From NCBI GenBank assembly GCA_013178295.1, contig JABLWW010000017.1, forward strand, positions 62,001 to 126,000: DNA of 64,000 bases. Reading direction: 5' to 3'. Numbering within the stretch: the first letter of the stretch is position 1; each line of letters begins with the position of its first letter. The position numbers and the translations under genes are program-made. This DNA is from Anaerolineae bacterium. Lineage in GTDB: Bacteria; Chloroflexota; Anaerolineae; Anaerolineales; Anaerolineaceae. The notes beneath the pieces are model-generated. The model was given only the letters and a program-made list of their open reading frames with translations. It was not told where the DNA came from and searched no databases. Below, piece after piece: positions 1 to 64,000 of the stretch.

Positions 1-644
1 GGTTGGATAGAGAGTTCAAGCAGGCGGGCAGCCACGCTGAAGTATGCCAGGTTGCGCAGCGCCTGTTCTTCCAGCGGGGTGTTTTTGAGCTGTGTGTACT
101 GCTCCTGGCAGGTCTTGAGCATGGCAGCTGTGAAGGATTCAAGATAGGGGATGAAAAAGTTTGTTTCCAGGTCGCGCAGCATTTTGTCGAAAATCAGATG
201 GTAGACATGCAGCACCGAATCGGTGGTGATGAAGACGTCAATGTCTTCGTAGCGTGTGCGCTCATATACCTGATAAAACTCGCGGAATTCGCCTGGCACG
301 GGGCGGGTAACCACAAAACCGTTCTGGCTGAGCAGTTGTTTGGCTTCCTGGCTCAACTCGATATTTTCTAACCCTTTGACCTGCTCCAGCTTGACGGGCA
401 GGGTGTAATCTTTGCCGCCATAGACGGGCGGCAGGGAAACCTGCGGCGGCTCAAAGTGGGCAAAGGGCGGCGGGTAGACATCCTTTGCCTGGATATCCAC
501 CGTTTGCGGCACTTCGGTTGGCGGCTGCACCGGCGGCGGTTCGGGCGGTGTGGTGGGTTTGCTGCTCTGCGGCATCCCGCAGGTGCAGGCAAGCATCAGC
601 GCCAGCAGAACGCAGACAAAAAAGCGTCCAGTTTGAGTTTTCAT
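1..644 (-). CDS. DUF3160-like lipoprotein, N-terminal part (runs off left edge)
   Basis: The first 214 residues of a secreted protein are visible; the rest lies beyond base 1. The start ATG at 644 sits behind an AAGGAG box. Residues 1-20 form a lipoprotein signal with lipobox LMLAC (Cys20), followed by a Pro-rich linker and then segments such as ITTDSVLHVYHLIFDKML that I associate with DUF3160 proteins of Chloroflexi and other anaerobes. The family has no settled function. It is divergent from the P450 gene and shares its 81-bp upstream region. Family assignment is from recall of motif style, not from a search. Confidence 0.65.
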   Translation of the reverse strand, partial: MKTQTGRFFVCVLLALMLACTCGMPQSSKPTTPPEPPPVQPPTEVPQTVDIQAKDVYPPPFAHFEPPQVSLPPVYGGKDYTLPVKLEQVKGLENIELSQEAKQLLSQNGFVVTRPVPGEFREFYQVYERTRYEDIDVFITTDSVLHVYHLIFDKMLRDLETNFFIPYLESFTAAMLKTCQEQYTQLKNTPLEEQALRNLAYFSVAARLLELSIQ

Positions 645-657
645 AACATTTTTCTCC

Positions 658-685
658 TTGCTTTCATTCTATACCATCTTATAAT
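658..685 (+). promoter_or_regulatory. Candidate promoter of the carotenoid operon
   Basis: TTGCTT at 658-663 and TATAAT at 680-685 are separated by 16 bp, 40 bp before the P450 start. The -35 element touches the ribosome binding site of the divergent lipoprotein gene. Confidence 0.45.
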
Positions 686-725
686 AACTTTAATACGCAA
701 AAGCTTAAACAGGTCAGGGTAGAAA

Positions 726-2069
726 ATGGCACCAATTCAAAAACTGCCAATGCGCGAGTTGCTTGCGCATCTCAGACGTATTCAACAACAGATGCCCATG
801 TTTCTGCACGAGGTGGGGCAGAAATATGGGGATGTTGTCCTGCTCGGCCAGGGCAAATTCAGCGCCTATTTTCTCAACCATCCAGAAGCCATCGCCCATG
901 TGCTTCAGGAGAACTACCAAAACTACACCAAAAATACCATCCAGTATAACCAGCTGCGCAAGATTACCGGTTATGGCTTGTTGACCAATGACCGCGAGAC
1001 CTGGCAGCGCAACCGCCGTCTGCTTCAGCCGTCTTTTGGTCGCAGCAAACTGATGGCGCTGATACCCTTGATACAGGAGATCATCCCGCCGGTCATCCAG
1101 CGCTGGTCACAGGCGGCTGACAGCGGCACGCTGGTCAACGTTGACCAGGAGATGATGGAACTGGCGCTGCAAATAGTCAATCGTTTTCTGTTTGGGGTAG
1201 AGATACAAAGCGAAGCCAGACAGTTGACCAACGCGGTGATCACCGCCCTTGACCACCTGGTGGAGCGTGTGCGCCATCCATGGATGCCGCCGGATTCGTT
1301 TCCCACCGCTTCCAATCTGCGCAACCGCCGCGCCCTCCGCATGCTGGATGAAATTTGTCTGCGCATCATCCGCTCGGCAGAAGCCAGCCCACCCAGCGAG
1401 GAGAACCTGCTGGCTGTGCTGCTGCAAGCCCGCCAGGATGCCGGGCTGAACTTTGGGGATGTGCAGGTACGCGACGAGGTCATCACCCTGTTTATCGCCG
1501 GGCACGAGACGGTGGCATCGGCGCTGACCTGGACATGGTATCTGCTCTCGCAGAATCCGCAGTACTACCCCCGTTTGCGCGAGGAAATCAAAACCGTTCT
1601 GGCAGACCGCCCGCCCACCGAGGCGGATTACGAGCAGCTGACGCTGATTGGGCAGGTGTTTGACGAGGCTTTGCGGCTGTATCCGCCTGCCTGGATGCTC
1701 TCGCGGCGTTCGATCGCAGAGGATAAAATCATGGGGCACACCATCCCCGCCAACGCGCTGGTCATCATCAGCCCCTATGCCATCCACCGTCATCCGGCTT
1801 TCTGGCAAGACCCTGAAGCGTTTTACCCTGAGCGCTTTGCGCCGCAGACGGAAAAACCGCGCCGCTTTGCGTATATCCCCTTTGGTGGCGGACCGCGTTT
1901 GTGTATTGGCTTTCAGTTTGCCTTGATTGAGGCGCGCACCATTTTGGCGCATCTGCTGGCGCGTTTTCAGCTTTCTCTTCCGCCGGGCGCAGAGGTGCAT
2001 GTTGACCCTCTGGTCACCCTGCGTCCCAGGGGCGGGTTGTGGATGCAGGTGAAACATGCCCAATTATGA
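726..2069 (+). CDS. Cytochrome P450, probable carotenoid hydroxylase
   Basis: A 447-residue heme monooxygenase, the normal size for a soluble bacterial P450. The I-helix oxygen-binding motif AGHET lies near residue 258, the ExxR pair (EALR) near 314, and the heme loop FGGGPRLCIG near 385-394 supplies the Cys ligand. It is the first gene of the carotenoid operon and overlaps the lycopene cyclase start by 14 bp, so translational coupling is likely. That context points to ring hydroxylation of beta-carotene, as known for CYP175A1 of Thermus; the substrate is an inference. The ribosome binding site is weak. No separate ferredoxin partner gene is nearby. Confidence 0.88.
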   Translation: MAPIQKLPMRELLAHLRRIQQQMPMFLHEVGQKYGDVVLLGQGKFSAYFLNHPEAIAHVLQENYQNYTKNTIQYNQLRKITGYGLLTNDRETWQRNRRLLQPSFGRSKLMALIPLIQEIIPPVIQRWSQAADSGTLVNVDQEMMELALQIVNRFLFGVEIQSEARQLTNAVITALDHLVERVRHPWMPPDSFPTASNLRNRRALRMLDEICLRIIRSAEASPPSEENLLAVLLQARQDAGLNFGDVQVRDEVITLFIAGHETVASALTWTWYLLSQNPQYYPRLREEIKTVLADRPPTEADYEQLTLIGQVFDEALRLYPPAWMLSRRSIAEDKIMGHTIPANALVIISPYAIHRHPAFWQDPEAFYPERFAPQTEKPRRFAYIPFGGGPRLCIGFQFALIEARTILAHLLARFQLSLPPGAEVHVDPLVTLRPRGGLWMQVKHAQL

Positions 2070-3216
2070 TTATATTTTGGCAGGCGGCGGAGCGGCTGGT
2101 TTGAGCCTGGCTTATCAGCTGACCTGCGTCGAGGGGGAGAAACCTTCCATTCTCATCCTCGATTTGGACAACAAACGCAAGAACGACCGCACCTGGTGCT
2201 TCTGGACGAATGCCGCCACTGGGCTGGAGGAGGTGTATTACCGCACCTGGAAGCAGATGTGGTTTTACGGTGAGGGGTTTGAAAAGAAGATTCCGCTGGG
2301 CGACTGGCAGTACGTCATGCTGCGCGGGATTGATTTTTATGACTGGATGCGGGCGCATTTTGCCCGTTGCGGCGGGGTGGATTTTGTGCAGGCGGAGGTT
2401 GTGCGCATCGAGGATGACCCGCTTCAGCCGCGCGTGCACACCCGCGATGGGAATGTCTATGCGGCAAAGTGGGTATTCGACAGCCGCGTCCTGCCCGGCT
2501 CTGTACAAGTCGATCGCAAGCGCTATCACCTGTTGCAGCAGCACTTTTTGGGCTGGGAAGTGGAAACGGAGAAGCAGGCGTTTGACGCCGAAGCCCTCAC
2601 GCTGTTTGATTTTCGCACACCTCAGCACGGGGTGATGCGTTTTATGTACGTGCTGCCCTTCAGCCCGCAGCGGGCGCTGGTTGAATATACCCTCTTTTCC
2701 GAGAATCTTTTGCCGCAATCCGAGTATGAAACCGCGCTCAAAGAGTATCTTGCCTCTGTGGTGGGGGTTGAGCGCTATCGTGTGCTGGATGTGGAGCAAA
2801 ACCGTATCCCAATGACCGATTATCCCTTCCCGCGCCGTTTGGGCGAGCGGGTGTGGGCAATCGGCACGCTTGGCGGCAGGGTCAAGCCCTCTTCAGGGTA
2901 TGCGTTCTGGCGCATCTGGCAGGATGCGCGTCAGATGGCAGATTCGCTGCGGCGCTATGGCGACCCGACCCATGTGCATCTCTCGCCGCGCCGTTACCGC
3001 TGGTTTGATCAGGTGATGCTCAATGTGATGTACCGCCAGGGGCATCAGACCAAACGGGCGTTTACGGCGCTGTTCCGCAACAATCCCCCGCAGCGCATTT
3101 TTGGCTTTCTCAACGAAGCCAACCCCTGGTGGGAGGATATTTTGGTACTGGCTTCTTTGCCCCTGCCGCCTTTTTTGGGCGCATTTTTGCGCACGCAGAT
3201 ATTGCGCAAAATATAA
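2056..3216 (+). CDS. crtY: Lycopene cyclase, CrtY family
   Basis: A 386-residue FAD/NAD-dependent flavoprotein that closes the ends of lycopene to beta-carotene. The N-terminal dinucleotide motif [11 protein letters not shown] is at residues 9-19. Other family blocks are WTNA near 50, VFDSR near 151, FLGWEVET near 177 and the C-terminal [14 protein letters not shown], where substrate and flavin contacts are expected. It lies between the P450 and crtI, fitting a lycopene to hydroxylated beta-carotenoid route. The start ATG overlaps the end of the P450 gene. A promoter for crtI begins directly at its stop codon. Confidence 0.85.
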
Positions 3217-3259
3217 AACATTATACAAACATTGTATTTTTTAAAAGGGATGATACAAT
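3217..3259 (+). promoter_or_regulatory. crtI promoter with 11-bp direct repeats (CarH/LitR-like operator candidate)
   Basis: Two adjoining 11-mers, AACATTATACA (3217-3227) and AACATTGTATT (3228-3238), lie directly after the crtY stop. The second supplies a -35 hexamer TTGTAT (3232-3237), 16 bp before TACAAT (3254-3259). The same 11-mer recurs at two other promoters in this window (40909 and 42286). The cores TTATACA and TTGTATT resemble the nTnnACA half-sites described for CarH-family repressors; this regulator assignment is an inference. Confidence 0.6.
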
Positions 3260-3281
3260 AAGCACGAATTGGAGGAATTTT

Positions 3282-4763
3282 ATGAAAAAAAAGATCATTG
3301 TGATTGGCAGCGGATTTGGAGGGCTTGGGGTTGCGGCGCGTTTGGCGGCGCGCGGTTTTGACGTGGAAATCTTTGAACAGCGCGACAAACCCGGCGGGCG
3401 GGCGTATGTCTATGAGATCAACGGTTTTCAGTTTGATGGCGGACCGACGGTCATCACCGCCCCGTTTATGTTTGACGATATCTTTGCTGTGGGCGGAAAG
3501 AAAACCGAAGAGTACTTCCGCCTTGTGCCGGTCAACCCGTTTTACCGCATTTTTGACCACACCGGCTATGCGTTTGACTATAACAACGATTTGCAAGCCA
3601 TGCTGGCGCAAATCGAAAAACTCAACCCGCGCGATGTGCAAGGCTATCAGCGTTTTATCACCTCTACCCGCCCCATTTTTGAGAAGGGATTTGTCCAGCT
3701 TGCTGATAAGCCCTTCCTGCATGTTACCGACATGCTCAAGATTGCCCCGGATTTGATTCGTTTGCAGTCGTATCTTTCGGTGTATGGGTATGTATCCCAG
3801 TTTCTCAAAAATGACTTTCTGCGTCAGATTTGTTCTTTTCACCCGCTGCTGGTGGGCGGCAACCCCTTTGACACCACCAGCATCTACACTCTCATTCACT
3901 ATCTGGAGCGGGAATGGGGTGTGCATTATGCCGTCGGCGGCACCGGGGCGATTGTGCGCGGGCTGGTGCGCTTTTTTGAGGACTCGGGCGGCAAACTTCA
4001 CCTCAACACCCGCGTGAGTGAGATTGTTACCGAAGGGCGCAAGGTCAAAGGCGTTCGTCTGCAGGATGGCAGCCTGCATCCTGCCGACGCGGTGGTTTCT
4101 AATGCCGATGTTGCCTTCACCTATCGTTATCTGATCCCGGCGCAGGCACGCCGAAAATACACCAATGCCCGTCTGGATGCGCTCAGATACAGTATGTCGC
4201 TGTTTGTGATTTATTTTGGCACCAAACGTCTCTACCGCGATACGCCGCTGGCGCATCACAACATCATCCTTTCCAACCGCTATAAACCGCTGTTGGAGGA
4301 TATTTTCAATAAAAAGATCCTGGCGGACGATTTCTCGCTTTATCTACACATGCCCACCCTCACCGATGCCTCAATTGCGCCGGAGGGGATGGAGAATTTT
4401 TACGTCCTGGCGCCGGTTCCGCATCTGGATGCGTCGGTGGATTGGACAACAATGGCGATTCCCTACCGCGATAAGATTTTGAAATTCCTCGAAGAGAATT
4501 ATCTGCCGGGACTGCGCGAAAACATTGTCGCCCTGCACCACATTGACCCGCTGCACTTCCGTGATGTGCTTAGCAGCTACAAGGGTGCGGCTTTTTCGGT
4601 GCAGCCGATTCTGACGCAGTCGGCGTGGTTCCGCCCGCACAATCAATCCGAAGAGTTTGACAATTTGTATTTTGTCGGGGCTGGCACCCATCCGGGGGCG
4701 GGCGTGCCGGGGGTTCTGTCTTCCTCCAAAATTGTAGATGATCTGATTACCAAGGGGGCTTGA
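3282..4763 (+). CDS. crtI: Phytoene desaturase CrtI
   Basis: A 493-residue FAD enzyme that dehydrogenates phytoene to lycopene. The start ATG at 3282 is chosen because GGAGGAATTTT precedes it and the Rossmann motif [19 protein letters not shown] then begins at once; the longer reading frame from 3129 would cross the crtY end and the promoter. Further marks are [20 protein letters not shown] near residues 38-57 and the C-terminal FAD block [16 protein letters not shown]. It is followed 13 bp later by crtB. Whether it makes three or four desaturations cannot be told; the cyclase suggests lycopene. Confidence 0.92.
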
Positions 4764-4776
4764 GCGGAGGCGTGGG

Positions 4777-5691
4777 GTGGCTGGCAGAGGGTATGCAGGG
4801 ATGGCGGGCAAAGCTGAAGTTCAGATGAATGACCCGTCCTTTGCGCAGGTGGAAGGCATCATCCGCGCCAAGTCCAAGACCTTTCACTTTGCCACAGCGC
4901 TGCTGCCGCACATCCAGCGCCGCGCGGTGCGCGCCTTATACGCCTTCTGCCGCTATACCGATGACCTGGTGGACGAACACAAGGTAACCCCCGAAGCGTT
5001 GGAGGAATGGCGTCTTCAGGCGCGCCAGCCGCCGCAGCAGCAGAACCACGCCGTGCTGCGCGCCTGGAGCATTGCCCGCCAGGTGTTTGGGGTGGATGTC
5101 CGCTATCAGGAGGAGTTGATTGACGGGGTGGCGATGGATTTGGTCAACCATAGATATCAGACCTGGGAAGAGCTGCAGGGGTACTGCTACCGGGTAGCTT
5201 CTACGGTCGGGCTGCTTTCGATGCCGATCATCGGGATGCGCGAGGGAGCAACTTTTGAGCAGGCAAAGCCTTATGCCGTCCGGCTGGGTATTGCCCTGCA
5301 GTTGACCAACATCCTGCGCGATGTCGGCGAGGATGCGCAGTTTGGGCGTGTCTATCTGCCGGAGGAAGACCTGACGGCATTCGGCTTGACGCGCGCCGAT
5401 ATTCTGGAAGGTGTCTTTGACCAGCGTTTTATTGCCCTGATGCGCTTTGAGATTGTGCGTGCCCGTGCGCTGTATGCGCAGGCGCTGCCGGGCGTTGCCA
5501 TGCTTGCACCAAAGGCGCGCCCGGCGGTGGGCGTGGCGGCGCTGCTATACCGCGCCATCCTGGATGAAATCGAAACCATCCAGTATCAGGTGTTCGGCTT
5601 GCGCGCCCATACCACCCTGTGGAAAAAGATCGCCCTGCTGCCGCGCTGTCTGCATGAGGTCAACCGTCTGCAAGCGCCGGTGGGGTCATAG
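4777..5691 (+). CDS. crtB: Phytoene synthase CrtB
   Basis: A 304-residue trans-isoprenyl diphosphate synthase of the squalene/phytoene class that joins two geranylgeranyl diphosphates. The two Asp-rich magnesium sites are YTDDLVDEH near residues 59-67 and LTNILRDVGEDAQFGRVYLP near 175-194. The start is uncertain: GTG 4777 has GGAGG six bases upstream, while ATG 4801 and ATG 4825 are alternatives, and homologues usually begin close to the MNDPSFAQ segment at 4825. It is the last gene of the carotenoid operon; no clear terminator follows. Confidence 0.9.
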   Translation: MAGRGYAGMAGKAEVQMNDPSFAQVEGIIRAKSKTFHFATALLPHIQRRAVRALYAFCRYTDDLVDEHKVTPEALEEWRLQARQPPQQQNHAVLRAWSIARQVFGVDVRYQEELIDGVAMDLVNHRYQTWEELQGYCYRVASTVGLLSMPIIGMREGATFEQAKPYAVRLGIALQLTNILRDVGEDAQFGRVYLPEEDLTAFGLTRADILEGVFDQRFIALMRFEIVRARALYAQALPGVAMLAPKARPAVGVAALLYRAILDEIETIQYQVFGLRAHTTLWKKIALLPRCLHEVNRLQAPVGS

Positions 5692-5855
5692 GATGTAGAA
5701 AAGGCGGTGAGATGAGCTAGTCTGGCATATTTTGGCTCTTTTGTACGGTGAGAGATGCGAATATGATGCGGGGATAGCTTATGGGCTAAACAGTCTGTCA
5801 AGAGCACAATAAGTTAATAACAACTTTGCATCGTAAGACAGGTGAATTTGCTAAT

Positions 5856-6320
5856 TTACTGTGCAGCCACCTTAAGCACGATCTTCTTTAGAACACATGG
5901 GGAAACGGCGACCCCTTTGGGCGCGTGTGCATCCGTTGGATAAAATACCGCTGCCTCGCCTGGGGAAAGGATAATCCATGTAATCTCCTCGGAGTTGGCG
6001 GGGGATGCATGGAATGTATCCTTTTGGATGTTGTACTCCTGACGGTCTGCAAGTTTTCCGACATGGATATAGCCAATGGTCTCCTTACCGGCGACTACAA
6101 AATGAATGTCAATATATTTCTTGTGAGCTTCAAAATTTAATTGTTCAAGGGGAATGGTCTCATACTCCAGAATGCGCGCATACACGCTCTCGCCGTCAAT
6201 CTCAATTCGCCCATTCGGAAGTATCCCTAAATCATCACGTTGCAAAAACTGAAGCGCTTTTTGCATATTTTGATCCAGGCGCATCTGCCAACCAAGTTCA
6301 TCCAATTTGCAAACTATCAT
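5856..6320 (-). CDS. YhcH/YjgK/YiaL family protein
   Basis: A 154-residue cupin-like protein of the DUF386 family, found with sugar and sialic-acid catabolism genes and proposed to process sugar anomers or lactones. The start ATG at 6320 has AAGGAG eight bases upstream; a longer reading frame to 6410 lacks a ribosome site. Conserved blocks are AHKKYIDIHFVVAGKETIGY and PTDAHAPKG, with the His residues expected to bind metal, and a C-terminal KKIVLKV. It is divergent from the GntR gene and probably belongs to the same sugar-acid locus. Exact activity is unknown. Confidence 0.85.
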   Translation of the reverse strand: MIVCKLDELGWQMRLDQNMQKALQFLQRDDLGILPNGRIEIDGESVYARILEYETIPLEQLNFEAHKKYIDIHFVVAGKETIGYIHVGKLADRQEYNIQKDTFHASPANSEEITWIILSPGEAAVFYPTDAHAPKGVAVSPCVLKKIVLKVAAQ

Positions 6321-6365
6321 GTGAAATCTCCTTGACTTTATTTGAGAAACGATATATACTGAAAG

Positions 6366-6400
6366 ATGTAGAATAGCATTACAGCAGAATAGCTCTACAT
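6366..6400. promoter_or_regulatory. Inverted repeat between yhcH and the GntR gene
   Basis: ATGTAGA (6366-6372) and TCTACAT (6394-6400) face each other across 21 bp in the shared upstream region. A related run, TCTACTACAT, lies upstream of the binding-protein gene near 7316. It may be the operator of the adjacent GntR regulator, but this is weak. Confidence 0.3.
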
Positions 6401-6473
6401 ATTTTACCATAAAGTAGTACTCTTAATAAAAATCCCTGCCGCCCGCAAAATACTCTGAAAGGATACCCTTATT

Positions 6474-7196
6474 GTGTTTAAAAAGATTGCTCGTTCCCGC
6501 TTGTATGAATTGGTTGCTGAGGAAGTAGAAAAAGCCATCTTAGATGGGCAATATGAAATTGGCTCACGTTTGCCATCAGAGCAGAATTTAGCAGATCAGT
6601 TTGAGGTCAGTCGCAACGTTGTGCGAGAGGCGCTTAAAGTTTTGCAAGAACGTGGTCTGGTTCAAGTTCTCGATGGCAGCGGCGCTTTTGTTGCCCCACC
6701 CAGCTCTGGAACAACCACTTCGGCTTTGGGGCGCTATATTCGTTTGATTGGTGCGAGCACAGCGGTTGATGCCCTATATGAAACGCGCATTGCTTTGGAA
6801 GGTTTCAATGCTCGCCTTGCTGCTCAGCGTGCTACCCCTGAACAAATTGCGGAACTAGAGGCTCTGGTTGAGCGTATGCGCACTAGCATGAGCGACGTTG
6901 ACAACGGGGAATGGACAAGCGCTGATCTTGAATTTCACTTGGCATTGGCGCGCGCTACAAACAATCCTTTTCAGCCTCTGCTACTCAAACCATTAGTAGA
7001 TCAGTTGCGGGAGGTGATTGCCAAGGGGTTCGCAAATCCAGGAGCAACGCAAGCTGGTCTCTCAGCACATGAAAAACTGCTCGCCTGTATTAAGAACCAT
7101 GATCCTGAAAGCGCGTACGAAACGATGGTATCTCATCTTATCTATTCTGAAAATGCTGTTAAGCAGAGCTTGGGAGAAGGTGCAAGCGCGGGATAA
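6474..7196 (+). CDS. GntR/FadR-family transcriptional regulator
   Basis: A 240-residue regulator that starts with GTG behind GAAAGGAT. Residues 8-75 form the GntR winged helix (GSRLPSEQNLADQFEVSRNV, then VREALKVLQERGLVQ), and the remainder is an all-helical FCD ligand-binding domain, the FadR subclass that often senses sugar acids. It stands at the head of the uptake and catabolic genes and divergent from yhcH, the usual place for a local repressor. The inducer is likely the sugar acid handled by the downstream enzymes (inference). Confidence 0.9.
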   Translation: MFKKIARSRLYELVAEEVEKAILDGQYEIGSRLPSEQNLADQFEVSRNVVREALKVLQERGLVQVLDGSGAFVAPPSSGTTTSALGRYIRLIGASTAVDALYETRIALEGFNARLAAQRATPEQIAELEALVERMRTSMSDVDNGEWTSADLEFHLALARATNNPFQPLLLKPLVDQLREVIAKGFANPGATQAGLSAHEKLLACIKNHDPESAYETMVSHLIYSENAVKQSLGEGASAG

Positions 7197-7351
7197 TTTC
7201 AAAACGTCCCATCGAGTCATTCTCGCGTCATGTGTGTGATTTATTAGCAAAGGGAGAATGGAGGTGAAAAGCAACCAAATTCTTTAATCATGTATCCCAC
7301 TTAATTCTTGTACGTCTACTACATTTTCTGTGATACCGAAAGGAGAGAAAG

Positions 7352-8503
7352 ATGAAACGTAATCTGGTTAATGTGTTGGGTGTACTCTTGGTTGTAGTGC
7401 TTTTGCTCGCTGCCTGCCAGCCTGCCCCTGCCCCCACCAGCGAAGCACAACAAGAAAAACCGGCCCAAGAGGAAGCCAAACCAACGCAGGAAGAAGCCAA
7501 ACCAACGCAGGAGGAAGCTGCACCACCCGCTACAGAAAGCAAAAAAGTTGTGGGTCTGGTGCAGATTGACCTGAGCCATCCCTTTCATTTGGGAGAGGTA
7601 GAAGGAGCCAAAGAAGCTGCTCGTCGGTATGGTTTTGAACTCAAAGTTACCTCTGGCGAGGGTGATGTTAACAAGCAAATCCAGGCATTTGAGAATCTGG
7701 TTAATGAAAAAGTAGATGCCATTGCTGTCAACTTCATCGATGTCAAAGCCTTTGGTCCAGCTATGGAAAAAGCCAAAGCAGCCGGTATTCCTGTTATTTG
7801 TCTGCATAGCCAAACCGATGGTTGCGCCACTGTGCTTGGTTTTGATGAGTGGTACACCGGCAATGAGGTTGGTAAATATGGCACTGAACTGCTCAAACAG
7901 AAGAACGGCGACTATGTTGGCAAGGTAGCTAATCTGCAAGGGCTATTAGGGCAAGGGTTGAATGAAGCTCGTACTGGCGGCTGGGAAGAAATGATGAAGA
8001 AGTATCCTGGCATCGAGGTTGTTGCCAAAGAGCCTACTGGCTGGGATCCCAAGAAAGCGGTTGAAATTATGGAGAACTGGCTCACAGCTTACCCGGACCT
8101 GGACCTGATTTATGGAAACAGTGATGGCTTAACAGTGCCTGCGTCTAACACGATTGAACAGGCTGGCAGACTATGGGACGGTAAGCCCGGCAAAGTCGGC
8201 GAGCAGATCATTGTAACTTCCGTGGATGGGTCGGACTTTGCATTGGAAGCTATCCAACAGGGTAAGATGTCCTGCACATTTCTGTACGCGCCTGAATATA
8301 CGGGTTTCTGGAAGGCATGGGTGCCTTTCAGGATTGCCATGGGCGAAGATGTAGGCGCCGAAGTCAAAATTAAGGGGACGCTGGTAACCTCCGAAAACGT
8401 GGATAAGATCATGTTGCTTGCAAAAGATCAGAAGGAAAAGATTTCTTCGTTCCCCTTTGAGAAGAGTTTGGGTGACATCATCAACGAATATATGAGCAAA
8501 TAA
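7352..8503 (+). CDS. Sugar ABC transporter substrate-binding lipoprotein
   Basis: A 383-residue periplasmic-binding-protein type 1 (RbsB-like) lipoprotein. The signal ends in lipobox LLAAC (Cys23). A low-complexity linker with repeated KPTQEEA units (residues 40-58) tethers the ligand domain, which begins KVVGLVQIDLSHPFHLGEVE and shows the two-lobe fold signature. A GGAGAGAAAG ribosome site precedes ATG 7352. It leads the importer genes; two hairpins after it may allow it to be made in excess over the membrane parts. The sugar ligand is unknown. Confidence 0.93.
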   Translation: MKRNLVNVLGVLLVVVLLLAACQPAPAPTSEAQQEKPAQEEAKPTQEEAKPTQEEAAPPATESKKVVGLVQIDLSHPFHLGEVEGAKEAARRYGFELKVTSGEGDVNKQIQAFENLVNEKVDAIAVNFIDVKAFGPAMEKAKAAGIPVICLHSQTDGCATVLGFDEWYTGNEVGKYGTELLKQKNGDYVGKVANLQGLLGQGLNEARTGGWEEMMKKYPGIEVVAKEPTGWDPKKAVEIMENWLTAYPDLDLIYGNSDGLTVPASNTIEQAGRLWDGKPGKVGEQIIVTSVDGSDFALEAIQQGKMSCTFLYAPEYTGFWKAWVPFRIAMGEDVGAEVKIKGTLVTSENVDKIMLLAKDQKEKISSFPFEKSLGDIINEYMSK

Positions 8504-8512
8504 AAAGCGAAC

Positions 8513-8546
8513 GGAGGCTTATGTTCTGTCACTCGCATAAGCCTCC
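8513..8546 (+). terminator. Hairpin after the binding-protein gene
   Basis: GGAGGCTTATG (8513-8523) and CATAAGCCTCC (8536-8546) form a perfect 11-bp stem with a 12-nt loop and no U-run. It is probably an attenuating or mRNA-protecting hairpin that uncouples binding-protein level from the ATPase and permeases. Confidence 0.55.
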
Positions 8547-8557
8547 ACATCAGTGGG

Positions 8558-8597
8558 TGGCTCTGGGAAGAGAACAACATAGTCAAAACCAGAGCCA
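8558..8597 (+). terminator. Second hairpin before the ATPase gene
   Basis: TGGCTCTGG (8558-8566) pairs with CCAGAGCCA (8589-8597) over a 22-nt loop. It follows the first hairpin by 11 bp. No U-run is present, so true termination is doubtful. Confidence 0.4.
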
Positions 8598-8644
8598 TAC
8601 TTACAAAATTATACTTCATGATTTAAGTTATTAGAAACACAGCC

Positions 8645-10183
8645 ATGACGCAATCTTTACAGGAGAGTCCCCCTATTCTTGAAATGACAGGAATCACCAA
8701 ACGCTTCCCGGGTGTGTTGGCGCTAAACCGGGTGAATTTTTCAGTCAAGCGTGGCGAGATTCACTCCTTAATTGGCCAAAATGGTGCAGGAAAATCAACG
8801 CTTATGAAAATTCTTGCAGGGGTATATAGCGCTGATGAAGGCACCATTTGTATGGAAGAGCAACCTATACATCTTAGACACCCCAGCGATTCGCTCAACA
8901 AGGGAATAGCTATTGTATATCAAGAGTTAAGCCTGTTGCCCAATTTGACTGTTGCCCAAAACATCTTTTTAGGGCGCGAGCCGGGAAAATGGCTTTTGCT
9001 AGATAATAAAACTATTTTTAATCGCTCACGTCAGATTTTGGAATCTGTAGGCATTGATCATATTGATATTCACACAAAAATTGCTGACATTCCACTGGCA
9101 CAGCGCCAGTTGGTTGAGATTGCTAAAGCGCTTTCGCACAATCCTAAGGTGCTTATTCTGGATGAACCTACTGCCCCACTAACTGGTGATGATACTAAAC
9201 ACCTCTTCGATATTCTCAAACGCCTTCGCTCTCAAGGGGTGGCTATTATTTTTATCACCCATCGTCTGAAGGAAGTTATTACTTACTGTGATCGCGGCAC
9301 TGTGCTGCGCAATGGGCAAACGGTTGGCTGTGTTGACATCCATAACACCAGCGAAAGCGCTCTGATTGAGATGATGATCGGTCAAAAGCTGGAGAACTTT
9401 TACCGTTCTGACACTGCAACCAAGCATCTCCCTAAGCAGGAAGTGGTTTTAGAGGTACAAGGCCTGTCTGTTGGTAAAAAAGTCCGTGATGTAACCTTTC
9501 AGGTGCGACGCGGCGAAATCATTGGTATTACTGGGTTGCTGGGTGCAGGACAGAATGAGCTGGCTCGCGCTCTTTTTGGCATTGAGAATCAAGTTGCCGG
9601 TGTTATAAGGCGTAATGGAAAACCTGTGCGCATTTCCTCGCCTTCTGAAGCCATCTATCATGGAATTTGTCTCCTCACGGAGAACCGCAAAGAAGAGGGT
9701 CTGATTCTGGAAATGAGCGTCAAGGAAAATATGACTCTGCCTTCTTTGGCATTCTTTCGCTTATCTAAATGGATTCCTGTAGTCAATCATCGCAAGGAAC
9801 ATTCTCGTGTCGAAGAGTTCATCCGTAAAGTGAATATTGTGACGAGGTCTGCAAACACGCGCTTACGAACGCTAAGCGGCGGCAATCAGCAAAAGACGAT
9901 TGTGGCGCGCTGGTTGTTGCGCAATCTAGAAATACTTCTTTTTATTGAGCCAACACGGGGTATTGACGTTGGCGCGAAAGCAGAGATATATCGCTTATTA
10001 AGCTCTCTGGCGAACGAAGGCAAGTCTATCATTGTTGTTTCTACAGATCATGTGGAGGTTATGGGTATCTCAGATCGTGTTTTTGTCATGTACAAGGGAC
10101 GTCTGGCTAAAATCTTCGACAAAGTGGAGGTCAGCGAAGAAAAGTTATTATTCGAAATTCAAGGTGGTGTTCCCCATGACTAA
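8645..10183 (+). CDS. Sugar ABC transporter ATP-binding protein, RbsA/MglA type
   Basis: A 512-residue fused double ATPase that powers the importer. The first half has Walker A GQNGAGKST near residue 40 and Walker B LILDEPTAPLT. The second half has a degenerate Walker A (GLLGAGQNE), as usual in this family, and signature LSGGNQQK. Unusually, its Walker B reads LLFIEPTRG: the magnesium Asp is Ile434 although Glu435 remains. The second nucleotide site is therefore probably non-hydrolytic. The ribosome site at ATG 8645 is weak. It overlaps the next permease gene by 8 bp. Confidence 0.93.
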   Translation: MTQSLQESPPILEMTGITKRFPGVLALNRVNFSVKRGEIHSLIGQNGAGKSTLMKILAGVYSADEGTICMEEQPIHLRHPSDSLNKGIAIVYQELSLLPNLTVAQNIFLGREPGKWLLLDNKTIFNRSRQILESVGIDHIDIHTKIADIPLAQRQLVEIAKALSHNPKVLILDEPTAPLTGDDTKHLFDILKRLRSQGVAIIFITHRLKEVITYCDRGTVLRNGQTVGCVDIHNTSESALIEMMIGQKLENFYRSDTATKHLPKQEVVLEVQGLSVGKKVRDVTFQVRRGEIIGITGLLGAGQNELARALFGIENQVAGVIRRNGKPVRISSPSEAIYHGICLLTENRKEEGLILEMSVKENMTLPSLAFFRLSKWIPVVNHRKEHSRVEEFIRKVNIVTRSANTRLRTLSGGNQQKTIVARWLLRNLEILLFIEPTRGIDVGAKAEIYRLLSSLANEGKSIIVVSTDHVEVMGISDRVFVMYKGRLAKIFDKVEVSEEKLLFEIQGGVPHD

Positions 10184-11195
10184 CAATCCGCTCGAAACTT
10201 CTAGTACTCCACCTCTTGCAAAGCGAACAGTGGAATTTAGAAAGGGAGAGGTTATCTCCTCTATCTTTAGCCAGTTTGGAATTCTGTTCATTGTGATTCT
10301 GCTGGCAATCGTTTTTGGTGCGACTGCCCCGCGCTTTCTGCTGGTGCAGAATATTGTCAATATTTTTAAGCAAGTTTCTGTGGTAGCCATCATGGCAATT
10401 GGAATGACAATGGTCATCCTAATTGGCGGTATTGACTTATCGGTTGGTTCTGTGGCGCTGTTGGCGGGGGCGACTACCATGTATTTTATTAACCATGAGG
10501 TCACCAATACTCCGATAGCTATCCTGTTAGGTCTTTTGGCTTCGGCATTGGTTGGGCTTCTCAATGGTGTTCTGGTTGAGAAAGCCAAAATCAGCCCCAT
10601 TATTGTTACCTTGGGCACCATGATTGCCATTCGTGGACTGGCGCAGTCAATTCTTTGGCTGGACAATTCTTGGGCATGGGTAAAAGCTCCTCTGTTCAAA
10701 TTTGTGGCAAATGAGAGCATTTTATTTTTTCCGTTAGTCGTCATTGTGATGCTGGTGATGTACCTCATCTTCTGGTTTATCCTGAGCCAAACGAGTTTTG
10801 GTAGATATCTGTACGCCATTGGCGGCAACCAAAAAGCTACCTATTTGTGTGGAATTCCAGTGGAGCGGGTAAAGATTTTTGCCTACACTCTGTGTGGTTT
10901 CACGGCTGGTGTGGGCGGTTTGGTGCTTATCTCACGCCTTAGTGCGGTTAGCCCTGCTGTAGGTTTGCGCATTGAGTTTGATGTTATTACAGCGGTTATT
11001 CTAGGTGGTGCTAGTCTTTCTGGTGGGTCAGGTAGGCTGGAGAAAACGCTCCTGGGTGCCATTATTGTCGGAATGATCTTGAATTATCTTACGATCAAAG
11101 GCATCCCCGGGACGTTGCAGAGCGCAGTGAACGGTTTCATTATCCTCATTGCCGCGGTTCTTGATCGTTTGAGCAAAGTCAGATCGGCTGGTTAG
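10176..11195 (+). CDS. Sugar ABC transporter permease, RbsC type (first)
   Basis: A 339-residue BPD_transp_2 membrane protein. ATG 10176 is chosen because it has AGGTGG upstream and overlaps the ATPase stop; the reading frame open from 10032 only shadows the ATPase. About nine hydrophobic segments follow a soluble N-terminus of some 30 residues. Family marks are MTMVILIGGIDLSVGSVALL near residue 80 and the cytoplasmic AVILGGASLSGGSG loop that contacts the ATPase. It likely forms a heteromeric channel with the next gene. Confidence 0.93.
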   Translation: MTNNPLETSSTPPLAKRTVEFRKGEVISSIFSQFGILFIVILLAIVFGATAPRFLLVQNIVNIFKQVSVVAIMAIGMTMVILIGGIDLSVGSVALLAGATTMYFINHEVTNTPIAILLGLLASALVGLLNGVLVEKAKISPIIVTLGTMIAIRGLAQSILWLDNSWAWVKAPLFKFVANESILFFPLVVIVMLVMYLIFWFILSQTSFGRYLYAIGGNQKATYLCGIPVERVKIFAYTLCGFTAGVGGLVLISRLSAVSPAVGLRIEFDVITAVILGGASLSGGSGRLEKTLLGAIIVGMILNYLTIKGIPGTLQSAVNGFIILIAAVLDRLSKVRSAG

Positions 11196-11204
11196 GAGAA
11201 CGCT

Positions 11205-12215
11205 ATGCCCAACAACCAACGCGATTTTCGCTTAGTCTTTGGAAGGGTGCTGCAAACCTATGGGCTTTTGCTAATGGTGATTGTTCTTTTAGTAATTTTC
11301 ACTTTTTTGAATGAACGGTTTTTCACCCTACAAAATCTCAAGAATATCCTTGAACAAAATGCCGCATTAGCAATCGTTGCTGTGGGGGTTACCTTTTCGA
11401 TCATCTCTGGTAACTTTGATCTTTCGCCGGGTGCAGCGATTGCCCTGGCGGGTGTCGTTCTGGCGCTGGTATATACCCATACGAACAATATGTGGATCGC
11501 CGCTGGCGCAGCGCTGGGCGTTAGCTTGCTGGTGGGTTTGTTTAATGGGGCGCTGATATCATATTTTCGGATTAACTCAGTCATTGTGACCCTGGCGGCA
11601 ATGATTTGGGCACGGGGGTTGGCGCTTGGACTCACCAGCGCGGATTCGATTCCTTTCCAAAGTCGTTTTGTAGAGTTTATGAACAATGCCTCCTTTCTGG
11701 GGGTAAGCCCGATTATCTTGCTCATCATCCTTTCATTTGTACTTGGATGGTTTCTTCTGGGGTACACTCGTCTGGGGCGCTACACCTATGCTTTGGGGGG
11801 CGATAGCGAAGCTACTAAACAGGCTGGTGTCAATACTGCTCTATATACCCTGCTGATCTTTCTCATAAGCGCTTTTCTGGTTTGGACAGGCACGCTGGTA
11901 ACCGTTTCTCGTCTTTCGGCTGGGGCGCCAAACGCTGTCTATGGATTGGAGTTTGACGCCATAGTGGCTGTTATTATTGGCGGAAACAGCATGACGGGTG
12001 GCGAGGGCAATCTTGGAAAAACGCTTATTGGTGTGTTGTTCATCGCCATACTTAACAATGGACTAAGTACGCTGGGGATGCGCGATTCATCATTCTACCT
12101 CTATAAAGGTTTTATTATCCTTATTGCCCTTTTCTTTGAGGTCATGAGCCGTCGGATGATTGTAAAAGGACAAGGGTCAACACTTTCTGGAAATGAAACA
12201 GTAAGTGGTCATTGA
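11205..12215 (+). CDS. Sugar ABC transporter permease, RbsC type (second)
   Basis: A 336-residue BPD_transp_2 permease with AGGAG before ATG 11205, nine bases after the first permease. Family blocks are GVTFSIISGNFDLSPGAAIA near residue 63 and the ATPase-contact loop AVIIGGNSMTGGEG near 255. Loci of this kind with two different permeases are common and make a heterodimeric channel rather than the RbsC homodimer. Substrate follows the adjacent binding protein and is unknown. Confidence 0.93.
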   Translation: MPNNQRDFRLVFGRVLQTYGLLLMVIVLLVIFTFLNERFFTLQNLKNILEQNAALAIVAVGVTFSIISGNFDLSPGAAIALAGVVLALVYTHTNNMWIAAGAALGVSLLVGLFNGALISYFRINSVIVTLAAMIWARGLALGLTSADSIPFQSRFVEFMNNASFLGVSPIILLIILSFVLGWFLLGYTRLGRYTYALGGDSEATKQAGVNTALYTLLIFLISAFLVWTGTLVTVSRLSAGAPNAVYGLEFDAIVAVIIGGNSMTGGEGNLGKTLIGVLFIAILNNGLSTLGMRDSSFYLYKGFIILIALFFEVMSRRMIVKGQGSTLSGNETVSGH

Positions 12216-12238
12216 TTTTTTTACGATAGGAGGAAAGG

Positions 12239-13399
12239 ATGTTAGAGGACACTTATGGGCATACTCCTTATCGAAAAGCTTTTGATTTAGGGGATGTGTA
12301 TGGTGTTGGGTTTGATGAGCAGCGGGCTTCGAAAAAAAAGCTAAAGATTGGTTTCATCGGGGCAGGACCTGTCGTGCAATCAAAACATTGGCCTGCTATT
12401 AAAAGGTTGCAAACCATCTGGGAACCTGTGGAAGTGACAGCATTTGCGTTACGCACAGAGGTGCAAGCAAGAAAAGTTGAACAGGTTTTTGGCGGGAAGT
12501 GGTATGCAGATTATCGCGAGATGATCAAAAACGAGCCACTGGATGGGGTTATTGTGGCAAGCTTTGATGATTTACACGCCGAGCACACAATTGCATGTCT
12601 TGAGGCGGGTATCCCTGTACTGGTTGAGAAGCCAATCACCCGATCGCTGACAGACGCACGAGAAATGTGTTGTCTGGCGGATGAGAAGGGCATTGTGTTG
12701 ATGACGGTTTCGAACAAGCGTTATTCACCCCCTTATCGGCGGGCAAAGCAATTTATCGATGAAGGCCCTATCTGCAACCCGGCAATGTATATTGGTAAGT
12801 TTAATCTTGGATATCCTTATGTGGATTTATTTGAATCGGGCACCATTCATGTTTTTGACCTGACGCGGTATTTGATGGGGGATGTGCATACAGTACGAGC
12901 AGTGGGTGTCAATCGTTACGCAAAGAATAAACGTAAATTTCCAGTAGATAATGCCATCTGTCAGTATGAGTTTTGCTCTGGTGCGATTGGGACAGTATAT
13001 ACATCTTCCAGCGCATTAAGTTTTAAGCCTTGGGAGCGCGTTGAGGTCTATGGGGATTATGCCTGGCTGGATGTAGATGATCAGTACAAGCTTACGCTAC
13101 ACGATAGCGAAATGGGAGGTTCGAAATATTGGACTCCAATTGTCCCAAATACGCTCTTATTCGATGAGGAATTTGGCGGCTTTATGGGACAAATTGAGAA
13201 CTTTCTCAACGCTATCCGCGGTCTTGAGAAGCCGCTTGTCACTGGATGGGATGGCTACCGTGCCTATGAACTGTTGGTGGCAGGTGAGCTTTCGCTGGCG
13301 CATGGCGGGGGGGTAATTCAGCTTCCGCTGGATGCTGAACAGTCGGATAAGGAAGCCCTTGCTTGGTTGAAGAAAAGCGGCTGGCCAGGTGAAGGATAA
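12239..13399 (+). CDS. Gfo/Idh/MocA-family oxidoreductase
   Basis: A 386-residue NAD(P)-dependent sugar dehydrogenase candidate. After about 30 leader residues the Rossmann motif IGFIGAGPVVQSKHWPAI appears, and the family catalytic motif EKPIT lies near residue 130; the C-terminal half carries the alpha/beta substrate domain. AGGAGG precedes ATG 12239. Placed just after the importer and just before a sugar-acid dehydratase, it could oxidise the imported sugar to a lactone, the first step of an oxidative aldonate route. Specificity cannot be read from sequence. Confidence 0.88.
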   Translation: MLEDTYGHTPYRKAFDLGDVYGVGFDEQRASKKKLKIGFIGAGPVVQSKHWPAIKRLQTIWEPVEVTAFALRTEVQARKVEQVFGGKWYADYREMIKNEPLDGVIVASFDDLHAEHTIACLEAGIPVLVEKPITRSLTDAREMCCLADEKGIVLMTVSNKRYSPPYRRAKQFIDEGPICNPAMYIGKFNLGYPYVDLFESGTIHVFDLTRYLMGDVHTVRAVGVNRYAKNKRKFPVDNAICQYEFCSGAIGTVYTSSSALSFKPWERVEVYGDYAWLDVDDQYKLTLHDSEMGGSKYWTPIVPNTLLFDEEFGGFMGQIENFLNAIRGLEKPLVTGWDGYRAYELLVAGELSLAHGGGVIQLPLDAEQSDKEALAWLKKSGWPGEG

Positions 13400-13428
13400 T
13401 TGATGTGAGGTGGTGAAAGGTATGAACT

Positions 13429-14589
13429 ATGCGTATTACTCGATTTGAAACTTTTCTAACGAATGCAGGACTCCGCAACTATCTGTTCATCCGCCTAACG
13501 ACAGACACCGGCCTTACGGGAATTGGCGAAGCTTCCCTTGAATGGCAGGAAAAAACGGTTGAAACCATCTGTCATGAGTGGGTAGCAGATAGGGTAATTG
13601 GCAAAGACCCATTTGATATTGAATCGGTAATAGGCAATATGATCCGCGATCAGTATCAAGGTGGACCGACTGTCTTAACGGCTATTAGCGGAACGGAAAT
13701 AGCGTTGTGGGATATTGTGGGCAAAGCTTGCGGGCAGCCGGTTTTCCGTCTGTTGGGTGGGCGTTGCCACAATGCCTTGCCAGCTTATGCAAATGGCTGG
13801 TATGGTGGTGCGCGCACGCCGAACGAGTACGCTGAGCGTGCACAGGAAGCCATTCGGCGCGGCTATCGGGGAGTAAAGTTTGATCCTTTTGGCACCGCGT
13901 GGAAAACTCTTGAGCGCGAACAGGTCGAGGAGGCGGAAGCCCTTGTGGCAGCTGTGCGTCAAGCGATTGGTCCCCATAATCACCTGATGATTGAATTTCA
14001 TGGGCGCTTTAATGTCTCAACAGCTATTGAGCTTTGCCGTCGTTTTGAAAAATATGAGCCTACATGGTGTGAAGAGCCGATTGCGCCGGAGTGCGTTGAT
14101 CTGCTGGCAAAAGTGAAGGATTCGGTACGTACCCCGATAGCTGCTGGTGAGCGGCTGTATACAATTGCCGATTTTCAACATCTCTTTGCGCTGCGGGCCG
14201 TTGATTTTGTTCAAATGGATATTGCACACTGTGGCGGTTTGCTGATTAGTAAAAAGATTGCCGCTATGGCTGCTGCGCAGGATATCTATGTCGCGCCGCA
14301 TTGCTCGGTTGGTCCGGTGGCGTTGGCTTCATGTTTGCACTTTGACATCAGCACCCCCAACTTCTTTGTCCAAGAGACATTTTCCGATTTTGATGTCCCA
14401 TGGCGCAGTGCACTGGTGAAAGGGTGGAATCCAGTTAAGAATGGTTTCTTTGTGTTGTCGGATGCGGCGGGGCTTGGTTTAGAGCTTGATGAAAGGGTAA
14501 TCGCCGAGCACCCCTATGTCAAAAATGCTTTCCCAAGCCTTTGGGATGAATCTTGGATAAAAAATTTCACGCAGGACAAAATAGGATGA
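13429..14589 (+). CDS. Enolase-superfamily sugar-acid dehydratase (gluconate/galactonate-type)
   Basis: A 386-residue mandelate racemase/muconate lactonizing enzyme homologue. Segments AYANGWY, GYRGVKFDPFG and MIEFHGRFN resemble archaeal gluconate dehydratase (GnaD), with metal ligands expected at Glu of EFHGR, Glu of CEEPI and Glu of AGERLYT, and a catalytic His in APHCSVGP. The reaction would be an aldonate to a 2-keto-3-deoxy sugar acid. The start ATG 13429 is preceded by GGTGGTGAAAGG; an out-of-frame ATG lies seven bases upstream. The final bases overlap the next gene as ATGA. Confidence 0.88.
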   Translation: MRITRFETFLTNAGLRNYLFIRLTTDTGLTGIGEASLEWQEKTVETICHEWVADRVIGKDPFDIESVIGNMIRDQYQGGPTVLTAISGTEIALWDIVGKACGQPVFRLLGGRCHNALPAYANGWYGGARTPNEYAERAQEAIRRGYRGVKFDPFGTAWKTLEREQVEEAEALVAAVRQAIGPHNHLMIEFHGRFNVSTAIELCRRFEKYEPTWCEEPIAPECVDLLAKVKDSVRTPIAAGERLYTIADFQHLFALRAVDFVQMDIAHCGGLLISKKIAAMAAAQDIYVAPHCSVGPVALASCLHFDISTPNFFVQETFSDFDVPWRSALVKGWNPVKNGFFVLSDAAGLGLELDERVIAEHPYVKNAFPSLWDESWIKNFTQDKIG

Positions 14590-15263
14590 CGAAAACGTAC
14601 ATTTTTCTCAATTATCCACTCAGCCCAGATGATCCTAACCCTCCGGCGATTCCAAAGCCGGAATTTACCCCCTTTCTTAGCCTAAAAGCTGGCAATGAAG
14701 CCAATGTAACCACCATTAAGCTTGTCAGTCATACTGGAACACATGTGGATGCGCCCTGCCATGTCATTGAGAATGGGATCACAATTACCGACTTTAAAGC
14801 GGAAGAATTCCTTTTTCATCGCCCATTAGTATTTGACCTGCTATTGCCAGATGAAACGATTGTTCTTCCAGAACATTTGATGCCCCTGTTGGAAAGAGAT
14901 ACACAAGCTGACATTTTACTTTTCCGTTTCGATTATGGCGTTGTGCGTCGTAGCGACCCGCTCCGCTTTAGTTTGAGGAGTCCAGGTTTTGGTGTTGAGA
15001 GCGTTAAGTGGTTGCTGGATCACTTCCCTTGCCTTCGTGCTGTGGGCATGGATGTTCCCTCACTGGCTTGCATTGTAGCATTGGATAAGACGATGGCGGC
15101 ACATAACGTTTTGCTTGCAGGCAACGGGGGCAGGTTTTTAGTGATTGAAGATATGAATCTCGATCAAGATCTGACAGGGCTTTCGCAGGTGATTGTGGCA
15201 CCCTGGATGATCCGTGACTTGGACGGAAGCCCGGCGACGATTTTTGGTGTCTTGGAAACATAA
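14586..15263 (+). CDS. Cyclase-family (kynurenine formamidase-like) metal hydrolase
   Basis: A 225-residue member of the cyclase family (PF04199 type). The hallmark HTGTHVDAPCHV motif near residues 50-61 gives the metal-binding His and Asp residues. ATG 14586 overlaps the dehydratase stop and is preferred to an upstream codon at 14553. Relatives hydrolyse amides or lactones; in this operon, next to a sugar dehydrogenase and an aldonate dehydratase, lactone opening is the attractive role, but that is inference. Confidence 0.82.
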   Translation: MTKTYIFLNYPLSPDDPNPPAIPKPEFTPFLSLKAGNEANVTTIKLVSHTGTHVDAPCHVIENGITITDFKAEEFLFHRPLVFDLLLPDETIVLPEHLMPLLERDTQADILLFRFDYGVVRRSDPLRFSLRSPGFGVESVKWLLDHFPCLRAVGMDVPSLACIVALDKTMAAHNVLLAGNGGRFLVIEDMNLDQDLTGLSQVIVAPWMIRDLDGSPATIFGVLET

Positions 15264-15286
15264 AATCCTCAATGTGGAGTGGATGG

Positions 15287-16309
15287 ATGAAAAAGGTAAT
15301 CTGTATGGGCGAGATGATGCTGCGGCTGATGCCTTCTGGCAATTTGAGAATTGAGCAGGCGACAGCTTTTGATGCCTACTATGGCGGCGATGAGGCTATC
15401 GTTGCCACCACGTTGGCGCGTTTTGGTGTTCCAGTTGCGTATGTTACCAAACTGCCCGATAATCCCCTAGGCAGGGCAGCGTTGAATGCTATCCGCAGTC
15501 ATGGGGTTAGCACGGAGTTTATTTCTTTTGGTGGCGAAAGGCTAGGGCTTAACTTTTATGAGAATGGTGCTTCCATTAGACCTTCTCGAGTAGTCTATGA
15601 CCGAAAACATTCTGCCATCGCCGAAGCGGAGCTTACTGACTTTGATTTTGAGACCATTTTTTCCGACGCAGGCTGGTTTCATGTCTCAGGGATTACTCCC
15701 GCGTTGAGCGATAAAACCGCTGCAATCACGCAACATGCGCTTTTGACGGCTAAAAAGCATGGGGTAACGGTCAGTGTGGATTTAAACTATCGTCGCAAGC
15801 TTTGGCCGCCAGACAAAGCTCGTCAAGTAATGACCTCACTGATGCAATATGTGGATGTGTGTATTGGTAACGAAGAGGATGCCGAGATCATGCTTGGCTT
15901 TAAGCCTTCCAATACGGATGTTTTCAAGGGTGAGTTAAATATTGAAGGTTATAAAGACGTCTTTTTGCAGATGAAGGAGTGTTTTGGTTTTGGCTATATT
16001 GCTACGACGCTACGACAAAGCCATTCTGCTTCGGATAATGGCTGGTCTGTACTTGTGTATGATGGTAAAGAATTTTGCCATTCGCGAGAGTATCAAATTC
16101 ATCTTGTGGATCGTGGAGGTGGAGGCGCTTCTTTTTCTGCTGGCTTAATTTATGGGTTGGTCACAGGGAAATCGTTGCGGGAGACTACTGAATTTGCTGC
16201 TGCTGCTTCTGCCCTAAAACAGACTATCAGCGGAGATTTTAATCTGGTAACCGTTGAGGAAGTTATGGAACTGGTCAAGGGGGATGTATCTGGCAGGGTA
16301 CAAAGATAA
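15287..16309 (+). CDS. PfkB-family protein, KDG-kinase-like, catalytic Asp replaced
   Basis: A 340-residue ribokinase-fold protein whose whole length resembles 2-keto-3-deoxygluconate kinases: GEMMLRLMPS at the start, VTKLPDNPLG, DLNYRRKLW, NEEDAEIML, and a C-terminal GDFNLV block. Two hallmark sites are altered. The catalytic motif that normally reads GAGDSF or GGGDSF is GGGGASFSAG, so the base Asp is Ala281 (codon GCT at 16127). The N-terminal GGAEANVA motif is GGDEAIVA. It may therefore be inactive or do something else. ATG 15287 is chosen over 15272 for its GTGGAG box. Confidence 0.85.
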   Translation: MKKVICMGEMMLRLMPSGNLRIEQATAFDAYYGGDEAIVATTLARFGVPVAYVTKLPDNPLGRAALNAIRSHGVSTEFISFGGERLGLNFYENGASIRPSRVVYDRKHSAIAEAELTDFDFETIFSDAGWFHVSGITPALSDKTAAITQHALLTAKKHGVTVSVDLNYRRKLWPPDKARQVMTSLMQYVDVCIGNEEDAEIMLGFKPSNTDVFKGELNIEGYKDVFLQMKECFGFGYIATTLRQSHSASDNGWSVLVYDGKEFCHSREYQIHLVDRGGGGASFSAGLIYGLVTGKSLRETTEFAAAASALKQTISGDFNLVTVEEVMELVKGDVSGRVQR

Positions 16310-16338
16310 ATTCTCAATATATTGGAAAGGATTGTTTG

Positions 16339-17022
16339 ATGGACATTGAGCTATTGAATGAATGCGAACAGGCCGTATACTGGACGAAAAAAACAGGCGT
16401 TTTGCCCGCCATAAAGCTGAAACATCTAGAAAAAGATGTTCTTCCCTATGTGCAGGCGATGGTAGATGGGGGTATTCGCGTGCTTGAAATCACCATGACT
16501 ACTCCTGGTGTATTGAGATATTTTGAAGCCATTTCAAATGCTTTTGGTAGCAAAGTCTATATTGCCGCTGGGACAACGTTGGATAGTGCAGCTGCCCGCG
16601 ATGCTTTTCTTGCAGGGGCGCGTATCATTGTTTCTCCGGCGATGATACCCTCTGTGATTGAAACCGCACATCGTTATGGCGCAGCATGTTACATTGGCGC
16701 CTTTACCGCCACGGAGGTGCTTACTGCTATCGAAGCTGGCGCCGAGATGGTGAAAATCTTCCCTGCAGCGGTCGCCGGGCCAAAATATATGACGAACCTA
16801 AAAATGGTCTATCCACAAGTCAATCTTATTCCTTCTGGAGGAATCAATCCTGAAACGGCAGGAGAATATATCAAGGCTGGCGCTTGTGCCATTTCGGGAG
16901 CGCGCAATTTCTTTGATTATGAGATGGTCAAACAGCATGGTCTCAACTGGATCACCGAGCAGTGTCGTAAGTATATTGAAATTGTAGCCGAGGCTCGCAA
17001 AGACGCACCTCCTTTACCATAA
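16339..17022 (+). CDS. KDPG/KDPGal-type aldolase
   Basis: A 227-residue class I aldolase of the Eda family that would cleave a 2-keto-3-deoxy sugar acid, phosphorylated or not, to pyruvate plus an aldehyde. Expected catalytic parts are present: Glu in VLEITMTT near residue 50, AGTTLD, and the Schiff-base Lys in EMVKIFPA near 140. ATG 16339 follows GGAAAGG; TTG 16336 directly before it is an unlikely start. It directly follows the altered PfkB protein, so the two should act on the same intermediate. Confidence 0.9.
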   Translation: MDIELLNECEQAVYWTKKTGVLPAIKLKHLEKDVLPYVQAMVDGGIRVLEITMTTPGVLRYFEAISNAFGSKVYIAAGTTLDSAAARDAFLAGARIIVSPAMIPSVIETAHRYGAACYIGAFTATEVLTAIEAGAEMVKIFPAAVAGPKYMTNLKMVYPQVNLIPSGGINPETAGEYIKAGACAISGARNFFDYEMVKQHGLNWITEQCRKYIEIVAEARKDAPPLP

Positions 17023-17034
17023 AAGAGCTGCTTC

Positions 17035-17856
17035 ATGAAACTCGGTATTGCAACGTCAGTCTATGTCAACTTTCCATTGGAAGCTGTGATCCCGCGCTTG
17101 GCAGCGGCAGGGTATGACGTGGTAGATATCTGGGGTGGGCGCCCGCATGTCTATCGCCGTGATTATGATCAACATGGTCTTGAGAGTCTTAGGACACTGA
17201 TTGAGCAACATGGGATGCGGGTTGCTTCGTTTTTGCCCGCTTTTTTTCGGTATCCGCATAATTTGGCAAGCCCAAATCCGATCGTTCGGGCAGATTCGCT
17301 GGAATATGTTCGCCTGTGTGCCGAAAATGCTGCAATTTTGGGGGCTAGCTACCTCCTGATTTGCCCGCCAAGATTACTTCATGGTCAGACTCCGGCAGAA
17401 GGATGGAATCTGTTCGCCGAGAGCTTGAAAATCGTTTGTGATGAGGCAGAGCGGCTTTCCTTGAAAGTGATACTTGAGCCAGTTAATGTTGCGGTGTTTG
17501 ATTTGATCAATACCGCAGCGGATGCCATGAAAATGGTGCATCAGCTCAATCGGTCTAATTTAGGTGTTGTGCTTGATACTGGACATTTGCACTTAAGCAA
17601 CGAGACGTTTGACCAGGCGTTGGATATCTTGAGCGAAAAACTGTTTTTGGTGCAGGTGAATGATAACGATGGTAAACGTCAGCAGAATCTTGTTCCTGGT
17701 GATGGAACATTTGATTTCAAAGCCTTTTTCTCCGCACTGCGTCAACGTGGATTTGACGGTGTCGTTTCGGCAGAGCTGAGCGCGGATTATGCACTTAACC
17801 CCGATCCCCCCGTTCAAGAGACGATTCGCCGTTTGCGAGCATGGATCAATTCTTAG
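17035..17856 (+). CDS. Sugar phosphate isomerase/epimerase-like TIM-barrel protein
   Basis: A 273-residue AP-endonuclease-2/xylose-isomerase-like barrel. Likely divalent-metal ligands are Glu in ILEPVN near residue 145, Asp and His in VLDTGHLHL near 180, and Glu in SAELS near 247. Such proteins interconvert ketoses and aldoses or epimerise sugar derivatives. It begins 12 bp after the aldolase and has an AAGAG box. Its place at the end of the catabolic set suggests preparing the incoming sugar or a side product. Specificity is not visible. Confidence 0.85.
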   Translation: MKLGIATSVYVNFPLEAVIPRLAAAGYDVVDIWGGRPHVYRRDYDQHGLESLRTLIEQHGMRVASFLPAFFRYPHNLASPNPIVRADSLEYVRLCAENAAILGASYLLICPPRLLHGQTPAEGWNLFAESLKIVCDEAERLSLKVILEPVNVAVFDLINTAADAMKMVHQLNRSNLGVVLDTGHLHLSNETFDQALDILSEKLFLVQVNDNDGKRQQNLVPGDGTFDFKAFFSALRQRGFDGVVSAELSADYALNPDPPVQETIRRLRAWINS

Positions 17857-17949
17857 ATGTTAAACGGAATCAGCAGAACAAAAGGATGTTACTAAGGTTC
17901 TTGCGGCATTGTATTGGAAATCAACCCCTGAGGTAATACTTGATTTGGT

Positions 17950-18366
17950 ATGGTATTCTCTGAAACAGTCCATTTTGATTCGTGCGGCGTTTGGTTTTCC
18001 CTTAATATTACGGAAATATTGCGCAGGGCTGTTGAACGTTCTAGAATACACAATGGTATTTTATTAGTCTTTTTTCAGCATACCACTGGCGGGGTAATTG
18101 TTGTTGAACATGAGGCTGGCTTTTTAGTAGATTTGGAAGATACACTTGAACGACTAATTCCAAGCAGTAGTAATTATTTGCATCATCTGCGCGGATATGA
18201 TGTCAATGGCGCAGCGCACGTGCGTACAGCGCTTGTTTCTCCCTATGCGGCTCTACCAGTTGTGAATGGTGATCTGGCGCTAGGTGAGTGGCAGGATGTG
18301 GTGGTCGTGGATATGCAGCCTGAACGCAAGCAACGCTCATTCCTTATTCAGGTGGTGGGTGAGTGA
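17950..18366 (+). CDS. YjbQ/UPF0047 family protein
   Basis: A 138-residue protein of the YjbQ family, reported to have weak thiamine-phosphate synthase activity; the true role is unsettled. The family signature is clear: FQHTTGGVIVVEHEAGFLVD near residues 41-60, YLHHLRGYDVNGAAHVRTAL near 78-97, and LALGEWQDVVVVD near 110-122. A gap of 93 bp separates it from the isomerase. Its last bases overlap the GTG start of the next gene, so the two are translationally coupled. Members often accompany sugar-acid and deoxyribose catabolic loci. Confidence 0.88.
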   Translation: MVFSETVHFDSCGVWFSLNITEILRRAVERSRIHNGILLVFFQHTTGGVIVVEHEAGFLVDLEDTLERLIPSSSNYLHHLRGYDVNGAAHVRTALVSPYAALPVVNGDLALGEWQDVVVVDMQPERKQRSFLIQVVGE

Positions 18367-19001
18367 TCTCTGCAAAAGCGATTGACCTCTTCTTTTTTAT
18401 GGCAGGCGGCGTGATACTGCCGCACATTACAACTGTCATACAGGAAGTTTTGTGCAAACATGGTCTCTTACTCAATGATCAACAGCGTTTGGCGTTGCAA
18501 GACCTGGAACAAGCTCTTTTTATCGGAGAACTAACTCCTTACAGCTTTCTGAAACGTGCCGGAGCACTGAGTTTGCCGGCTATCGAGAGCGCGCAACTTC
18601 TGGAGGGCATTCTGCGCACTGTTCATGCGGATGAAGACACATTACAGGTCGCTGACGCATTGCGAAAGAGAGGCTATACACTGTATCTGGTTTCGGAATA
18701 TCCACCGGAGTGGCTGGAGCAAATCGCCAGCCATGTTGCAGCCTTGCGGCTGTTGTTCTCATCGAACCGACTTGTGTTCACATCCTCTCTCAAACTTAAG
18801 GATATCTATGGGGATATTTTCTCTGTGCTTCGTAGCAATGGGCAAATTGTACCTGGTAAAACTCTTTGGATAGATGCGCACCCATGGCGTACCTCGGCTG
18901 CTATACGACGAGGGATTGATGCCATCATTTACGTGGATTCGCGCCGTTTGCGTCGCGAATTGGCGTTGCGACAGCTTGTAACAAATAGTACTTCGTCTTG
19001 A
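18363..19001 (+). CDS. HAD-superfamily-like protein lacking the nucleophile Asp
   Basis: A 212-residue protein with HAD-hydrolase layout: a helical cap after the first strand, then LYLVSEYPPEWL where motif II would be, SSLKLKDIYGDIF with the motif III Lys, and LWIDAHPWRTSAAIRRG where motif IV is expected. Motif I, usually FDxGG, reads FFFMAGG, so the nucleophilic Asp is absent. It starts with GTG inside the yjbQ stop codon. A weak AT-rich hairpin with a T-run (19015-19037) may end the transcript. It may be a sugar-phosphatase relative that lost catalysis. Confidence 0.7.
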   Translation: MISAKAIDLFFFMAGGVILPHITTVIQEVLCKHGLLLNDQQRLALQDLEQALFIGELTPYSFLKRAGALSLPAIESAQLLEGILRTVHADEDTLQVADALRKRGYTLYLVSEYPPEWLEQIASHVAALRLLFSSNRLVFTSSLKLKDIYGDIFSVLRSNGQIVPGKTLWIDAHPWRTSAAIRRGIDAIIYVDSRRLRRELALRQLVTNSTSS

Positions 19002-19047
19002 TACTTTGGGATTTGTTAAGTGATTAACTTTTGTTTTATAGGGATGG

Positions 19048-19782
19048 CTACTGTAAGATAAGCGCCTGCCCAACCAGAATAACAGCGCCCGCAGCGCCCG
19101 GCAAGATAGCCAAATGGTGAAAGCGCCCCGCGTGGCGGGCGAGCAGCGAAAAACCAAATCCGTTCCATTCCCACACCGCCAGCGTGCGCGCGGGGAGAAG
19201 AGCAGGGTCTTTGTATTCCCCTTCGAGCACTACCAGTTCCTGCTGCCCGTCGCTGTCCAGGTCAGCGGCGTGGAAGGCGCGCAGCGGACGGGCAAGCGCC
19301 GACCCCGCCCATAATTCGCCGTAGCGTTTCCCGTTCCAGCCGATGAGGATCAGATGACAGCTTAACCCCTCCTGGTCATGAAAACCGGCAATCCGCCCGC
19401 CGTGCGGCAGGTAGCGGTCAATTGGCCAGGGGGAAAAGCGCCGCCAGACGAGCAAAGCGGCTTCAGGGGTGCCATCGCGGTTGAGATCGGTCAGCCCAGC
19501 CTGCTGCACCCGCCATTCGGGCGGGCTTTGCCACACAACCGCGGCTGAGGGCGTTTGGATGCTCACCTGCCCGTGGTGCAGGCTGAGGCATTCCACACTG
19601 CCGTCGGTGTTCAGGTCAGCGCACGGTTGCGGTGGGGGGACAGGCATGCCATTGGAGACCGCTGCAATGCCCGCCAGCGGGGTGAGCGCCTCATTGGCAT
19701 ACTTCCACCCCTGCACCCGCGGCGGGGCGTTGAGCATCAGTGCCAGCAGGGAAATAATGATAAGGGCGATTCTGGATCGCAT
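19048..19782 (-). CDS. Exported protein with FG-GAP/VCBS-like calcium motifs
   Basis: A 244-residue hypothetical protein. Residues 1-25 look like a signal peptide (RSRIALIIISLLALMLNAPP). Three motifs of the DxNxDG kind, ADLNTDGSVE, TDLNRDGTPEA and ADLDSDGQQE, are spaced through the chain, typical of beta-propeller FG-GAP/VCBS repeats that bind calcium in exported proteins. ATG 19782 is preferred to TTG 19794. It converges with the HAD-like gene across 46 bp. No function can be assigned; it may sense or bind a surface partner. Confidence 0.65.
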   Translation of the reverse strand: MRSRIALIIISLLALMLNAPPRVQGWKYANEALTPLAGIAAVSNGMPVPPPQPCADLNTDGSVECLSLHHGQVSIQTPSAAVVWQSPPEWRVQQAGLTDLNRDGTPEAALLVWRRFSPWPIDRYLPHGGRIAGFHDQEGLSCHLILIGWNGKRYGELWAGSALARPLRAFHAADLDSDGQQELVVLEGEYKDPALLPARTLAVWEWNGFGFSLLARHAGRFHHLAILPGAAGAVILVGQALILQ

Positions 19783-19837
19783 ACCGTCTCGCAATGTATT
19801 TTTGACCGCACTGATCCTTATGCCGATTTGTTAGTTT

Positions 19838-20284
19838 TTATTCGAGAGGCTTCATTTCTCCTACGTGGTGCAGCCAATCCACATTTGCATCTTTGAGCGC
19901 ATTTATCAGTCGGTTATCTGCCGTCCAAAAATGACATTCAAGGGTTTGCGCCAATGCAAGATAGTAAGCATCATACGCAGAGGCACGTTTCAATCTCTTT
20001 GCCCATTGAAAGGCGGCAATGTTATGCTCCTCGTCTGGAATAAATAGCTGAACTCCGAGGGCGTTGATAATGCCCAGAGCAAGCAGCGCCTCCGCTTCTG
20101 TGATTTGTTTGAAATGAACCGCTTTGGTAATTGCAGAAGTGGTTTCATACGCCCAAAGCATCGGAGCGGCTGGCTTCAGATTTGAAAAACCGGCAATGCA
20201 TGCCTGGCAATGTCGCTGGAGCGGATTGGGCAGAATAGCCTTGATCACCACACTTGCATCCAGGACGACCCATGCAAGCTTCAC
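19838..20284 (-). CDS. PIN-domain toxin, VapC-like
   Basis: A 148-residue PIN ribonuclease. Acidic residues that hold the metal are visible: Asp in VVLDASVVIKA near residue 9, Glu in YETTSAI near 47, Asp in SAYDAYYLALA near 104 and Asp in FWTADNRLINAL near 122. The start overlaps the antitoxin stop by 4 bp, the normal order for antitoxin then toxin. The RNA target is unknown. All catalytic positions are present, so it is likely active when free. Confidence 0.9.
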   Translation of the reverse strand: MKLAWVVLDASVVIKAILPNPLQRHCQACIAGFSNLKPAAPMLWAYETTSAITKAVHFKQITEAEALLALGIINALGVQLFIPDEEHNIAAFQWAKRLKRASAYDAYYLALAQTLECHFWTADNRLINALKDANVDWLHHVGEMKPLE

Positions 20285-20574
20285 CGTTCCTCCAGGTCGT
20301 GGCGGGAAGCATCCAGGATGTGATCAACATCTACCATCTTACCCCGGCGTTTTGTGATCTGGTTGGAGAGTTTTTGCGTTTCTTCGAGCCACTGAGCGAT
20401 GCTGGTGGAGCGGTTTTCGCTTCTTACGAGACGCTCGTAGTCTTCCATGCTGATAAGCGCTGCTTTGGGTTTGCCGCGCGATGTCAGAATGATTCTCTCC
20501 CCAGCATAACTGACGCGATTGACAAGTTCTGAAATATCGCGTTTGATTTGACCGATACTAACCTGAGTGATCAA
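20281..20574 (-). CDS. Antitoxin, Phd/YefM type
   Basis: A 97-residue antitoxin. The start is a TTG at 20574 with AAAGGAGG six bases upstream; the frame extends further but has no ribosome site. The N-terminal DNA-binding segment reads QIKRDISELVNRVSYAGERI, followed by ILTSRGKPKAALISMEDYERL, which is the Phd/YefM pattern. The C-terminal tail should wrap the PIN toxin encoded next. A perfect inverted repeat covers the leader and ribosome site and is a likely site of autorepression. Confidence 0.88.
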   Translation of the reverse strand: MITQVSIGQIKRDISELVNRVSYAGERIILTSRGKPKAALISMEDYERLVRSENRSTSIAQWLEETQKLSNQITKRRGKMVDVDHILDASRHDLEER

Positions 20575-20586
20575 GAAATACCTCCT

Positions 20587-20613
20587 TTGCAATATCCTGA
20601 TATTGCAATTATA
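20587..20613 (-). promoter_or_regulatory. Toxin-antitoxin operator and -10 region
   Basis: TTGCAATATC (20587-20596) and GATATTGCAA (20599-20608) are perfect inverted arms around 2 bp. TATAAT reads on the minus strand at 20613-20608. The repeat thus covers the start of transcription and reaches into the AAAGGAGG ribosome site at 20588-20581. Confidence 0.65.
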
Positions 20614-20672
20614 CATCAACAATCAACACCTCACATCAAACCCGACAGGCTTTTACTCGGCTCTTTGTTCGG

Positions 20673-22448
20673 TCAGGCTTGATGAACCACCTTCCCGCCT
20701 ACAAGGGTCATATACATGGGCGGCATATTGAAGAGTTCGCCGGGCGTCATGCCTTCGGGGTCTTGCTGCCAGACAGCCAGGTCGGCGTATTTTCCCGGCT
20801 CGATGCTGCCTTTGAGGTGTTCTTCGTGGGCTGCGTAGGCTGCTTCGTAGGTGTGCGCCCGCAGCGCTTCCATGAAGGTCAGCGCCTGATCGCTTCCAAT
20901 GACCTGTTTGGTATACGCCATGCGGTTCATGGCACCCGCCAGGGTGGCGCAGGGCGCGTACCATGGACAGCTGGGGGCATCCGACCCAATGGAGAGATGC
21001 ACCCCGCTTTCCAGCCACTCGCGGGTGGGGATGATGCGCTCTGCTCTATGCTCGCCAAAAATCTGAATAAACCCGCTACCAAAAATGTAGAGAAACTGCG
21101 GGTTGGTGTGGATCAGGATGCCCAAATCTTTTATCCGCTGGGTCGCCTGGGGGGTGGTCAGCACGGCGTGCTCAATGCGGTGACGCGGGTCGGGGCGCGG
21201 GTTGGCGTTCATGGCTGCCTCATAGGCGTCAATGGTTAGATCAACCGCAGCGTCGCCAACGCAGTGTACGGAAATCTGCCCCCCAGAATCATGCAGGGCG
21301 CGGATGGTCTGTTGATAGATGTCCGCTTCCCAGGTAGTCTTTGTCCATGCCACCCCGTTGTGTTTTTCGTGACAGAAGGCAGTCAAACCTGAACCGTCTA
21401 TCAGGATTTTGTAACCGGCAAAGCGGGTGAGGGCATCTTCGTAATAGTCTATTTTTGCAAGGTTTTGCAGATTCTGCTGATATTCCAGCGTGTAATACAG
21501 CGTGCTGCGCAGGTACATCTGCCCGTTTTTGGCAAGCTCCTGATAGATACGGATGGTTTTCAGGTCGCGAATGTTGTTGTCATGGAAGCTGGTCATGCCC
21601 GTTGCCGCCATCAGAGGCTGCACCGTCAGGATGCCGTCGCGTGTCATCTCCTCGGTGATGGGTGGGGTAGCCTTGCGCAGGATATCCATAGCAACATGGT
21701 TGAAAAAGACGCCGGTGGGTTCGCCGTTTTTATCTTTTTCGATGATGCCCCCCGCCGGGCTTTGGGTCGAGGCGTTCACACCCGCAAGCTGCAGGGCGGC
21801 AGAGTTTGCTACCCCGTAGTGCCCGCTGATCTGCATGATAAAGACCGGGTTATCCGCCGAGACCGCATCCAGGTCGTAACGGTCGGGAATGGGCTTATCT
21901 CTCAGCGCCATGTAATACCCCTGTATCCACTCGCCCGGAGCGCTTTTTTTGACCAGTTCTGCCAGCGCTTTTTGCAGCGACTGCACATCCACCACCTCTG
22001 GCGGGATGAGGGGCATGAAGTAAACATTGTTCAGCCCTACGGCGCGCAGATGGATATGTGCGTCAATCAGCCCCGGTGTGATCACCCGTCCGCCAACATC
22101 CACACGTTGGGTGTTCTCCCCTGCCGTGGCGAGTACCTCCTGGTCGCTGCCCACTTTTTGGATGACGCTGTCTTTAATGGCAATTGCCTGGGCGATGCTG
22201 TCGCGCGCATCTACCGTGAGCACTTTGGCGTTGTGCAGGATCATATCCGGGACGGCATCGCCTGCCGGGGGCAGCAGGGTGATGTGCGGAACAAGCGGCG
22301 CGGCTGGCGTTGCCTGTAGCGGCGGCGCTTGAGGAGACGGGCTTAGTTTTTGCTCCTGGCGGCATCCAATGACTAGTCCAAGCAGGGCAGTGGACACGCC
22401 AGTGATAAATTTTCTGCGGCTCATCTTCTGGGAAAACAATCTGTTCAT
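20673..22448 (-). CDS. Exported amidohydrolase, YtcJ-like, with Tat lipoprotein signal
   Basis: A 591-residue metal-dependent hydrolase of the amidohydrolase_3 class. ATG 22448 follows AAGGAG. The leader contains SRRKFITGVSTALLGLVIGC: a twin-arginine motif followed by a lipobox, so the folded enzyme is probably exported by Tat and lipid-anchored. Metal-site marks are DAHIHL near residue 130, SVHCVGDAAVDL, RHRIEHAVL and SIGSDAP. Substrates of this family are varied and cannot be read here. It follows larC by 89 bp on the same strand, perhaps as a late operon member. Confidence 0.86.
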   Translation of the reverse strand: MNRLFSQKMSRRKFITGVSTALLGLVIGCRQEQKLSPSPQAPPLQATPAAPLVPHITLLPPAGDAVPDMILHNAKVLTVDARDSIAQAIAIKDSVIQKVGSDQEVLATAGENTQRVDVGGRVITPGLIDAHIHLRAVGLNNVYFMPLIPPEVVDVQSLQKALAELVKKSAPGEWIQGYYMALRDKPIPDRYDLDAVSADNPVFIMQISGHYGVANSAALQLAGVNASTQSPAGGIIEKDKNGEPTGVFFNHVAMDILRKATPPITEEMTRDGILTVQPLMAATGMTSFHDNNIRDLKTIRIYQELAKNGQMYLRSTLYYTLEYQQNLQNLAKIDYYEDALTRFAGYKILIDGSGLTAFCHEKHNGVAWTKTTWEADIYQQTIRALHDSGGQISVHCVGDAAVDLTIDAYEAAMNANPRPDPRHRIEHAVLTTPQATQRIKDLGILIHTNPQFLYIFGSGFIQIFGEHRAERIIPTREWLESGVHLSIGSDAPSCPWYAPCATLAGAMNRMAYTKQVIGSDQALTFMEALRAHTYEAAYAAHEEHLKGSIEPGKYADLAVWQQDPEGMTPGELFNMPPMYMTLVGGKVVHQA

Positions 22449-22537
22449 GGGAATCTCCTTACAATTCACCGTAAACGCCTATCAAACCCCCTTTGTCATC
22501 ATTATACGGCAAATTCTACAGGAAGGATCCCCCCAAT

Positions 22538-23761
22538 TTATCTTGCTGTGGGCGGCACGGCATCGAACATGCACGTATGGGCTTGCAGCATGGCTTCTTG
22601 CATCACCTGCGTCAGCGGCACCTGATGCTGTTCGGCAGCCCTGACACAGGCATCATATTCCGGCGCTGCCTGTACCACTTTGCCGTCAATGATCTTGAGC
22701 TTGAGCGGGATTTCTCCGAAGCGCGTGGCGACAGTGCACACCTGGCGCTGGGCTTCACGGCGGCGCAGAGCGGTGATGCGCACCCCCAGCGTGCTGGTCT
22801 CGCGCAGCAAGATGCCGCTGAGTGTCTCCTCATCTTCACTGCGGGCGATGACCGAGATACGGGTTGCCGGGCGGTTCTTCTTCATGTAAATAGGGGTGAA
22901 ATAGACATCCAGCGCCCCGGTTTGCAGAAGGCGCGTCATGGTATGCCCCAGCACCTGCGGGTTCATATCATCTACATTGGTTTCGATTTCCACATGCGTC
23001 TGACACATCTCTGCCACATCGCCGATCAGCACCCGCAAGATATTTGGCCAGGGCAGATCGCGTTTGCCGCTGCCCGTACCGGTGCGCAGCAGGCGCATTT
23101 CAGGCTGTTCAAAGGTTGCCAGCGCAGCCAGAATCGCCGCCCCGGTGGGGGTTACCAGTTCGACAGTGGCGTTGCATGCCCGCAGCGGCGCCTGTGCCAT
23201 GCGCATCAACTCCAGCGCGGCCGGGGCGGGAATGGGCAGCGTCCCGTGCTGTGTGTGCACTTCCCCGCTGCCCAGCGGCAGGGGAGAGGCATACACCGCC
23301 TGAACGTCAAAGTATTCCAGCCCGACCGCCGCGCCGACAATATCCAGGATTGAATCTACCGCCCCTACCTCGTGGAAATGCACCTCGTCGGGCGTTACGC
23401 CGTGCACTTTGGCTTCTGCCTGCGCCAGCTTTTCAAAGATTGTCAGGCTGGTCTGCTGCACCCTGGATGAGAGTGTGCTTGCCTGTATGAGGGCGCGGAT
23501 GTCGCTCAGCCCGCGCTGGTGCGCGTGGTGGTCATGCGCGGCGTGGTCGTGTTCCCCGTGTGGATGGATGTAAAGCTCCAGCAGCGCAGCCTGCAATGCG
23601 CCGCGCTGCACCTTGCGCACGTCAAGCCCCTCGAATTCATCCAGCCCCAGCTTGCGTAGCTGCTCGGTCAGATAATCGGGCGGGAGACCGGCATCCAGCA
23701 GCGCAGCGAGGAACATATCGCCGCTGATTCCGGAGAAACAATCGCAGTAGAGGATGGTCAT
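22538..23761 (-). CDS. larC: Nickel-pincer cofactor biosynthesis protein LarC
   Basis: A 407-residue LarC, the enzyme that inserts nickel into the dithio-pyridinium mononucleotide using CTP. It begins with MTILYCDCFSGISGDMFLAALL, the family signature, and has a His-rich stretch HPHGEHDHAAHDHHAHQRG near residues 67-85 suited to nickel. Unlike the Lactobacillus larC, which needs a frameshift, this one is a single open frame. Its start overlaps the larE stop as ATGA. It completes the larB-larE-larC set encoded downstream of the nickel-type importer. Confidence 0.93.
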   Translation of the reverse strand: MTILYCDCFSGISGDMFLAALLDAGLPPDYLTEQLRKLGLDEFEGLDVRKVQRGALQAALLELYIHPHGEHDHAAHDHHAHQRGLSDIRALIQASTLSSRVQQTSLTIFEKLAQAEAKVHGVTPDEVHFHEVGAVDSILDIVGAAVGLEYFDVQAVYASPLPLGSGEVHTQHGTLPIPAPAALELMRMAQAPLRACNATVELVTPTGAAILAALATFEQPEMRLLRTGTGSGKRDLPWPNILRVLIGDVAEMCQTHVEIETNVDDMNPQVLGHTMTRLLQTGALDVYFTPIYMKKNRPATRISVIARSEDEETLSGILLRETSTLGVRITALRRREAQRQVCTVATRFGEIPLKLKIIDGKVVQAAPEYDACVRAAEQHQVPLTQVMQEAMLQAHTCMFDAVPPTAR

Positions 23762-24612
23762 GTGGCGCTTCTTTGGTCGTAGCTTCCCTGCTGGTAGCCG
23801 TGCAGGTCAAGGCTGATGTGAACAAACCCTAATTTCTGCAGATGGGCGGCAACTTCCGCACGTTGTGCCAGCAGGGCGGGCATCTCTTCGGGGGGTATCT
23901 CGATGCGGGCGGATCGCTGTTGAGAGCGCACACGCACCACCGCAAACCCCATCTGTCGCAGAAAATCTTCTGCCTGGGCAACGCGTTGCAGATCGGCAGG
24001 CTCCAGCGTCTCGCCGTAGGGAAAGCGCGTTGCCAGGCAGGGCGTGGCGGGCAAATCCCACAGACTCAAACCGAAGAAGCGGGCAATCTGACGGATTTCG
24101 CTTTTGTGCAGCCCGTTTTCTGCCAGCGGGGAGCGGGTGGCGCTTTCCTGCACCGCGCGCCGCCCCGGGCGGTGTTCGTTTTCATCATCCTTATTCTGTC
24201 CCTCAATCACAGCAGCATAACCTTTCTCTTTTGCCAGCCGGTGCAGATGATTCAGCATGGTTTTTTTACAGTAATAGCAGCGCTCGGGTGTGTTGTTGCG
24301 CACTTGAGGTTCATTGAGGGTGTCCAGCGGCAGGATGAGGTGGGGGAACCCTATCTGGCGGGCAAAGACGGCGGCGTTTTCAATCTGGCTGGCGGATTCT
24401 AGTTCGGAGCGCAGGGTTACCGCCAGCATACGGCTGCCGAGCGCATGGTGGGCGGCAAAAGCCAGCAGACCGCTATCCACCCCGCCGGAATAAGCCACGA
24501 TGGCGCTTCCCAGCCTCTGCAGGTCGGCGAGCAGCGCCTGCCATTTGTGCGCCAGTGGCGGAGGGAGCAGGCTGTCATCCGCAGACGTGGAGATGGGTTT
24601 ATCCGCTTTCAT
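23758..24612 (-). CDS. larE: Sulfur insertase LarE (ATP-dependent)
   Basis: A 284-residue PP-loop protein that adds sulfur to the nicotinate-derived precursor. The AMP-forming loop SGGVDSGLLAF is near residues 44-54, and the sacrificial-Cys type segment ATPCLATRFPYGE is near 189-201. ATG 24612 overlaps the larB stop and is preferred to an upstream codon in the same frame. A pair of Cys (ERCYYCKK near 110) may mark sulfur handling. It lies between larB and larC, all coupled by 4-bp overlaps. Confidence 0.92.
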   Translation of the reverse strand: MKADKPISTSADDSLLPPPLAHKWQALLADLQRLGSAIVAYSGGVDSGLLAFAAHHALGSRMLAVTLRSELESASQIENAAVFARQIGFPHLILPLDTLNEPQVRNNTPERCYYCKKTMLNHLHRLAKEKGYAAVIEGQNKDDENEHRPGRRAVQESATRSPLAENGLHKSEIRQIARFFGLSLWDLPATPCLATRFPYGETLEPADLQRVAQAEDFLRQMGFAVVRVRSQQRSARIEIPPEEMPALLAQRAEVAAHLQKLGFVHISLDLHGYQQGSYDQRSAT

Positions 24613-25376
24613 CTCGCCGCGCTTCCCATGCGGTTGATTTTTGCCGCCAGGCAACCGGCGCCAAAACCGTTGTCAATGTTGACTACCGCCACGCCGCTGG
24701 CGCAGCTATTGAGCATTGCCAGCAGAGCAGCCAGCCCGTTGAAGCTGGCGCCGTATCCCACGCTGGTAGGGACGGCGATGACGGGGGCGCGCACCAGCCC
24801 GCCTACCACGCTTGGCAGGGCGCCTTCCATCCCGGCAACGACAATGAGGACGCGCGCTTTTTGCAGCGCCGTGAGGTGGTACAGCAAACGGTGCAGCCCG
24901 GCGACGCCCACATCATAAATGCGTTCAACCTGGTTGCCCATCAATTCAGAGGTGATGGCAGCCTCTTCGGCGACGGGGATATCGGCGCTGCCTGCAGTCA
25001 GCACCAGGATGCCCTTGCGTTTTTTGCGCTGTGGGTTTTTATCCAGATACAACACCCGCGCCAGTTGATGATATATTGCTTCTTCGGGCAGCCGCTGGCG
25101 AATCTGTGCATACACCTCGGCGCTCAAACGGGTTGCCAGCACCTGGTCGCTCTTTTCTGCCATGTGCGCAAAAATCTCTGCCACCTGGTCGGGCGTCTTG
25201 CCCTGGGCAAGGATGACTTCTGGGATGCCTGTCCGCAGGGCGCGGTGATGGTCGAGACGAGCGTAGTCTTCGATTGGCTGCAACGGCAGGGAAGCAATCC
25301 GCTCGAAGGCTTCTTCGATGGGGAGATGCCCCTCTCTGACCTGCTCCAATAGTCTTTTTAGCTGCTCTGCCTGCAT
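24609..25376 (-). CDS. larB: Nicotinate dinucleotide carboxylase/hydrolase LarB
   Basis: A 255-residue LarB that carboxylates and hydrolyses nicotinic acid adenine dinucleotide, the first cofactor step. The C-terminal half resembles PurE (AIR carboxylase): LTAGSADIPVAEEA, GMEGALPSVVGGL and VPTSVGYGASFNGLAALLAM. ATG 25376 is chosen over TTG 25400. It begins 30 bp after the importer ATPase gene and overlaps larE, so import and cofactor assembly are probably one transcript. Confidence 0.93.
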   Translation of the reverse strand: MQAEQLKRLLEQVREGHLPIEEAFERIASLPLQPIEDYARLDHHRALRTGIPEVILAQGKTPDQVAEIFAHMAEKSDQVLATRLSAEVYAQIRQRLPEEAIYHQLARVLYLDKNPQRKKRKGILVLTAGSADIPVAEEAAITSELMGNQVERIYDVGVAGLHRLLYHLTALQKARVLIVVAGMEGALPSVVGGLVRAPVIAVPTSVGYGASFNGLAALLAMLNSCASGVAVVNIDNGFGAGCLAAKINRMGSAAR

Positions 25377-25406
25377 GGATTGTGCTCTTATTCGGGTCAA
25401 ATCAGC

Positions 25407-26111
25407 TCAGCGCAGACCGTTCTGGTAGAGGAATTGCTCGTCATGCAATAGCGCTGCGGTAGGTTGATCGGCGGTAATTTTACCCTGATTGAGAACAATC
25501 GAGCGGGTGGTGAGGCGGCTGACAAAATCCAGGTCGTGGGTGGCAATTAGCATGGTCTGCGGCAGACTGGATAGCAGTTCCAGCAGTTCGCGGCGGGCGC
25601 GCGGGTCAAGCCCGGAGGTGGGTTCGTCAAAAACCAGCACGGAGGGCTGCATGGAGAGAACGGTGGCAATGGCGACACGCTTTTTCTCGCCGCCGCTAAG
25701 ATGAAAGGGATGGCGGCGGGCGAAAGCCTGCATCCCCACCGCTTGCAACGCCTGGTTGACGCGCTGTTCGATTTCGTCTCCGTTGAGCCCCTGGTAGTAT
25801 GGTCCATAAGCGACATCTTCATAGACGCTGGGCGAAAACAGCTGGTCATCGGGGTTCTGGAAAATGACTCCCACCCTGGCGCGGATCAGCGGCAGATTGT
25901 GGTCGTTGAGTTCCATCCCGCAAACGCGGATTCTGCCCTCAGCGCGCAAGATGCCGTTGAGCGCCAGCAGCAGAGTGGACTTTCCGGCGCCGTTGGCGCC
26001 CAGCAGGGCAACTTTTTCGCCCGCGTGCAAATGGAACGACACATCTTGGAGGGCGAGATGCCCATCCGGATAGCGGAAGGAGACGGCGCTGGCTTCGATG
26101 ATTGGCAGCAT
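25407..26111 (-). CDS. cbiO: Energy-coupling-factor type metal ABC ATPase CbiO
   Basis: A 234-residue ATPase. ATG 26111 overlaps the cbiQ stop; the upstream part of the frame (to 26336) is only a shadow of cbiQ. Walker A LLGANGAGKST is near residue 37, signature LSGGEKKRVAIAT near 138 and Walker B LVFDEPTSGLD near 160. In company with cbiM, cbiQ and the lar genes it most likely drives nickel uptake; cobalt is the alternative for this family. Confidence 0.92.
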   Translation of the reverse strand: MLPIIEASAVSFRYPDGHLALQDVSFHLHAGEKVALLGANGAGKSTLLLALNGILRAEGRIRVCGMELNDHNLPLIRARVGVIFQNPDDQLFSPSVYEDVAYGPYYQGLNGDEIEQRVNQALQAVGMQAFARRHPFHLSGGEKKRVAIATVLSMQPSVLVFDEPTSGLDPRARRELLELLSSLPQTMLIATHDLDFVSRLTTRSIVLNQGKITADQPTAALLHDEQFLYQNGLR

Positions 26112-26902
26112 CAGCTTTCCCCAATCAAGATGCCCGTCAGCAGAATCAGCAGGTTGGCGGCGATCCCCAGGATAATAACCCCGCGCTGGGCAGCGGAGAG
26201 GGGTGCGGCTTGGGTGAAAGGCGGTTTGCCGTTGTAACCGCGCGCACACATGGCGGCGTATACCCGTTCGCTGCGTTCCAGAGAGCGCAGGAGGAGGTTG
26301 CCTGCCATCCCGCCGGTAACCTGTCCGCGCCACCACAGACTGCCCCCGGGTGGGCGCGGCGTTGGCATGGGCAGGCGGCTGCTGCGGCTCTGGCGGGCGT
26401 GCAACAAACGCAGGGCTTCTTCTTTCAAAATAACGAGGTAATGCGCCATCAGGCTCAAGATGACCACCAGCGTGCGCGGCACCCTCAGATGGTGCAGGGC
26501 GCGCAGCAGGTCAGGGGTAGGTGTTACAGCGGTGAGGATGATGGCAGCCTGCACCGAGATATAGGATTTGAGAGCAATGCTGACAAAGCGCTCAGCCCCC
26601 GCAGGGCTGAAAGGCAGACTCCACCCGCCTGCCAGTGGCAATTGCTGAATGGGCGGCGGTCCGGCAAAGATCAGCGGCAGGGCGGCGAGGATAAACGGCA
26701 GCGCCACAAGCGCGCGGCGCAGCACCATCATCACCCGTAGCTGGAAATAGACCGCGGCCGAGATCACCAGACTAAAGAAAAGGACATAAGCTGGCCAGCT
26801 TCCGTGCGGGGTGAACCCCAAAGCGAAAATCATCGCCAGGGTGAGGATGAGCTTCACCCTGGCGTCAGTATTCGGCTGTGGAAAATCCTTTGTCTGACTC
26901 AT
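26111..26902 (-). CDS. cbiQ: Energy-coupling-factor transmembrane protein CbiQ
   Basis: A 263-residue membrane protein with about five hydrophobic helices and the conserved C-terminal coupling helix [14 protein letters not shown] near residues 215-228 that docks on the ATPase. An Arg/Pro-rich loop ([13 protein letters not shown]) precedes it. It overlaps both its neighbours, cbiM and cbiO, by one to four bases. It is the T component of a group I ECF importer, here probably for nickel. Confidence 0.92.
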
Positions 26903-27855
26903 TCACCAACAGCTTCGGCTTTTTTTGCGCGGCTGCGGGCGACAAAGTAAGCAAGGGCAAACACGATCAGCGCGCCAATCACCCCGGCGACAATGGTTGC
27001 CAGCGCCTCATTGGAGATGCCTGGCATAACGTAATCGGGGATGATGTTGTAGAAGGCGTCGCGGGCTGCCTGGATGAAGCCATGCTCTTCTGCCACCCAC
27101 TCCAGTCCGTCGGGGTGCGAAGAAGCCAGCGGCGAAAGCATCGCCAACAGCAGGGTGAGCACACCGCCGCCGATCAGGACAACCTTGTCGCTTGCGCCCC
27201 TGCTTTGCGGGCTGAGCAGGTCGCGCCGCGCGGCGAAGAGGAACGCCAGCGCCCCCAGCGTGATAATGCCCTCGCCGATGCCGATCAGAGCGTGAATTGA
27301 CCCCATCGCCGGGACGGCAATGTTTGCTGGGGAGGTGCCCGAGAGCGCCAGCTGCAAGGCGCAGGAGAGCGAGGCGATGAAGATGGATGCCCACGCAGCA
27401 GCAAACCCGCCTACCAGAATCCCCCAGCGTTGCTGCCCGGTGAGCTTTTGGATCAGGGTGTACACCGCATAGGCGACAAACACGCCCACCACCGCCATGT
27501 TGAACAGGTTGGCGCCCAATGCCAGAATGCCGCCGTCTTGAAAGATCAGCGCCTGTACCGAAACCACCGAGGTCATCACCAGCACCGCTGGCCAGGGACC
27601 GAGCAGGATGGCTGCCAGCGCAGCCCCCAGAAGATGCCCGGACGTGCCGCCAGTGACGGAAAAGTTGAGCATCTGACCGGCAAAGATGGCGGCTGCCAGA
27701 ATCCCCATCAGCGGCACCTGACGCTCGCCCAGGGAGCGGTTGCTTTTGCGCAGCGCAATTGCAATAAATACAATCGAAATGACCCATAGGACAACGGCAA
27801 CCAGATTGGACAGAAAACCGTCCGGGATGTGCATGGGTTTGGGAGAGAAGAGCAT
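26899..27855 (-). CDS. cbiM: Metal-binding ECF component CbiM with C-terminal PDGLE domain
   Basis: A 318-residue fusion of CbiM (S component) and a CbiN-like PDGLE domain ([14 protein letters not shown] near residues 242-255). The metal-site motif MHIPDGF begins at residue 8 when translation starts at ATG 27855, which has GGAGG six bases upstream. In studied relatives the free N-terminal Met-His chelates nickel, so either ATG 27834 is used or the first seven residues are removed. The core [13 protein letters not shown] is intact. It heads the cbiMQO-larBEC operon. Confidence 0.92.
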
Positions 27856-27911
27856 GTTGAACCTCCAGTATGGTATAAAGGGCTATTAAAATCTGGACAA
27901 TTGAATTATAA

Positions 27912-27939
27912 TGCAAATAATTGCAATTGCAAATATTTG
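27912..27939. promoter_or_regulatory. Overlapping palindromes between cbiM and the Fur-family gene
   Basis: Three overlapping symmetric elements fill this stretch: TGCAA-ATAA-TTGCA (27912-27925), TTGCAATTGCAA (27921-27932) and CAAATATTTG (27930-27939). TATAAT on the plus strand at 27907-27912 abuts them. AT-rich, interlocking boxes of this kind suit a Fur-family repressor, here likely metal-dependent and acting on both directions. Confidence 0.6.
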
Positions 27940-27954
27940 TAACGGAGACGTCCT

Positions 27955-28368
27955 GTGCGAACAACCTCGGTCAACCATTTTATTCTTGAAACGTTGCAAG
28001 ATAGTCAAACGCATCTCAATGCCCATCAGGTGTATGAGCAGGTGCGTCAGCGGCTGCCTTCGTTGAACCCTTCGACGGTTTACCGCGCCCTGGAACGTCT
28101 GGCGCTGGCAGGCAAAATCTCCGTGTCGGATATGGGCTGCGGGGCGGTGGTTTATGAGGCGGTGGGCGGCTGCCGTCATCATCATCTGGTGTGTCATGGC
28201 TGCGGTGCAGTGATCACGCTCGGTGATGATTTGGTCAGAGGGTGGTTTGCGCAGGTCGAAGCCGGGCATCATTTTCAGGTGGCAACCAACCACCTGGTGC
28301 TGTTTGGCTATTGTGAGGCGTGCAGGCAAAAAGGGGAGGGGCAGGAGCAATCCCTGTGGGAGGCGTGA
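27955..28368 (+). CDS. Fur-family metalloregulator (Nur/Zur-like)
   Basis: A 137-residue regulator that starts with GTG behind ACGGAG. A winged helix (residues 5-75) includes LNPSTVYRALERLALAGKI. The dimer domain carries GGCRHHHLVCHGCG and GYCEACRQ, the two CxxC pairs of the structural zinc site plus His metal ligands. It is divergent from cbiM, so nickel sensing in the manner of Nur is the best guess, with Zur or Fur as alternatives. A strong hairpin terminator follows. Confidence 0.88.
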   Translation: MRTTSVNHFILETLQDSQTHLNAHQVYEQVRQRLPSLNPSTVYRALERLALAGKISVSDMGCGAVVYEAVGGCRHHHLVCHGCGAVITLGDDLVRGWFAQVEAGHHFQVATNHLVLFGYCEACRQKGEGQEQSLWEA

Positions 28369-28389
28369 GCTGGCGCTGGCAACAAAGCG

Positions 28390-28413
28390 CACAGGCGGCT
28401 GATGCCGCCTGTG
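28390..28413 (+). terminator. Hairpin terminator after the Fur-family gene
   Basis: CACAGGCGGC (28390-28399) and GCCGCCTGTG (28404-28413) make a perfect 10-bp stem with a TGAT loop, followed by TTGTCTTTCTGTC. It lies between two convergent genes. Confidence 0.75.
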
Positions 28414-28467
28414 TTGTCTTTCTGTCTATTCAGTTGTAAGATGCATCCCCCCGCCGCACCATGCGGG

Positions 28468-30633
28468 CTACGGTGTGGTCAGCACCATGGTACCGGTCTG
28501 GTTGTAATTGATCTCGACGCGGTTGCCGTTGACGCTGTGGGGGACTTCGTTCCAGTTGACCGGCTGCCAGAAAAGGCTGTTTTGGGATTCAGTAGAGGGA
28601 GGGGCGACAAATGACCACACGATACGCGCGCCCTCGGGTAGTTCGGTCAGCGGGGTGAGGTTGTTGGGGTCGCTGCCTTTGAACAGCTGCAGGGTCATGC
28701 CGGAGAAGAACCCCTCGACGTTCTGCGGCAGAGTGTTTTCGCTCTCACTCACCAGCGAAGCCCAGAAGTCGCCGCACAGCCCATAGATGAGGACGCGGTC
28801 GCCGTTGGGAAGAGAGATGACAAACGGTTCATCGCAAGCAACCTTCACCAGCCCGCCGCCGGTAACCGGGATGGGCAACCCGCTGGGGCTGCTGCCTTCA
28901 GATGGGTCGTCGGAAGCGCCATCATCCAGCGGTTCACCATCGCCGCCGTCCACGCCGCAATCCAGCCAGGGGTCAAAGAGGACGTTGTCGCTCACCGGAC
29001 TGCCTGTGGCACCAGGGTTGAGGTCGGGGTGGTAGGGACCGCTGGCAGAACCCCAGCAGTTCCAGCGCGCATCTACAATGAATTCACCGGAGTCAAAATC
29101 CGTTTCTTCATCAAAAAGGGAAAAGGAGGGTACGAAGTCGTTTTCATTGTTCACCCCAAACCCCACCCAATTGAGGATGTCGTTGTAGTGAATCTGGATA
29201 TTGCTTTCGTAAGGCACGCCCGAGATGTAAATACCCCAGTCGTCATCTCCGCCGGCGCCGTTGAACAGATTGTGGGTGATGCTCCAGTTGCCCGTGCCGT
29301 ATCCACCAATGTATAGCCCGTCCACGTAGGATGCTGTCTGGTTAACTTTTTGCACCGTGTTGTTGAGGAAGCTGTTGTTGCCGCCAAAGTTTTGTAGGCT
29401 GACTAACGCCGTAAAGCTAAGATCGATATCTTTGCCAGTGAAGACGTTGTTGGCAATGGTCGAATCTTGAAAGCCGTTCAAATCCATGGCGTAGCCATTG
29501 GTGGTTACCTGGTTGTTGTTAAAGTCCAATGTATGCCCGTAACCCTCGCCATAGACTGATCTCATGCTCCCTGCGATGGGGAATGTGGATTGGATGACGT
29601 TCTCTTCAATGGTGATTGTGGGGGTATCCTCCTCTTCGAGGTAATCTTCGCCTTCTTCATCGTCTGCGGCGACGAAGAAATCATCGTCTTCATGCGGGGC
29701 GAAGAGGATGGCGTACTGGTATTCGCCCGGCACGCTGGTGATGGTGAAACCTGAAAGCAAGATGCTGCTGCCGTTAGTCAGAATGGTTACGACAGCTTCG
29801 CCGCCGCTCACCCCGTTGAGGAAAGTAGTTGCTGCGCCAGCGCCTACCAGCGAGACGGTCTTGCGGATGACGATGTTCTCGTTGTATGTTCCGGCTTCAA
29901 CATAGACGGTTTTTCCATCCGAGCGGCTGTCGTCCAGGGCGTCCTGGATGGGCGTGCTGCTGGTGTTACATTCGGTGACAGCAGGAAGACAGATGCCTGT
30001 GGCGGAGTATCCAACAATGACGCCGCCGCCAGCGTCAAACCATGGGTCGGCAACGGAACCCGGGCTGAGCGCTTCCATCGCCTCTTTGCTGGCAAGCGGC
30101 ACTTCTTCGCCTTCTTCGTCAAGCACCACGATCTCGCTGTCTTGCTCGGCTGCCTGTACCAAAAGTTCTGCAATGGGAGTTTCTTCGGAGTCGCTCCCGC
30201 CGCTGTCAGGTGGGGCGCTTTCGCCGCCGCTGTCGGAGGGAGCGCTTTCGCCGCCGCTGTCAGGTGGGGCGCTTTCGCCGCCGCTGTCGGAGGGAGCGCT
30301 TTCGCCGCCGCTGTCAGGTGGGGCGCTTTCGCCGCCGCTGTCGGAGGGAGCGCTTTCGCCGCCGCTGTCGGAGGGAGCGCTTTCGCCGCCGCTGTCGGAG
30401 GGAGCGCTTTCGCCGCCGCTGTCGGAGGGAGCGCTTTCGCCGCCGCTGTCGGAGGGGGCGCTTTCGCCGCCGCTGTCGGAGGGAGCGGGGCTGCTTTCCG
30501 CTGGCGGTGCGCCGCCGTCTGGGGGCGGGGGATTATCCTGAGCGTACACCGGCACGCCGACAGGGACAAAAAGCCCGATGGCGAAAACAACGATAATCGC
30601 CCATTTGAGCGATTGTTTTAATTTGATTTTCAT
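28468..30633 (-). CDS. Secreted parallel beta-helix protein with Ser/Asp/Pro repeat stalk
   Basis: A 721-residue exported protein. ATG 30633 follows AGGAGGTGAAC. A signal peptide ends near VYA (residue 31). Residues 48-146 are eleven 9-residue units of the type ESAPSDSGG, likely a flexible stalk. Residues about 205-560 show the right-handed beta-helix pattern (YVEAGTYNENIVIRKTVSLV and many N-rich turns), as in pectate lyase and NosD-like folds. The C-terminus, starting at IPVTGGGLVKVACDEPF, looks like a domain I have seen repeatedly in Chloroflexi surface proteins. Ligand and function are unknown. Confidence 0.8.
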   Translation of the reverse strand: MKIKLKQSLKWAIIVVFAIGLFVPVGVPVYAQDNPPPPDGGAPPAESSPAPSDSGGESAPSDSGGESAPSDSGGESAPSDSGGESAPSDSGGESAPSDSGGESAPPDSGGESAPSDSGGESAPPDSGGESAPSDSGGESAPPDSGGSDSEETPIAELLVQAAEQDSEIVVLDEEGEEVPLASKEAMEALSPGSVADPWFDAGGGVIVGYSATGICLPAVTECNTSSTPIQDALDDSRSDGKTVYVEAGTYNENIVIRKTVSLVGAGAATTFLNGVSGGEAVVTILTNGSSILLSGFTITSVPGEYQYAILFAPHEDDDFFVAADDEEGEDYLEEEDTPTITIEENVIQSTFPIAGSMRSVYGEGYGHTLDFNNNQVTTNGYAMDLNGFQDSTIANNVFTGKDIDLSFTALVSLQNFGGNNSFLNNTVQKVNQTASYVDGLYIGGYGTGNWSITHNLFNGAGGDDDWGIYISGVPYESNIQIHYNDILNWVGFGVNNENDFVPSFSLFDEETDFDSGEFIVDARWNCWGSASGPYHPDLNPGATGSPVSDNVLFDPWLDCGVDGGDGEPLDDGASDDPSEGSSPSGLPIPVTGGGLVKVACDEPFVISLPNGDRVLIYGLCGDFWASLVSESENTLPQNVEGFFSGMTLQLFKGSDPNNLTPLTELPEGARIVWSFVAPPSTESQNSLFWQPVNWNEVPHSVNGNRVEINYNQTGTMVLTTP
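30196..30492 (-). repeat. Eleven tandem 27-bp units inside the beta-helix gene
   Basis: The units encode S/E-S/P-A-P-S/P-D-S-G-G. The five units nearest the beta-helix (the C-terminal end of the array) alternate P and S at position 5, giving a 54-bp higher-order period, while the others are nearly identical. Near-identity at DNA level points to recent slippage or recombination and predicts length variation. Confidence 0.9.
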
Positions 30634-30693
30634 GTTCACCTCCTATATTCAAAACAGGCTGTTTCCTGGGTGTGAGGGGAGAGAGAGGGGAAA

Positions 30694-30996
30694 TCAGCTA
30701 AAAAGGATAAAATATATCCAATTATATACAAAAAGAAGACCGATGTCAAGTATCAATTTTGGGGAGAATTGCGGCATGGGGCAGAGCAGCACATCCAGTG
30801 AATGAGTACGCGGGTATGCAACATTCATTGCTGTCAGCAGGGCTTTGAGCGCCTTTTCAACAGATTGCTGGGCATGATAGCAGGCATCCTCTCGTAATAT
30901 ACCGGGGGTCTCCAGGGCTGTCTTGCATAGCACGAGGTCCGAACGAGCACGCCCGAGCCACTCTTTTACCCAATCATGGGGCGGTTGGGCGCTCAT
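30694..30996 (-). CDS. HEPN-domain protein, C-terminally truncated
   Basis: A 100-residue HEPN protein of the HepT-like kind paired with a nucleotidyltransferase. The usual N-terminal helices are clear (DACYHAQQSVEKALKALLTA) and the RTHSL segment is near residue 68, but after about residue 74 the chain diverges into a hydrophobic tail with no likeness to the family; the final helices seen in relatives are missing. That tail is encoded by the promoter region of the beta-helix gene. It overlaps the MNT gene by 23 bp. It may be a decayed toxin. Confidence 0.7.
   Translation of the reverse strand: MSAQPPHDWVKEWLGRARSDLVLCKTALETPGILREDACYHAQQSVEKALKALLTAMNVAYPRTHSLDVLLCPMPQFSPKLILDIGLLFVYNWIYFILFS
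30721..30749 (-). promoter_or_regulatory. Consensus promoter of the beta-helix gene
   Basis: Reading the minus strand, TTGACA (30749-30744) and TATAAT (30726-30721) are spaced by 17 bp, a full consensus sigma-70 promoter about 90 bp before the ATG at 30633. It lies inside the 3' part of the HEPN reading frame. Confidence 0.8.
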
Positions 30997-31312
30997 AGAT
31001 CACTTTTCCTTCCAGGAGGGCAGATTGGTATACCAATCCGTTGGTATGCCGGTAGCGTTCCAAGCGCTGCGGGGTCGTTACCAAAATATCCACCGGTACA
31101 GCTAGGCCGCGCAGGGCGCGTAGCAAACGCACGCTCTCCGCACGAGGTTTTTCAACACCTTCAAGTACCACCAACAAGTCCAGATCGCTGTCATCTCTGG
31201 CATCGCCGCGCGCATGCGAGCCAAACAAGATGATCTTTTCGGGTTTGCTCACTGCCAGGATGCGTCGGGTGATCTCGGGTAGTTCTTCGAGAGGCGCACG
31301 GTTTGGTGTCAT
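30974..31312 (-). CDS. MNT-type minimal nucleotidyltransferase
   Basis: A 112-residue nucleotidyltransferase of the MntA kind. The catalytic core FGSHARGDARDDSDLDLLVV near residues 30-49 has the GS motif and paired Asp residues, with a third acidic site at VPVDILV near 74. Such proteins neutralise HEPN RNase toxins by AMPylating them. It precedes and overlaps the truncated HEPN gene. All catalytic residues look intact. Confidence 0.88.
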   Translation of the reverse strand: MTPNRAPLEELPEITRRILAVSKPEKIILFGSHARGDARDDSDLDLLVVLEGVEKPRAESVRLLRALRGLAVPVDILVTTPQRLERYRHTNGLVYQSALLEGKVIYERPTAP

Positions 31313-31349
31313 GATACTATTATAGAATAATATTGATACTTAGGCGAGG

Positions 31350-32417
31350 TCAACAAGAGAAACCTTTGGTTTGTTCATGCTCCAGCAGTTTCTGCTTGCG
31401 TTCAATTCCCCAGCGGTAGCCGCCCAGCCCGCCGTCGCTGCGCACCACGCGGTGGCAAGGGATGACCAGGGCGGCCGGGTTGGCGGCACAGGCGTTGGCA
31501 ACCGCCCGCACTGCCGAGGGGCTGCCGATGTCTTCCGCCACCTGAGCATAGGTGCGCGTTTCGCTGGGCGGGATGCGCTGCAACGCCTGCCAGACGCGCA
31601 TCTGAAAAGCGCTGCCGCGCACGTCCAACGGCAGGTCGGGGTGCGGCAGGCTGCTCTCTAAATAGGCAAGCAGGGTTTGCACCCACGTACTGTGGGTGTC
31701 GTCGCGCAGCAATGTAGCCGAGCGAAATTCATCTTGCAGCGTTTGTTCCAGTTCATCTTCCCGATCGCCCAGCCGCACGGCGCACACGCCGCGCTCTGTG
31801 TGTGCCACCAGCAGTTTACCCAGCGGGCAGTCGGTGATGGTGTAGTAAATGCGTTCCCCGCTGCCCTGCCTGCGGTATGCGGCGGGCGTCATGCCGAGCA
31901 TCGAGTCGGCTCTTTCGTAGACGCGGCTGGGGGATGTGAAACCGGCTTCATAAATCGCCTGACTGACGGCGCTGCCCTTCTCCAGAGCGGCTCTGAGCGT
32001 TCCCATACGGCGGGCAAGCAGATACCCCGCTGGGGAGATTCCGGTATAAGCTTTGAAAAGGCGCTGCAGATGATTGGGGCTGGTGTGGAAGTGCTTTCCC
32101 AGTTTTGCCAGGGTGATGGCTTGTTGGTAGTGCGCATCCAAAAAGCGACATACGTCGGCAATCAGCTCCAGCTGCGGGTCAACGGGGTGGGCTTCGTCCG
32201 GCTGGCAGCGTTTGCAGGGGCGGAAACCGGCGGCTTTTGCCAGTTGTGGGAGGCGGAAAAAGCGCACGTTCTCGCGGCGCGGGGTGCGCGCCGGGCATGA
32301 GGGGCGGCAGTAGATGCCGGTAGTGCGCACTGCCAGGACAAACTGCCCATCGAAGGCGGGGTCTTTTCCCAGACATGCCTGCCAGAAAATATCTTCAGTT
32401 TTTTGTTTAGGTGTCAT
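31350..32417 (-). CDS. ada: Ada-type methylation sensor and DNA-alkyl transferase
   Basis: A 355-residue three-part protein. Residues 1-80 are the AdaA zinc domain with four Cys in GIYCRPSCPAR and FRPCKRCQP; one takes methyl groups from phosphotriesters. Residues about 85-185 are an AraC-type helix-turn-helix. Residues 190-350 are the O6-methylguanine transferase with catalytic IPCHRVV. Length and order match Ada, so it should sense alkylation and activate repair genes, including its own. No alkA partner is adjacent. Confidence 0.93.
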   Translation of the reverse strand: MTPKQKTEDIFWQACLGKDPAFDGQFVLAVRTTGIYCRPSCPARTPRRENVRFFRLPQLAKAAGFRPCKRCQPDEAHPVDPQLELIADVCRFLDAHYQQAITLAKLGKHFHTSPNHLQRLFKAYTGISPAGYLLARRMGTLRAALEKGSAVSQAIYEAGFTSPSRVYERADSMLGMTPAAYRRQGSGERIYYTITDCPLGKLLVAHTERGVCAVRLGDREDELEQTLQDEFRSATLLRDDTHSTWVQTLLAYLESSLPHPDLPLDVRGSAFQMRVWQALQRIPPSETRTYAQVAEDIGSPSAVRAVANACAANPAALVIPCHRVVRSDGGLGGYRWGIERKQKLLEHEQTKGFSC

Positions 32418-32468
32418 GCAGATATTATACGATGCGGCGCGGGGCGTTTCTATCCACTTCTTGCGCGC

Positions 32469-33452
32469 TCATTCGCTCTGGCTGCGGCGTTTCCACCACT
32501 CCAGTGTATCGGCGATGGTTGTGTGCAGCGGGCGCGGGCGGTATCCCAGCTCGCGGCGCGCTTTTTGGCAGCTAAAGCAGGAATTGTCGCTCACCGTCTG
32601 CAGGGCGTAAGTGGTGAAGCTGGGAGTGGTTTTTGTCCAGCGGTAGATGTAGTTCATCAGCGCTGCGGCGGCTTTTGCCAGACCGCGTGGCAGGATAAGC
32701 AGTTCGGACTGGATGCCGACAAGCTCCTGCACGATGGTGCGTATCTGCGCCAGGTGGACGCGGTTGCCTGACAGGATGTAGATTTCGCCGCGCCGCCCCT
32801 TTTCACAGGCGAGGATTAACCCATGCGCCACGTCGCGCACATCCACAAAGTCATAGGCGCCGTCCACCAGCACGTGCGGCTTTTTGCGTGCAAAGCCGAG
32901 GATGGTTTGCCCCATCTCGGATTGCAAAAAGTCATACGGACCGATCACACCGGTCGGGCAAGCGATGACGGCATCCAATCCCTCTTTAACCACCTCGAGC
33001 AGCGCCAGAGTGCCTTCGGCTTTGGTGCGGTCGTAGGCGCCAGCTGGGCTGTCTGGGGCAAGCGGGGTGGTTTCGTCAATGGTGTGCCCCAGCGGCAGAC
33101 GCTTGAAGGCATGGATGGAACTGACATGCACCATGCGCCGCACACCAGCCTGGAGCGCAGCGCGGGCAACGTTGCGCACCCCTTCCACATTGACGCGGCG
33201 CATCAATGCCTCAGCGCCAGGAACGATGGAGATGATGCCTGCCAGATGATAGACAAACTCCACCCCCTGCATGGCGCGCTCCAGCGAGATGGGATCGAGG
33301 ACGTTGCCCTCTACCCGCTCAATCGGCAGCCCATCAAGCGAGGGGCAGGCTTCGCCCGGCAGCACCAGGGCGCGCACCCTTTTCCGTCTGGCAATCAGCT
33401 CGCGCACCAGAACGTTGCCGACATGCCCGCTGGCGCCGGTCACCAGAATCAT
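32469..33452 (-). CDS. NAD-dependent epimerase/dehydratase family protein
   Basis: A 327-residue extended short-chain dehydrogenase. The Rossmann motif TGASGHVGNVLVREL begins at residue 5, and the catalytic pair is YDRTK near residue 140 with Ser in VHVSSIHAF near 112. It resembles dihydroflavonol-4-reductase/sterol-type reductases more than sugar nucleotide epimerases. ATG 33452 overlaps the stop of the TetR gene upstream, so the two form one operon and the enzyme is probably controlled by that repressor. The substrate is unknown. Confidence 0.87.
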   Translation of the reverse strand: MILVTGASGHVGNVLVRELIARRKRVRALVLPGEACPSLDGLPIERVEGNVLDPISLERAMQGVEFVYHLAGIISIVPGAEALMRRVNVEGVRNVARAALQAGVRRMVHVSSIHAFKRLPLGHTIDETTPLAPDSPAGAYDRTKAEGTLALLEVVKEGLDAVIACPTGVIGPYDFLQSEMGQTILGFARKKPHVLVDGAYDFVDVRDVAHGLILACEKGRRGEIYILSGNRVHLAQIRTIVQELVGIQSELLILPRGLAKAAAALMNYIYRWTKTTPSFTTYALQTVSDNSCFSCQKARRELGYRPRPLHTTIADTLEWWKRRSQSE

Positions 33453-34060
33453 GGCGCGCCTCCCTCTGGTTTTTGTAACCCGTGCAGCAACAGGTGGATG
33501 GCGTCTTCAGTCGCCTGTGCCCAGTCTGCGCCCTGCGGGTCAACCAGATGTTGGAGAAACAGACCGCTGGTGAGTGAGATGAGCGTCTGTGCGGCGGCGA
33601 GGGCGTTGACCGGTTGCAGCGTGCCTTCGTCAACCCCTTGCTGGATGAGATCGGCAAAGTAGCGCTGAAAACGGCGGTAGGGGGCAATGATTGCCTGACG
33701 GACGGCTGCGTCGCGGCTGGCTTGCGACCAGAACTCGAGGAGGAAGGATGTCTGCGGGCTGTTGGAGTGGAAGATTAGCCGTGCCATGCGCGCCATGTTG
33801 GTCAGTCGTTCGGGGACGCTGTTTGCCGTGCTGGCAGCGCGGGTAAGCGTTTGCTCCAGGTCTGTCAGCCAGTCGCCCAGCAGGCTCTGAAAGAGCGCCT
33901 GTTTTCCGGCAAAGTGGTGGTAAAAGGCGCCTTTGCTCACCCCAGCTGCCTGACAGATTTCTGCCACACCGCTGGCTGCGTAGCCGTAGCGTGCAAAGCA
34001 ATCCAGGGCGGCAGCCAGAATGCGGGTGCGGGTTTCTTCGGAGCGTTGTTGATTTTTCAT
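33449..34060 (-). CDS. TetR/AcrR-family repressor
   Basis: A 203-residue TetR-like regulator. Residues 10-56 form the DNA-binding domain (RILAAALDCFARYGYAASGV, then GVSKGAFYHHFAGKQALF), and the rest is an all-helical ligand domain with a TetR_C-like end. A near-palindrome and strong promoter lie immediately upstream, so it most likely represses itself and the epimerase gene it overlaps. Its ligand may be the epimerase substrate (inference). Confidence 0.9.
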   Translation of the reverse strand: MKNQQRSEETRTRILAAALDCFARYGYAASGVAEICQAAGVSKGAFYHHFAGKQALFQSLLGDWLTDLEQTLTRAASTANSVPERLTNMARMARLIFHSNSPQTSFLLEFWSQASRDAAVRQAIIAPYRRFQRYFADLIQQGVDEGTLQPVNALAAAQTLISLTSGLFLQHLVDPQGADWAQATEDAIHLLLHGLQKPEGGAP

Positions 34061-34076
34061 GTCTATCGTTTAAAAA

Positions 34077-34126
34077 ACCGACTGGTTGGTATGTTTTTAT
34101 TATATGCTGTTTGACCGGTTTGTCAA
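34077..34126 (-). promoter_or_regulatory. Promoter and operator of the TetR-epimerase operon
   Basis: On the minus strand TTGACA (34126-34121) and TATAAT (34104-34099) are 16 bp apart. Just downstream is ACCGACTGGTTGGT (34077-34090), of the form ACCnACnnGTnGGT typical of TetR operators, ending 16 bp before the start codon. A second symmetric pair, TTGAC and GTCAA, spans 34111-34126 over the -35. Confidence 0.75.
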
Positions 34127-34175
34127 TCCCCAAAAAGCGCGCTTGCCCTGTGTTTTGGCTGAGACTCTGCCATGC

Positions 34176-34209
34176 TTGACAATTGGCTCTGGATGCACTA
34201 CAATGTAGT
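34176..34209 (+). promoter_or_regulatory. Promoter and operator of the second toxin-antitoxin pair
   Basis: TTGACA (34176-34181) and TACAAT (34199-34204) are 17 bp apart. The perfect inverted repeat ACTACA-A-TGTAGT (34197-34209) covers the -10 box, an ideal site for antitoxin autorepression. Confidence 0.75.
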
Positions 34210-34233
34210 CACAAAAGGAACCAATGTGTTGCC

Positions 34234-34491
34234 ATGACAAAAGAAATCGGCATTCGTGAATTAAAAACGCGCGCATCCGAACTGGTGCGCAGCGTGCGTG
34301 AACAGCGAACCCGCTATATCATTACCCAGCGCGGCAAAGCGGCTGCTCTGCTTGTCCCCCTGGATGGAGAAATTAGACAAGCGGATGCTGATGCCGTCTG
34401 GAAAAGATTGGAAAGCCTGCGAGAGGAACTGGGCAAAGGCTGGCAAAACGACAAGCATTCCGTAGACCTGCTTTCAGAGATGCGCCGATGA
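34234..34491 (+). CDS. Antitoxin, Phd/YefM (VapB-like) type
   Basis: An 85-residue antitoxin. ATG 34234 is chosen although the nearest purine box, AAAGGAA, is 12 bases away; no closer in-frame start exists that keeps the family N-terminus IGIRELKTRASELVRSVREQ. It continues with YIITQRGKAAALLVPLDGE, the Phd/YefM DNA-binding pattern. It overlaps the PIN toxin by 4 bp. The palindrome over its promoter is the likely operator. Confidence 0.87.
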   Translation: MTKEIGIRELKTRASELVRSVREQRTRYIITQRGKAAALLVPLDGEIRQADADAVWKRLESLREELGKGWQNDKHSVDLLSEMRR

Positions 34492-34901
34492 ATTCGCCGC
34501 TCACGGTGGATGCCAGTGTTTTTGTCAACGCCTTCAGCCCCACTGAGCAAGGCAGTCTGCAAAGCTGGCGTTTCCTCGCAGAGCAAAAAGCGAACGGTGT
34601 CCCGCTCATCGCTCCTGTCCTGTTGTTGACAGAATTAGCCGCTGCGATTACCCGCAAGCAAAACAATGCTGAGCTTGCCCTGAGGCTGGCGCTTGAGGTG
34701 AAAAACCTTCCTAATCTAACGCTGATTGATGTGGATGCGTCGCTGGTGGAGCTTTCTTCTGAAATCGCTGCCCGTCACCGGCTGCGCGGTGTTGATGCAA
34801 TCTATGCCGCAGTTGCGCAACGTTTTGCCACGCCGCTGGTGACACTAGACCGTGAACAACTCGAACGGCTTGAGGGGCTTATCCCTGTGCGCAAACCTTA
34901 A
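34488..34901 (+). CDS. PIN-domain toxin, VapC-like
   Basis: A 137-residue PIN RNase coupled by ATGA to its antitoxin. Metal-binding acids are Asp in TVDASVFVNAF near residue 8, Glu in LLLTELAAAIT near 49, Asp in LRGVDAIYAAVA near 102 and Asp in VTLDREQLER near 121. It is a different sequence from the PIN gene at 19838, so the two loci are independent. It ends 41 bp before the convergent cofC stop. Confidence 0.9.
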   Translation: MNSPLTVDASVFVNAFSPTEQGSLQSWRFLAEQKANGVPLIAPVLLLTELAAAITRKQNNAELALRLALEVKNLPNLTLIDVDASLVELSSEIAARHRLRGVDAIYAAVAQRFATPLVTLDREQLERLEGLIPVRKP

Positions 34902-34942
34902 TCGCATCCTCAGTAAAAGCGAACTGATTGCAGACGCCATCA

Positions 34943-35596
34943 TTACGGCGGGGAAGGACCGCGTTCGTATCCGTCAGCAGGAGGTTGATTGCGCGTGTGC
35001 AAATCCTGCGGCAGGTCAATATCCAGCCCAAAAGCGGGTCGCTCGCAGATGGCGACGTGCAGTCCGCAGGCACGCCCTTCGGCAACGTGCAGATGAAACG
35101 AGCGTTCGCCAAACAGAAAACGCATACTGCCCGGCGGGGCGATGAGCAGGGCGTTGGTGCCTATGCGGCGCTGGTCGGGGGCAATCACCATGCCCGGCGG
35201 CTGGCACATCTGGATGAATGTCCGCAGGTCCTCGGCGGTGACGTTGGGCAAGTCGGTAGGCAGAACGAGCACGCCATCCGCGCCGTGGGCGCGGGCATGA
35301 TTGGATGCCTGATACAAAGCGCGGTTAAGACCGCTACCCTCTTCCTGCAGGGGCAGGGCGCCGTGCTCCTCTGCCAGCTTGAGGACGCTGGGGTCGCGGC
35401 TGATGACCAGCAGATGGTGTGCCTCCTGCAGCGAGGCTGCCGTTTGCAGTGTGTGAATCAGCATATCCCGGTTGAGGCATTGCCTTTCGGCAGGCGGCAG
35501 AACGCCCGCCAGGCGCGATTTGCCCTCACACAGTGGTTTGGCGGGGACGATCATCCACAGGTTGGAAAGCGGCAAAGGGGCGGCGTGCGCGCTCAT
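34943..35596 (-). CDS. cofC: 2-phospho-L-lactate guanylyltransferase CofC
   Basis: A 217-residue nucleotidyltransferase of coenzyme F420 synthesis that activates phospholactate or phosphoenolpyruvate with GTP. Family marks are IVPAKPLCEGKSRLAGVL near residues 16-33, a GSGLNRAL segment, LPTDLPNVTAEDL near 112 and FGLDIDLPQDL near the end. It overlaps the downstream end of cofD by 4 bp, the usual pairing. The other F420 genes (fbiC/cofGH, cofE/fbiB) are not in the window. Confidence 0.9.
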   Translation of the reverse strand: MSAHAAPLPLSNLWMIVPAKPLCEGKSRLAGVLPPAERQCLNRDMLIHTLQTAASLQEAHHLLVISRDPSVLKLAEEHGALPLQEEGSGLNRALYQASNHARAHGADGVLVLPTDLPNVTAEDLRTFIQMCQPPGMVIAPDQRRIGTNALLIAPPGSMRFLFGERSFHLHVAEGRACGLHVAICERPAFGLDIDLPQDLHTRNQPPADGYERGPSPP

Positions 35597-36528
35597 GCGG
35601 TCAGGGTTTGCAAATAGTTAAGGATTTCCTGCGCCAGGCGTTTGCGGTCGGCGCGGGTTTTCATGATGGTATCGGTCACAAGGGGGGTGATTCCCAGCGC
35701 GGCGATGGACTGGCTTTGGCTTTCATCCTGCCGGTCAATAACCAGCGTCTCGATCAAGTCGTGGTAGTGCTGCGCCACCGCCAGCGCCGAAGGTGCAATC
35801 CCCAGTTCGTCGAACATCTTTGCCGCCGGTCCTTTGACGGTTTTTCCGGCGATGATGGGTGAGACAGCGAGGATACGTTTTTTCTCGAGCGCCTGACGGA
35901 TGCCCGGCACGCAGAGGATTGGGTCAAGGCTTACCCATGGGTTGGAGGGCGTCAGCACGACGGCGTCTGCCCGATGGATGGCGGATAACACGCCGGGTGC
36001 CGCCTGCGCCGTCTCGATGCCCTCAAAGCGGAAGCCTTTCACCGCTGGATGGCACTGGTGTTTGACGAAATACTGCTGAAAAGGTAGCTCGCCGTATTCC
36101 ACCGTATCAACGATGGTGGCGATGCGCTGGTCGCTCACGGGCAGGATGCGGTGCTCGATACCCCAGCAGCGGCAGATGTGCTGTGTGACCTGGCTGAGCG
36201 TTTCGCCCGCCGCCAGACGGCGCGTGCGTTCGAGGTGCAGCCCCAGGTCGCGGTCGCCAAGCTTGAACCAGGTTTCACTGCCCAGCGTTTGGAGCGTCTC
36301 GAGGGCGTTCCAGGTTTCTTCGGCGCGCCCCCAGCCGGTGGCGGGGTTTGCCAGCCCGGCAAGCGTGTACACCACCGTATCCAGGTCGGGGCAGATGCGC
36401 AGACCGAGATGATCAAAGTCATCGCCGGTGTTGACAATGACGGTTAGATTGGAAGGCGGCAGGCATTGGGCAAGCCCATCGGCAAGTTTGGCGCCGCCCA
36501 CGCCGCCGCTGAAGGCAACGATTTTCAT
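35593..36528 (-). CDS. cofD: Phospholactate/PEP transferase CofD (FbiA)
   Basis: A 311-residue transferase joining the CofC product to Fo to give F420-0. Recognisable blocks are AFSGGVGGAKLADGLAQ at residues 5-21, VNTGDDFDHLGLRICPDLDT near 33-52, LTPSNPWVSLDPIL near 191 and ISPIIAGKTVKGPA near 220. It is the first gene of a cofD-cofC pair. Organisms with F420 also carry PPOX-type F420 enzymes, such as the gene at 42352. Confidence 0.93.
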   Translation of the reverse strand: MKIVAFSGGVGGAKLADGLAQCLPPSNLTVIVNTGDDFDHLGLRICPDLDTVVYTLAGLANPATGWGRAEETWNALETLQTLGSETWFKLGDRDLGLHLERTRRLAAGETLSQVTQHICRCWGIEHRILPVSDQRIATIVDTVEYGELPFQQYFVKHQCHPAVKGFRFEGIETAQAAPGVLSAIHRADAVVLTPSNPWVSLDPILCVPGIRQALEKKRILAVSPIIAGKTVKGPAAKMFDELGIAPSALAVAQHYHDLIETLVIDRQDESQSQSIAALGITPLVTDTIMKTRADRKRLAQEILNYLQTLTA

Positions 36529-36589
36529 GTCTGAGAATTATAGCATTGGCGAGAGAAATAACCTTGAAACATACTGATACTAAGAATAC

Positions 36590-37978
36590 TTATCCTACGA
36601 TCTCCGCCAAATCGTACAAATCCACGTCATGCCTTCGCTTTGCTTCTTCTAGCAGCTGCGGGGTGAAACCGGAGCGGGAACACAACGCATAGCGGATTTG
36701 TCGTTGCGCAAGTTCGGATAGAACAATCTGAGCTTTGCGCTCCAGATCCGCTAGAACATCCACACCTGCCGGTTTGCTGCTCCATTTGCATTCCACCAGC
36801 ATCGCATCCCGCTCCCCCAGCACGATCAGATCAATCTCTTCGTTGGCGTTCCACCAGTTGCCGACATGGCTGGGGAAAAAAGATAGTTGACCAGATAACC
36901 CAGCCTGCCAGAAGAACTGCTGGCAAACTTCTTCAAACGCCAGGCTGGAGAAATGGTCTATTTCGGGCAGCACCTGATTTTCCAGGAGGATTTGTCCCCC
37001 GCCGCGTTCGAGCTGCGAACGGTTGGGATGGACATAGCGAAACCAGAAGCGCAGATAATGATCTTTGAGGCGATACATCCCGCGCCGGCTCTTTTGCGGC
37101 TGGCTTTCCGTCACCGGGACGTGGCGTTCCACCAGGTGCAATTGTTGTAGGGTATCCAAATATGCGGTAGCACCTTCAATGCCGGTGGCTTGCTTGATTT
37201 CATTTAGGCGGGTTTTTCCGGCGGCAATTGCCTGCAGAATGGCAAAATAGTTACGCGGCTCGCGCAGTTCTTGTTGCAGGATAAAACGCACCTCATCGTA
37301 CAAAAATGATCCACGGGTGAAAATTCCATCCAAGATATTCTGCTTCAATGTCTGCTTGGGTTGGATGGTTTGCAGGTAGGCCGGTGTGCCGCCGTAAACG
37401 GCGTAGGCGCGCACCTGATCCTCTTGTGAGAACGACGGATAAAAAAGCCGGGCATCTCGAAATTGTAATGGCTCCAGCAGATACTGCGCTGTCCTTCTGC
37501 CATATAGCGGCGCCTGGTACCCCAAAACGGTCGCTTCCATCATGCCAATGTATGATCCGCACAGAATGAGCATGATTTGGCTGTTCTTCAAGGTTTGGTC
37601 CCAGACGCGCTGTAGGATGGTTGCCAGGGGTGGGTGTGCGGTCACCAGATATGGGAATTCATCTAAAACGACCACCAGTCGCTCACCCTGCGCTGCCCGG
37701 GCAAGGGCGTGGAACAAGTCTTCCCAGTTGGAATATACAGCGTTGATCTGGTTTTGCCCAAACAAAGCCGTGTTCACTGCGGCAGAGAGAGAGGCTCGCA
37801 GGGATATCTCTGAACCCAGGTCTGAAACAAAGAAAATAGATGGTTTGCCTTCGCAGAAATGAGCTAACAGTTCGGTCTTGCCTACCCGTCGTCGTCCGTA
37901 AAGGACAAACAACTCGGCTTTGCCCGATGCGTAGCGTTTTTCTAGCAGTTCAAGCTCAGCATGCCGGTTGACAAACAT
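36590..37978 (-). CDS. AAA ATPase with DUF234/PD-(D/E)XK-like C-terminus
   Basis: A 462-residue protein of the archaeal-ATPase family that is widespread in Chloroflexi and other thermophiles. Walker A GRRRVGKTELL is near residue 28, Walker B VVLDEFPYL near 102. A winged helix follows, and the C-terminal part (EEIDLIVLGERDAMLVECKW) has the D...ECK pattern of a restriction-like nuclease fold. ATG 37978 is preferred to GTG 37996. Genes of this type are often mobile or multi-copy. Its role, perhaps in defence or DNA handling, is unproven. Confidence 0.83.
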   Translation of the reverse strand: MFVNRHAELELLEKRYASGKAELFVLYGRRRVGKTELLAHFCEGKPSIFFVSDLGSEISLRASLSAAVNTALFGQNQINAVYSNWEDLFHALARAAQGERLVVVLDEFPYLVTAHPPLATILQRVWDQTLKNSQIMLILCGSYIGMMEATVLGYQAPLYGRRTAQYLLEPLQFRDARLFYPSFSQEDQVRAYAVYGGTPAYLQTIQPKQTLKQNILDGIFTRGSFLYDEVRFILQQELREPRNYFAILQAIAAGKTRLNEIKQATGIEGATAYLDTLQQLHLVERHVPVTESQPQKSRRGMYRLKDHYLRFWFRYVHPNRSQLERGGGQILLENQVLPEIDHFSSLAFEEVCQQFFWQAGLSGQLSFFPSHVGNWWNANEEIDLIVLGERDAMLVECKWSSKPAGVDVLADLERKAQIVLSELAQRQIRYALCSRSGFTPQLLEEAKRRHDVDLYDLAEIVG

Positions 37979-38144
37979 CAGATCTTCCCGTTGCACCTTT
38001 GGATAAAGAAATTTATATTATGATAATCGCGCTTTCCTTATGAATTATAGCATATCCTGTCAAACCAGTGACATCCTCTGCCCCCAATATCACCTCCGCG
38101 TGTACAACAGGTACCTTTCAGGCTTTGCCCCCTTAACGCCGCAT

Positions 38145-38182
38145 CGCCCCGTCTGCTTTGGCTCAAAAAAGCGGGCGGGGCG
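38145..38182. terminator. Long GC-rich hairpin downstream of the sulfur operon
   Basis: CGCCCCGTCTGCTTT (38145-38159) pairs with AAAGCGGGCGGGGCG (38168-38182) over 15 positions with two wobble pairs and an 8-nt loop. It lies 28 bp after the last gene of the minus-strand operon. A U-run is absent. The surrounding 37979-38209 stretch holds no gene. Confidence 0.5.
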
Positions 38183-38209
38183 GGGTTGTTTGCCAGGAAG
38201 AGGGGAGGG

Positions 38210-38710
38210 CTAGATAAAGATAATCTGTGCGTTCTCGGTCATATCCATGAAGTCGCCAGCGGTAACGATATCAATGACGCCGTCCACAAAGTCTTCTTTC
38301 TTAAGACCCATCATATCCACCGACATCTTGCAGGCGTACAGCTTGGCGCCAGCGTCCACCAGCATTTGCAGATATTCGCGCACCGGCGGGACGCCCAGCG
38401 CTTTCATCTTCTCTTTCATCAGCTTGGTGGCAAAGGGGGTCATGCCGGGGATGATGCCCATAAACTGCGGGATGCCGATATAGCCCGGAATGCCCATCAT
38501 GTTCATTTTCATGCTGGTGTTAGCGATGGGGGGAATTTCGAGGTGATCAACGCGGGCTTTGTTGATCAGGTCGAGTCCCCAGAAGGTGAAGAAGATGGTA
38601 ACGTCAATACCATTGCCCAGCGCCGCCCAGCCCATCACCAGCGCTGGATACGCCATGTCGAGGTTGCCTTTGGAACAGATAAACGCCATTTTGCGGGTTT
38701 CTTCAGCCAT
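38210..38710 (-). CDS. DsrE/DsrF-family protein (DsrE2-like)
   Basis: A 166-residue sulfur-carrier family protein. It starts MAEETRKMAFICSKGNLDM and has a central hydrophobic stretch (PALVMGWAALGNGIDVTIFF) and the segment KLYACKMSVDMMGLKKEDF near residues 118-136, whose Cys is the sulfur-binding residue in relatives. A Met/Gly-rich loop (MKMNMMGIPGYIGIPQFMG) is characteristic of the DsrE2 subgroup. It is the last gene of the ArsR-SQR-DsrC-DsrE operon, so it probably passes persulfide between those proteins. Confidence 0.87.
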   Translation of the reverse strand: MAEETRKMAFICSKGNLDMAYPALVMGWAALGNGIDVTIFFTFWGLDLINKARVDHLEIPPIANTSMKMNMMGIPGYIGIPQFMGIIPGMTPFATKLMKEKMKALGVPPVREYLQMLVDAGAKLYACKMSVDMMGLKKEDFVDGVIDIVTAGDFMDMTENAQIIFI

Positions 38711-38745
38711 TGTTTTGTCTCCTGATCAGATAAAGGATGTTGATT

Positions 38746-39063
38746 TTATACACAGCCTTCGGGTTTTCCCAGCCCGGAAATGCGGGCGACTTTCTTGGCG
38801 GGACCCTTGGGGAAGAGCGCAAACAGGTCTTTGGTGCTGACGCCAGCGCCGTTGGTGATGGCGCGCAGGGTGGGTGCCGCACCGCTGGCAGCCGCGCTTT
38901 GACGGCAGAATTCGATCACTTTCCAATGGGCGTCGGTCAGTTCTTCAATACCTTCTTCTTTTGCCAGCGCAACGGCGATCTCTTTGTTCCATTCGGCGGG
39001 GTTGGTCATAAAGCCTTCATCGTTGACCTGTACTTCAAAACCTGCGATTTTCTTGGTTGGCAT
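38746..39063 (-). CDS. DsrC/TusE-family sulfur carrier
   Basis: A 105-residue DsrC-like protein. The C-terminal arm ends GLGKPEGCV with the conserved penultimate Cys. The second Cys of true DsrC, eleven residues earlier, is Ala (AKKVARISG), so it cannot form the DsrC trisulfide and is closer to TusE or the single-Cys DsrC-like proteins used in sulfur transfer. The body (DEGFMTNPAEWNKEIAVALA and LTDAHWKVIEFCR) is standard. It lies between the SQR-like and DsrE-like genes. Confidence 0.9.
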   Translation of the reverse strand: MPTKKIAGFEVQVNDEGFMTNPAEWNKEIAVALAKEEGIEELTDAHWKVIEFCRQSAAASGAAPTLRAITNGAGVSTKDLFALFPKGPAKKVARISGLGKPEGCV

Positions 39064-39098
39064 AATTCAATCTCCTGAAAATGTATTGGATAACTTGG

Positions 39099-40337
39099 TT
39101 ATTTGTTGGTTACTTTGCCGAGTTTGCTATATTTGCTGGGCAGGGGAACGTCAATTCCCTTGAGCATCAGCTCGTAATACATGGGGCGGAAAGCCAGCTT
39201 GCCCCAATGGTTGATGCGCGTTTCCTTGAGCAGCGAGAACGGTCCGATCAGCGGGAAGGGATAACTGCCAGGCAAAGGTTCCGTGTCATAAGAGAAGTCA
39301 ATCATCACCGCCTTGCCGTAACCGCTCTCGATGTAGCACAGCGAGTGCCCGTCAAATGTGTGGGTCATTTCCTTGCCCTGCATATGGTTAAGGATGTTTT
39401 TGTATGCCCCTTCGACCTGAAAGTGGATGACCGACCCGGCTTTGGAGGCGGGGATGTTGGCGGCATCGCCCAGCACCCAGATGTTTTCCCATTTCTGCGA
39501 CTGGAGAGTCTCTTTGTTGGTGTGCACGTAATTGAGTTCATCCCCCATCCCTGAGCGTTTGATCACCGGGGCGCCCATGTTGAGGGGCACGCTGACCAGC
39601 AGGTCATATTCCACTTCGCGCTCATCGTACGAGACAAGCTTATTGCTGCCCGTATCCACCTCTGCCAGGTAGAAGTCAGTCTCCATGTGAATGCCGCGCC
39701 TGGCAAGCAGGTCGCCCAGGGCTTTGGCAGAGACGGGTTTGGTGAAGGCGCCCGAGAGAGGGGTGGCATAGACCAGTTCGACCTTATTGCGCATCCCGCG
39801 TTTGGCAAAGTACCAGTCTGCCAGCAGCAGAAACTCCAGCGGCGCCACCGGGCATTTGATGGGGTTTTCCACCACGTTGACCACCAGTCGCCCGCCCTGC
39901 CAGTTCTTGAGGTGTTGCGCCAGGGCAGTGGCGCCGTCGGCGGTGTAGAAGTCGAAGATGTTCTGCCGCCAGGCGCCGTCTTTCAGCCCAGGGGTCTCTT
40001 CGGGGTAGATGTCGGCGCCGGTAGCAATCACCAGATAATCGTAGGGGATGACGCGCTTGTCTTTTGCCAGCGTCACACGCTGCGTCTCGGGGTCAATCAG
40101 TTCGATCTCCGAGAGGATAAATTCGACACTGCGCGGGATGAATTTGTGTTTGGGTTTGACCACGTCCTGCGGTTTGTACATCTCAAAGGGGATGAAAAGA
40201 TAGCCAGGCTGGTAGAAATGGTCGTCATCTTTGTCCACCATGATGATCTTCCATTGACGCGAGTCGAGATGCTTTGCCATCTTGTGAGCAATCAGCGTTC
40301 CGGCTGTGCCTGCGCCAAGAATTAAAAATGTCTTCAT
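39099..40337 (-). CDS. Sulfide:quinone oxidoreductase-like flavoprotein
   Basis: A 412-residue FAD/NAD disulfide-reductase-fold protein. N-terminal FAD motif LILGAGTAGTLIAHKMAKHL, then DDHFYQPGYLFIPF near residues 38-51, IATGADIYPEETPGL near 105 and the second FAD block WVLGDAANIPASKAGSV near 293. Cys in NPIKCPVAPLE near 161 matches the first redox Cys of SQR; a clear second one is not obvious. It should oxidise sulfide or a persulfide and pass electrons to quinone. Its start overlaps the ArsR gene. Confidence 0.86.
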   Translation of the reverse strand: MKTFLILGAGTAGTLIAHKMAKHLDSRQWKIIMVDKDDDHFYQPGYLFIPFEMYKPQDVVKPKHKFIPRSVEFILSEIELIDPETQRVTLAKDKRVIPYDYLVIATGADIYPEETPGLKDGAWRQNIFDFYTADGATALAQHLKNWQGGRLVVNVVENPIKCPVAPLEFLLLADWYFAKRGMRNKVELVYATPLSGAFTKPVSAKALGDLLARRGIHMETDFYLAEVDTGSNKLVSYDEREVEYDLLVSVPLNMGAPVIKRSGMGDELNYVHTNKETLQSQKWENIWVLGDAANIPASKAGSVIHFQVEGAYKNILNHMQGKEMTHTFDGHSLCYIESGYGKAVMIDFSYDTEPLPGSYPFPLIGPFSLLKETRINHWGKLAFRPMYYELMLKGIDVPLPSKYSKLGKVTNK

Positions 40338-40702
40338 GTTTTTTCTATACCTCCAGAAATAGGTGTGGTTTCCACTTTCTCCGCCAGGTTGCCCTGATGC
40401 AAGAGGTTATCTGCCAGCACTGCCCGCAGCAGGTCAAGCGCCTGGATGACGCGCGGATCTGCCAGCGAATAGAACACGTTTTGCCCTTCGCGGCTGGCGA
40501 CCACCAGACGGCGGTCGCGCAGGTTCTGCAGATGGCGCGAGACGGTCGGCTGGCTGAGGTCGAGCATCTTGACCAGTTCGCCGACCGAGCGCGGCTGTTC
40601 GGCAATGCTGTAGAGGATGAGGATGCGCGAGGGGTCTGCCAGCGCGCCGCAAACCTGGGCGTGCAGCAGCATGATTTCGTCACGGAGTTGTTGGTTTAAC
40701 AT
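40334..40702 (-). CDS. ArsR-family repressor of the sulfur operon
   Basis: A 122-residue winged-helix regulator. The helix-turn-helix is GELVKMLDLSQPTVSRHLQN near residues 41-60, followed by wing residues REGQNVFYSL. Only one Cys (Cys18) is present, so classical arsenic sensing by paired Cys is unlikely; a sulfide or persulfide sensor like SqrR/BigR usually needs two Cys, so the mechanism is unclear. It leads the operon and overlaps the SQR-like gene by 4 bp. A palindrome lies 18 bp upstream. Confidence 0.88.
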   Translation of the reverse strand: MLNQQLRDEIMLLHAQVCGALADPSRILILYSIAEQPRSVGELVKMLDLSQPTVSRHLQNLRDRRLVVASREGQNVFYSLADPRVIQALDLLRAVLADNLLHQGNLAEKVETTPISGGIEKT

Positions 40703-40719
40703 CGTATAACCTTATATTC

Positions 40720-40735
40720 ATATATGCACATATAT
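40720..40735. promoter_or_regulatory. Candidate ArsR-family operator
   Basis: ATATATG and CATATAT are perfect arms around CA, within a longer AT-rich symmetric tract (40713-40745), 18 bp before the ArsR start. Position and form fit autorepression. The remaining stretch up to 40908 shows no gene. Confidence 0.55.
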
Positions 40736-40908
40736 CTATATGTGAAATTATAGATAAAATCTTGGTTTTTGTCAAGGATTTCGCGGTATAAGAGCGGTAA
40801 GAGGTGAGGTGTCTTGATGATTTCTTTGCACGGCAGCGTCTGGGCGGAAGGCGCAGCCGTCGAACCTGTAAGATCGGTTGTTAAAACCAAAAAAACCAGG
40901 GTTGAGCA

Positions 40909-40948
40909 AACATTGTACAAAATAGATAAAAACCATATACTTTATACA
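40909..40948 (+). promoter_or_regulatory. MFS gene promoter with AACATTGTACA element
   Basis: AACATTGTACA (40909-40919) contains a -35 hexamer TTGTAC (40914-40919), 16 bp before TATACT (40936-40941). A half-match AACCATATACT sits 22 bp (two 11-bp steps) downstream at 40931, and TTATACA follows at 40942. It is the same 11-mer as at the crtI and PPOX promoters. Confidence 0.55.
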
Positions 40949-40994
40949 AATTATGCTAGAATAGCTTTGATATCCTATCAGGTGGTGTGAAAGA

Positions 40995-42257
40995 ATGAGA
41001 CGTTATCGTTTGTTTACGATTTTTATTATCGTTTTTATGGACATGCTGGGCTTTGGTCTGATTCTGCCTTTGCTGCCCTATTATGCCGAATCCTATGGCG
41101 CGGCGCCTGCAGTAGTGGGTTTGCTGGTGGCATCGTATGCAGCCGCGCAGCTGGTGGGTGCGCCGTTTCTGGGGCGTCTTTCAGACCGTTACGGCCGCCG
41201 CCCGATTTTGCTGTTCTCTGAGGCGGGGAGTGTGGCGGGTTTTTTGTTGATGGGTTTTGCTGACCCCCTGGGCAGAATGTTTGCCTCACTTGCTGCGCCT
41301 CAGGCAGAGAATCTCTTTGTCATCGGGGTGTTGTTTTTCAGCCGTGTGGTGGATGGGCTGACTGGCGGGAATATTACTGTGGCACAGGCATATATTGCCG
41401 ATATCACCGATGAACAAAACCGCGCCAAGAGTCTGGGGTTGATTGGGGCGGCATTTGGCTTGGGTTTCATCATTGGTCCGGCAGCGGGTGGGACACTTAG
41501 TCGTTGGGGATACAACTTTCCCGCGTTTGTTGCCGCAGCGGTCTTTTTTGCCAATTGGCTTTCGATCTTTTTCTTTCTGCCCGAGTCGCTTGCGGGTGAA
41601 CAGAAGGAGAAGGCGTTGCGGCGTCAACGCGCCCCTTTTACCCTCCAGGCACTGCTGCATGCCCTCAACAGGCCCAAAGTCGGCCCACTTCTACACATCC
41701 GTCTTTTTTACGGTTTGGCTTTTGCCACTTTTCAGACCATCTTTTCGCTCTATGCGCAGGGGATTGGGTTGAATGCGCAGACCACAGGGTATGTATTAGC
41801 TTACGTGGGTGTGCTTTCGGTGGTAGTGCAGGGGGGGCTGATCGGCATGTTGACGCGTCGTTTTCGCGATAACTGGCTGATTACTGCCGGGCTGTGGCTG
41901 ATGGCGTTCTCGCTGCTGGTGTGGGGATTTACTACAAAACTGTGGCTGTTGCTGATTATTCTGTTGCCGCTTTCGCTTGCTGGTGGTGTGTTGAATACGA
42001 TTCTCCAGAGCGCTATCAGCAAGTCGGTGCCGCCTGAGGAAATGGGGGGAATCCTGGGCATCTCGGCGTCGCTCGAGGCGATAAGCAGGGTTGTTGCGCC
42101 TTCGATTGGGGGGTATCTGATCCAGAATTTGGGTTTGTGGTCACCGGGTGTGTTTAGCGCGGCGCTGATGTTTTGGGTGGTTGGCTTTACCTATCGGCAC
42201 ATCGTTTTGCCTGCCCGCCGCGAGCGGCTGATGTTGGAGGGGCAGGGCGCGCCATGA
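40995..42257 (+). CDS. MFS transporter, TetA/drug-exporter-like
   Basis: A 420-residue, 12-helix major facilitator. Motif A GRLSDRYGRRPILLF near residue 60 and the helix-1 motif FMDMLGFGLILPLLPYY are those of TetA-type 12-TMS drug/proton antiporters; AFGLGFIIGPAAGG near 152 is the motif C exporter signature. Its promoter shares an operator-like element with carotenoid genes, so it may be induced by the same cue (light or oxidative stress). The exported compound is unknown; a link to tetracycline resistance should not be assumed. Confidence 0.88.
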   Translation: MRRYRLFTIFIIVFMDMLGFGLILPLLPYYAESYGAAPAVVGLLVASYAAAQLVGAPFLGRLSDRYGRRPILLFSEAGSVAGFLLMGFADPLGRMFASLAAPQAENLFVIGVLFFSRVVDGLTGGNITVAQAYIADITDEQNRAKSLGLIGAAFGLGFIIGPAAGGTLSRWGYNFPAFVAAAVFFANWLSIFFFLPESLAGEQKEKALRRQRAPFTLQALLHALNRPKVGPLLHIRLFYGLAFATFQTIFSLYAQGIGLNAQTTGYVLAYVGVLSVVVQGGLIGMLTRRFRDNWLITAGLWLMAFSLLVWGFTTKLWLLLIILLPLSLAGGVLNTILQSAISKSVPPEEMGGILGISASLEAISRVVAPSIGGYLIQNLGLWSPGVFSAALMFWVVGFTYRHIVLPARRERLMLEGQGAP

Positions 42258-42264
42258 GCCATAA

Positions 42265-42318
42265 AACATTATACAAACCAAATAAAACATTGTACAAAGT
42301 AGAACCATGTGGCATAAT
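42265..42318 (+). promoter_or_regulatory. PPOX-TspO promoter with two AACATT-type 11-mers
   Basis: AACATTATACA (42265-42275) and AACATTGTACA (42286-42296) are 21 bp apart on the same helix face. The second contains TTGTAC (42290-42295), 17 bp before CATAAT (42313-42318), and the start codon follows at 42352. Both 11-mers match the crtI promoter elements. Confidence 0.6.
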
Positions 42319-42351
42319 CTAGGTATGACAGTCATCAATAAGGAGAGTCAC

Positions 42352-42738
42352 ATGTCTGTACTTGAACAGTTATCAAAATATCAATATCTCAACGTGGAGA
42401 CCTTTCGCAAAAGCGGGGTGGGGGTGAGAACGCCGGTCTGGTTTGTGCAGGATGGCAATACGATTTACATCCGCACCCAGGCGCAATCCGGCAAAGTCAA
42501 GCGCATCCGCAACAACCCGCAGGTGAACATCGCCCCCTGCAAGGTGGACGGCGAATTGCTCGGCGGGTGGGTGGCGGCAAAAGCCCATGAAGTTACTGAC
42601 CGGTCGGTACACCCGCAGATTGACCGCCTCTTTGACCGCAAATATGGGCTGATGAAAAAGTTTTTTGCCCTGCTTTCGGCGCTGCAAAAACGCCAATATG
42701 CCATCCTGGCAATTCAGCCGCTTGAGGAGCAGAAATGA
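42352..42738 (+). CDS. PPOX-class flavin/F420-dependent protein
   Basis: A 128-residue split-barrel protein of the pyridoxamine-phosphate-oxidase-like family, subgroup with F420 (TIGR03666-like). ATG 42352 is set by AAGGAG eight bases upstream. The pattern YLNVETFRKSGVGVRTPVWF then IYIRTQAQSGKVKRIRNNP near residues 40-60 includes the Lys/Arg cluster that binds a cofactor phosphate. It is coupled by ATGA to the TspO-like gene. cofC-cofD in this window supports F420 as cofactor. The substrate could be a biliverdin-like or quinone compound (inference). Confidence 0.78.
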   Translation: MSVLEQLSKYQYLNVETFRKSGVGVRTPVWFVQDGNTIYIRTQAQSGKVKRIRNNPQVNIAPCKVDGELLGGWVAAKAHEVTDRSVHPQIDRLFDRKYGLMKKFFALLSALQKRQYAILAIQPLEEQK

Positions 42739-43490
42739 AAGACACCATCCGCCAGATTGCTGTTGTTCTGACCGTGTTGCTGACCCTTATTGTCAACTTC
42801 ATGGCAAACGCTTTGCCGATTAACGGGCAGACCACCGGGCAGATTTCTGACCGCTTTGCGGTGTATTTTGTCCCTGCCGGGTATGTGTTTTCGATCTGGG
42901 GGGTGATTTATCTGGGGCTGATCGCTTTTGCTGTCTTTCAGGTGCTGCCTGCGCAGCGTGAGAACCCCCGTCTGCGGGCGGCTGGCTGGTGGGTCTCGCT
43001 GGGCGGGCTGGCAAACAGCGCCTGGATTTTCTTGTGGCATTACAACCAGTTTGCGCTGACGCTGGTTGCCATGCTGGCGCTGCTGGCAACGCTCATCATC
43101 ACCTATCTGCGGCTGGGGATTGGACGGAGCAGGGTGTCTTCCGCCGAGACATGGGCGGTGCGTTTGCCGTTCAGCATCTATTTGGGGTGGATCACGGTGG
43201 CAACGGTGGCGAATGTGACCACCCTGCTTGATGACCTGCGCTGGGATGGTTTTGGCGTTGCGCCGGAGATATGGATGGCGGTTGTGCTGGCAGCCGTGCT
43301 GGCAATTGCCGTGCTGATGAACTTCACCCGCCGCGATGTGGCGTATGCGCTGGTGCTGCTCTGGGCGCTGGCAGGGATTGCGGTCAAACACGCTGCGGTT
43401 GCGGCAGTGGTCATCCCCACCTGGATCACTTTTGGGCTGGTGGCGATCACGCTTGTGGCGGCGCGGCTACGGCGCAGCCCGGCTGTCTGA
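42735..43490 (+). CDS. TspO/MBR-related (tryptophan-rich sensory) membrane protein
   Basis: A 251-residue integral membrane protein with about seven hydrophobic segments. It carries VPAGYVFSIWGVIYLGLIAF near residues 46-65, which matches the TspO helix signature, and several Trp-rich turns. It is longer than classical TspO (about 160 residues), as in the long bacterial subfamily. TspO (CrtK) of Rhodobacter links porphyrins or light to carotenoid genes; here the gene is coupled to a PPOX protein and shares an operator-like motif with crtI. Function is inferred from that. Confidence 0.65.
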   Translation: MKDTIRQIAVVLTVLLTLIVNFMANALPINGQTTGQISDRFAVYFVPAGYVFSIWGVIYLGLIAFAVFQVLPAQRENPRLRAAGWWVSLGGLANSAWIFLWHYNQFALTLVAMLALLATLIITYLRLGIGRSRVSSAETWAVRLPFSIYLGWITVATVANVTTLLDDLRWDGFGVAPEIWMAVVLAAVLAIAVLMNFTRRDVAYALVLLWALAGIAVKHAAVAAVVIPTWITFGLVAITLVAARLRRSPAV

Positions 43491-43542
43491 GGCGGGTGCA
43501 GCGCGGGGGTATAATCCGTAGAAATCAGGTTGAGGTGTATTG

Positions 43543-44442
43543 ATGGGCTTTTTTGGCGGGGTTGAAGCAGGCGGGACGAAGTTTGTCTGCATCGTGGCTG
43601 ACGCAGCCGGGGTTGTGCAGGCTGAAACGCGCTTTGCCACCACCACCCCTGATGAGACGCTGGGCAGGACGATTGCTTTTTTTGAGGAACAGGCGTCCGC
43701 ATATCCCATGCAGGCAATCGGTGTAGCCTCTTTTGGACCGCTTGACCTTGACCCCGCTTCGCCGACCTATGGGTATATCACCAATACCCCCAAGCCGGGC
43801 TGGGCGGGGGTGGATTTTGCCGGGCGTTTGCGCGCTGCGTTTGGGCTGCCGCTGGGGTTTGATACGGATGTCAACGCCGCCGCGCTGGGTGAATATCTGT
43901 GGGGGGCGGGGCGCGGAGCAGACCCGGTGGCATATTTCACCATCGGCACAGGAATCGGCGGTGGGTTTATCGTTCACGGAAAACCGCTGCACGGGCTGGT
44001 GCATCCCGAATCCGGACACATTGGCATTCCCCGCGGCGCCGGGGATGTTTTTGGCGGCGTGTGCCCCTATCATGGCGATTGTTTTGAGGGGCTGGCATCT
44101 GGCACTGCCCTGCGCCAGCGCTGGGGGCAGCCTGCCGAGACGCTGCCCGACGATCACCCGGCATGGCAGCTGGAGGCGGAGTATATCGCCCGGGCGCTGG
44201 TCAATGTCATTTTGCTGATCTCACCCCAGCGTATTGTGTTGGGCGGCGGGGTGATGCAGCGGGCGCTGCTCTTCCCGCTGGTACGCCGCAAAACGGCGCA
44301 GCTGCTCAATGGCTATGTTGGCAGCCCGGCGCTGGGGGAGGAAATCGAGAACTATATTGTCCCGCCGCTGCTGGGCGGTTATGCCGGAGCGCTGGGCGCA
44401 GTGGCGCTGGGAATGCAGGCGGCAGGTGGGGAGGGCCAATGA
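43543..44442 (+). CDS. ROK-family sugar kinase (fructokinase/glucokinase-like)
   Basis: A 299-residue ROK kinase. The ATP loop GGVEAGGTKFVCIVADA starts near residue 4. The catalytic region VDFAGRL, GFDTDVNAAALGE near 104 and GTGIGGGFIVHG near 132 is intact, and the zinc-site variant CPYHGDCFEGLASG near 169-182 is that of fructokinase-like ROK members. ATG 43543 follows GAGGTG. Its stop overlaps the hydrolase start. It could phosphorylate sugars released elsewhere in the window. Confidence 0.9.
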   Translation: MGFFGGVEAGGTKFVCIVADAAGVVQAETRFATTTPDETLGRTIAFFEEQASAYPMQAIGVASFGPLDLDPASPTYGYITNTPKPGWAGVDFAGRLRAAFGLPLGFDTDVNAAALGEYLWGAGRGADPVAYFTIGTGIGGGFIVHGKPLHGLVHPESGHIGIPRGAGDVFGGVCPYHGDCFEGLASGTALRQRWGQPAETLPDDHPAWQLEAEYIARALVNVILLISPQRIVLGGGVMQRALLFPLVRRKTAQLLNGYVGSPALGEEIENYIVPPLLGGYAGALGAVALGMQAAGGEGQ

Positions 44443-45401
44443 GACGGCGGATTTTGCGCCTGGCAGGGGTGATTTTGGCGGCGGTGCTGCTGCTTTTTCT
44501 GCTTGTTCCGTGGCTGCTGCCCGTCCCGCCGCTAGAGGGTGTACAGCCACCCCGCGCCCTGGCGGATGCCGACAGTCAGTTTGTTACCATCAATGACCTG
44601 GATGTGCATCTCAAGACGGCGGGGGAGGGCGAAGCGGTGTTTGTTCTGCTGCATGGCTTTGGCGCCAGTTTGTATTCCTGGCGCGAGGTGATGCCCGCGC
44701 TCAGCCGTTTTGGCACGGTGATTGCCTATGACCGCCCGGCATTTGGTCTTACCGAGCGCTCGACAACCTGGCAGGGCGAAAATCCCTATTCGCCTGCGGC
44801 GCAGGTGGCATTGCTGCAGGGGTTGCTGGATCACTTTGACGCACAGCGTGTCATCCTGGTGGGACATTCGGCGGGCGGGACGGTGGCAATGCAGTTTGCC
44901 CTGGCACACCCCGAGCGGGTTGCGGCGCTGGTTCTGGTTGACCCGGCAGTGTATGTGGATGCCAGCCTGCCCGCTGGGCTGCGCTGGCTGATGGAGACGC
45001 CGCAGATGCGCCGCTTGGGGCCACTGCTGGCGCGGCGCATCCAGACGCAGGGGCTTGAACTGCTCTACCGCGCCTGGAATGACCCGCAGAAAATATCTGC
45101 CGAAACGCTGGCGCTTTATCAAAAACCGCTTCAGGTGGCGGATTGGGATATCGCCTTGTGGGAGTTGACCCTTGCCAGCCGTCCGCCGGGGCTGGCAGAG
45201 CGTCTGGATGCATTTGCCATGCCGGTGCTGGTGATCACAGGCGATAATGACCGCGTGATTCCGCCTGCTGATAGTACCCGTCTGGCGCAGGCGCTGCCCA
45301 ACGCACGTCTGGAGATGATTGCGGATGCCGGTCATGTGCCGCACGAGGAGCAGCCGCAGGCGTTTCTGCAGGCGGTAGAAGCGTTTTTGAATGGCTTGTA
45401 G
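44439..45401 (+). CDS. Alpha/beta hydrolase, membrane-anchored
   Basis: A 320-residue hydrolase. ATG 44439 overlaps the ROK stop; the upstream frame is a shadow. Residues 5-26 are a signal anchor (LAGVILAAVLLLFLLVPWLL). The fold motifs are LLHGFGASLYSWR near 70 (oxyanion), nucleophile GHSAGG near 145, Asp in VITGDNDRV near 266 and His in AGHVPHEE near 295. The triad is complete. Lactonase, esterase or haloperoxidase-like activity are all possible. Confidence 0.88.
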   Translation: MRRRILRLAGVILAAVLLLFLLVPWLLPVPPLEGVQPPRALADADSQFVTINDLDVHLKTAGEGEAVFVLLHGFGASLYSWREVMPALSRFGTVIAYDRPAFGLTERSTTWQGENPYSPAAQVALLQGLLDHFDAQRVILVGHSAGGTVAMQFALAHPERVAALVLVDPAVYVDASLPAGLRWLMETPQMRRLGPLLARRIQTQGLELLYRAWNDPQKISAETLALYQKPLQVADWDIALWELTLASRPPGLAERLDAFAMPVLVITGDNDRVIPPADSTRLAQALPNARLEMIADAGHVPHEEQPQAFLQAVEAFLNGL

Positions 45402-45561
45402 CTGCTTACGTTTTGGTATCTATGACCATCATCGCCGCCCCTGTGCTTTTGTCTGATTGAACGCATCATCCGTGATAGGATGCTCAGCGGTCAAGCCGCG
45501 CAGACGGTGCGCATTGGTGCGGGTATCTTCAGGACTGAAGCGGGCGGCCGCGCACCGCTTG

Positions 45562-46164
45562 CTATGGAGAGGGCGGGACAGCGCTTCTGAAGTTGAGCGT
45601 AAAGCCGCCGCGGAACGAGAAACGCTCCTCCAGCACAAAACCGCAGTCGGCCGCCATGTTTTGCAGCACCTGCGGCGAAAGCAGGTCTGGGTCGCCGCTT
45701 TGCTCGGTGATGGAAAGCAGACCGCCTGCCTGCAGCAAACGGCGAACCTCGCTAAGGCATTCCCGCGGCTGGGGCACCTCTCCCAGCACCGTGACCATAA
45801 ACGCGGCGTCAAACCGCTGTGAGGCAAAAGGCAGGTGCTCTGCACTGCCCTGCACCGCACAATAATTTTTGACGGCAGAGCGCGCCAGCTTGGCGGTGCA
45901 CTTTGCCAGCATCTGGTGTTGAATATCGAGCAGCGCCAGTCTGCCGTTGGGGATGCGGCGCGCCACCTCCAGGCTGAAGAAGCCCGGACCTGGTCCGATC
46001 TCCAGCACGTTGAAATATGGTGAAAGGTGCAGCCGGTCTGCCAGTTGGCGCGGCGAGATCATGAGATGGCGCAGCGGGGTATCCAGCAAAAACGCCAGCT
46101 CGTGCGGATACACACCCGCGCCGGAAAAGCGGCGCAAAATGTCACGCCATTTTTGGAGGTTCAT
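45562..46164 (-). CDS. SAM-dependent methyltransferase
   Basis: A 200-residue class I methyltransferase. The SAM loop reads NVLEIGPGPGFFSLEVARR near residues 52-70, then LLDIQHQM (motif II acid) and AAFMVTVLGEVPQPRECL (motif IV) near 118-135. It is the second gene of a minus-strand pair, nine bases after the zinc-ribbon gene. The C-terminus (RFSFRGGFTLNFR) suggests a lipid or quinone type enzyme, but substrate is unknown. The 160 bp between its stop and the hydrolase gene shows nothing I can identify. Confidence 0.87.
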   Translation of the reverse strand: MNLQKWRDILRRFSGAGVYPHELAFLLDTPLRHLMISPRQLADRLHLSPYFNVLEIGPGPGFFSLEVARRIPNGRLALLDIQHQMLAKCTAKLARSAVKNYCAVQGSAEHLPFASQRFDAAFMVTVLGEVPQPRECLSEVRRLLQAGGLLSITEQSGDPDLLSPQVLQNMAADCGFVLEERFSFRGGFTLNFRSAVPPSP

Positions 46165-46173
46165 GGGTTTCTG

Positions 46174-46581
46174 TTAGGGCGTTGTCATCGGCAGGTTAGC
46201 GCCGCAGAACGAGCATTCGGCAGATTGGCTTCCCGTCCAGCGTACTTCGTTTCCGCGTACGGGGGCGCCGCATTTGGGGCAGGTGCTGGGCAGCAGATCG
46301 GTGCGGTGTTCGGCGGTGGCAGGGGCTGCGGGGGTTTGCGCTGTGGGCGGGGCGGCGGGAGTCGTGGGCGTCTTGTCTTTGTCTTCCTCTTCTTCTTTGA
46401 AGGCGTGCGGGACGAACTGCATCAGGGCGGCTTCCAGCAGCATGCTCAGCGCCACCAGCACCAGGATGCCGGGCCACCACCAGTCTTTGAGCGCCAGAAT
46501 TGCCAGACCGATCAACCAAATGGCGCCGTGAACGTTGCGCCATGGACCAGCCAGTTTTTTCTTGTCTTTGTGTTTGCCCAT
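46174..46581 (-). CDS. Small membrane protein with C-terminal zinc ribbon
   Basis: A 135-residue protein. Two hydrophobic segments (AIWLIGLAILALKDWWWPGI and ILVLVALSMLLEAALM, residues 20-55) are followed by an acidic and Pro/Ala-rich linker (KEEEEDKDKTPTTPAAPPT) and a zinc ribbon with CPKCG near 101 and CSFCG near 124. No named family comes to mind; similar zinc-ribbon membrane proteins exist across Chloroflexi. It sits just ahead of the methyltransferase. Confidence 0.7.
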   Translation of the reverse strand: MGKHKDKKKLAGPWRNVHGAIWLIGLAILALKDWWWPGILVLVALSMLLEAALMQFVPHAFKEEEEDKDKTPTTPAAPPTAQTPAAPATAEHRTDLLPSTCPKCGAPVRGNEVRWTGSQSAECSFCGANLPMTTP

Positions 46582-46762
46582 GTGAGCGACCTCAGATCGA
46601 AACGCTTAATTGCCGCAGCCGGATGCCCGGCTGGTGGTCAGGCTTCATCTGCTGTCAATTCTAGCACAATAATTCTTAGCGACTAGTGCAAACGAAGGCG
46701 GATGGGGCGCTGACAAATATCATGGTATGGGTATGACATTTGTCTTAAGCCGTACAAACCTC

Positions 46763-46845
46763 TTGACATGGGGAGCAAACGGTATAAAATATTACGTAAC
46801 CGGTTACGGTATCGGTAACGGTAATGGTTACAGAAACCGGTTACG
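46763..46845 (+). promoter_or_regulatory. LacI gene promoter with three operator sites
   Basis: TTGACA at 46763-46768 is followed by TAAAAT at 46785-46790 (16 bp). Three operators follow: a perfect 14-bp palindrome CGTAACCGGTTACG (46795-46808), GTAAC...GTTAC arms (46815-46831), and GAAACCGGTTACG (46833-46845). The central CCGG with TAAC/GTTA arms is typical of LacI-family sites; the first overlaps the likely transcription start. Confidence 0.8.
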
Positions 46846-46875
46846 AAAAACAGAGAAAGGAGAAAAGATTACCCC

Positions 46876-47883
46876 ATGCCCGCCATCACAATTGACGAAA
46901 TCGCACGCCTGGCAGGAGTTTCCAAAACCACCGTCTCACGCGTGCTCAACAACAAACCCGATGTCAGCCAGCAGACGCGCGAGACCATCATGGCGCTCAT
47001 CGAACAGTATGATTTTCATCCCCATGCCCTGGCAAAAGCTATCTCTCTCCAAAAATCGCAATCCATCGGCTTGATTATCCCGCATGAGGCGCAGTATATC
47101 TTTTCCAATCCCTTCTATGTCGAGGTGATGCGCGGCGTCTCCACCGAGGTTGACCGGCTCGGCTATTATCTCCTCATTTGCTACCCGCACAGCCAGAACT
47201 ATGTGGACATTTACAAACAAAAGCGGGTGGACGGTTTTATCATCCTCAGCCCGGGTTCGCTGCACAAGAATATCTTTAAGTCCCTGTATGATGCCGAAGC
47301 GCCTTTCATTTCTACTTCCATGATCCCGGATGAAAAAGAAATGGTCTATGTAGATGTGGATAACAAGCGCGGCGCCCGTTTGGCAATGGAACATCTCATT
47401 TCACTTGGACACCGCCGTATTGCTTTCATCGGCAAGCCGCGTTTGGCGAGCAGCATCGAGCGTCTGAACGGCTACCGCGAAACACTGCAAGAGCATGGCA
47501 TTGCCTATGATGACAATCTGGTGATGATCTCGGGTGACGCTTCCATCTCCGGTGGGTGCAGCGCCGCCCACGAAATGCTGCGCAGGGCAAACCCGACGGC
47601 TTTTTTTCTGGTCAACGACTTACTGGCGATGGGCGCTATCAAAGCTATCCAGGAAAGCGGGTTGAATGTGCCTCGCGATGTCTCGGTGATTGGGTTTGAC
47701 GATATTCCCCTCAGCGAATGTATTTACCCCCCGCTGACCACCATTCGCCAGCCAGCATTTGAAAAAGGAGTGCGCGCTGCCCGGCTGTTGGTGCAGTATT
47801 TGGAAAAGAAAAAGAAACCCAAGTCGCAACTGCTGGACGTTGATCTGGTGGTGCGCAATTCGACGGCTGCGGTGAGAAGCTAG
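46876..47883 (+). CDS. LacI-family transcriptional regulator
   Basis: A 335-residue LacI/GalR repressor. The helix-turn-helix with hinge occupies residues 3-60 (IDEIARLAGVSKTTVSRVLN, then KPDVSQQTRETI). The effector domain has the PBP1 fold and ends with GFDDIPLSECIYPPLTTIRQ near 274-293, close to the LacI C-terminal core. Three CCGG-centred operators sit in its own promoter, so it is autorepressing. It opens the second sugar locus and likely controls the genes through the transaldolase. Inducer unknown. Confidence 0.92.
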   Translation: MPAITIDEIARLAGVSKTTVSRVLNNKPDVSQQTRETIMALIEQYDFHPHALAKAISLQKSQSIGLIIPHEAQYIFSNPFYVEVMRGVSTEVDRLGYYLLICYPHSQNYVDIYKQKRVDGFIILSPGSLHKNIFKSLYDAEAPFISTSMIPDEKEMVYVDVDNKRGARLAMEHLISLGHRRIAFIGKPRLASSIERLNGYRETLQEHGIAYDDNLVMISGDASISGGCSAAHEMLRRANPTAFFLVNDLLAMGAIKAIQESGLNVPRDVSVIGFDDIPLSECIYPPLTTIRQPAFEKGVRAARLLVQYLEKKKKPKSQLLDVDLVVRNSTAAVRS

Positions 47884-47896
47884 AAACGAGACTGCC

Positions 47897-48964
47897 ATGC
47901 CAATTGCAAAATACCGTCATTATGGCTGCCGTATCATGGATGAGTTGGTCTACAAAGGCATGCGCACGATTTTCCTGGAAAATGATATGTTGCGCGTGGG
48001 GGTGTTGCTGGATAAAGGCGCTGATATCTTCCAGTTTTTGCACAAACCCAGCGATACCGATTTTCTGTGGCGCTCGCCGCAGGGGCTGATCAACCCGCGG
48101 CGTTTCAAAGCGACCAAAGAGTCCGAACTGGGCGCTTTTCTGGATTCGTTTCACGGCGGCTGGCAGGAAATTCTGCCCGGCGGAGGCCCAGCCATTTATC
48201 GCGGCGCCGAGCTGGGGCTGCACGGTGAAGTGACTCATCTGGGATGGGACTGCGATATTCTTGAGGACACAGCCGAGCGCATTGCGCTGCGTCTGCAGGT
48301 CGACGGTGTGCGCACGCCGCTGCATCTGGAACGGGTGATGCGCATGGAGCGGGGGAAACCTGTGCTCTTTCTGGATGAAGTGTTGACCAATTGCTCTCCG
48401 GAACCTGTGGATGTGATGTGGGGGCATCATCCGGCTTTTGGCGCGCCTTTTCTACATGCCGGGGTACGTCTTCTCGTCCCGGCGGCAAAGGTCGAGGTGG
48501 ATGACCCGCAGTTTGCCCCCAGCGGTATTCTCAAACCCGGGGCGGTGTACGACTGGCCTGTGGTGCCAGCTGGCAGTCAAACGCTTGATCTTTCGCGGGT
48601 GGCTGCAGCGGACGCTGGTTTTTGTGAGCGTCTCTATCTCAAGGAGTTATCCGCCGGGTGGTACGCTGTTTGGGATGACGCCAGAAGGCTGGGTTTTGGT
48701 ATGGCTTGGCCGCTGGAGGTTTTTCCCTTTGTGTGGTTTTGGCTGGTCTATGGGCGTGCCCCCGGTTTTCCCTGGTGGAATCAGGCGTATGTCGTGGCGT
48801 TGGAGCCCTGGTCTGGCATCCCGGCAGGCTTGCAAAGGGCTTTTGAGAGGGGCAATCAACTATCTTTGAAAGGAGGTGAAAGCATATCGGTGTCGCTTTG
48901 TGCGGTGGCAATCAGCGGGTGCGATACCGTGAACCAGATAAGCGTAGATGGTACGGTTTGTTAG
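47897..48964 (+). CDS. DUF4432/aldose-1-epimerase-like protein
   Basis: A 355-residue protein of the galactose-mutarotase fold. Typical sites are GGWQEILPGGGPAIYRGAEL near residues 90-109, GLHGEVTHLGWDCD near 110-123, and GHHPAFGAPF near 174, holding the catalytic His and Glu. It probably interconverts sugar anomers before or after import, a usual partner of RbsB/A/C systems. Its start follows the LacI stop by 13 bp. An alternative ATG at 47936 would remove 13 residues. Confidence 0.83.
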   Translation: MPIAKYRHYGCRIMDELVYKGMRTIFLENDMLRVGVLLDKGADIFQFLHKPSDTDFLWRSPQGLINPRRFKATKESELGAFLDSFHGGWQEILPGGGPAIYRGAELGLHGEVTHLGWDCDILEDTAERIALRLQVDGVRTPLHLERVMRMERGKPVLFLDEVLTNCSPEPVDVMWGHHPAFGAPFLHAGVRLLVPAAKVEVDDPQFAPSGILKPGAVYDWPVVPAGSQTLDLSRVAAADAGFCERLYLKELSAGWYAVWDDARRLGFGMAWPLEVFPFVWFWLVYGRAPGFPWWNQAYVVALEPWSGIPAGLQRAFERGNQLSLKGGESISVSLCAVAISGCDTVNQISVDGTVC

Positions 48965-49001
48965 ACCATATTTTCCAAACATATAAACCAAGGAGAAAAA
49001 G

Positions 49002-50096
49002 ATGAAACACATATTCAAACTGTTTGTTGTTGTGATGCTGCTGGTGGTGCTGCTTGGCGCCTGCGCTCCCAAGCCCACCGAAGCACCGGCGGCGCCTCCC
49101 GCCGAGCAGCCTGCCGCACCGGCTGAACCTGCTGCCCCGGCCGCGCCCGCAGAGCCTGCTGCCCCCGCCGCACCGGAGAGCAAAGAAATCCTGATTGCCT
49201 ATTCACAGGCAGAGCTGGTCAACGCCTGGCGTGTAACCAACCAGAAGGATATGGAAGCCCAGGCAGAGAAGTTCGGCGTTAAACTGATCAGCATTGATGC
49301 CAACCAGGATGCTTCCAAACAGCTGGCAGATGTCGAGAACATGCTGGCGCAGAAGCCCGCCTGTCTGATCGTCTCGCCGCTGGAATCCAAAGCCTCTGCA
49401 CCGGTGGTGCAGCTGGCGGAGGAAGCCGGTGTTCCGCTGGTGATCATTGACCGCACCATTGAAGCCGAACCTGGCAAGGGAATGTATAAGACCGAAATTA
49501 CCCAGAGCCATGTTCTCTCCGGTAAACTGCTGGCAGAGAAAACCGTTGAACTGCTCACCAAGAAATATGGCGAGCCGAAGGGCAACGTGGTGCATGTACA
49601 GGGTCTGGCTGGCGCTTCCCCAGTGATTGACGCCAACAAAGGCTGGGATGAGGTCATGGCGGCGTATCCCAATATCAAAGTGGTCGCCACGGCGGATGCT
49701 GGCTTTACCAAAGATGGCGGCATGAAGGTGATGGAAGACTTCTTACAGCGCTTCCCCGCTGGAGAGATTGATGTTGTGCGCTCCGACTACAGTGATATGA
49801 CCATGGGTGCCCTTGAAGCCATCAAGAATGCCGGGCGCACCGAGTTGTTGGGCTATATCCTCGGCGAAGGCGGTCACTACAAGGCGATTGAAGCGGTGGT
49901 AGCGGGTGATTTTGCCCGCGAGACGCAGACCCCGCCATACTTTGGCGAAAAAGCCATTCAGAGCTGCATGGATATTCTGGCTGGCAAAGATGTTCCCGCA
50001 CGACAGCAGGTGGATATCAAGGTCTTCGATGCTGACAAGAAAGAGGAAGCCCAGAAGTACCTTGAACAGATCAAAGCTGCTGGTCTGGAGTTCTAG
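49002..50096 (+). CDS. Sugar ABC transporter substrate-binding lipoprotein
   Basis: A 364-residue RbsB-like lipoprotein. AAGGAG precedes ATG 49002. The signal ends in LLGAC (Cys21). An Ala/Pro-rich tether (repeats of PAAPAEPAAP, residues 25-60) precedes the ligand domain, which starts KEILIAYSQAELVNAWRVTN. The PBP1 fold, with inter-lobe VHVQGLAGASPVIDANKGWD near 203, fits a periplasmic sugar receptor. It differs clearly from the receptor at 7352 apart from the linker style. The ligand is unknown. Confidence 0.93.
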   Translation: MKHIFKLFVVVMLLVVLLGACAPKPTEAPAAPPAEQPAAPAEPAAPAAPAEPAAPAAPESKEILIAYSQAELVNAWRVTNQKDMEAQAEKFGVKLISIDANQDASKQLADVENMLAQKPACLIVSPLESKASAPVVQLAEEAGVPLVIIDRTIEAEPGKGMYKTEITQSHVLSGKLLAEKTVELLTKKYGEPKGNVVHVQGLAGASPVIDANKGWDEVMAAYPNIKVVATADAGFTKDGGMKVMEDFLQRFPAGEIDVVRSDYSDMTMGALEAIKNAGRTELLGYILGEGGHYKAIEAVVAGDFARETQTPPYFGEKAIQSCMDILAGKDVPARQQVDIKVFDADKKEEAQKYLEQIKAAGLEF

Positions 50097-50324
50097 CCTG
50101 GCTTGATGTGTACGGTGTGAGGAGAGGCAGTGCCTGGATGTGCGTTCATCTTCTCCACGGTTTGTTAAAGAACCTCCCATGGTTCCGCCGGGGTTGCGCA
50201 CCAGCAAGACAAACCACAGAAGGTTACCTACATTATAGCACGCCTCTCCTTGCCAAAAGCTCTAATCGTCCGATTTTTTTGTGCAGTAGCTGTTCGTTGA
50301 TGGAGCATTGACAAGGAGAAAACG

Positions 50325-51833
50325 TTGGAAACAGCGGCGCCCGTTTTATCGCTGAAGAAAATCAGCAAATCCTTTTCTGGCATCACGGTTCTGCATGATG
50401 TGGATATAGACCTCTACCCTGGCGAGGTGCATGGGGTGGTGGGGGAAAACGGCGCCGGAAAATCTACGCTGATCAAGATCATGTCGGGGGCATATCAGCC
50501 TGACCACGGCACGATACATTATCAGGGACAGTTGTTGAAAAACATTACCCCGCGTTGGGCGAGGGAGAACGGCATCAATACCATTTATCAGGAAATTGAC
50601 CTGATACCTTCGCTGACCGCAGCCGAGAATATTGCTTTGGGGAATGAGCCATTGGGAAAAGGCGGCAGCATTGACTGGGCGGCGGTGCGCAGTCAGGCAA
50701 GGCGCATCCTGGATGATATGGGGGCGCATCTTCCCATTGACGTTGCAGTTGGCAATTTGAAAGTGGCACACCAGCAGATGGTGGCAATTGCCAAGGCGCT
50801 TTCTTTGAACAGCCAGGTGCTGATCCTGGATGAACCTACGGCGGTATTCACCAGTTCAGAGATTGAGTTATTGTTTAATATCATCCGGCGTCTCAAGGCA
50901 CAGGGAATCGCTATTCTTTACATTTCGCATCATCTGGATGAAATTTTTCAAATTGGCGATCGGGTTACCGTGCTGCGCGATGGGTATCTGGTGCGCAGCG
51001 GCTTGATCGCCGAATTTGATAAGCCCTCGCTGGTTAGGGCAATGGTGGGGCGCGAGATTGACTTTTCGCTGCGCAATGGGCACAGCCTGTTGGGGGAGGA
51101 AATCTTGCGGGTCAAGAATCTGTCTCGCTCCCCTGTGGTGGAAGACATCAATTTTGTGCTGCGCAGAGGGGAAATTGTGGGGGTCGCTGGGCTGGTGGGC
51201 GCCGGGCGCACCGAGATGGCACGGCTGCTGGTGGGCGCTGACCCGCTGCAGCATGGTGAAATTTACCTGAATGGCAGACGTATCCGCCCCACTTCGCCGA
51301 TGGTTGCCCTCGGGCTGGGGATTGGCATGTTGCCGGAGAGCCGCAAAGAAGAGGGGTTGGTCTTGCAGCGCAGCATGGCGGAGAACATGGCGTACAGCCT
51401 GGTGCAAAAAAGCTCGCGGGCGGGTGTTGTTCCATGGAAAAGCATCCGGCGGGAAGTTGCCAGCCTGCTATCCAAACTGGAGGTGCGCCCTGCTAACCCG
51501 AATTTACAGGTAACGTATATGAGCGGCGGCAACCAGCAGAAAGTGGTGCTGGGTAAGCTGTTGGCGGCAAAGTGCGATGTGTTGATTCTGGATGAGCCAA
51601 CGCGCGGTGTGGATGTGGGGGCGCGCCTGGAAATCTATAAACTGATGTATGAGATGAAAACGGAGGGTAAAGCAATTTTGATGATCTCTTCAGACCTGCC
51701 CGAAATTTTGACGCAGGCAGACCGCATTCTGGTCATGGCAAAAGGGCGGATTGTGGCGGAGGTGCCAGCGGCAGAAGCCAGCGAGGAGAAGATTTTGGCA
51801 TTTGCCCTGCGGTTGGAAAGCGAGATGGTATGA
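50325..51833 (+). CDS. Sugar ABC transporter ATP-binding protein, RbsA type
   Basis: A 502-residue double ATPase. The start is TTG at 50325, with AAGGAG seven bases ahead. The first domain has Walker A GENGAGKST near residue 45, Walker B LILDEPTAVF near 166. The second has degenerate Walker A GLVGAGRTEM, signature MSGGNQQK near 403 and an intact Walker B LILDEPTRGVDVG near 423, unlike the first copy in this window. It overlaps the following permease by 4 bp. The 228 bp before it hold no clear gene. Confidence 0.93.
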   Translation: METAAPVLSLKKISKSFSGITVLHDVDIDLYPGEVHGVVGENGAGKSTLIKIMSGAYQPDHGTIHYQGQLLKNITPRWARENGINTIYQEIDLIPSLTAAENIALGNEPLGKGGSIDWAAVRSQARRILDDMGAHLPIDVAVGNLKVAHQQMVAIAKALSLNSQVLILDEPTAVFTSSEIELLFNIIRRLKAQGIAILYISHHLDEIFQIGDRVTVLRDGYLVRSGLIAEFDKPSLVRAMVGREIDFSLRNGHSLLGEEILRVKNLSRSPVVEDINFVLRRGEIVGVAGLVGAGRTEMARLLVGADPLQHGEIYLNGRRIRPTSPMVALGLGIGMLPESRKEEGLVLQRSMAENMAYSLVQKSSRAGVVPWKSIRREVASLLSKLEVRPANPNLQVTYMSGGNQQKVVLGKLLAAKCDVLILDEPTRGVDVGARLEIYKLMYEMKTEGKAILMISSDLPEILTQADRILVMAKGRIVAEVPAAEASEEKILAFALRLESEMV

Positions 51834-52786
51834 CCGGGCTGAAGCATCTGAACCGTATCCTCGAGTGGGTGGGCAGCAACAGCGCGCTGGCGGCATTGCT
51901 TGTTCTTTTTGTCGTTGCCAGCGCATTTGTGCCCAACTTTTTTGGTGAGCGCAATTTTGTTGCTATTCTCTACCAGTATTCCATTATCGGTTTTCTGGCG
52001 CTGGGGCAGTTGCTGGTCATTCTTACTGCCGGGATTGATCTCTCGCAGGGTTCGCTGGTGGCGTTCACGTCCATTGTGGTGGCGGTGCTGATGAACAGGT
52101 ATGGCGTGTTTCCAGCCATAGCAGGCGGGCTGGCGGCGTCCACGTTTTTGGGGGTGATCAGCGGCTTGATTGTCTCACGCACCCGCATCCCTCCATTTGT
52201 GGTGACGCTGGGCATGCTGGGTGTGGGGCGCGGGTTGGCGTTGGTGATTTCGGATGCCAAACCGGTCTCGGTGGATGTGGAGGCTTTTACCAATTTTGGG
52301 CGCGCCAATTTGGGAGGTGTGCCGGTTTCGGCGATTTTGCTGGTGCTGGTCAGCCTGTTGTTGCTGTATTTTGTGAAATACCGCCGCCTGGGGCGTCATA
52401 TTTATGCAGTGGGCGGCAGCGAGGAGAGCGCCCGTCTTTCGGGCGTGGATGTGAAAAAGGTCAAGCTGCTGGTGTACGCGCTTTCAGGGTTGCTCACGGC
52501 GATTGGCGGGGTCATCTGGACAGCCAGACTGCACTCCGGTTCGCCCATTGGCGCAAACAACTACGAACTGGAGAGCATCGCCGCGGTGATTGTCGGCGGA
52601 GGCAGTCTCTTTGGCGGCGTTGGTACGGTAACCGGCACCCTGGTGGGTGTGGTGCTTTTTGGCGTGATCAACAGTGTGTTAAATCTGGTAGGCATCTCGC
52701 CCTACTGGCAGGGCACGGTCAAAGGGGTGCTGATTCTTCTGGCGGTAGCGCTGAGTCAGGTGCGCCGCCCAAGCCGTTTGCGTTAA
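51830..52786 (+). CDS. Sugar ABC transporter permease, RbsC type (first)
   Basis: A 318-residue BPD_transp_2 permease, coupled to the ATPase by ATGA. About nine hydrophobic helices. Family blocks are LLVILTAGIDLSQGSLVAF near residues 62-80 and the ATPase loop AVIVGGGSLFGGVGTVTG near 249-266. It pairs with the next permease, eight bases downstream, as in the first importer in this window. Confidence 0.93.
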   Translation: MTGLKHLNRILEWVGSNSALAALLVLFVVASAFVPNFFGERNFVAILYQYSIIGFLALGQLLVILTAGIDLSQGSLVAFTSIVVAVLMNRYGVFPAIAGGLAASTFLGVISGLIVSRTRIPPFVVTLGMLGVGRGLALVISDAKPVSVDVEAFTNFGRANLGGVPVSAILLVLVSLLLLYFVKYRRLGRHIYAVGGSEESARLSGVDVKKVKLLVYALSGLLTAIGGVIWTARLHSGSPIGANNYELESIAAVIVGGGSLFGGVGTVTGTLVGVVLFGVINSVLNLVGISPYWQGTVKGVLILLAVALSQVRRPSRLR

Positions 52787-52794
52787 GGAAGCGT

Positions 52795-53781
52795 ATGATA
52801 ACAGTCATCAACCAATTTTTATCCACAAAAAGTTTTGACACCCGGGCTGTGTTGCGCGTTCTGCTGGTTCTGGTGGGGCTTTCGGCGCTGGCGGCGGTGC
52901 TTTCGGGTGGCGTGTTTTTACAACCCCGCAACCTGGTGAACCTGGTGTTGCAGAATGCAGGGTTGATTATTGTAACGCTGGGGCAATTTTTGGTCATCGT
53001 TCTGGCAGGGATTGACCTGAGCGTGGGGGCGGTCATGGCGGTCAGCAGTGTACTGGTGGTGTTGTTTCAAGATTACGGGCTGGTGGGTTCGTTTGCGGTG
53101 GCGCTGGCGGGCTCGCTGGTTTTTGGTCTGGTGAACGGTTCGCTGGTAACGTTTGTGCGTCTACCGGCTTTTGTGGTTACCCTGGCAAGTATGCAGATTG
53201 GCTACTCGGTTTCCAAAATCCTGAGCGATGCTGCGGGCAGTCGCGGCGGAACGGTCTATACTGGACTGGGCGGGGCGGAAATCCCTCAGGGTTTTACCGA
53301 TTTCTTCAAAGACAGTTATTGGGGTGTCCCGGCGCCGCTGTTTGTTTGCGTGCTGTTTCTGATACTGGTGGCGCTGTATCTGCGCACCAGCCCGGGGCAT
53401 TTTGCCTTTGCAACAGGCGGGAATGAACGCGCGGCGTTTCTTTCCGGCGTGCCGGTGTGGGTGGTTAAGATGGCGGTGTACATCATCTCTTCTCTGCTGG
53501 CAGGGGTGGCGGGTATCCTTTTTGTCTCGCGCGTGGGTTTGGGAGACCCTCAAGCCGGGACGTGGATCGCGCTGGATTCGATTGCTGCGGCGTCCATCGG
53601 TGGTGCCAGCCTTTCGGGCGGTTTGGGCACGGTGGCAGGAACGTTCATCGGCGTGGTGATTCTGGGCGTGCTCAACAACATTATGAATCTGCTGGGTGTG
53701 CCGGTCACCATGCAGCCAGCCGTAAAAGGTATGGTGATTCTGCTGGCGGTCTATCTCAACAGCAGCCGCAGGCAGAACTGA
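52795..53781 (+). CDS. Sugar ABC transporter permease, RbsC type (second)
   Basis: A 328-residue BPD_transp_2 permease. Conserved blocks are FLVIVLAGIDLSVGAVMAVS near residues 64-83 and AAASIGGASLSGGLGTVAG near 261-279. The middle shows a longer periplasmic loop (DAAGSRGGTVYTGLGGAE) than its partner. ATG 52795 has GGAAGCGT upstream. The pair likely forms a heterodimeric pore. Confidence 0.92.
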   Translation: MITVINQFLSTKSFDTRAVLRVLLVLVGLSALAAVLSGGVFLQPRNLVNLVLQNAGLIIVTLGQFLVIVLAGIDLSVGAVMAVSSVLVVLFQDYGLVGSFAVALAGSLVFGLVNGSLVTFVRLPAFVVTLASMQIGYSVSKILSDAAGSRGGTVYTGLGGAEIPQGFTDFFKDSYWGVPAPLFVCVLFLILVALYLRTSPGHFAFATGGNERAAFLSGVPVWVVKMAVYIISSLLAGVAGILFVSRVGLGDPQAGTWIALDSIAAASIGGASLSGGLGTVAGTFIGVVILGVLNNIMNLLGVPVTMQPAVKGMVILLAVYLNSSRRQN

Positions 53782-53800
53782 ACAGGGAAACGAGGGAAAA

Positions 53801-55177
53801 GTGTCCATCAAGATCGCAATTGCCCATTTAGCTGACGGCCGCCGTGATTTTTTTACCCGCCGTGAGGCGCTGGTGTGTGAGGAACTGACAAAGCTCGACT
53901 GGCTGCGGCAGACCGCCCCCTTTATCGAATCGGAGGTGATGACTTCTGTTCAAGAGATTGAAGATTTTAGCAAGCGTGCCCTCTCGTTTGGGGCGCAGGC
54001 GCTCATCATCCATATTCCCATCTGGGCTGATCCGGTTTTCAGCATCAAGCTGAACAATTATTTACCGCTGCCCATTGCGTTGCTGGGCAATGACCGCCCG
54101 GAAACTTCAAGCATTGTGGGTGTGCTGGGAGCAGGCGGGGCGCTGGATCAGATCGGCTGTTCGCATGTGCGTTTCTTTGAGCACGACAGCGACGAGGCGC
54201 GCCGCAAGATCATTGCTTTTGTTCGGGCGGCTTCGGCGCGCAGCCAACTGCGTGGGCAAACGCTGGGGCTTTTTGGCGGGCGCAGTTTGGGCATCTTTAC
54301 CGCCACAGCCGACCCGGCGCAATGGCAGCGCCTGTTTGGCGTGGATATTGAACTGCTGGATCAGTGCGCCATTGTGGAACTGGCAAACAGCCTGCCTGAG
54401 GAAGAGGTACAAAAGCATCTCGACTGGCTGCTGGCGCAGGTGGGCGGCGTGGAATATGGCAACCTGTTCAATCCGCTGTCGCTGGAACGTCAGGTGCGCA
54501 GTTACCTTGCCACAAAAAAGCTGCTCGAAACGCACTGCTTCAATTTCATCGGCGTCAAGTGCCAGCCTGAGATGAGCGATGGTTATGTCTCTCAATGTGT
54601 GGCGCACATGTTGATCAACGGAGTGTGGGACGCCGAGGGACAAAAACCGTCCGTTGTGCACGCATGTGAATCGGATGCGGACGGGGCGCTCACCATGCAA
54701 ATCCTTCACTTGATTTCAGAAGGAAAACCCACCGCGCTGCTGGATATGCGCTGGTACAACCAGCAAAACGGCGTGTGGACGCTGGCGAACTGCGGCGCTC
54801 TCTCAGCTTCCTTTTACGCCGATCAACAAGACCCCACTGGGCTTTCTAAGGTGCGTATTGTACCGCATGTTTTTGGCAAGGGCGGGGGCGGTGCACTTCC
54901 GGCGGTGGTGGTAGCGCAGGAGGTAACTCTGGCGCGTTTGTGCCGCAGAGCCGGTGAATATTGGATGGCAGTGATTGCCGGTCAGGTGGAGGGACGCCAC
55001 AACGGCGAACTGAAGCGCACAACAGGCGTCTTTCCGCAGGCTTTTGTGCGCTCGTCAGCCGGGCTTGATTTTGCTAAAAATTTTGGTTCAAATCACATTC
55101 ACATGGTCAACGGCAACTATGTAGAAGAATTGCGCATGTTCTGCCGTTTGATCGGGATTGAATGCGAAATATGGTGA
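53801..55177 (+). CDS. L-fucose/L-arabinose isomerase-family protein
   Basis: A 458-residue homologue of the fucose isomerase C-terminal fold, where Glu, Asp and His hold manganese. Candidates are Glu and Asp in HACESDADGALTMQ near residues 287-300, Asp in LLDMRW near 315 and His in FGSNHIHMVNG near 429. It starts with GTG at 53801 behind GAGGG. It should convert the imported aldose (perhaps a 6-deoxy sugar or pentose) to a ketose. The pairing with a transaldolase and an aldehyde oxidoreductase downstream is unusual. Confidence 0.82.
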   Translation: MSIKIAIAHLADGRRDFFTRREALVCEELTKLDWLRQTAPFIESEVMTSVQEIEDFSKRALSFGAQALIIHIPIWADPVFSIKLNNYLPLPIALLGNDRPETSSIVGVLGAGGALDQIGCSHVRFFEHDSDEARRKIIAFVRAASARSQLRGQTLGLFGGRSLGIFTATADPAQWQRLFGVDIELLDQCAIVELANSLPEEEVQKHLDWLLAQVGGVEYGNLFNPLSLERQVRSYLATKKLLETHCFNFIGVKCQPEMSDGYVSQCVAHMLINGVWDAEGQKPSVVHACESDADGALTMQILHLISEGKPTALLDMRWYNQQNGVWTLANCGALSASFYADQQDPTGLSKVRIVPHVFGKGGGGALPAVVVAQEVTLARLCRRAGEYWMAVIAGQVEGRHNGELKRTTGVFPQAFVRSSAGLDFAKNFGSNHIHMVNGNYVEELRMFCRLIGIECEIW

Positions 55178-55189
55178 TGGAGAAGAGAC

Positions 55190-57142
55190 ATGGAGCAAAA
55201 ATTTGCCGGATTTTGGAACAGGATTCTGCGAGTAGATTTGACTTCCCGCACCACGCAGGTGGTAGAGCTTGACCCATTGCTGTACCGCTACTATATGGGC
55301 GGGCGCAATCTGGCGCTGCACTTTCTGCTCAAAGAGGTTGCGCCTGACACAAAGCCGCTCAGCCCGCAAAATAAGCTCATCTTGATGACCTCAGTGGTAA
55401 CTGGTGCGCCCATCTCTGGACAGGCGCGCCACACCGCCGCGGCAATCTCGCCGCTGACTGGTGGGCTGGCAGATTCACAATGTGGAGGATGGTGGGGGGC
55501 AGAGCTGAAATTTGCCACTTGGGATGGGATCATCATTGAGGGAAAGGCGGACAAACTGGTTTACCTGTGGATTGAAGACGAGCATGTGCAAATCCTACCA
55601 GCGGATGATCTGCACGGCAGGCTGACCCACGAGGTCATGGAGATTCTACGCAACCGGCATGGGGCAAAAGCGCGCACCCTGCAATGCGGAATTGCCGGAG
55701 AGAACCTGGTGCGCTATGCCAATATCACCGCTGACTGCCGTAACTTTCATGGGCGCGGCGGGCTGGGGGCGGTGATGGGCAGCAAAAACCTGCGCGCCGT
55801 TGCCGTGCGCGGCACACACCGCAGGTTGAAAATTGCCGATCCCGAAAAGCTGAACCAAATTGCCACCTGGTTCTCGCGCAGCGTCAAGATCCACCCGGCT
55901 GTTTCATTGCATCACGAGCTGGGCACATCCAAAGGCATTGTGCCGGTGAGCGTGGCGGGCATGCTGCCCACCTATAACTTTCAGGATGGGTCATTTGAAG
56001 GGGCGGAAAAGATCGGTGGGGAGACAATGAAGCGCGAACTTAACGGAAGCACCGAAACCTGCTATGCCTGCGCTGTATCGTGCAAACGCTCGGTGGAGGG
56101 AGAAAAGGGCGCCTTCAAGGTTACTCGCAATTATGGCGGTCCAGAGTACGAATCGATTGGATTGCTCGGTTCTAATCTGGGTGTGGATGATATTTACGCG
56201 GTGGCGGCGTGCAATGAACGCTGCAACGCGCTGGGGCTGGACACCATCTCTACGGGTTTGACCCTTTCGTGGGCGGTGGAATGCTTTGAGCGCGGGCTGA
56301 TCAGTGAGGCAGATACGGGTGGGTTGCGGCTGAAGTGGAATGACCCGCACACATATCTTGATCTGATTGATGCCATTGCATCGCGGCGCGGCTTTGGCGA
56401 CCTGTTGGCGGAGGGCAGTTGGGCGGCGGCAAGCAAGATCGGCAGGGGCAGCGAAAAGTATTCGATGACTTCCAAAGGACAGGAATTTGCCAATCATGAG
56501 CCGCGCGGCAAGTGGGGGGTGGCGCTGGGATATGCTGTTTCGCCAACCGGTGCCGATCACCTTCAGGCGGCGCATGATCCATGGTTTACAAACCCCGGCG
56601 ACCCAAGCGCCGAATTCAACTGGGTTGACCTGACAGACCTCAACCCGACGGGAATCCTCGAACCAGTGCCCGCCGAAGACCTCAGCGCGGCAAAGGTGCG
56701 TCTGTTCATCTATCTGCAATATATCTGGGGAGTGCATGACGTGCTCGATTGGTGCATTTTTACCGCCGTGCCGGAGTTTCGCGCCATCAGCCTCAACCAG
56801 TTGGCAGAGGTGGTTGGCGCGGTAACCGGCTGGAAAACCAGCTTGTTTGAAGTGCTTAAGGCGGGCGAGCGCGGTGTTACGATGGCGCGCGCTTTCAATG
56901 TAAGGCGTGGTTTTTCGGCGGATGATGACCGGCTGCCGGACAGGATGTTTGAACCCCTGCGCGGCGGGACGCTTAAGGGGCATTGTATTGACCGCCAGCA
57001 GTTTGAGAGAGGCAAACAGCTGTACTACGCCATGATGGGCTGGGATGAACGCGGTGTGCCCGGCGAGGCAAAACTTGAGGAATTGGGTGTTGGCTGGGTG
57101 TGGCAGCTGCTGGCTGAACGCAGCGCAGCCGGGCGTCAATAG
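55190..57142 (+). CDS. Aldehyde:ferredoxin oxidoreductase (tungsten, AOR family)
   Basis: A 650-residue tungstopterin enzyme that oxidises aldehydes to acids and reduces ferredoxin. The [4Fe-4S] ligands are Cys291, Cys294 and Cys298 (CYACAVSC) plus Cys522 (DVLDWC), at normal spacing. Cofactor-binding segments are GGRNLALHFL near 35, CRNFHGRGGLGAVMGSKN near 185-202 and PTGADHLQAAHD near 450. It is soluble and oxygen-sensitive, so an anaerobic or microaerobic life is implied. A MoaD-like gene follows 28 bp later. Confidence 0.93.
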   Translation: MEQKFAGFWNRILRVDLTSRTTQVVELDPLLYRYYMGGRNLALHFLLKEVAPDTKPLSPQNKLILMTSVVTGAPISGQARHTAAAISPLTGGLADSQCGGWWGAELKFATWDGIIIEGKADKLVYLWIEDEHVQILPADDLHGRLTHEVMEILRNRHGAKARTLQCGIAGENLVRYANITADCRNFHGRGGLGAVMGSKNLRAVAVRGTHRRLKIADPEKLNQIATWFSRSVKIHPAVSLHHELGTSKGIVPVSVAGMLPTYNFQDGSFEGAEKIGGETMKRELNGSTETCYACAVSCKRSVEGEKGAFKVTRNYGGPEYESIGLLGSNLGVDDIYAVAACNERCNALGLDTISTGLTLSWAVECFERGLISEADTGGLRLKWNDPHTYLDLIDAIASRRGFGDLLAEGSWAAASKIGRGSEKYSMTSKGQEFANHEPRGKWGVALGYAVSPTGADHLQAAHDPWFTNPGDPSAEFNWVDLTDLNPTGILEPVPAEDLSAAKVRLFIYLQYIWGVHDVLDWCIFTAVPEFRAISLNQLAEVVGAVTGWKTSLFEVLKAGERGVTMARAFNVRRGFSADDDRLPDRMFEPLRGGTLKGHCIDRQQFERGKQLYYAMMGWDERGVPGEAKLEELGVGWVWQLLAERSAAGRQ

Positions 57143-57170
57143 GTGCAAGCGGATGGTCGTCTGAGCAGCG

Positions 57171-57413
57171 ATGTGGATCAAAGTGAAGCTCTATGGTACG
57201 TTGCGGCGGCTTGCATCCCCTCAAACACCTGGAATATGGCAGGGCGAGATACCTGAGGGCTGGACGATCCGCGATCTGCTGGCGCATTTGGGTGCGGGAA
57301 GGTACGAAGCCTGCGCGGCGATGATCAACGGTGCAGCCTGCCCGCTGGAGACGGAGATTCCCGCAGATGCCGAAGTGGTGGTTGTGCCCCCCGTGGGCGG
57401 TGGTTTGTGCTAA
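57171..57413 (+). CDS. MoaD/ThiS-like small ubiquitin-fold protein
   Basis: An 80-residue beta-grasp protein, a common partner of tungsten AOR genes. It has VKLYGTLRRLAS and IPADAEVVVVPPVGGGLC. Active MoaD and ThiS end in Gly-Gly for adenylation, but here Leu and Cys follow the Gly run (GGGLC), so either a processing step is needed or it is a variant. The gene is 28 bp after AOR on the same strand. A role in sulfur supply for the tungstopterin is likely. Confidence 0.85.
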   Translation: MWIKVKLYGTLRRLASPQTPGIWQGEIPEGWTIRDLLAHLGAGRYEACAAMINGAACPLETEIPADAEVVVVPPVGGGLC

Positions 57414-57420
57414 AATCATA

Positions 57421-57480
57421 TTTGCAAATGTTTGCAAAGAGTTGCGAATGGGACGCATTTAAGATATAATCGATAATCGA
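57421..57480 (+). promoter_or_regulatory. Transaldolase promoter with 10-bp direct repeats and +1 palindrome
   Basis: Three direct repeats at exact 10-bp spacing: TTTGCAAA (57421-57428), TTTGCAAA (57431-57438), GTTGCGAA (57441-57448). The last contains TTGCGA (57442-57447) as -35, 17 bp before TATAAT (57465-57470). A perfect TCGAT-A-ATCGA palindrome (57470-57480) follows at the start of transcription. At least two factors may bind. Confidence 0.65.
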
Positions 57481-57555
57481 AAGTATGTTGATACAGCGCA
57501 GATGCGCGTCAGTCAAGACGTATAAAGGTTTTTGTGATATAACAAGGAGCTTAAA

Positions 57556-58647
57556 ATGATGGCAAGCCAGTACAAAAGTCCACTGCATGAAATGGCGTGC
57601 ACAACGCCGACCAATTACTGGAACGATTCATGTTCCGTTGAAGAACTGACCTACGCCATTGAGCGCGGCGCGGTCGGAGCAACCAGCAACCCGCAGATTG
57701 TGCTGGAAGTGCTCAAAAAAGAGATGCACCTGTGGAACGACTTTATCCATAAAACGATCCGTGATAACCCAACCTGGTCGGAGATCGAAGTTGCCTGGAA
57801 GGTGTATGAAGCGCTGGCGGTGAATGGCTCCAAGCTGTTGCTGCCCATTTTTGAGCAGTCCAAAGGCAAGCGCGGGCGGCTTTCCATTCAGACCAACCCG
57901 GCGCTTTACCGCAATTCCAAAGCCATTCTGGAGCAGACGCTGCATTTTCACAGCTTGGTGCCCAACTTCAACATCAAGGTTCCCGCCACCAAAGCCGGTC
58001 TCGAGATGGTGGAAGAAGCTACCTATCAGGGCGCCAATGTCAACGTGACGGTGAGCTTTACCGTGCCGCAGGTGATCGCTGTTGCCGAGGCGGTGGAGCG
58101 TGGTCTGCGCCGCCGCGAGAAAGAGGGCAAGGATGTTGACAGCATGTCTCCGATTGCCACGATGATGATCGGGCGCACGGATGACTGGATGAAGGTTCTG
58201 GTGGGGCTGGATCACATTGACATTGACCCCGAGTATCTGGAGTGGGCTGGTGTGGCATGTTTCAAGAAGGCGTATGGCATCTTCAAACAGCGCGGTTACC
58301 GCGCTCGTCTGCTGGCAGCCGCTTACCGCAATTTTTACCACTGGACGGAGTTCATCGGCGGCGACTGCTCGCTGACCATGCCGTGGAAGTGGCAGGTCAA
58401 GTTCAACGAGTCGGATGTCAAGGTGGAAGAGCGCATGAGCGTGCCGGTCAAGGAAGAGATTGTCAAAGCGTTGTACGACAAAATCCCCGATTTCCGCAAA
58501 GCCTATGACGAAAACGGGATGAGCATTGCCGAGTTTGACACCTACGGCGCCACTGTGCGCACGCTGCGCACCTTTATCGCTGCCTGGCATGACTTTGTCG
58601 CCGTCATCCGCGACTTCATGCTCCCCAACCCGGATGTGAGGGCGTAG
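57556..58647 (+). CDS. Transaldolase-family protein
   Basis: A 363-residue class I transaldolase. The Schiff-base Lys is in NIKVPATKAG near residue 141. GATSNPQIVLEVL near 42 and ATMMIGRTDDWM near 201 are other family blocks. AAGGAG precedes ATG 57556. It is longer than the small bacterial TAL type (about 215 residues) and divergent from TalB. It follows AOR and MoaD but has its own promoter. Acting on a free ketose from the isomerase, it could yield a short aldehyde for AOR (hypothesis). A terminator follows. Confidence 0.87.
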   Translation: MMASQYKSPLHEMACTTPTNYWNDSCSVEELTYAIERGAVGATSNPQIVLEVLKKEMHLWNDFIHKTIRDNPTWSEIEVAWKVYEALAVNGSKLLLPIFEQSKGKRGRLSIQTNPALYRNSKAILEQTLHFHSLVPNFNIKVPATKAGLEMVEEATYQGANVNVTVSFTVPQVIAVAEAVERGLRRREKEGKDVDSMSPIATMMIGRTDDWMKVLVGLDHIDIDPEYLEWAGVACFKKAYGIFKQRGYRARLLAAAYRNFYHWTEFIGGDCSLTMPWKWQVKFNESDVKVEERMSVPVKEEIVKALYDKIPDFRKAYDENGMSIAEFDTYGATVRTLRTFIAAWHDFVAVIRDFMLPNPDVRA

Positions 58648-58649
58648 CG

Positions 58650-58868
58650 TTAAGTCTCAATATTGCCCGGCGGCAGCTCGATGCGCCGGGCTTTTTCGTA
58701 CTCTTCCAGCGAGACTTCCAACTCGAAGACGCCGCTGAGGACATACGGCGGGCGGTGGACGCGCTCGCGGTAGGGCACGTGGTGCGTTTTGCACCAGGCA
58801 AGCCATGCCTCTATCTTTTGTAGCGTTTGCAAATTGACCAGCTCACAGCGCAAGACCGTTTTCCACAT
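58650..58868 (-). CDS. Small hypothetical protein
   Basis: A 72-residue open frame with AGGAT before ATG 58868. The sequence (FELEVSLEEYEKARRIELPP) is acidic and helical and looks like a genuine small protein rather than a shadow, but I do not recognise the family. It converges with transaldolase with a 2-bp gap and its 3' part contains the transaldolase terminator hairpin. It stands just upstream of the broken HEPN gene and could belong with that remnant. Confidence 0.5.
   Translation of the reverse strand: MWKTVLRCELVNLQTLQKIEAWLAWCKTHHVPYRERVHRPPYVLSGVFELEVSLEEYEKARRIELPPGNIET
58665..58696 (+). terminator. Rho-independent terminator of the transaldolase gene
   Basis: GCCCGGCG (58665-58672) and CGCCGGGC (58684-58691) form an 8-bp GC stem with an 11-nt loop, followed by TTTTT. 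It begins 18 bp after the stop codon. Confidence 0.85.
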
Positions 58869-58889
58869 CGTCTATCCTGTCGGTAAAAA

Positions 58890-59299
58890 TCAGGTCGAGG
58901 AGTGATTCTCAAACAACCCTTCTGGAAGAATCTCTTCGATTGCTTGGCGCACTTTCTCGGCGAGGTTTACCGCTTCGAGCGCTTCTTCTTTAGTAAGCTA
59001 AAACTCAATGTCATAACGCAATTCAACAGCATAAGCCGTCAGCACGGTCAAGTCCAGTTCAGAAAGTGACGAGGCTGGCCAAGCATCAGAACAGCTTGCT
59101 GCAACTCTTCCAAATTGTGTGTGCGCGGGATGATTTTCCCGCTGAAAGCGATCACTGCTTTGAGATATTTTTCAACCGCTTGCTGGGCATGAAAGCAAAC
59201 GCCATCGTAGTTTGGGTATTCTGTGGCTTGAATCTCGCGTTGTGCTGTGTGCCAGTCGCCTTCAGCTTTTGCAACCCATTCGGCAGTTTCAGGTTTCAT
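58890..59299 (-). pseudogene. HEPN-domain gene, frameshifted and interrupted
   Basis: The first 83 codons (59299-59048) encode a HEPN N-terminus (DGVCFHAQQAVEKYLKAVIA and IPRTHNLEELQQ). Near 59080 the frame shifts; in the new frame the family C-terminus continues as SLSELDLTVLTAYAVELRYD, is cut by TAG at 58998-59000, then resumes KEEALEAVNLAEKVRQAIEE to a stop at 58890. The HEPN is thus broken by one frameshift and one stop. It overlaps the intact nucleotidyltransferase gene by 11 bp. Confidence 0.8.
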
Positions 59300-59600
59300 G
59301 TAGCACGATTCCCCGCGAGGTTATTTCTTTGAGAAACGAGTCGCCCTGTGCAAGACGGGCACTTACCTGCTCGGGAGTCCGCACCAGCAAATCCATCGGA
59401 AATGACGGACATGCGCGGCTGCGAATGCGGGAAGCCATCTGCCAGCTTTTTCCCTCAAAAGGCAGGATGACCAGCAGATCAACATCCGAGTCGGGAGAGG
59501 GATTTCCCCAGGCGTAGGAACCAAAGAGGATGATGCGCTGTGGCTGAAACTCACGAATAATGCGATCTGCCAGCGCTTGAATATCTTCCATACGAGTCAT
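59289..59600 (-). CDS. MNT-type minimal nucleotidyltransferase
   Basis: A 103-residue nucleotidyltransferase (antitoxin-like MntA kind). The active-site block FGSYAWGNPSPDSDVDLLVI near residues 26-45 has GS and two Asp; a third acid is in FPMDLLV near 69. Its HEPN partner is a pseudogene, so this gene may now be an orphan antitoxin. It resembles the intact MNT gene at 30974 in layout. Confidence 0.87.
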   Translation of the reverse strand: MTRMEDIQALADRIIREFQPQRIILFGSYAWGNPSPDSDVDLLVILPFEGKSWQMASRIRSRACPSFPMDLLVRTPEQVSARLAQGDSFLKEITSRGIVLHET

Positions 59601-59638
59601 GTTTTAATTATAGCCCAATACCAGACACGCGAGCTTGT

Positions 59639-60574
59639 TCACACAGGCGTTATCTGCACTTGTTCCGCAATTTCTCTGGCAGCCGCCGGGTCAAAGATGC
59701 CCGCCCCGGGCATGAGGACATTGGCGGTAGCGGCGCCAGCTGCCAGCCGCAGCGCAGCGGGGAAAGCCGCACCGCGCTGCAGCGTCACCATCAGCCCAGC
59801 CAGGAAGCAGTCGCCGCTGCCCGTGGCGGATACGGTCTGCACCTGTGGTGAGATGATCTGCCATCCGCCGCTGTCGTCCACCCCCACCGCCCCGTTTTTG
59901 CCCAGCGTGATGACCACCATTGGTATCCCCATGCCGCGCAGGCAGAGCGCAGCCTTCAGGGCGTCCTGCAGGGTTTCGATGGCTGTTCCCAGCAAGCCGC
60001 CTGCCTCGACCCCATTGACCTTGAGCACGTGCGGCTGGGCTTGTAAGGCATGGCGCAGCGGTTCGCCGTAGGTATCGGCAAAGGTGAGCAGTCCGGCTTG
60101 CTTGGCGGCGTGGATCAGGCGCGCATAACCATCAGGTGGCGCGCCGGGCGGCAGATTGCCGGAGCAGGCGAGCATCTTTGCCGCCGCGAGGTGCTCAAGG
60201 ATGAGCGTTTCAAATGCCTGCCACGTGCGGGGAGAGATGGGGACGGCGTGCTCAAAGACCTCTGTAACCAGCCCGCTGACGGGGTCAATCACCGAATAGC
60301 AGTCGCGCGTTTCACCCTCATCCCAAACCGCGCTCATGGCGACCCCCTCTGCCTGCATCTGCTCCATCATCCAGCGCCCGCGGTGACCGGCAAGGATGGT
60401 GAAAACGTGCGCTGCCCCGCCCAGCCGCTGTACGGCGCGCCCTACGTTCAGACCCTTGCCGCCTGCCAGCGCCACCAGCTGCTGCGGGCGGTGAATCTTG
60501 CCCAGGGTGTAGTTGGGAATGATGGCGGTGCGGTCAACAGCCGCGTTGGGGGAGATGATGAGCAGGTCGGGCAT
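59639..60574 (-). CDS. PfkB-family sugar-phosphate kinase (LacC/FruK-like)
   Basis: A 311-residue 1-phosphofructokinase-type kinase. The start SPNAAVDRTAIIPNYTLGKI and LAGGKGLNVGRAVQRLGG near residues 36-53 are those of LacC/FruK. The catalytic motif VSATGSGDCFLAGL near 248-261 keeps the base Asp, in contrast to the altered PfkB protein at 15287. It is the last gene of a minus-strand operon and would phosphorylate a ketose phosphate (such as tagatose-6-phosphate) at C1 for the aldolase encoded upstream. Confidence 0.9.
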   Translation of the reverse strand: MPDLLIISPNAAVDRTAIIPNYTLGKIHRPQQLVALAGGKGLNVGRAVQRLGGAAHVFTILAGHRGRWMMEQMQAEGVAMSAVWDEGETRDCYSVIDPVSGLVTEVFEHAVPISPRTWQAFETLILEHLAAAKMLACSGNLPPGAPPDGYARLIHAAKQAGLLTFADTYGEPLRHALQAQPHVLKVNGVEAGGLLGTAIETLQDALKAALCLRGMGIPMVVITLGKNGAVGVDDSGGWQIISPQVQTVSATGSGDCFLAGLMVTLQRGAAFPAALRLAAGAATANVLMPGAGIFDPAAAREIAEQVQITPV

Positions 60575-60577
60575 GTT

Positions 60578-61546
60578 TCAATACATCCTGTACCAATCCA
60601 GCGGCGCCTCTGCCGTGTAAAATTCGTTCCACGGGCGGGCAAGCGCCTGACAAAGGGCGCTTAGACGTGCCAGCCGCTGACGGGCGGTGGTAGCGAGAAA
60701 GCCGGTGCGCGCTTCGGCGGACATTTGTACGGCTTCCTGCCACACGGCGCGCCCGACGGCGATGCCGGATGCGCCAGCGCGGCATGCAATGGTTACCTGG
60801 CGCAGATAGAGGTCAAAGCTGACCGCCGCCGAGAGCAGAATCCATGGAACGCGTGAAGAGCGGTTGATTTCGGCACAGGCGTCTGCCCAGCGGGTTTCAT
60901 CCATGTCGTCGGCGTCCAGCGGGAACTCAACTTTGAGCAGATCAACGCCGGGGATAGCGGTGAGGCGGTGCGCCGTTTCAACCACCACGCGGCGTTTTTC
61001 GTCGCTGGGAAGCTTTTTGGCTGGGTCGAGTGAATAGGACAGCGGCTCAAGCATCAGCGCCAGGTCGTGCGCCTGACATTCGGCTGCCACGCGGCGGGTG
61101 AAGTCTTCGATTTCAGGTGCGGCGGACGAAGCGGGGTGATAATAGACCAGCAGTTTTGCCATGCTGGCGCCCATCCGTTTGGCTTTTTCCACGCTCCAGT
61201 CGGGCAAAATCTGGCTCTGGCGGGCGGTGGATTCGCCGCCGTAGCCGGTGGACTCGAGCGCCACCACCAGCCCGCAGCCGCCGGGGATGGCATCCGCCGC
61301 GACCGCCTGTGCCGCCCCGTATTCGGGGTCGAGCAGGACGGCGGTAGCTTGCTGCGCCAGCGCGGCGCACACCGCAACTTTGAAAGCAGAGAGCTGCACA
61401 TCGCTGACCGCTGCCGGGTCTTGCGGATTGAGGGCGCGGCGCAGGTTCTGGCGGTGATCCAGCGCCAAACAGGTGAAAACGCCGCGCGGGCTTGAACACT
61501 GTTGCAAGCCGCGCGTTTTTCCGATCGAAAGGGTAACAGGTGGCAT
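60578..61546 (-). CDS. Class I aldolase, LacD/YihT-like
   Basis: A 322-residue aldolase. ATG 61546 follows GGAGAAACC. Segments ALDHRQNLRRAL, LLDPEYGAAQA, AKLLVYYHPAS and LLKVEFPLD near residue 220 (Schiff-base Lys) match LacD, while VPWILLSAAV and AGASGIAVGRAVWQEAV are also found in the sulfofructose phosphate aldolase YihT. Tagatose-1,6-bisphosphate or a related ketose bisphosphate is expected. It is followed after 3 bp by the PfkB kinase gene. Confidence 0.86.
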   Translation of the reverse strand: MPPVTLSIGKTRGLQQCSSPRGVFTCLALDHRQNLRRALNPQDPAAVSDVQLSAFKVAVCAALAQQATAVLLDPEYGAAQAVAADAIPGGCGLVVALESTGYGGESTARQSQILPDWSVEKAKRMGASMAKLLVYYHPASSAAPEIEDFTRRVAAECQAHDLALMLEPLSYSLDPAKKLPSDEKRRVVVETAHRLTAIPGVDLLKVEFPLDADDMDETRWADACAEINRSSRVPWILLSAAVSFDLYLRQVTIACRAGASGIAVGRAVWQEAVQMSAEARTGFLATTARQRLARLSALCQALARPWNEFYTAEAPLDWYRMY

Positions 61547-61559
61547 GGTTTCTCCGTTT

Positions 61560-62879
61560 TCAAAAGGTAAACTGTGGCAGGTAGCCGCGGTTTTGCGCAA
61601 ACATTTCGTCTACCATGTCTTTAATCTCCGCCAGCGAAAGCACTGCCGCAGTCAGTGGGTCGTTGGCAATGGCATGATAGACCAGACGGCGGTCGCCGTG
61701 CAATGCGGCGGTGATTGCCATCTCTTCGATCTGAGCGTTGAGACCCGTCAGCGCTGCCAGGTGGGGTGGCAGCGCCCCGACATACAGCGGGTGCAGCCCG
61801 CCTTTATCGGCGTATACCGGAACCTCCACACAGCAGCCGGGGGGCAGATTGGTGATGAGATGGGTATTGGGTACATTGCCGTTGAAGGCAAAAGGTTCTC
61901 CGCCTTCGAGGGCATTGATAATGCAGGCGGCATATTCCTGTCCGCGCGCGAGCGCGATGGGCTTCTCGGCGGCAAGCCATGCACGAACTTCGTCTTTCCA
62001 GGTGTTTTCGCGGCGCTGATATTCTTTGAGGATATAGGCATACTCGCCGGGGTTCCAGCCTGTGCCGTGGGTGCAGTATTTTTCGATCAGGTCGGGACGT
62101 TTGCGAAACCAGGCGTTGTATTCCGAATTGTGCCCGCTGGATTCGGTTACATAATAGTCGAGGTGAAGAAACATCTCATTGCGCACGATTTCCTCGTTGT
62201 ACACTTCAGGGCGCTCGGTGATGGCTTTGCGGACCAGCGGATAGGCATCCTGCCCCTTCCAGGTGTATTTGAGATACCACGCCTGATGGTTGATCCCGGC
62301 GCAGGTGTAAGCAATTTCTTCCATAGGGGCGCCGATCCAGCGCGCCAGCATCTCGGCGGTGCCCTGCACACTGTGACACAGCCCGGTCACAGTGATAAAC
62401 GTACTGCGCTGCAGTGCGCCGCATAGCATTGCCATGGGGTTGGTGTAGTTGAGCAACATTGCATTGGGGCAGCATGTTTCCATGTCTTTGACAATAGAAA
62501 GCATCACCGGCAGCGTGCGCAGAAAGCGAAAGATTCCCGCCGGGCCGCGCGTATCTCCCACGTTAAGGTCTATGCCGTATTTTTTGGGGATTTCGATATC
62601 GTGCCGCCACACCTCCGTGCCGCCGCTGAGGATGGTGCAGAGGACGTAATCAGCGCCTTGCAGAGCCTGACGCCGGTCAAGGGTGGCTTCCACTTTTGCC
62701 GGGTAGTTCCCCATGCCGATGATCTTGCGCACTGCCTGATGCGCAAAATCCAGCCGCTCGGGGTCAATATCCATCAGGCATAGTGTGGCATCGCACAGCA
62801 GGGGGAAGGTGAGGATATCGCGCGTCAGTTTGGCGGTGAATTCCAGGCTTCCGGCGCCGATCAATGTGATTTTGGGCAT
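61560..62879 (-). CDS. Glycoside hydrolase family 4, alpha-galactosidase-like
   Basis: A 439-residue NAD- and metal-dependent glycosidase. ATG 62879 follows GAGGATAAAGCG. The NAD motif [15 protein letters not shown] is at residues 4-18; metal Cys and His are in [13 protein letters not shown] near 173, with [15 protein letters not shown] near 203. GLCHSVQG is the pattern of MelA-type alpha-galactosidases in GH4; alpha-glucosidase or galacturonase remain possible. The context of LacC/LacD-like genes favours a galactosyl substrate. Confidence 0.88.
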
Positions 62880-62929
62880 CGCTTTATCCTCTGGTTTTTT
62901 TCTAGAAAGGAATACTTTTTGACGCAAGC

Positions 62930-63820
62930 TTACGGGCAGGTCTGGCGGGGTGCATCCAGCGAACGGTTCTTGAGGATGACGGAGAAGCTCATTTGGCTTG
63001 CCTGCGGGCAGACATCCTGTAACTGAATGCCAGTGTCGGTGTACTCGGCTGCCAGAACAGCCTTGCCTGAATGAATGAAAGGCAGCATCTTCTCACACCA
63101 GCCCTGTGCAAAACAATCCTCGCTGATGGCAAAGTCGTAGAAGGGCAGCAAGTCGGTAACCTGCTCGGGGTTGTTTTTGAGAGCAATGGCTAAATTGCGG
63201 GCGTGGGCTTCCTCCGCCAGCCACAAGTTGTAACGCAGCTGGTCTTCATAGGTCAGTGGGAAGCCGGTGTCGGTATCATAGCCGTCAATGTTGTCGGGTT
63301 CAACGGCGTCAAAGCCTTTGCTTTTGCACAGGTCGAGGCGGGCGCGCATGATGGGGGCGAGCAGGTCAATGCGGCGGATATCCAGCCATCTTTCGCCGCT
63401 CCAGCCGATGTATTTTTTTCCAATGATTTCGTTTGGGAAGCGGTCTTTGTCTTCGCGCCAGTCCTCCCAGCTTCCCGCACTGATGTAGCAGATGACTTTG
63501 CTCCCCTGCGCGTGCAGACGGGAGACCACGTCGGGAGTGTTATCGAACAGATCAATGTCGTACGCATCGGCAGTGAAGGAAGTGTCCACCGGAGGCGCGC
63601 TGAGCTGCCATTGCCAGGTGATGCGCGGCACGGGCTGCCAGCGGGGGGCAGCATCCGCGCCGCGTGTGGGGGAGGATAAAGATGGGGCAGGCGACGGGGA
63701 TGTCTCTGAGGCAGAAACATCCGGGCTGGGCTGCGCCAGTCTGCACGCTGTCTGAAGAAAAATCAGCGTTGCAAGAACAGAGAGGAGGAGATTGACTTTG
63801 GCGCGCGAGGTGATTTCCAA
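62930..63820 (-). CDS. GH114-like endo-glycosidase lipoprotein
   Basis: A 296-residue exported protein of the TM1410/GH114 (endo-alpha-1,4-polygalactosaminidase) family. It starts with TTG 63820 behind GGGAGG, with a short spacing. The signal ends in LQTAC (Cys26). The barrel shows [34 protein letters not shown] near 108-127 and [14 protein letters not shown] near 167-180, which hold the expected acidic residues. It probably cuts galactosamine-rich polymers outside the cell. It sits upstream of the GH4 gene on the same strand. Confidence 0.85.
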
Positions 63821-63840
63821 CGACCTCCCGCCAGCTGAGC

Positions 63841-64000
63841 TTACTTTGCTCCAGCGGCGCGGGCAAACTGCATGTCAACAAACTTTTCCAGGTCAATCTT
63901 TGCCGACATGGCTTGAATGGTGCCCGTCATGTAATTCTGCATATATTCCAGGTCTTCCAACACCGGTTTGAGTTCGTGATAGGTCACGCGCTCGCGCGGG
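63841..64000 (-). CDS. C-terminal end of an unidentified protein (runs off right edge)
   Basis: The last 52 codons of a minus-strand gene, ending ...DLEKFVDMQFARAAGAK. It lies 20 bp upstream of the GH114 gene. The helix-rich tail, with LKPVLEDLEYMQ and KFVDMQF, is reminiscent of C-termini of NMT1-type solute-binding proteins, but too little is visible to say. Its reading frame is continuous to the edge. Confidence 0.5.
   Translation of the reverse strand, partial: PRERVTYHELKPVLEDLEYMQNYMTGTIQAMSAKIDLEKFVDMQFARAAGAK

Follow-up and report, generated by a model that had tools for sequence, protein, structure and literature searches.

Whether the short element that recurs upstream of a carotenoid gene, a transporter gene and an oxidoreductase gene answers to a single regulator is the question raised by this locus. 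The stretch of DNA analysed (the window) spans 64 kb within a 3.95-Mb genome of the Anaerolineaceae (Chloroflexota; G000:C9:62001-126000). A preliminary description of the sequence had read the element as the -35 region of three unlinked promoters (crtI, MFS and PPOX-TspO), and had suggested a CarH/LitR-type, B12-dependent light repressor as the factor that binds it.

Repeat elements precede three transcription units in the window

Matches to Pfam and NCBIfam models and to the TSPO fold uphold the gene names assigned earlier (Table 1). The crtI gene, whose orthologues in related genera are 65-75% identical, presumably shares one transcript with crtB. A cytochrome P450 gene and a lycopene cyclase gene lie 5' of crtI (window 726-3216), and no site was found 5' of the P450 gene of this interval. 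The protein encoded at 42735-43490 had no Pfam or NCBIfam match. Its AlphaFold model (pLDDT 92.8) returned bacterial TSPO as the best solved folds, with a Foldseek probability of 0.97 and TMt values of 0.65-0.69 at weak E-values (0.8 and up); judged by this predicted structure, the protein has a TSPO fold, while no sequence model of the TspO/MBR family recognises it.

Table 1 Genes, repeats and candidate promoter boxes in the window (positions count from its first letter)
Feature	Position	Strand	Remarks
CarH-type direct repeat AACATTATACA	3217..3227	+	5' of crtI; TnnACA-conforming; exact 13-mer copy
Degenerate repeat AACATTGTATT	3228..3238	+	second at crtI, exactly 11 bp 3' of 3217 repeat
Candidate -10 TACAAT, crtI promoter	3254..3259	+	16 bp after TTGTAT; from sequence
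crtI, phytoene desaturase-type amine oxidase	3282..4763	+	Pfam PF01593
crtB, squalene/phytoene synthase	4777..5691	+	Pfam PF00494; 13 bp after crtI
CarH-type repeat AACATTGTACA	40909..40919	+	5' of MFS gene; includes -35-like TGTACA
Candidate -10 TATACT, MFS promoter	40936..40941	+	consensus scan
Looser element TACTTTATACAAA, 2 mismatches	40938..40950	+	29 bp from 40909 repeat, off 11-bp register
MFS transporter, DHA1/Tet-like	40995..42257	+	far below curated Tet cut-offs
CarH-type repeat AACATTATACA	42265..42275	+	5' of PPOX
CarH-type repeat AACATTGTACA	42286..42296	+	21 bp 3' of 42265 repeat; includes -35-like TGTACA
Candidate -10 CATAAT, PPOX promoter	42313..42318	+	consensus scan
PPOX-class F420-dependent oxidoreductase	42352..42738	+	TIGR03666, above cut-off
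TspO-fold membrane protein, 251 aa	42735..43490	+	overlaps PPOX stop by 4 bases

The copies quoted in the preliminary description at 3217, 3228, 40909, 42265 and 42286 were all found, and the twin spacings of 11 bp (crtI) and 21 bp (PPOX), read from the sequence, are as it had claimed. Its three promoters are indeed unlinked in the sense of serving separate operons, but those of MFS and PPOX lie only 1.4 kb apart. The 13-mer AACATTRTACAAA is common to all window copies save the degenerate second repeat at crtI. The crtI promoter offers one good and one degenerate repeat and the MFS promoter one good repeat, with its second copy at 29 bp; the spacing at PPOX is 21 bp, not 22. Taken alone, these sequences would not qualify as textbook CarH operators.

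The assignment of the repeat to a -35 box is weak, and the original claim survived in part. TTGTAY, the hexamer first proposed, is a poor match that agrees with TTGACA in TTG only, and no sigma-70 match was detected at the crtI promoter in a consensus scan, so that a sigma-70 reading of this promoter was dropped. At MFS and PPOX, the same scan picked the adjoining TGTACA—the TnnACA portion of the repeat—together with TATACT and CATAAT, respectively, across a 16-bp gap. A -35-like box inside the repeat resembles the situation in T. thermophilus and Myxococcus. Read on the minus strand, the PPOX repeats also hold a consensus-like promoter (42268-42296; TGTACA-17-TATAAT) that points towards the MFS gene.

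An extended form of the element marks four promoters in the genome

As a 10-mer (AACATTRTAY), the word has 25 copies in the 3.95-Mb genome, compared with 18 for a reversed control; since the control is almost as common, the 10-mer alone proves nothing, and it was dropped as evidence. The 11-mer AACATTRTACA occurs eight times, five of them at the promoters of crtI, MFS, PPOX (two copies) and fasciclin-carH. The 13-mer AACATTRTACAAA, an extension of the word made after inspecting the sites, has exactly five copies; Markov models of the window predict 0.13-0.15, and the reversed control has none. All five are located at promoters, distributed over four transcription units (crtI, MFS, PPOX-TspO with two copies, and fasciclin-carH), and not at random genes across the genome, the outcome that the preliminary description had named as fatal to a CarH link. 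The fifth copy, and no other exact one, falls outside the window; it resides on another contig, 88 bp 5' of a fasciclin-domain gene with a co-oriented carH-like gene behind it.

A mere chance likeness of A+T-rich promoter DNA, for which the scarcely enriched 10-mer might speak, is hardly credible in view of five 13-mers where about 0.14 were expected, of the sole exact copy outside the window falling at the carH unit, and of the site's conservation upstream of the corresponding genes of other genera. Other one-mismatch copies in the genome, mostly intragenic or without a consistent target, are not claimed as sites. A tandem repeat 5' of a GntR/FCD gene (G000:C20:6236) was treated as probable chance.

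A CarH-type protein is encoded behind its own copy of the repeat

The preliminary description had noted that no MerR-type regulator lies in the window and had proposed to look for a B12-binding one with a site at its own promoter; the lack of such a regulator in the genome was its second ground for giving up the CarH link. A gene of CarH architecture with such a site is present elsewhere in the genome (C3:175216-176187, minus strand). Its 323-aa product combines a MerR_1 HTH with B12-binding_2 and B12-binding domains (PF13411/PF00376, PF02607 and PF02310, all above cut-off). The best PDB relatives are structures of Thermus thermophilus CarH (TtCarH; 3whp / 5c8d, E about 3e-35), and the top NCBIfam model is CarH NF052513 (E 3.6e-46), although the score of 157.6 bits falls short of its equivalog cut-off (400 bits). 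An ORF on the opposite strand, ending just past the 3' end of carH (L035 597-1394), appears by eye to encode a J-domain and a CheW-like domain.

With T. thermophilus CarH (LitR), the protein shares the MerR HTH and B12-binding domains as well as the AdoCbl contacts W131, E141 and H142 and the lower ligand H177 (GEAW, SEH and EQHEIG aligned to TtCarH). It differs from TtCarH in carrying Tyr at the position of His132, the residue of the bis-His light state, and in lacking the glycine of GxxH: within the SignatureFinder light signature, GxxW, EH and GxxxP are present, while GxxH reads FEQH (Phe for Gly). As far as the residues tell, this incomplete signature weakens the case for light sensing, not that for CarH ancestry. 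No second CarH-like protein was found in the source genome when it was searched with the carH DNA-binding domain.

These substitutions lend themselves to a different interpretation, namely that the sites are CarH operators, but of a lone CarH1-type protein that responds to B12 or redox state and little or not at all to light. Tyr132 is found in 12 of 15 proteins of the CarH1 clade, to which the source CarH belongs, and the GxxH glycine in none of the 15, whereas the CarH2 clade mostly keeps both signature residues; moreover, the H132A tetramer of TtCarH largely fails to dissolve in light (PMC10442372), and only one CarH-like DNA-binding domain was found in the source genome. Yet W131, E141, H142 and H177 are retained, and Arg, Gln or Tyr takes the place of His132 in CtMerR and the photocobilins, which are light-responsive nonetheless, as exemplified by CtMerR with Arg and AbDPcob with Tyr (PMC11796333). 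Unlike the source CarH, CtMerR keeps the GxxH signature, and the photocobilins are not MerR regulators. The presence of photolyase and heliorhodopsin among the site targets of relatives (see below) also points to light. We consider a CarH with little or no light response rather unlikely, and the repressor is probably light-responsive in the source species.

Published CarH operators consist of 11-bp nnnnTnnACAn repeats over the -35 or -10 (PMC9304148); that of TtCarH comprises three, one of them over the -35 (PMC9304148). The same arrangement is seen at fasciclin-carH, where three ACA boxes follow one another in exact 11-bp steps (AATACA-AACATTATACA-AAATATATACA), and a one-mismatch copy, AACATGATACAAA, lies immediately 5' of carH (C3:176224-176236). 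At least two such repeats in tandem, some of which may be degenerate, make up a CarH operator; the form is complete at fasciclin-carH and partial at crtI; PPOX, with its 21-bp step, and MFS, with its one good repeat, depart from it. The likeness to T. thermophilus extends to 11-bp repeats, with a possible overlap of the -35, and to carotenoid gene targets; the differences are that the PPOX and MFS repeats are not clean tandems and that PPOX-TspO, MFS and fasciclin genes belong to the regulon. Bacillus megaterium CarH likewise reads tandem 11-bp repeats over the -35 or -10, degenerate ones included (PMC9304148), albeit four of them as compared to the one to three recognisable per promoter here. 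In Myxococcales, binding occurs even where an operator has one or two good repeats (PMC9304148), so that the imperfect repeats of the window weaken the case for CarH without overturning it.

Sites, spacing and gene order recur in related genera

Orthologues of carH with 40-53% identity were identified in 18 of the 36 further genomes of the family that were searched, each representing a different genus; one named relative is an Anaerolinea thermophila MAG. In about ten related genera, carH is clustered with a second paralogue, carH2, in the order carH-carH2-(MFS)-(SRPBCC-like)-crtI-crtB, the bracketed members being present in some genera. The MFS protein of the cluster is 51-54% identical to that of the window in several genera. 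This synteny ties the crt and MFS genes of the window to carH, though they are unlinked here. Linkage of carH to a crt cluster and the occurrence of paralogues are features that these relatives share with Myxococcales CarH/CarA, a system that differs in its other partner genes and from which the source genome departs in having carH unlinked from crtI.

The exact 13-mer recurs in relatives 5' of TspO (G001, G004), fasciclin (G003, G021, G026), carH (G004, G025) and carH2 (G020) genes. Counting sites with at most one mismatch within 300 bp upstream, we found them at 7 of 20 carH genes (0.017 in shuffles) and, for TspO, at 3 of 13 genes in carH-positive genomes (0.0 in shuffles) and 2 of 15 in carH-negative ones, both of the latter in incomplete MAGs. 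The corresponding count for fasciclin genes includes one locus chosen by its motif (L138), its true value being one lower. Recognisable sites were rare upstream of MFS (1/7) and crtI (1/12) in carH-positive relatives, the low crtI count being due in part to the position of this gene within the carH cluster.

Spacing provides a further signature. Across 66 regions upstream of carH, TspO, fasciclin, MFS and crtI homologues in carH-positive genomes, same-strand TnnACA pairs were most frequent at a distance of exactly 11 bp, with 24 pairs compared with 0.5 in dinucleotide shuffles; 21 pairs, from ten genomes, remained upon exclusion of the source genome and L138. A genome-wide search for tandem TRTACA-N5-TRTACA, which is blind to the flanks of the 13-mer, returned 39 matches versus 7 for the control in 19 carH-positive family genomes, and 12 versus 10 in 18 carH-negative ones. 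The matches recovered the TspO, fasciclin and carH promoters and added heliorhodopsin and DNA photolyase. Heliorhodopsin genes (PF18761) lie directly 3' of such 11-bp tandem repeats in two genera (G033, L271; G018, L287) and directly 3' of an exact 13-mer in a third (G030, L145). The start of the photolyase gene adjoins tandem TGTACA-type repeats (G041, L294), with a TspO homologue ~1.3 kb off on the other side. Additional recurrent neighbours of the sites are genes for an alpha/beta hydrolase in three genera (L254, L268, L285), an ABC permease in two (L134, L260) and a DegV protein in two (L146, L295).

Since the word coincides in part with a possible -35 at three promoters, an alternative sigma factor might recognise it as a promoter element, or it might be the site of another regulator and not a CarH operator. 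Exact 13-mers do occur in carH-negative family genomes (9 copies in 18 genomes, 2 for the control), some of which are incomplete assemblies. In one that is 99% complete (G003), a fasciclin gene is preceded by an exact site that has a partner at 11 bp (L132, C28:111511-111523), and no CarH-like protein was found; another regulator sharing the site specificity may operate there. A sigma element is nevertheless at odds with the 11-bp direct-repeat periodicity, with sites in either orientation to the gene (e.g. at carH of G025, G012 and G021) and at variable distances from the start codon, and with an excess of tandem sites that is confined to carH-positive genomes. Recognition by a sigma factor or a different regulator is, in our assessment, very improbable. 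Both the sigma-factor and the chance reading were rejected.

A predicted B12-dependent regulon

The window repeats are very probably operators of the genome's own CarH-type repressor, as predicted from sequence comparison within and beyond the genome. The CarH connection raised by the preliminary description is supported by the carH gene and the site at its promoter, the synteny of carH with crtI and MFS in relatives, conserved sites 5' of carH, TspO and fasciclin genes there, the 11-bp spacing, and photolyase and heliorhodopsin as further putative targets. In keeping with a CarH regulon, sites precede both crtI-crtB and the regulator's own unit (fasciclin-carH), and relatives possess carH-crtI clusters. 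Physical binding, B12 loading and the light response are what we infer from these patterns.

In characterised systems, AdoCbl-bound CarH sits over the promoter in the dark, and light cleaves the Co-C bond, freeing the operator (PMC9304148, PMC10442372). By analogy, in the dark and with AdoCbl present, the Anaerolineaceae protein would oligomerise and bind the tandem nnnnTnnACAn repeats overlapping the promoters of four units, namely crtI-crtB, the gene of the MFS exporter, PPOX-TspO and fasciclin-carH (its own), whose transcription it would block. The complex would break up in the light, or when adenosylcobalamin is lost, and the four units would turn on together as a photoprotection response.

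CarH regulons as such are already known; that the present one is a new member, in Anaerolineaceae, is well supported. Its unusual aspects are the target set—TspO-like, PPOX, MFS and fasciclin genes, with heliorhodopsin and photolyase in relatives—and a diverged CarH1 without CarH2. Of the papers searched, none named CarH together with heliorhodopsin, or CarH together with Anaerolineae and carotenoids. For the family as a whole, we lean slightly towards a B12-photoreceptor regulon that couples carotenoids to TspO, PPOX, fasciclin, photolyase and heliorhodopsin, under a diverged CarH1 (Tyr132, no GxxH glycine) that acts alone in certain species and is accompanied by a canonical CarH2 in others.

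The checkable operator described here predicts a B12 light repressor running a photoprotection programme in mostly heterotrophic Chloroflexota, and it assigns testable regulatory partners to the poorly understood heliorhodopsin, TspO-like and fasciclin-domain proteins. A natural CarH devoid of His132 could tell if light sensing needs the bis-His switch. If the family-wide regulon is true, light would induce heliorhodopsin as part of a photoprotection programme that depends on B12.
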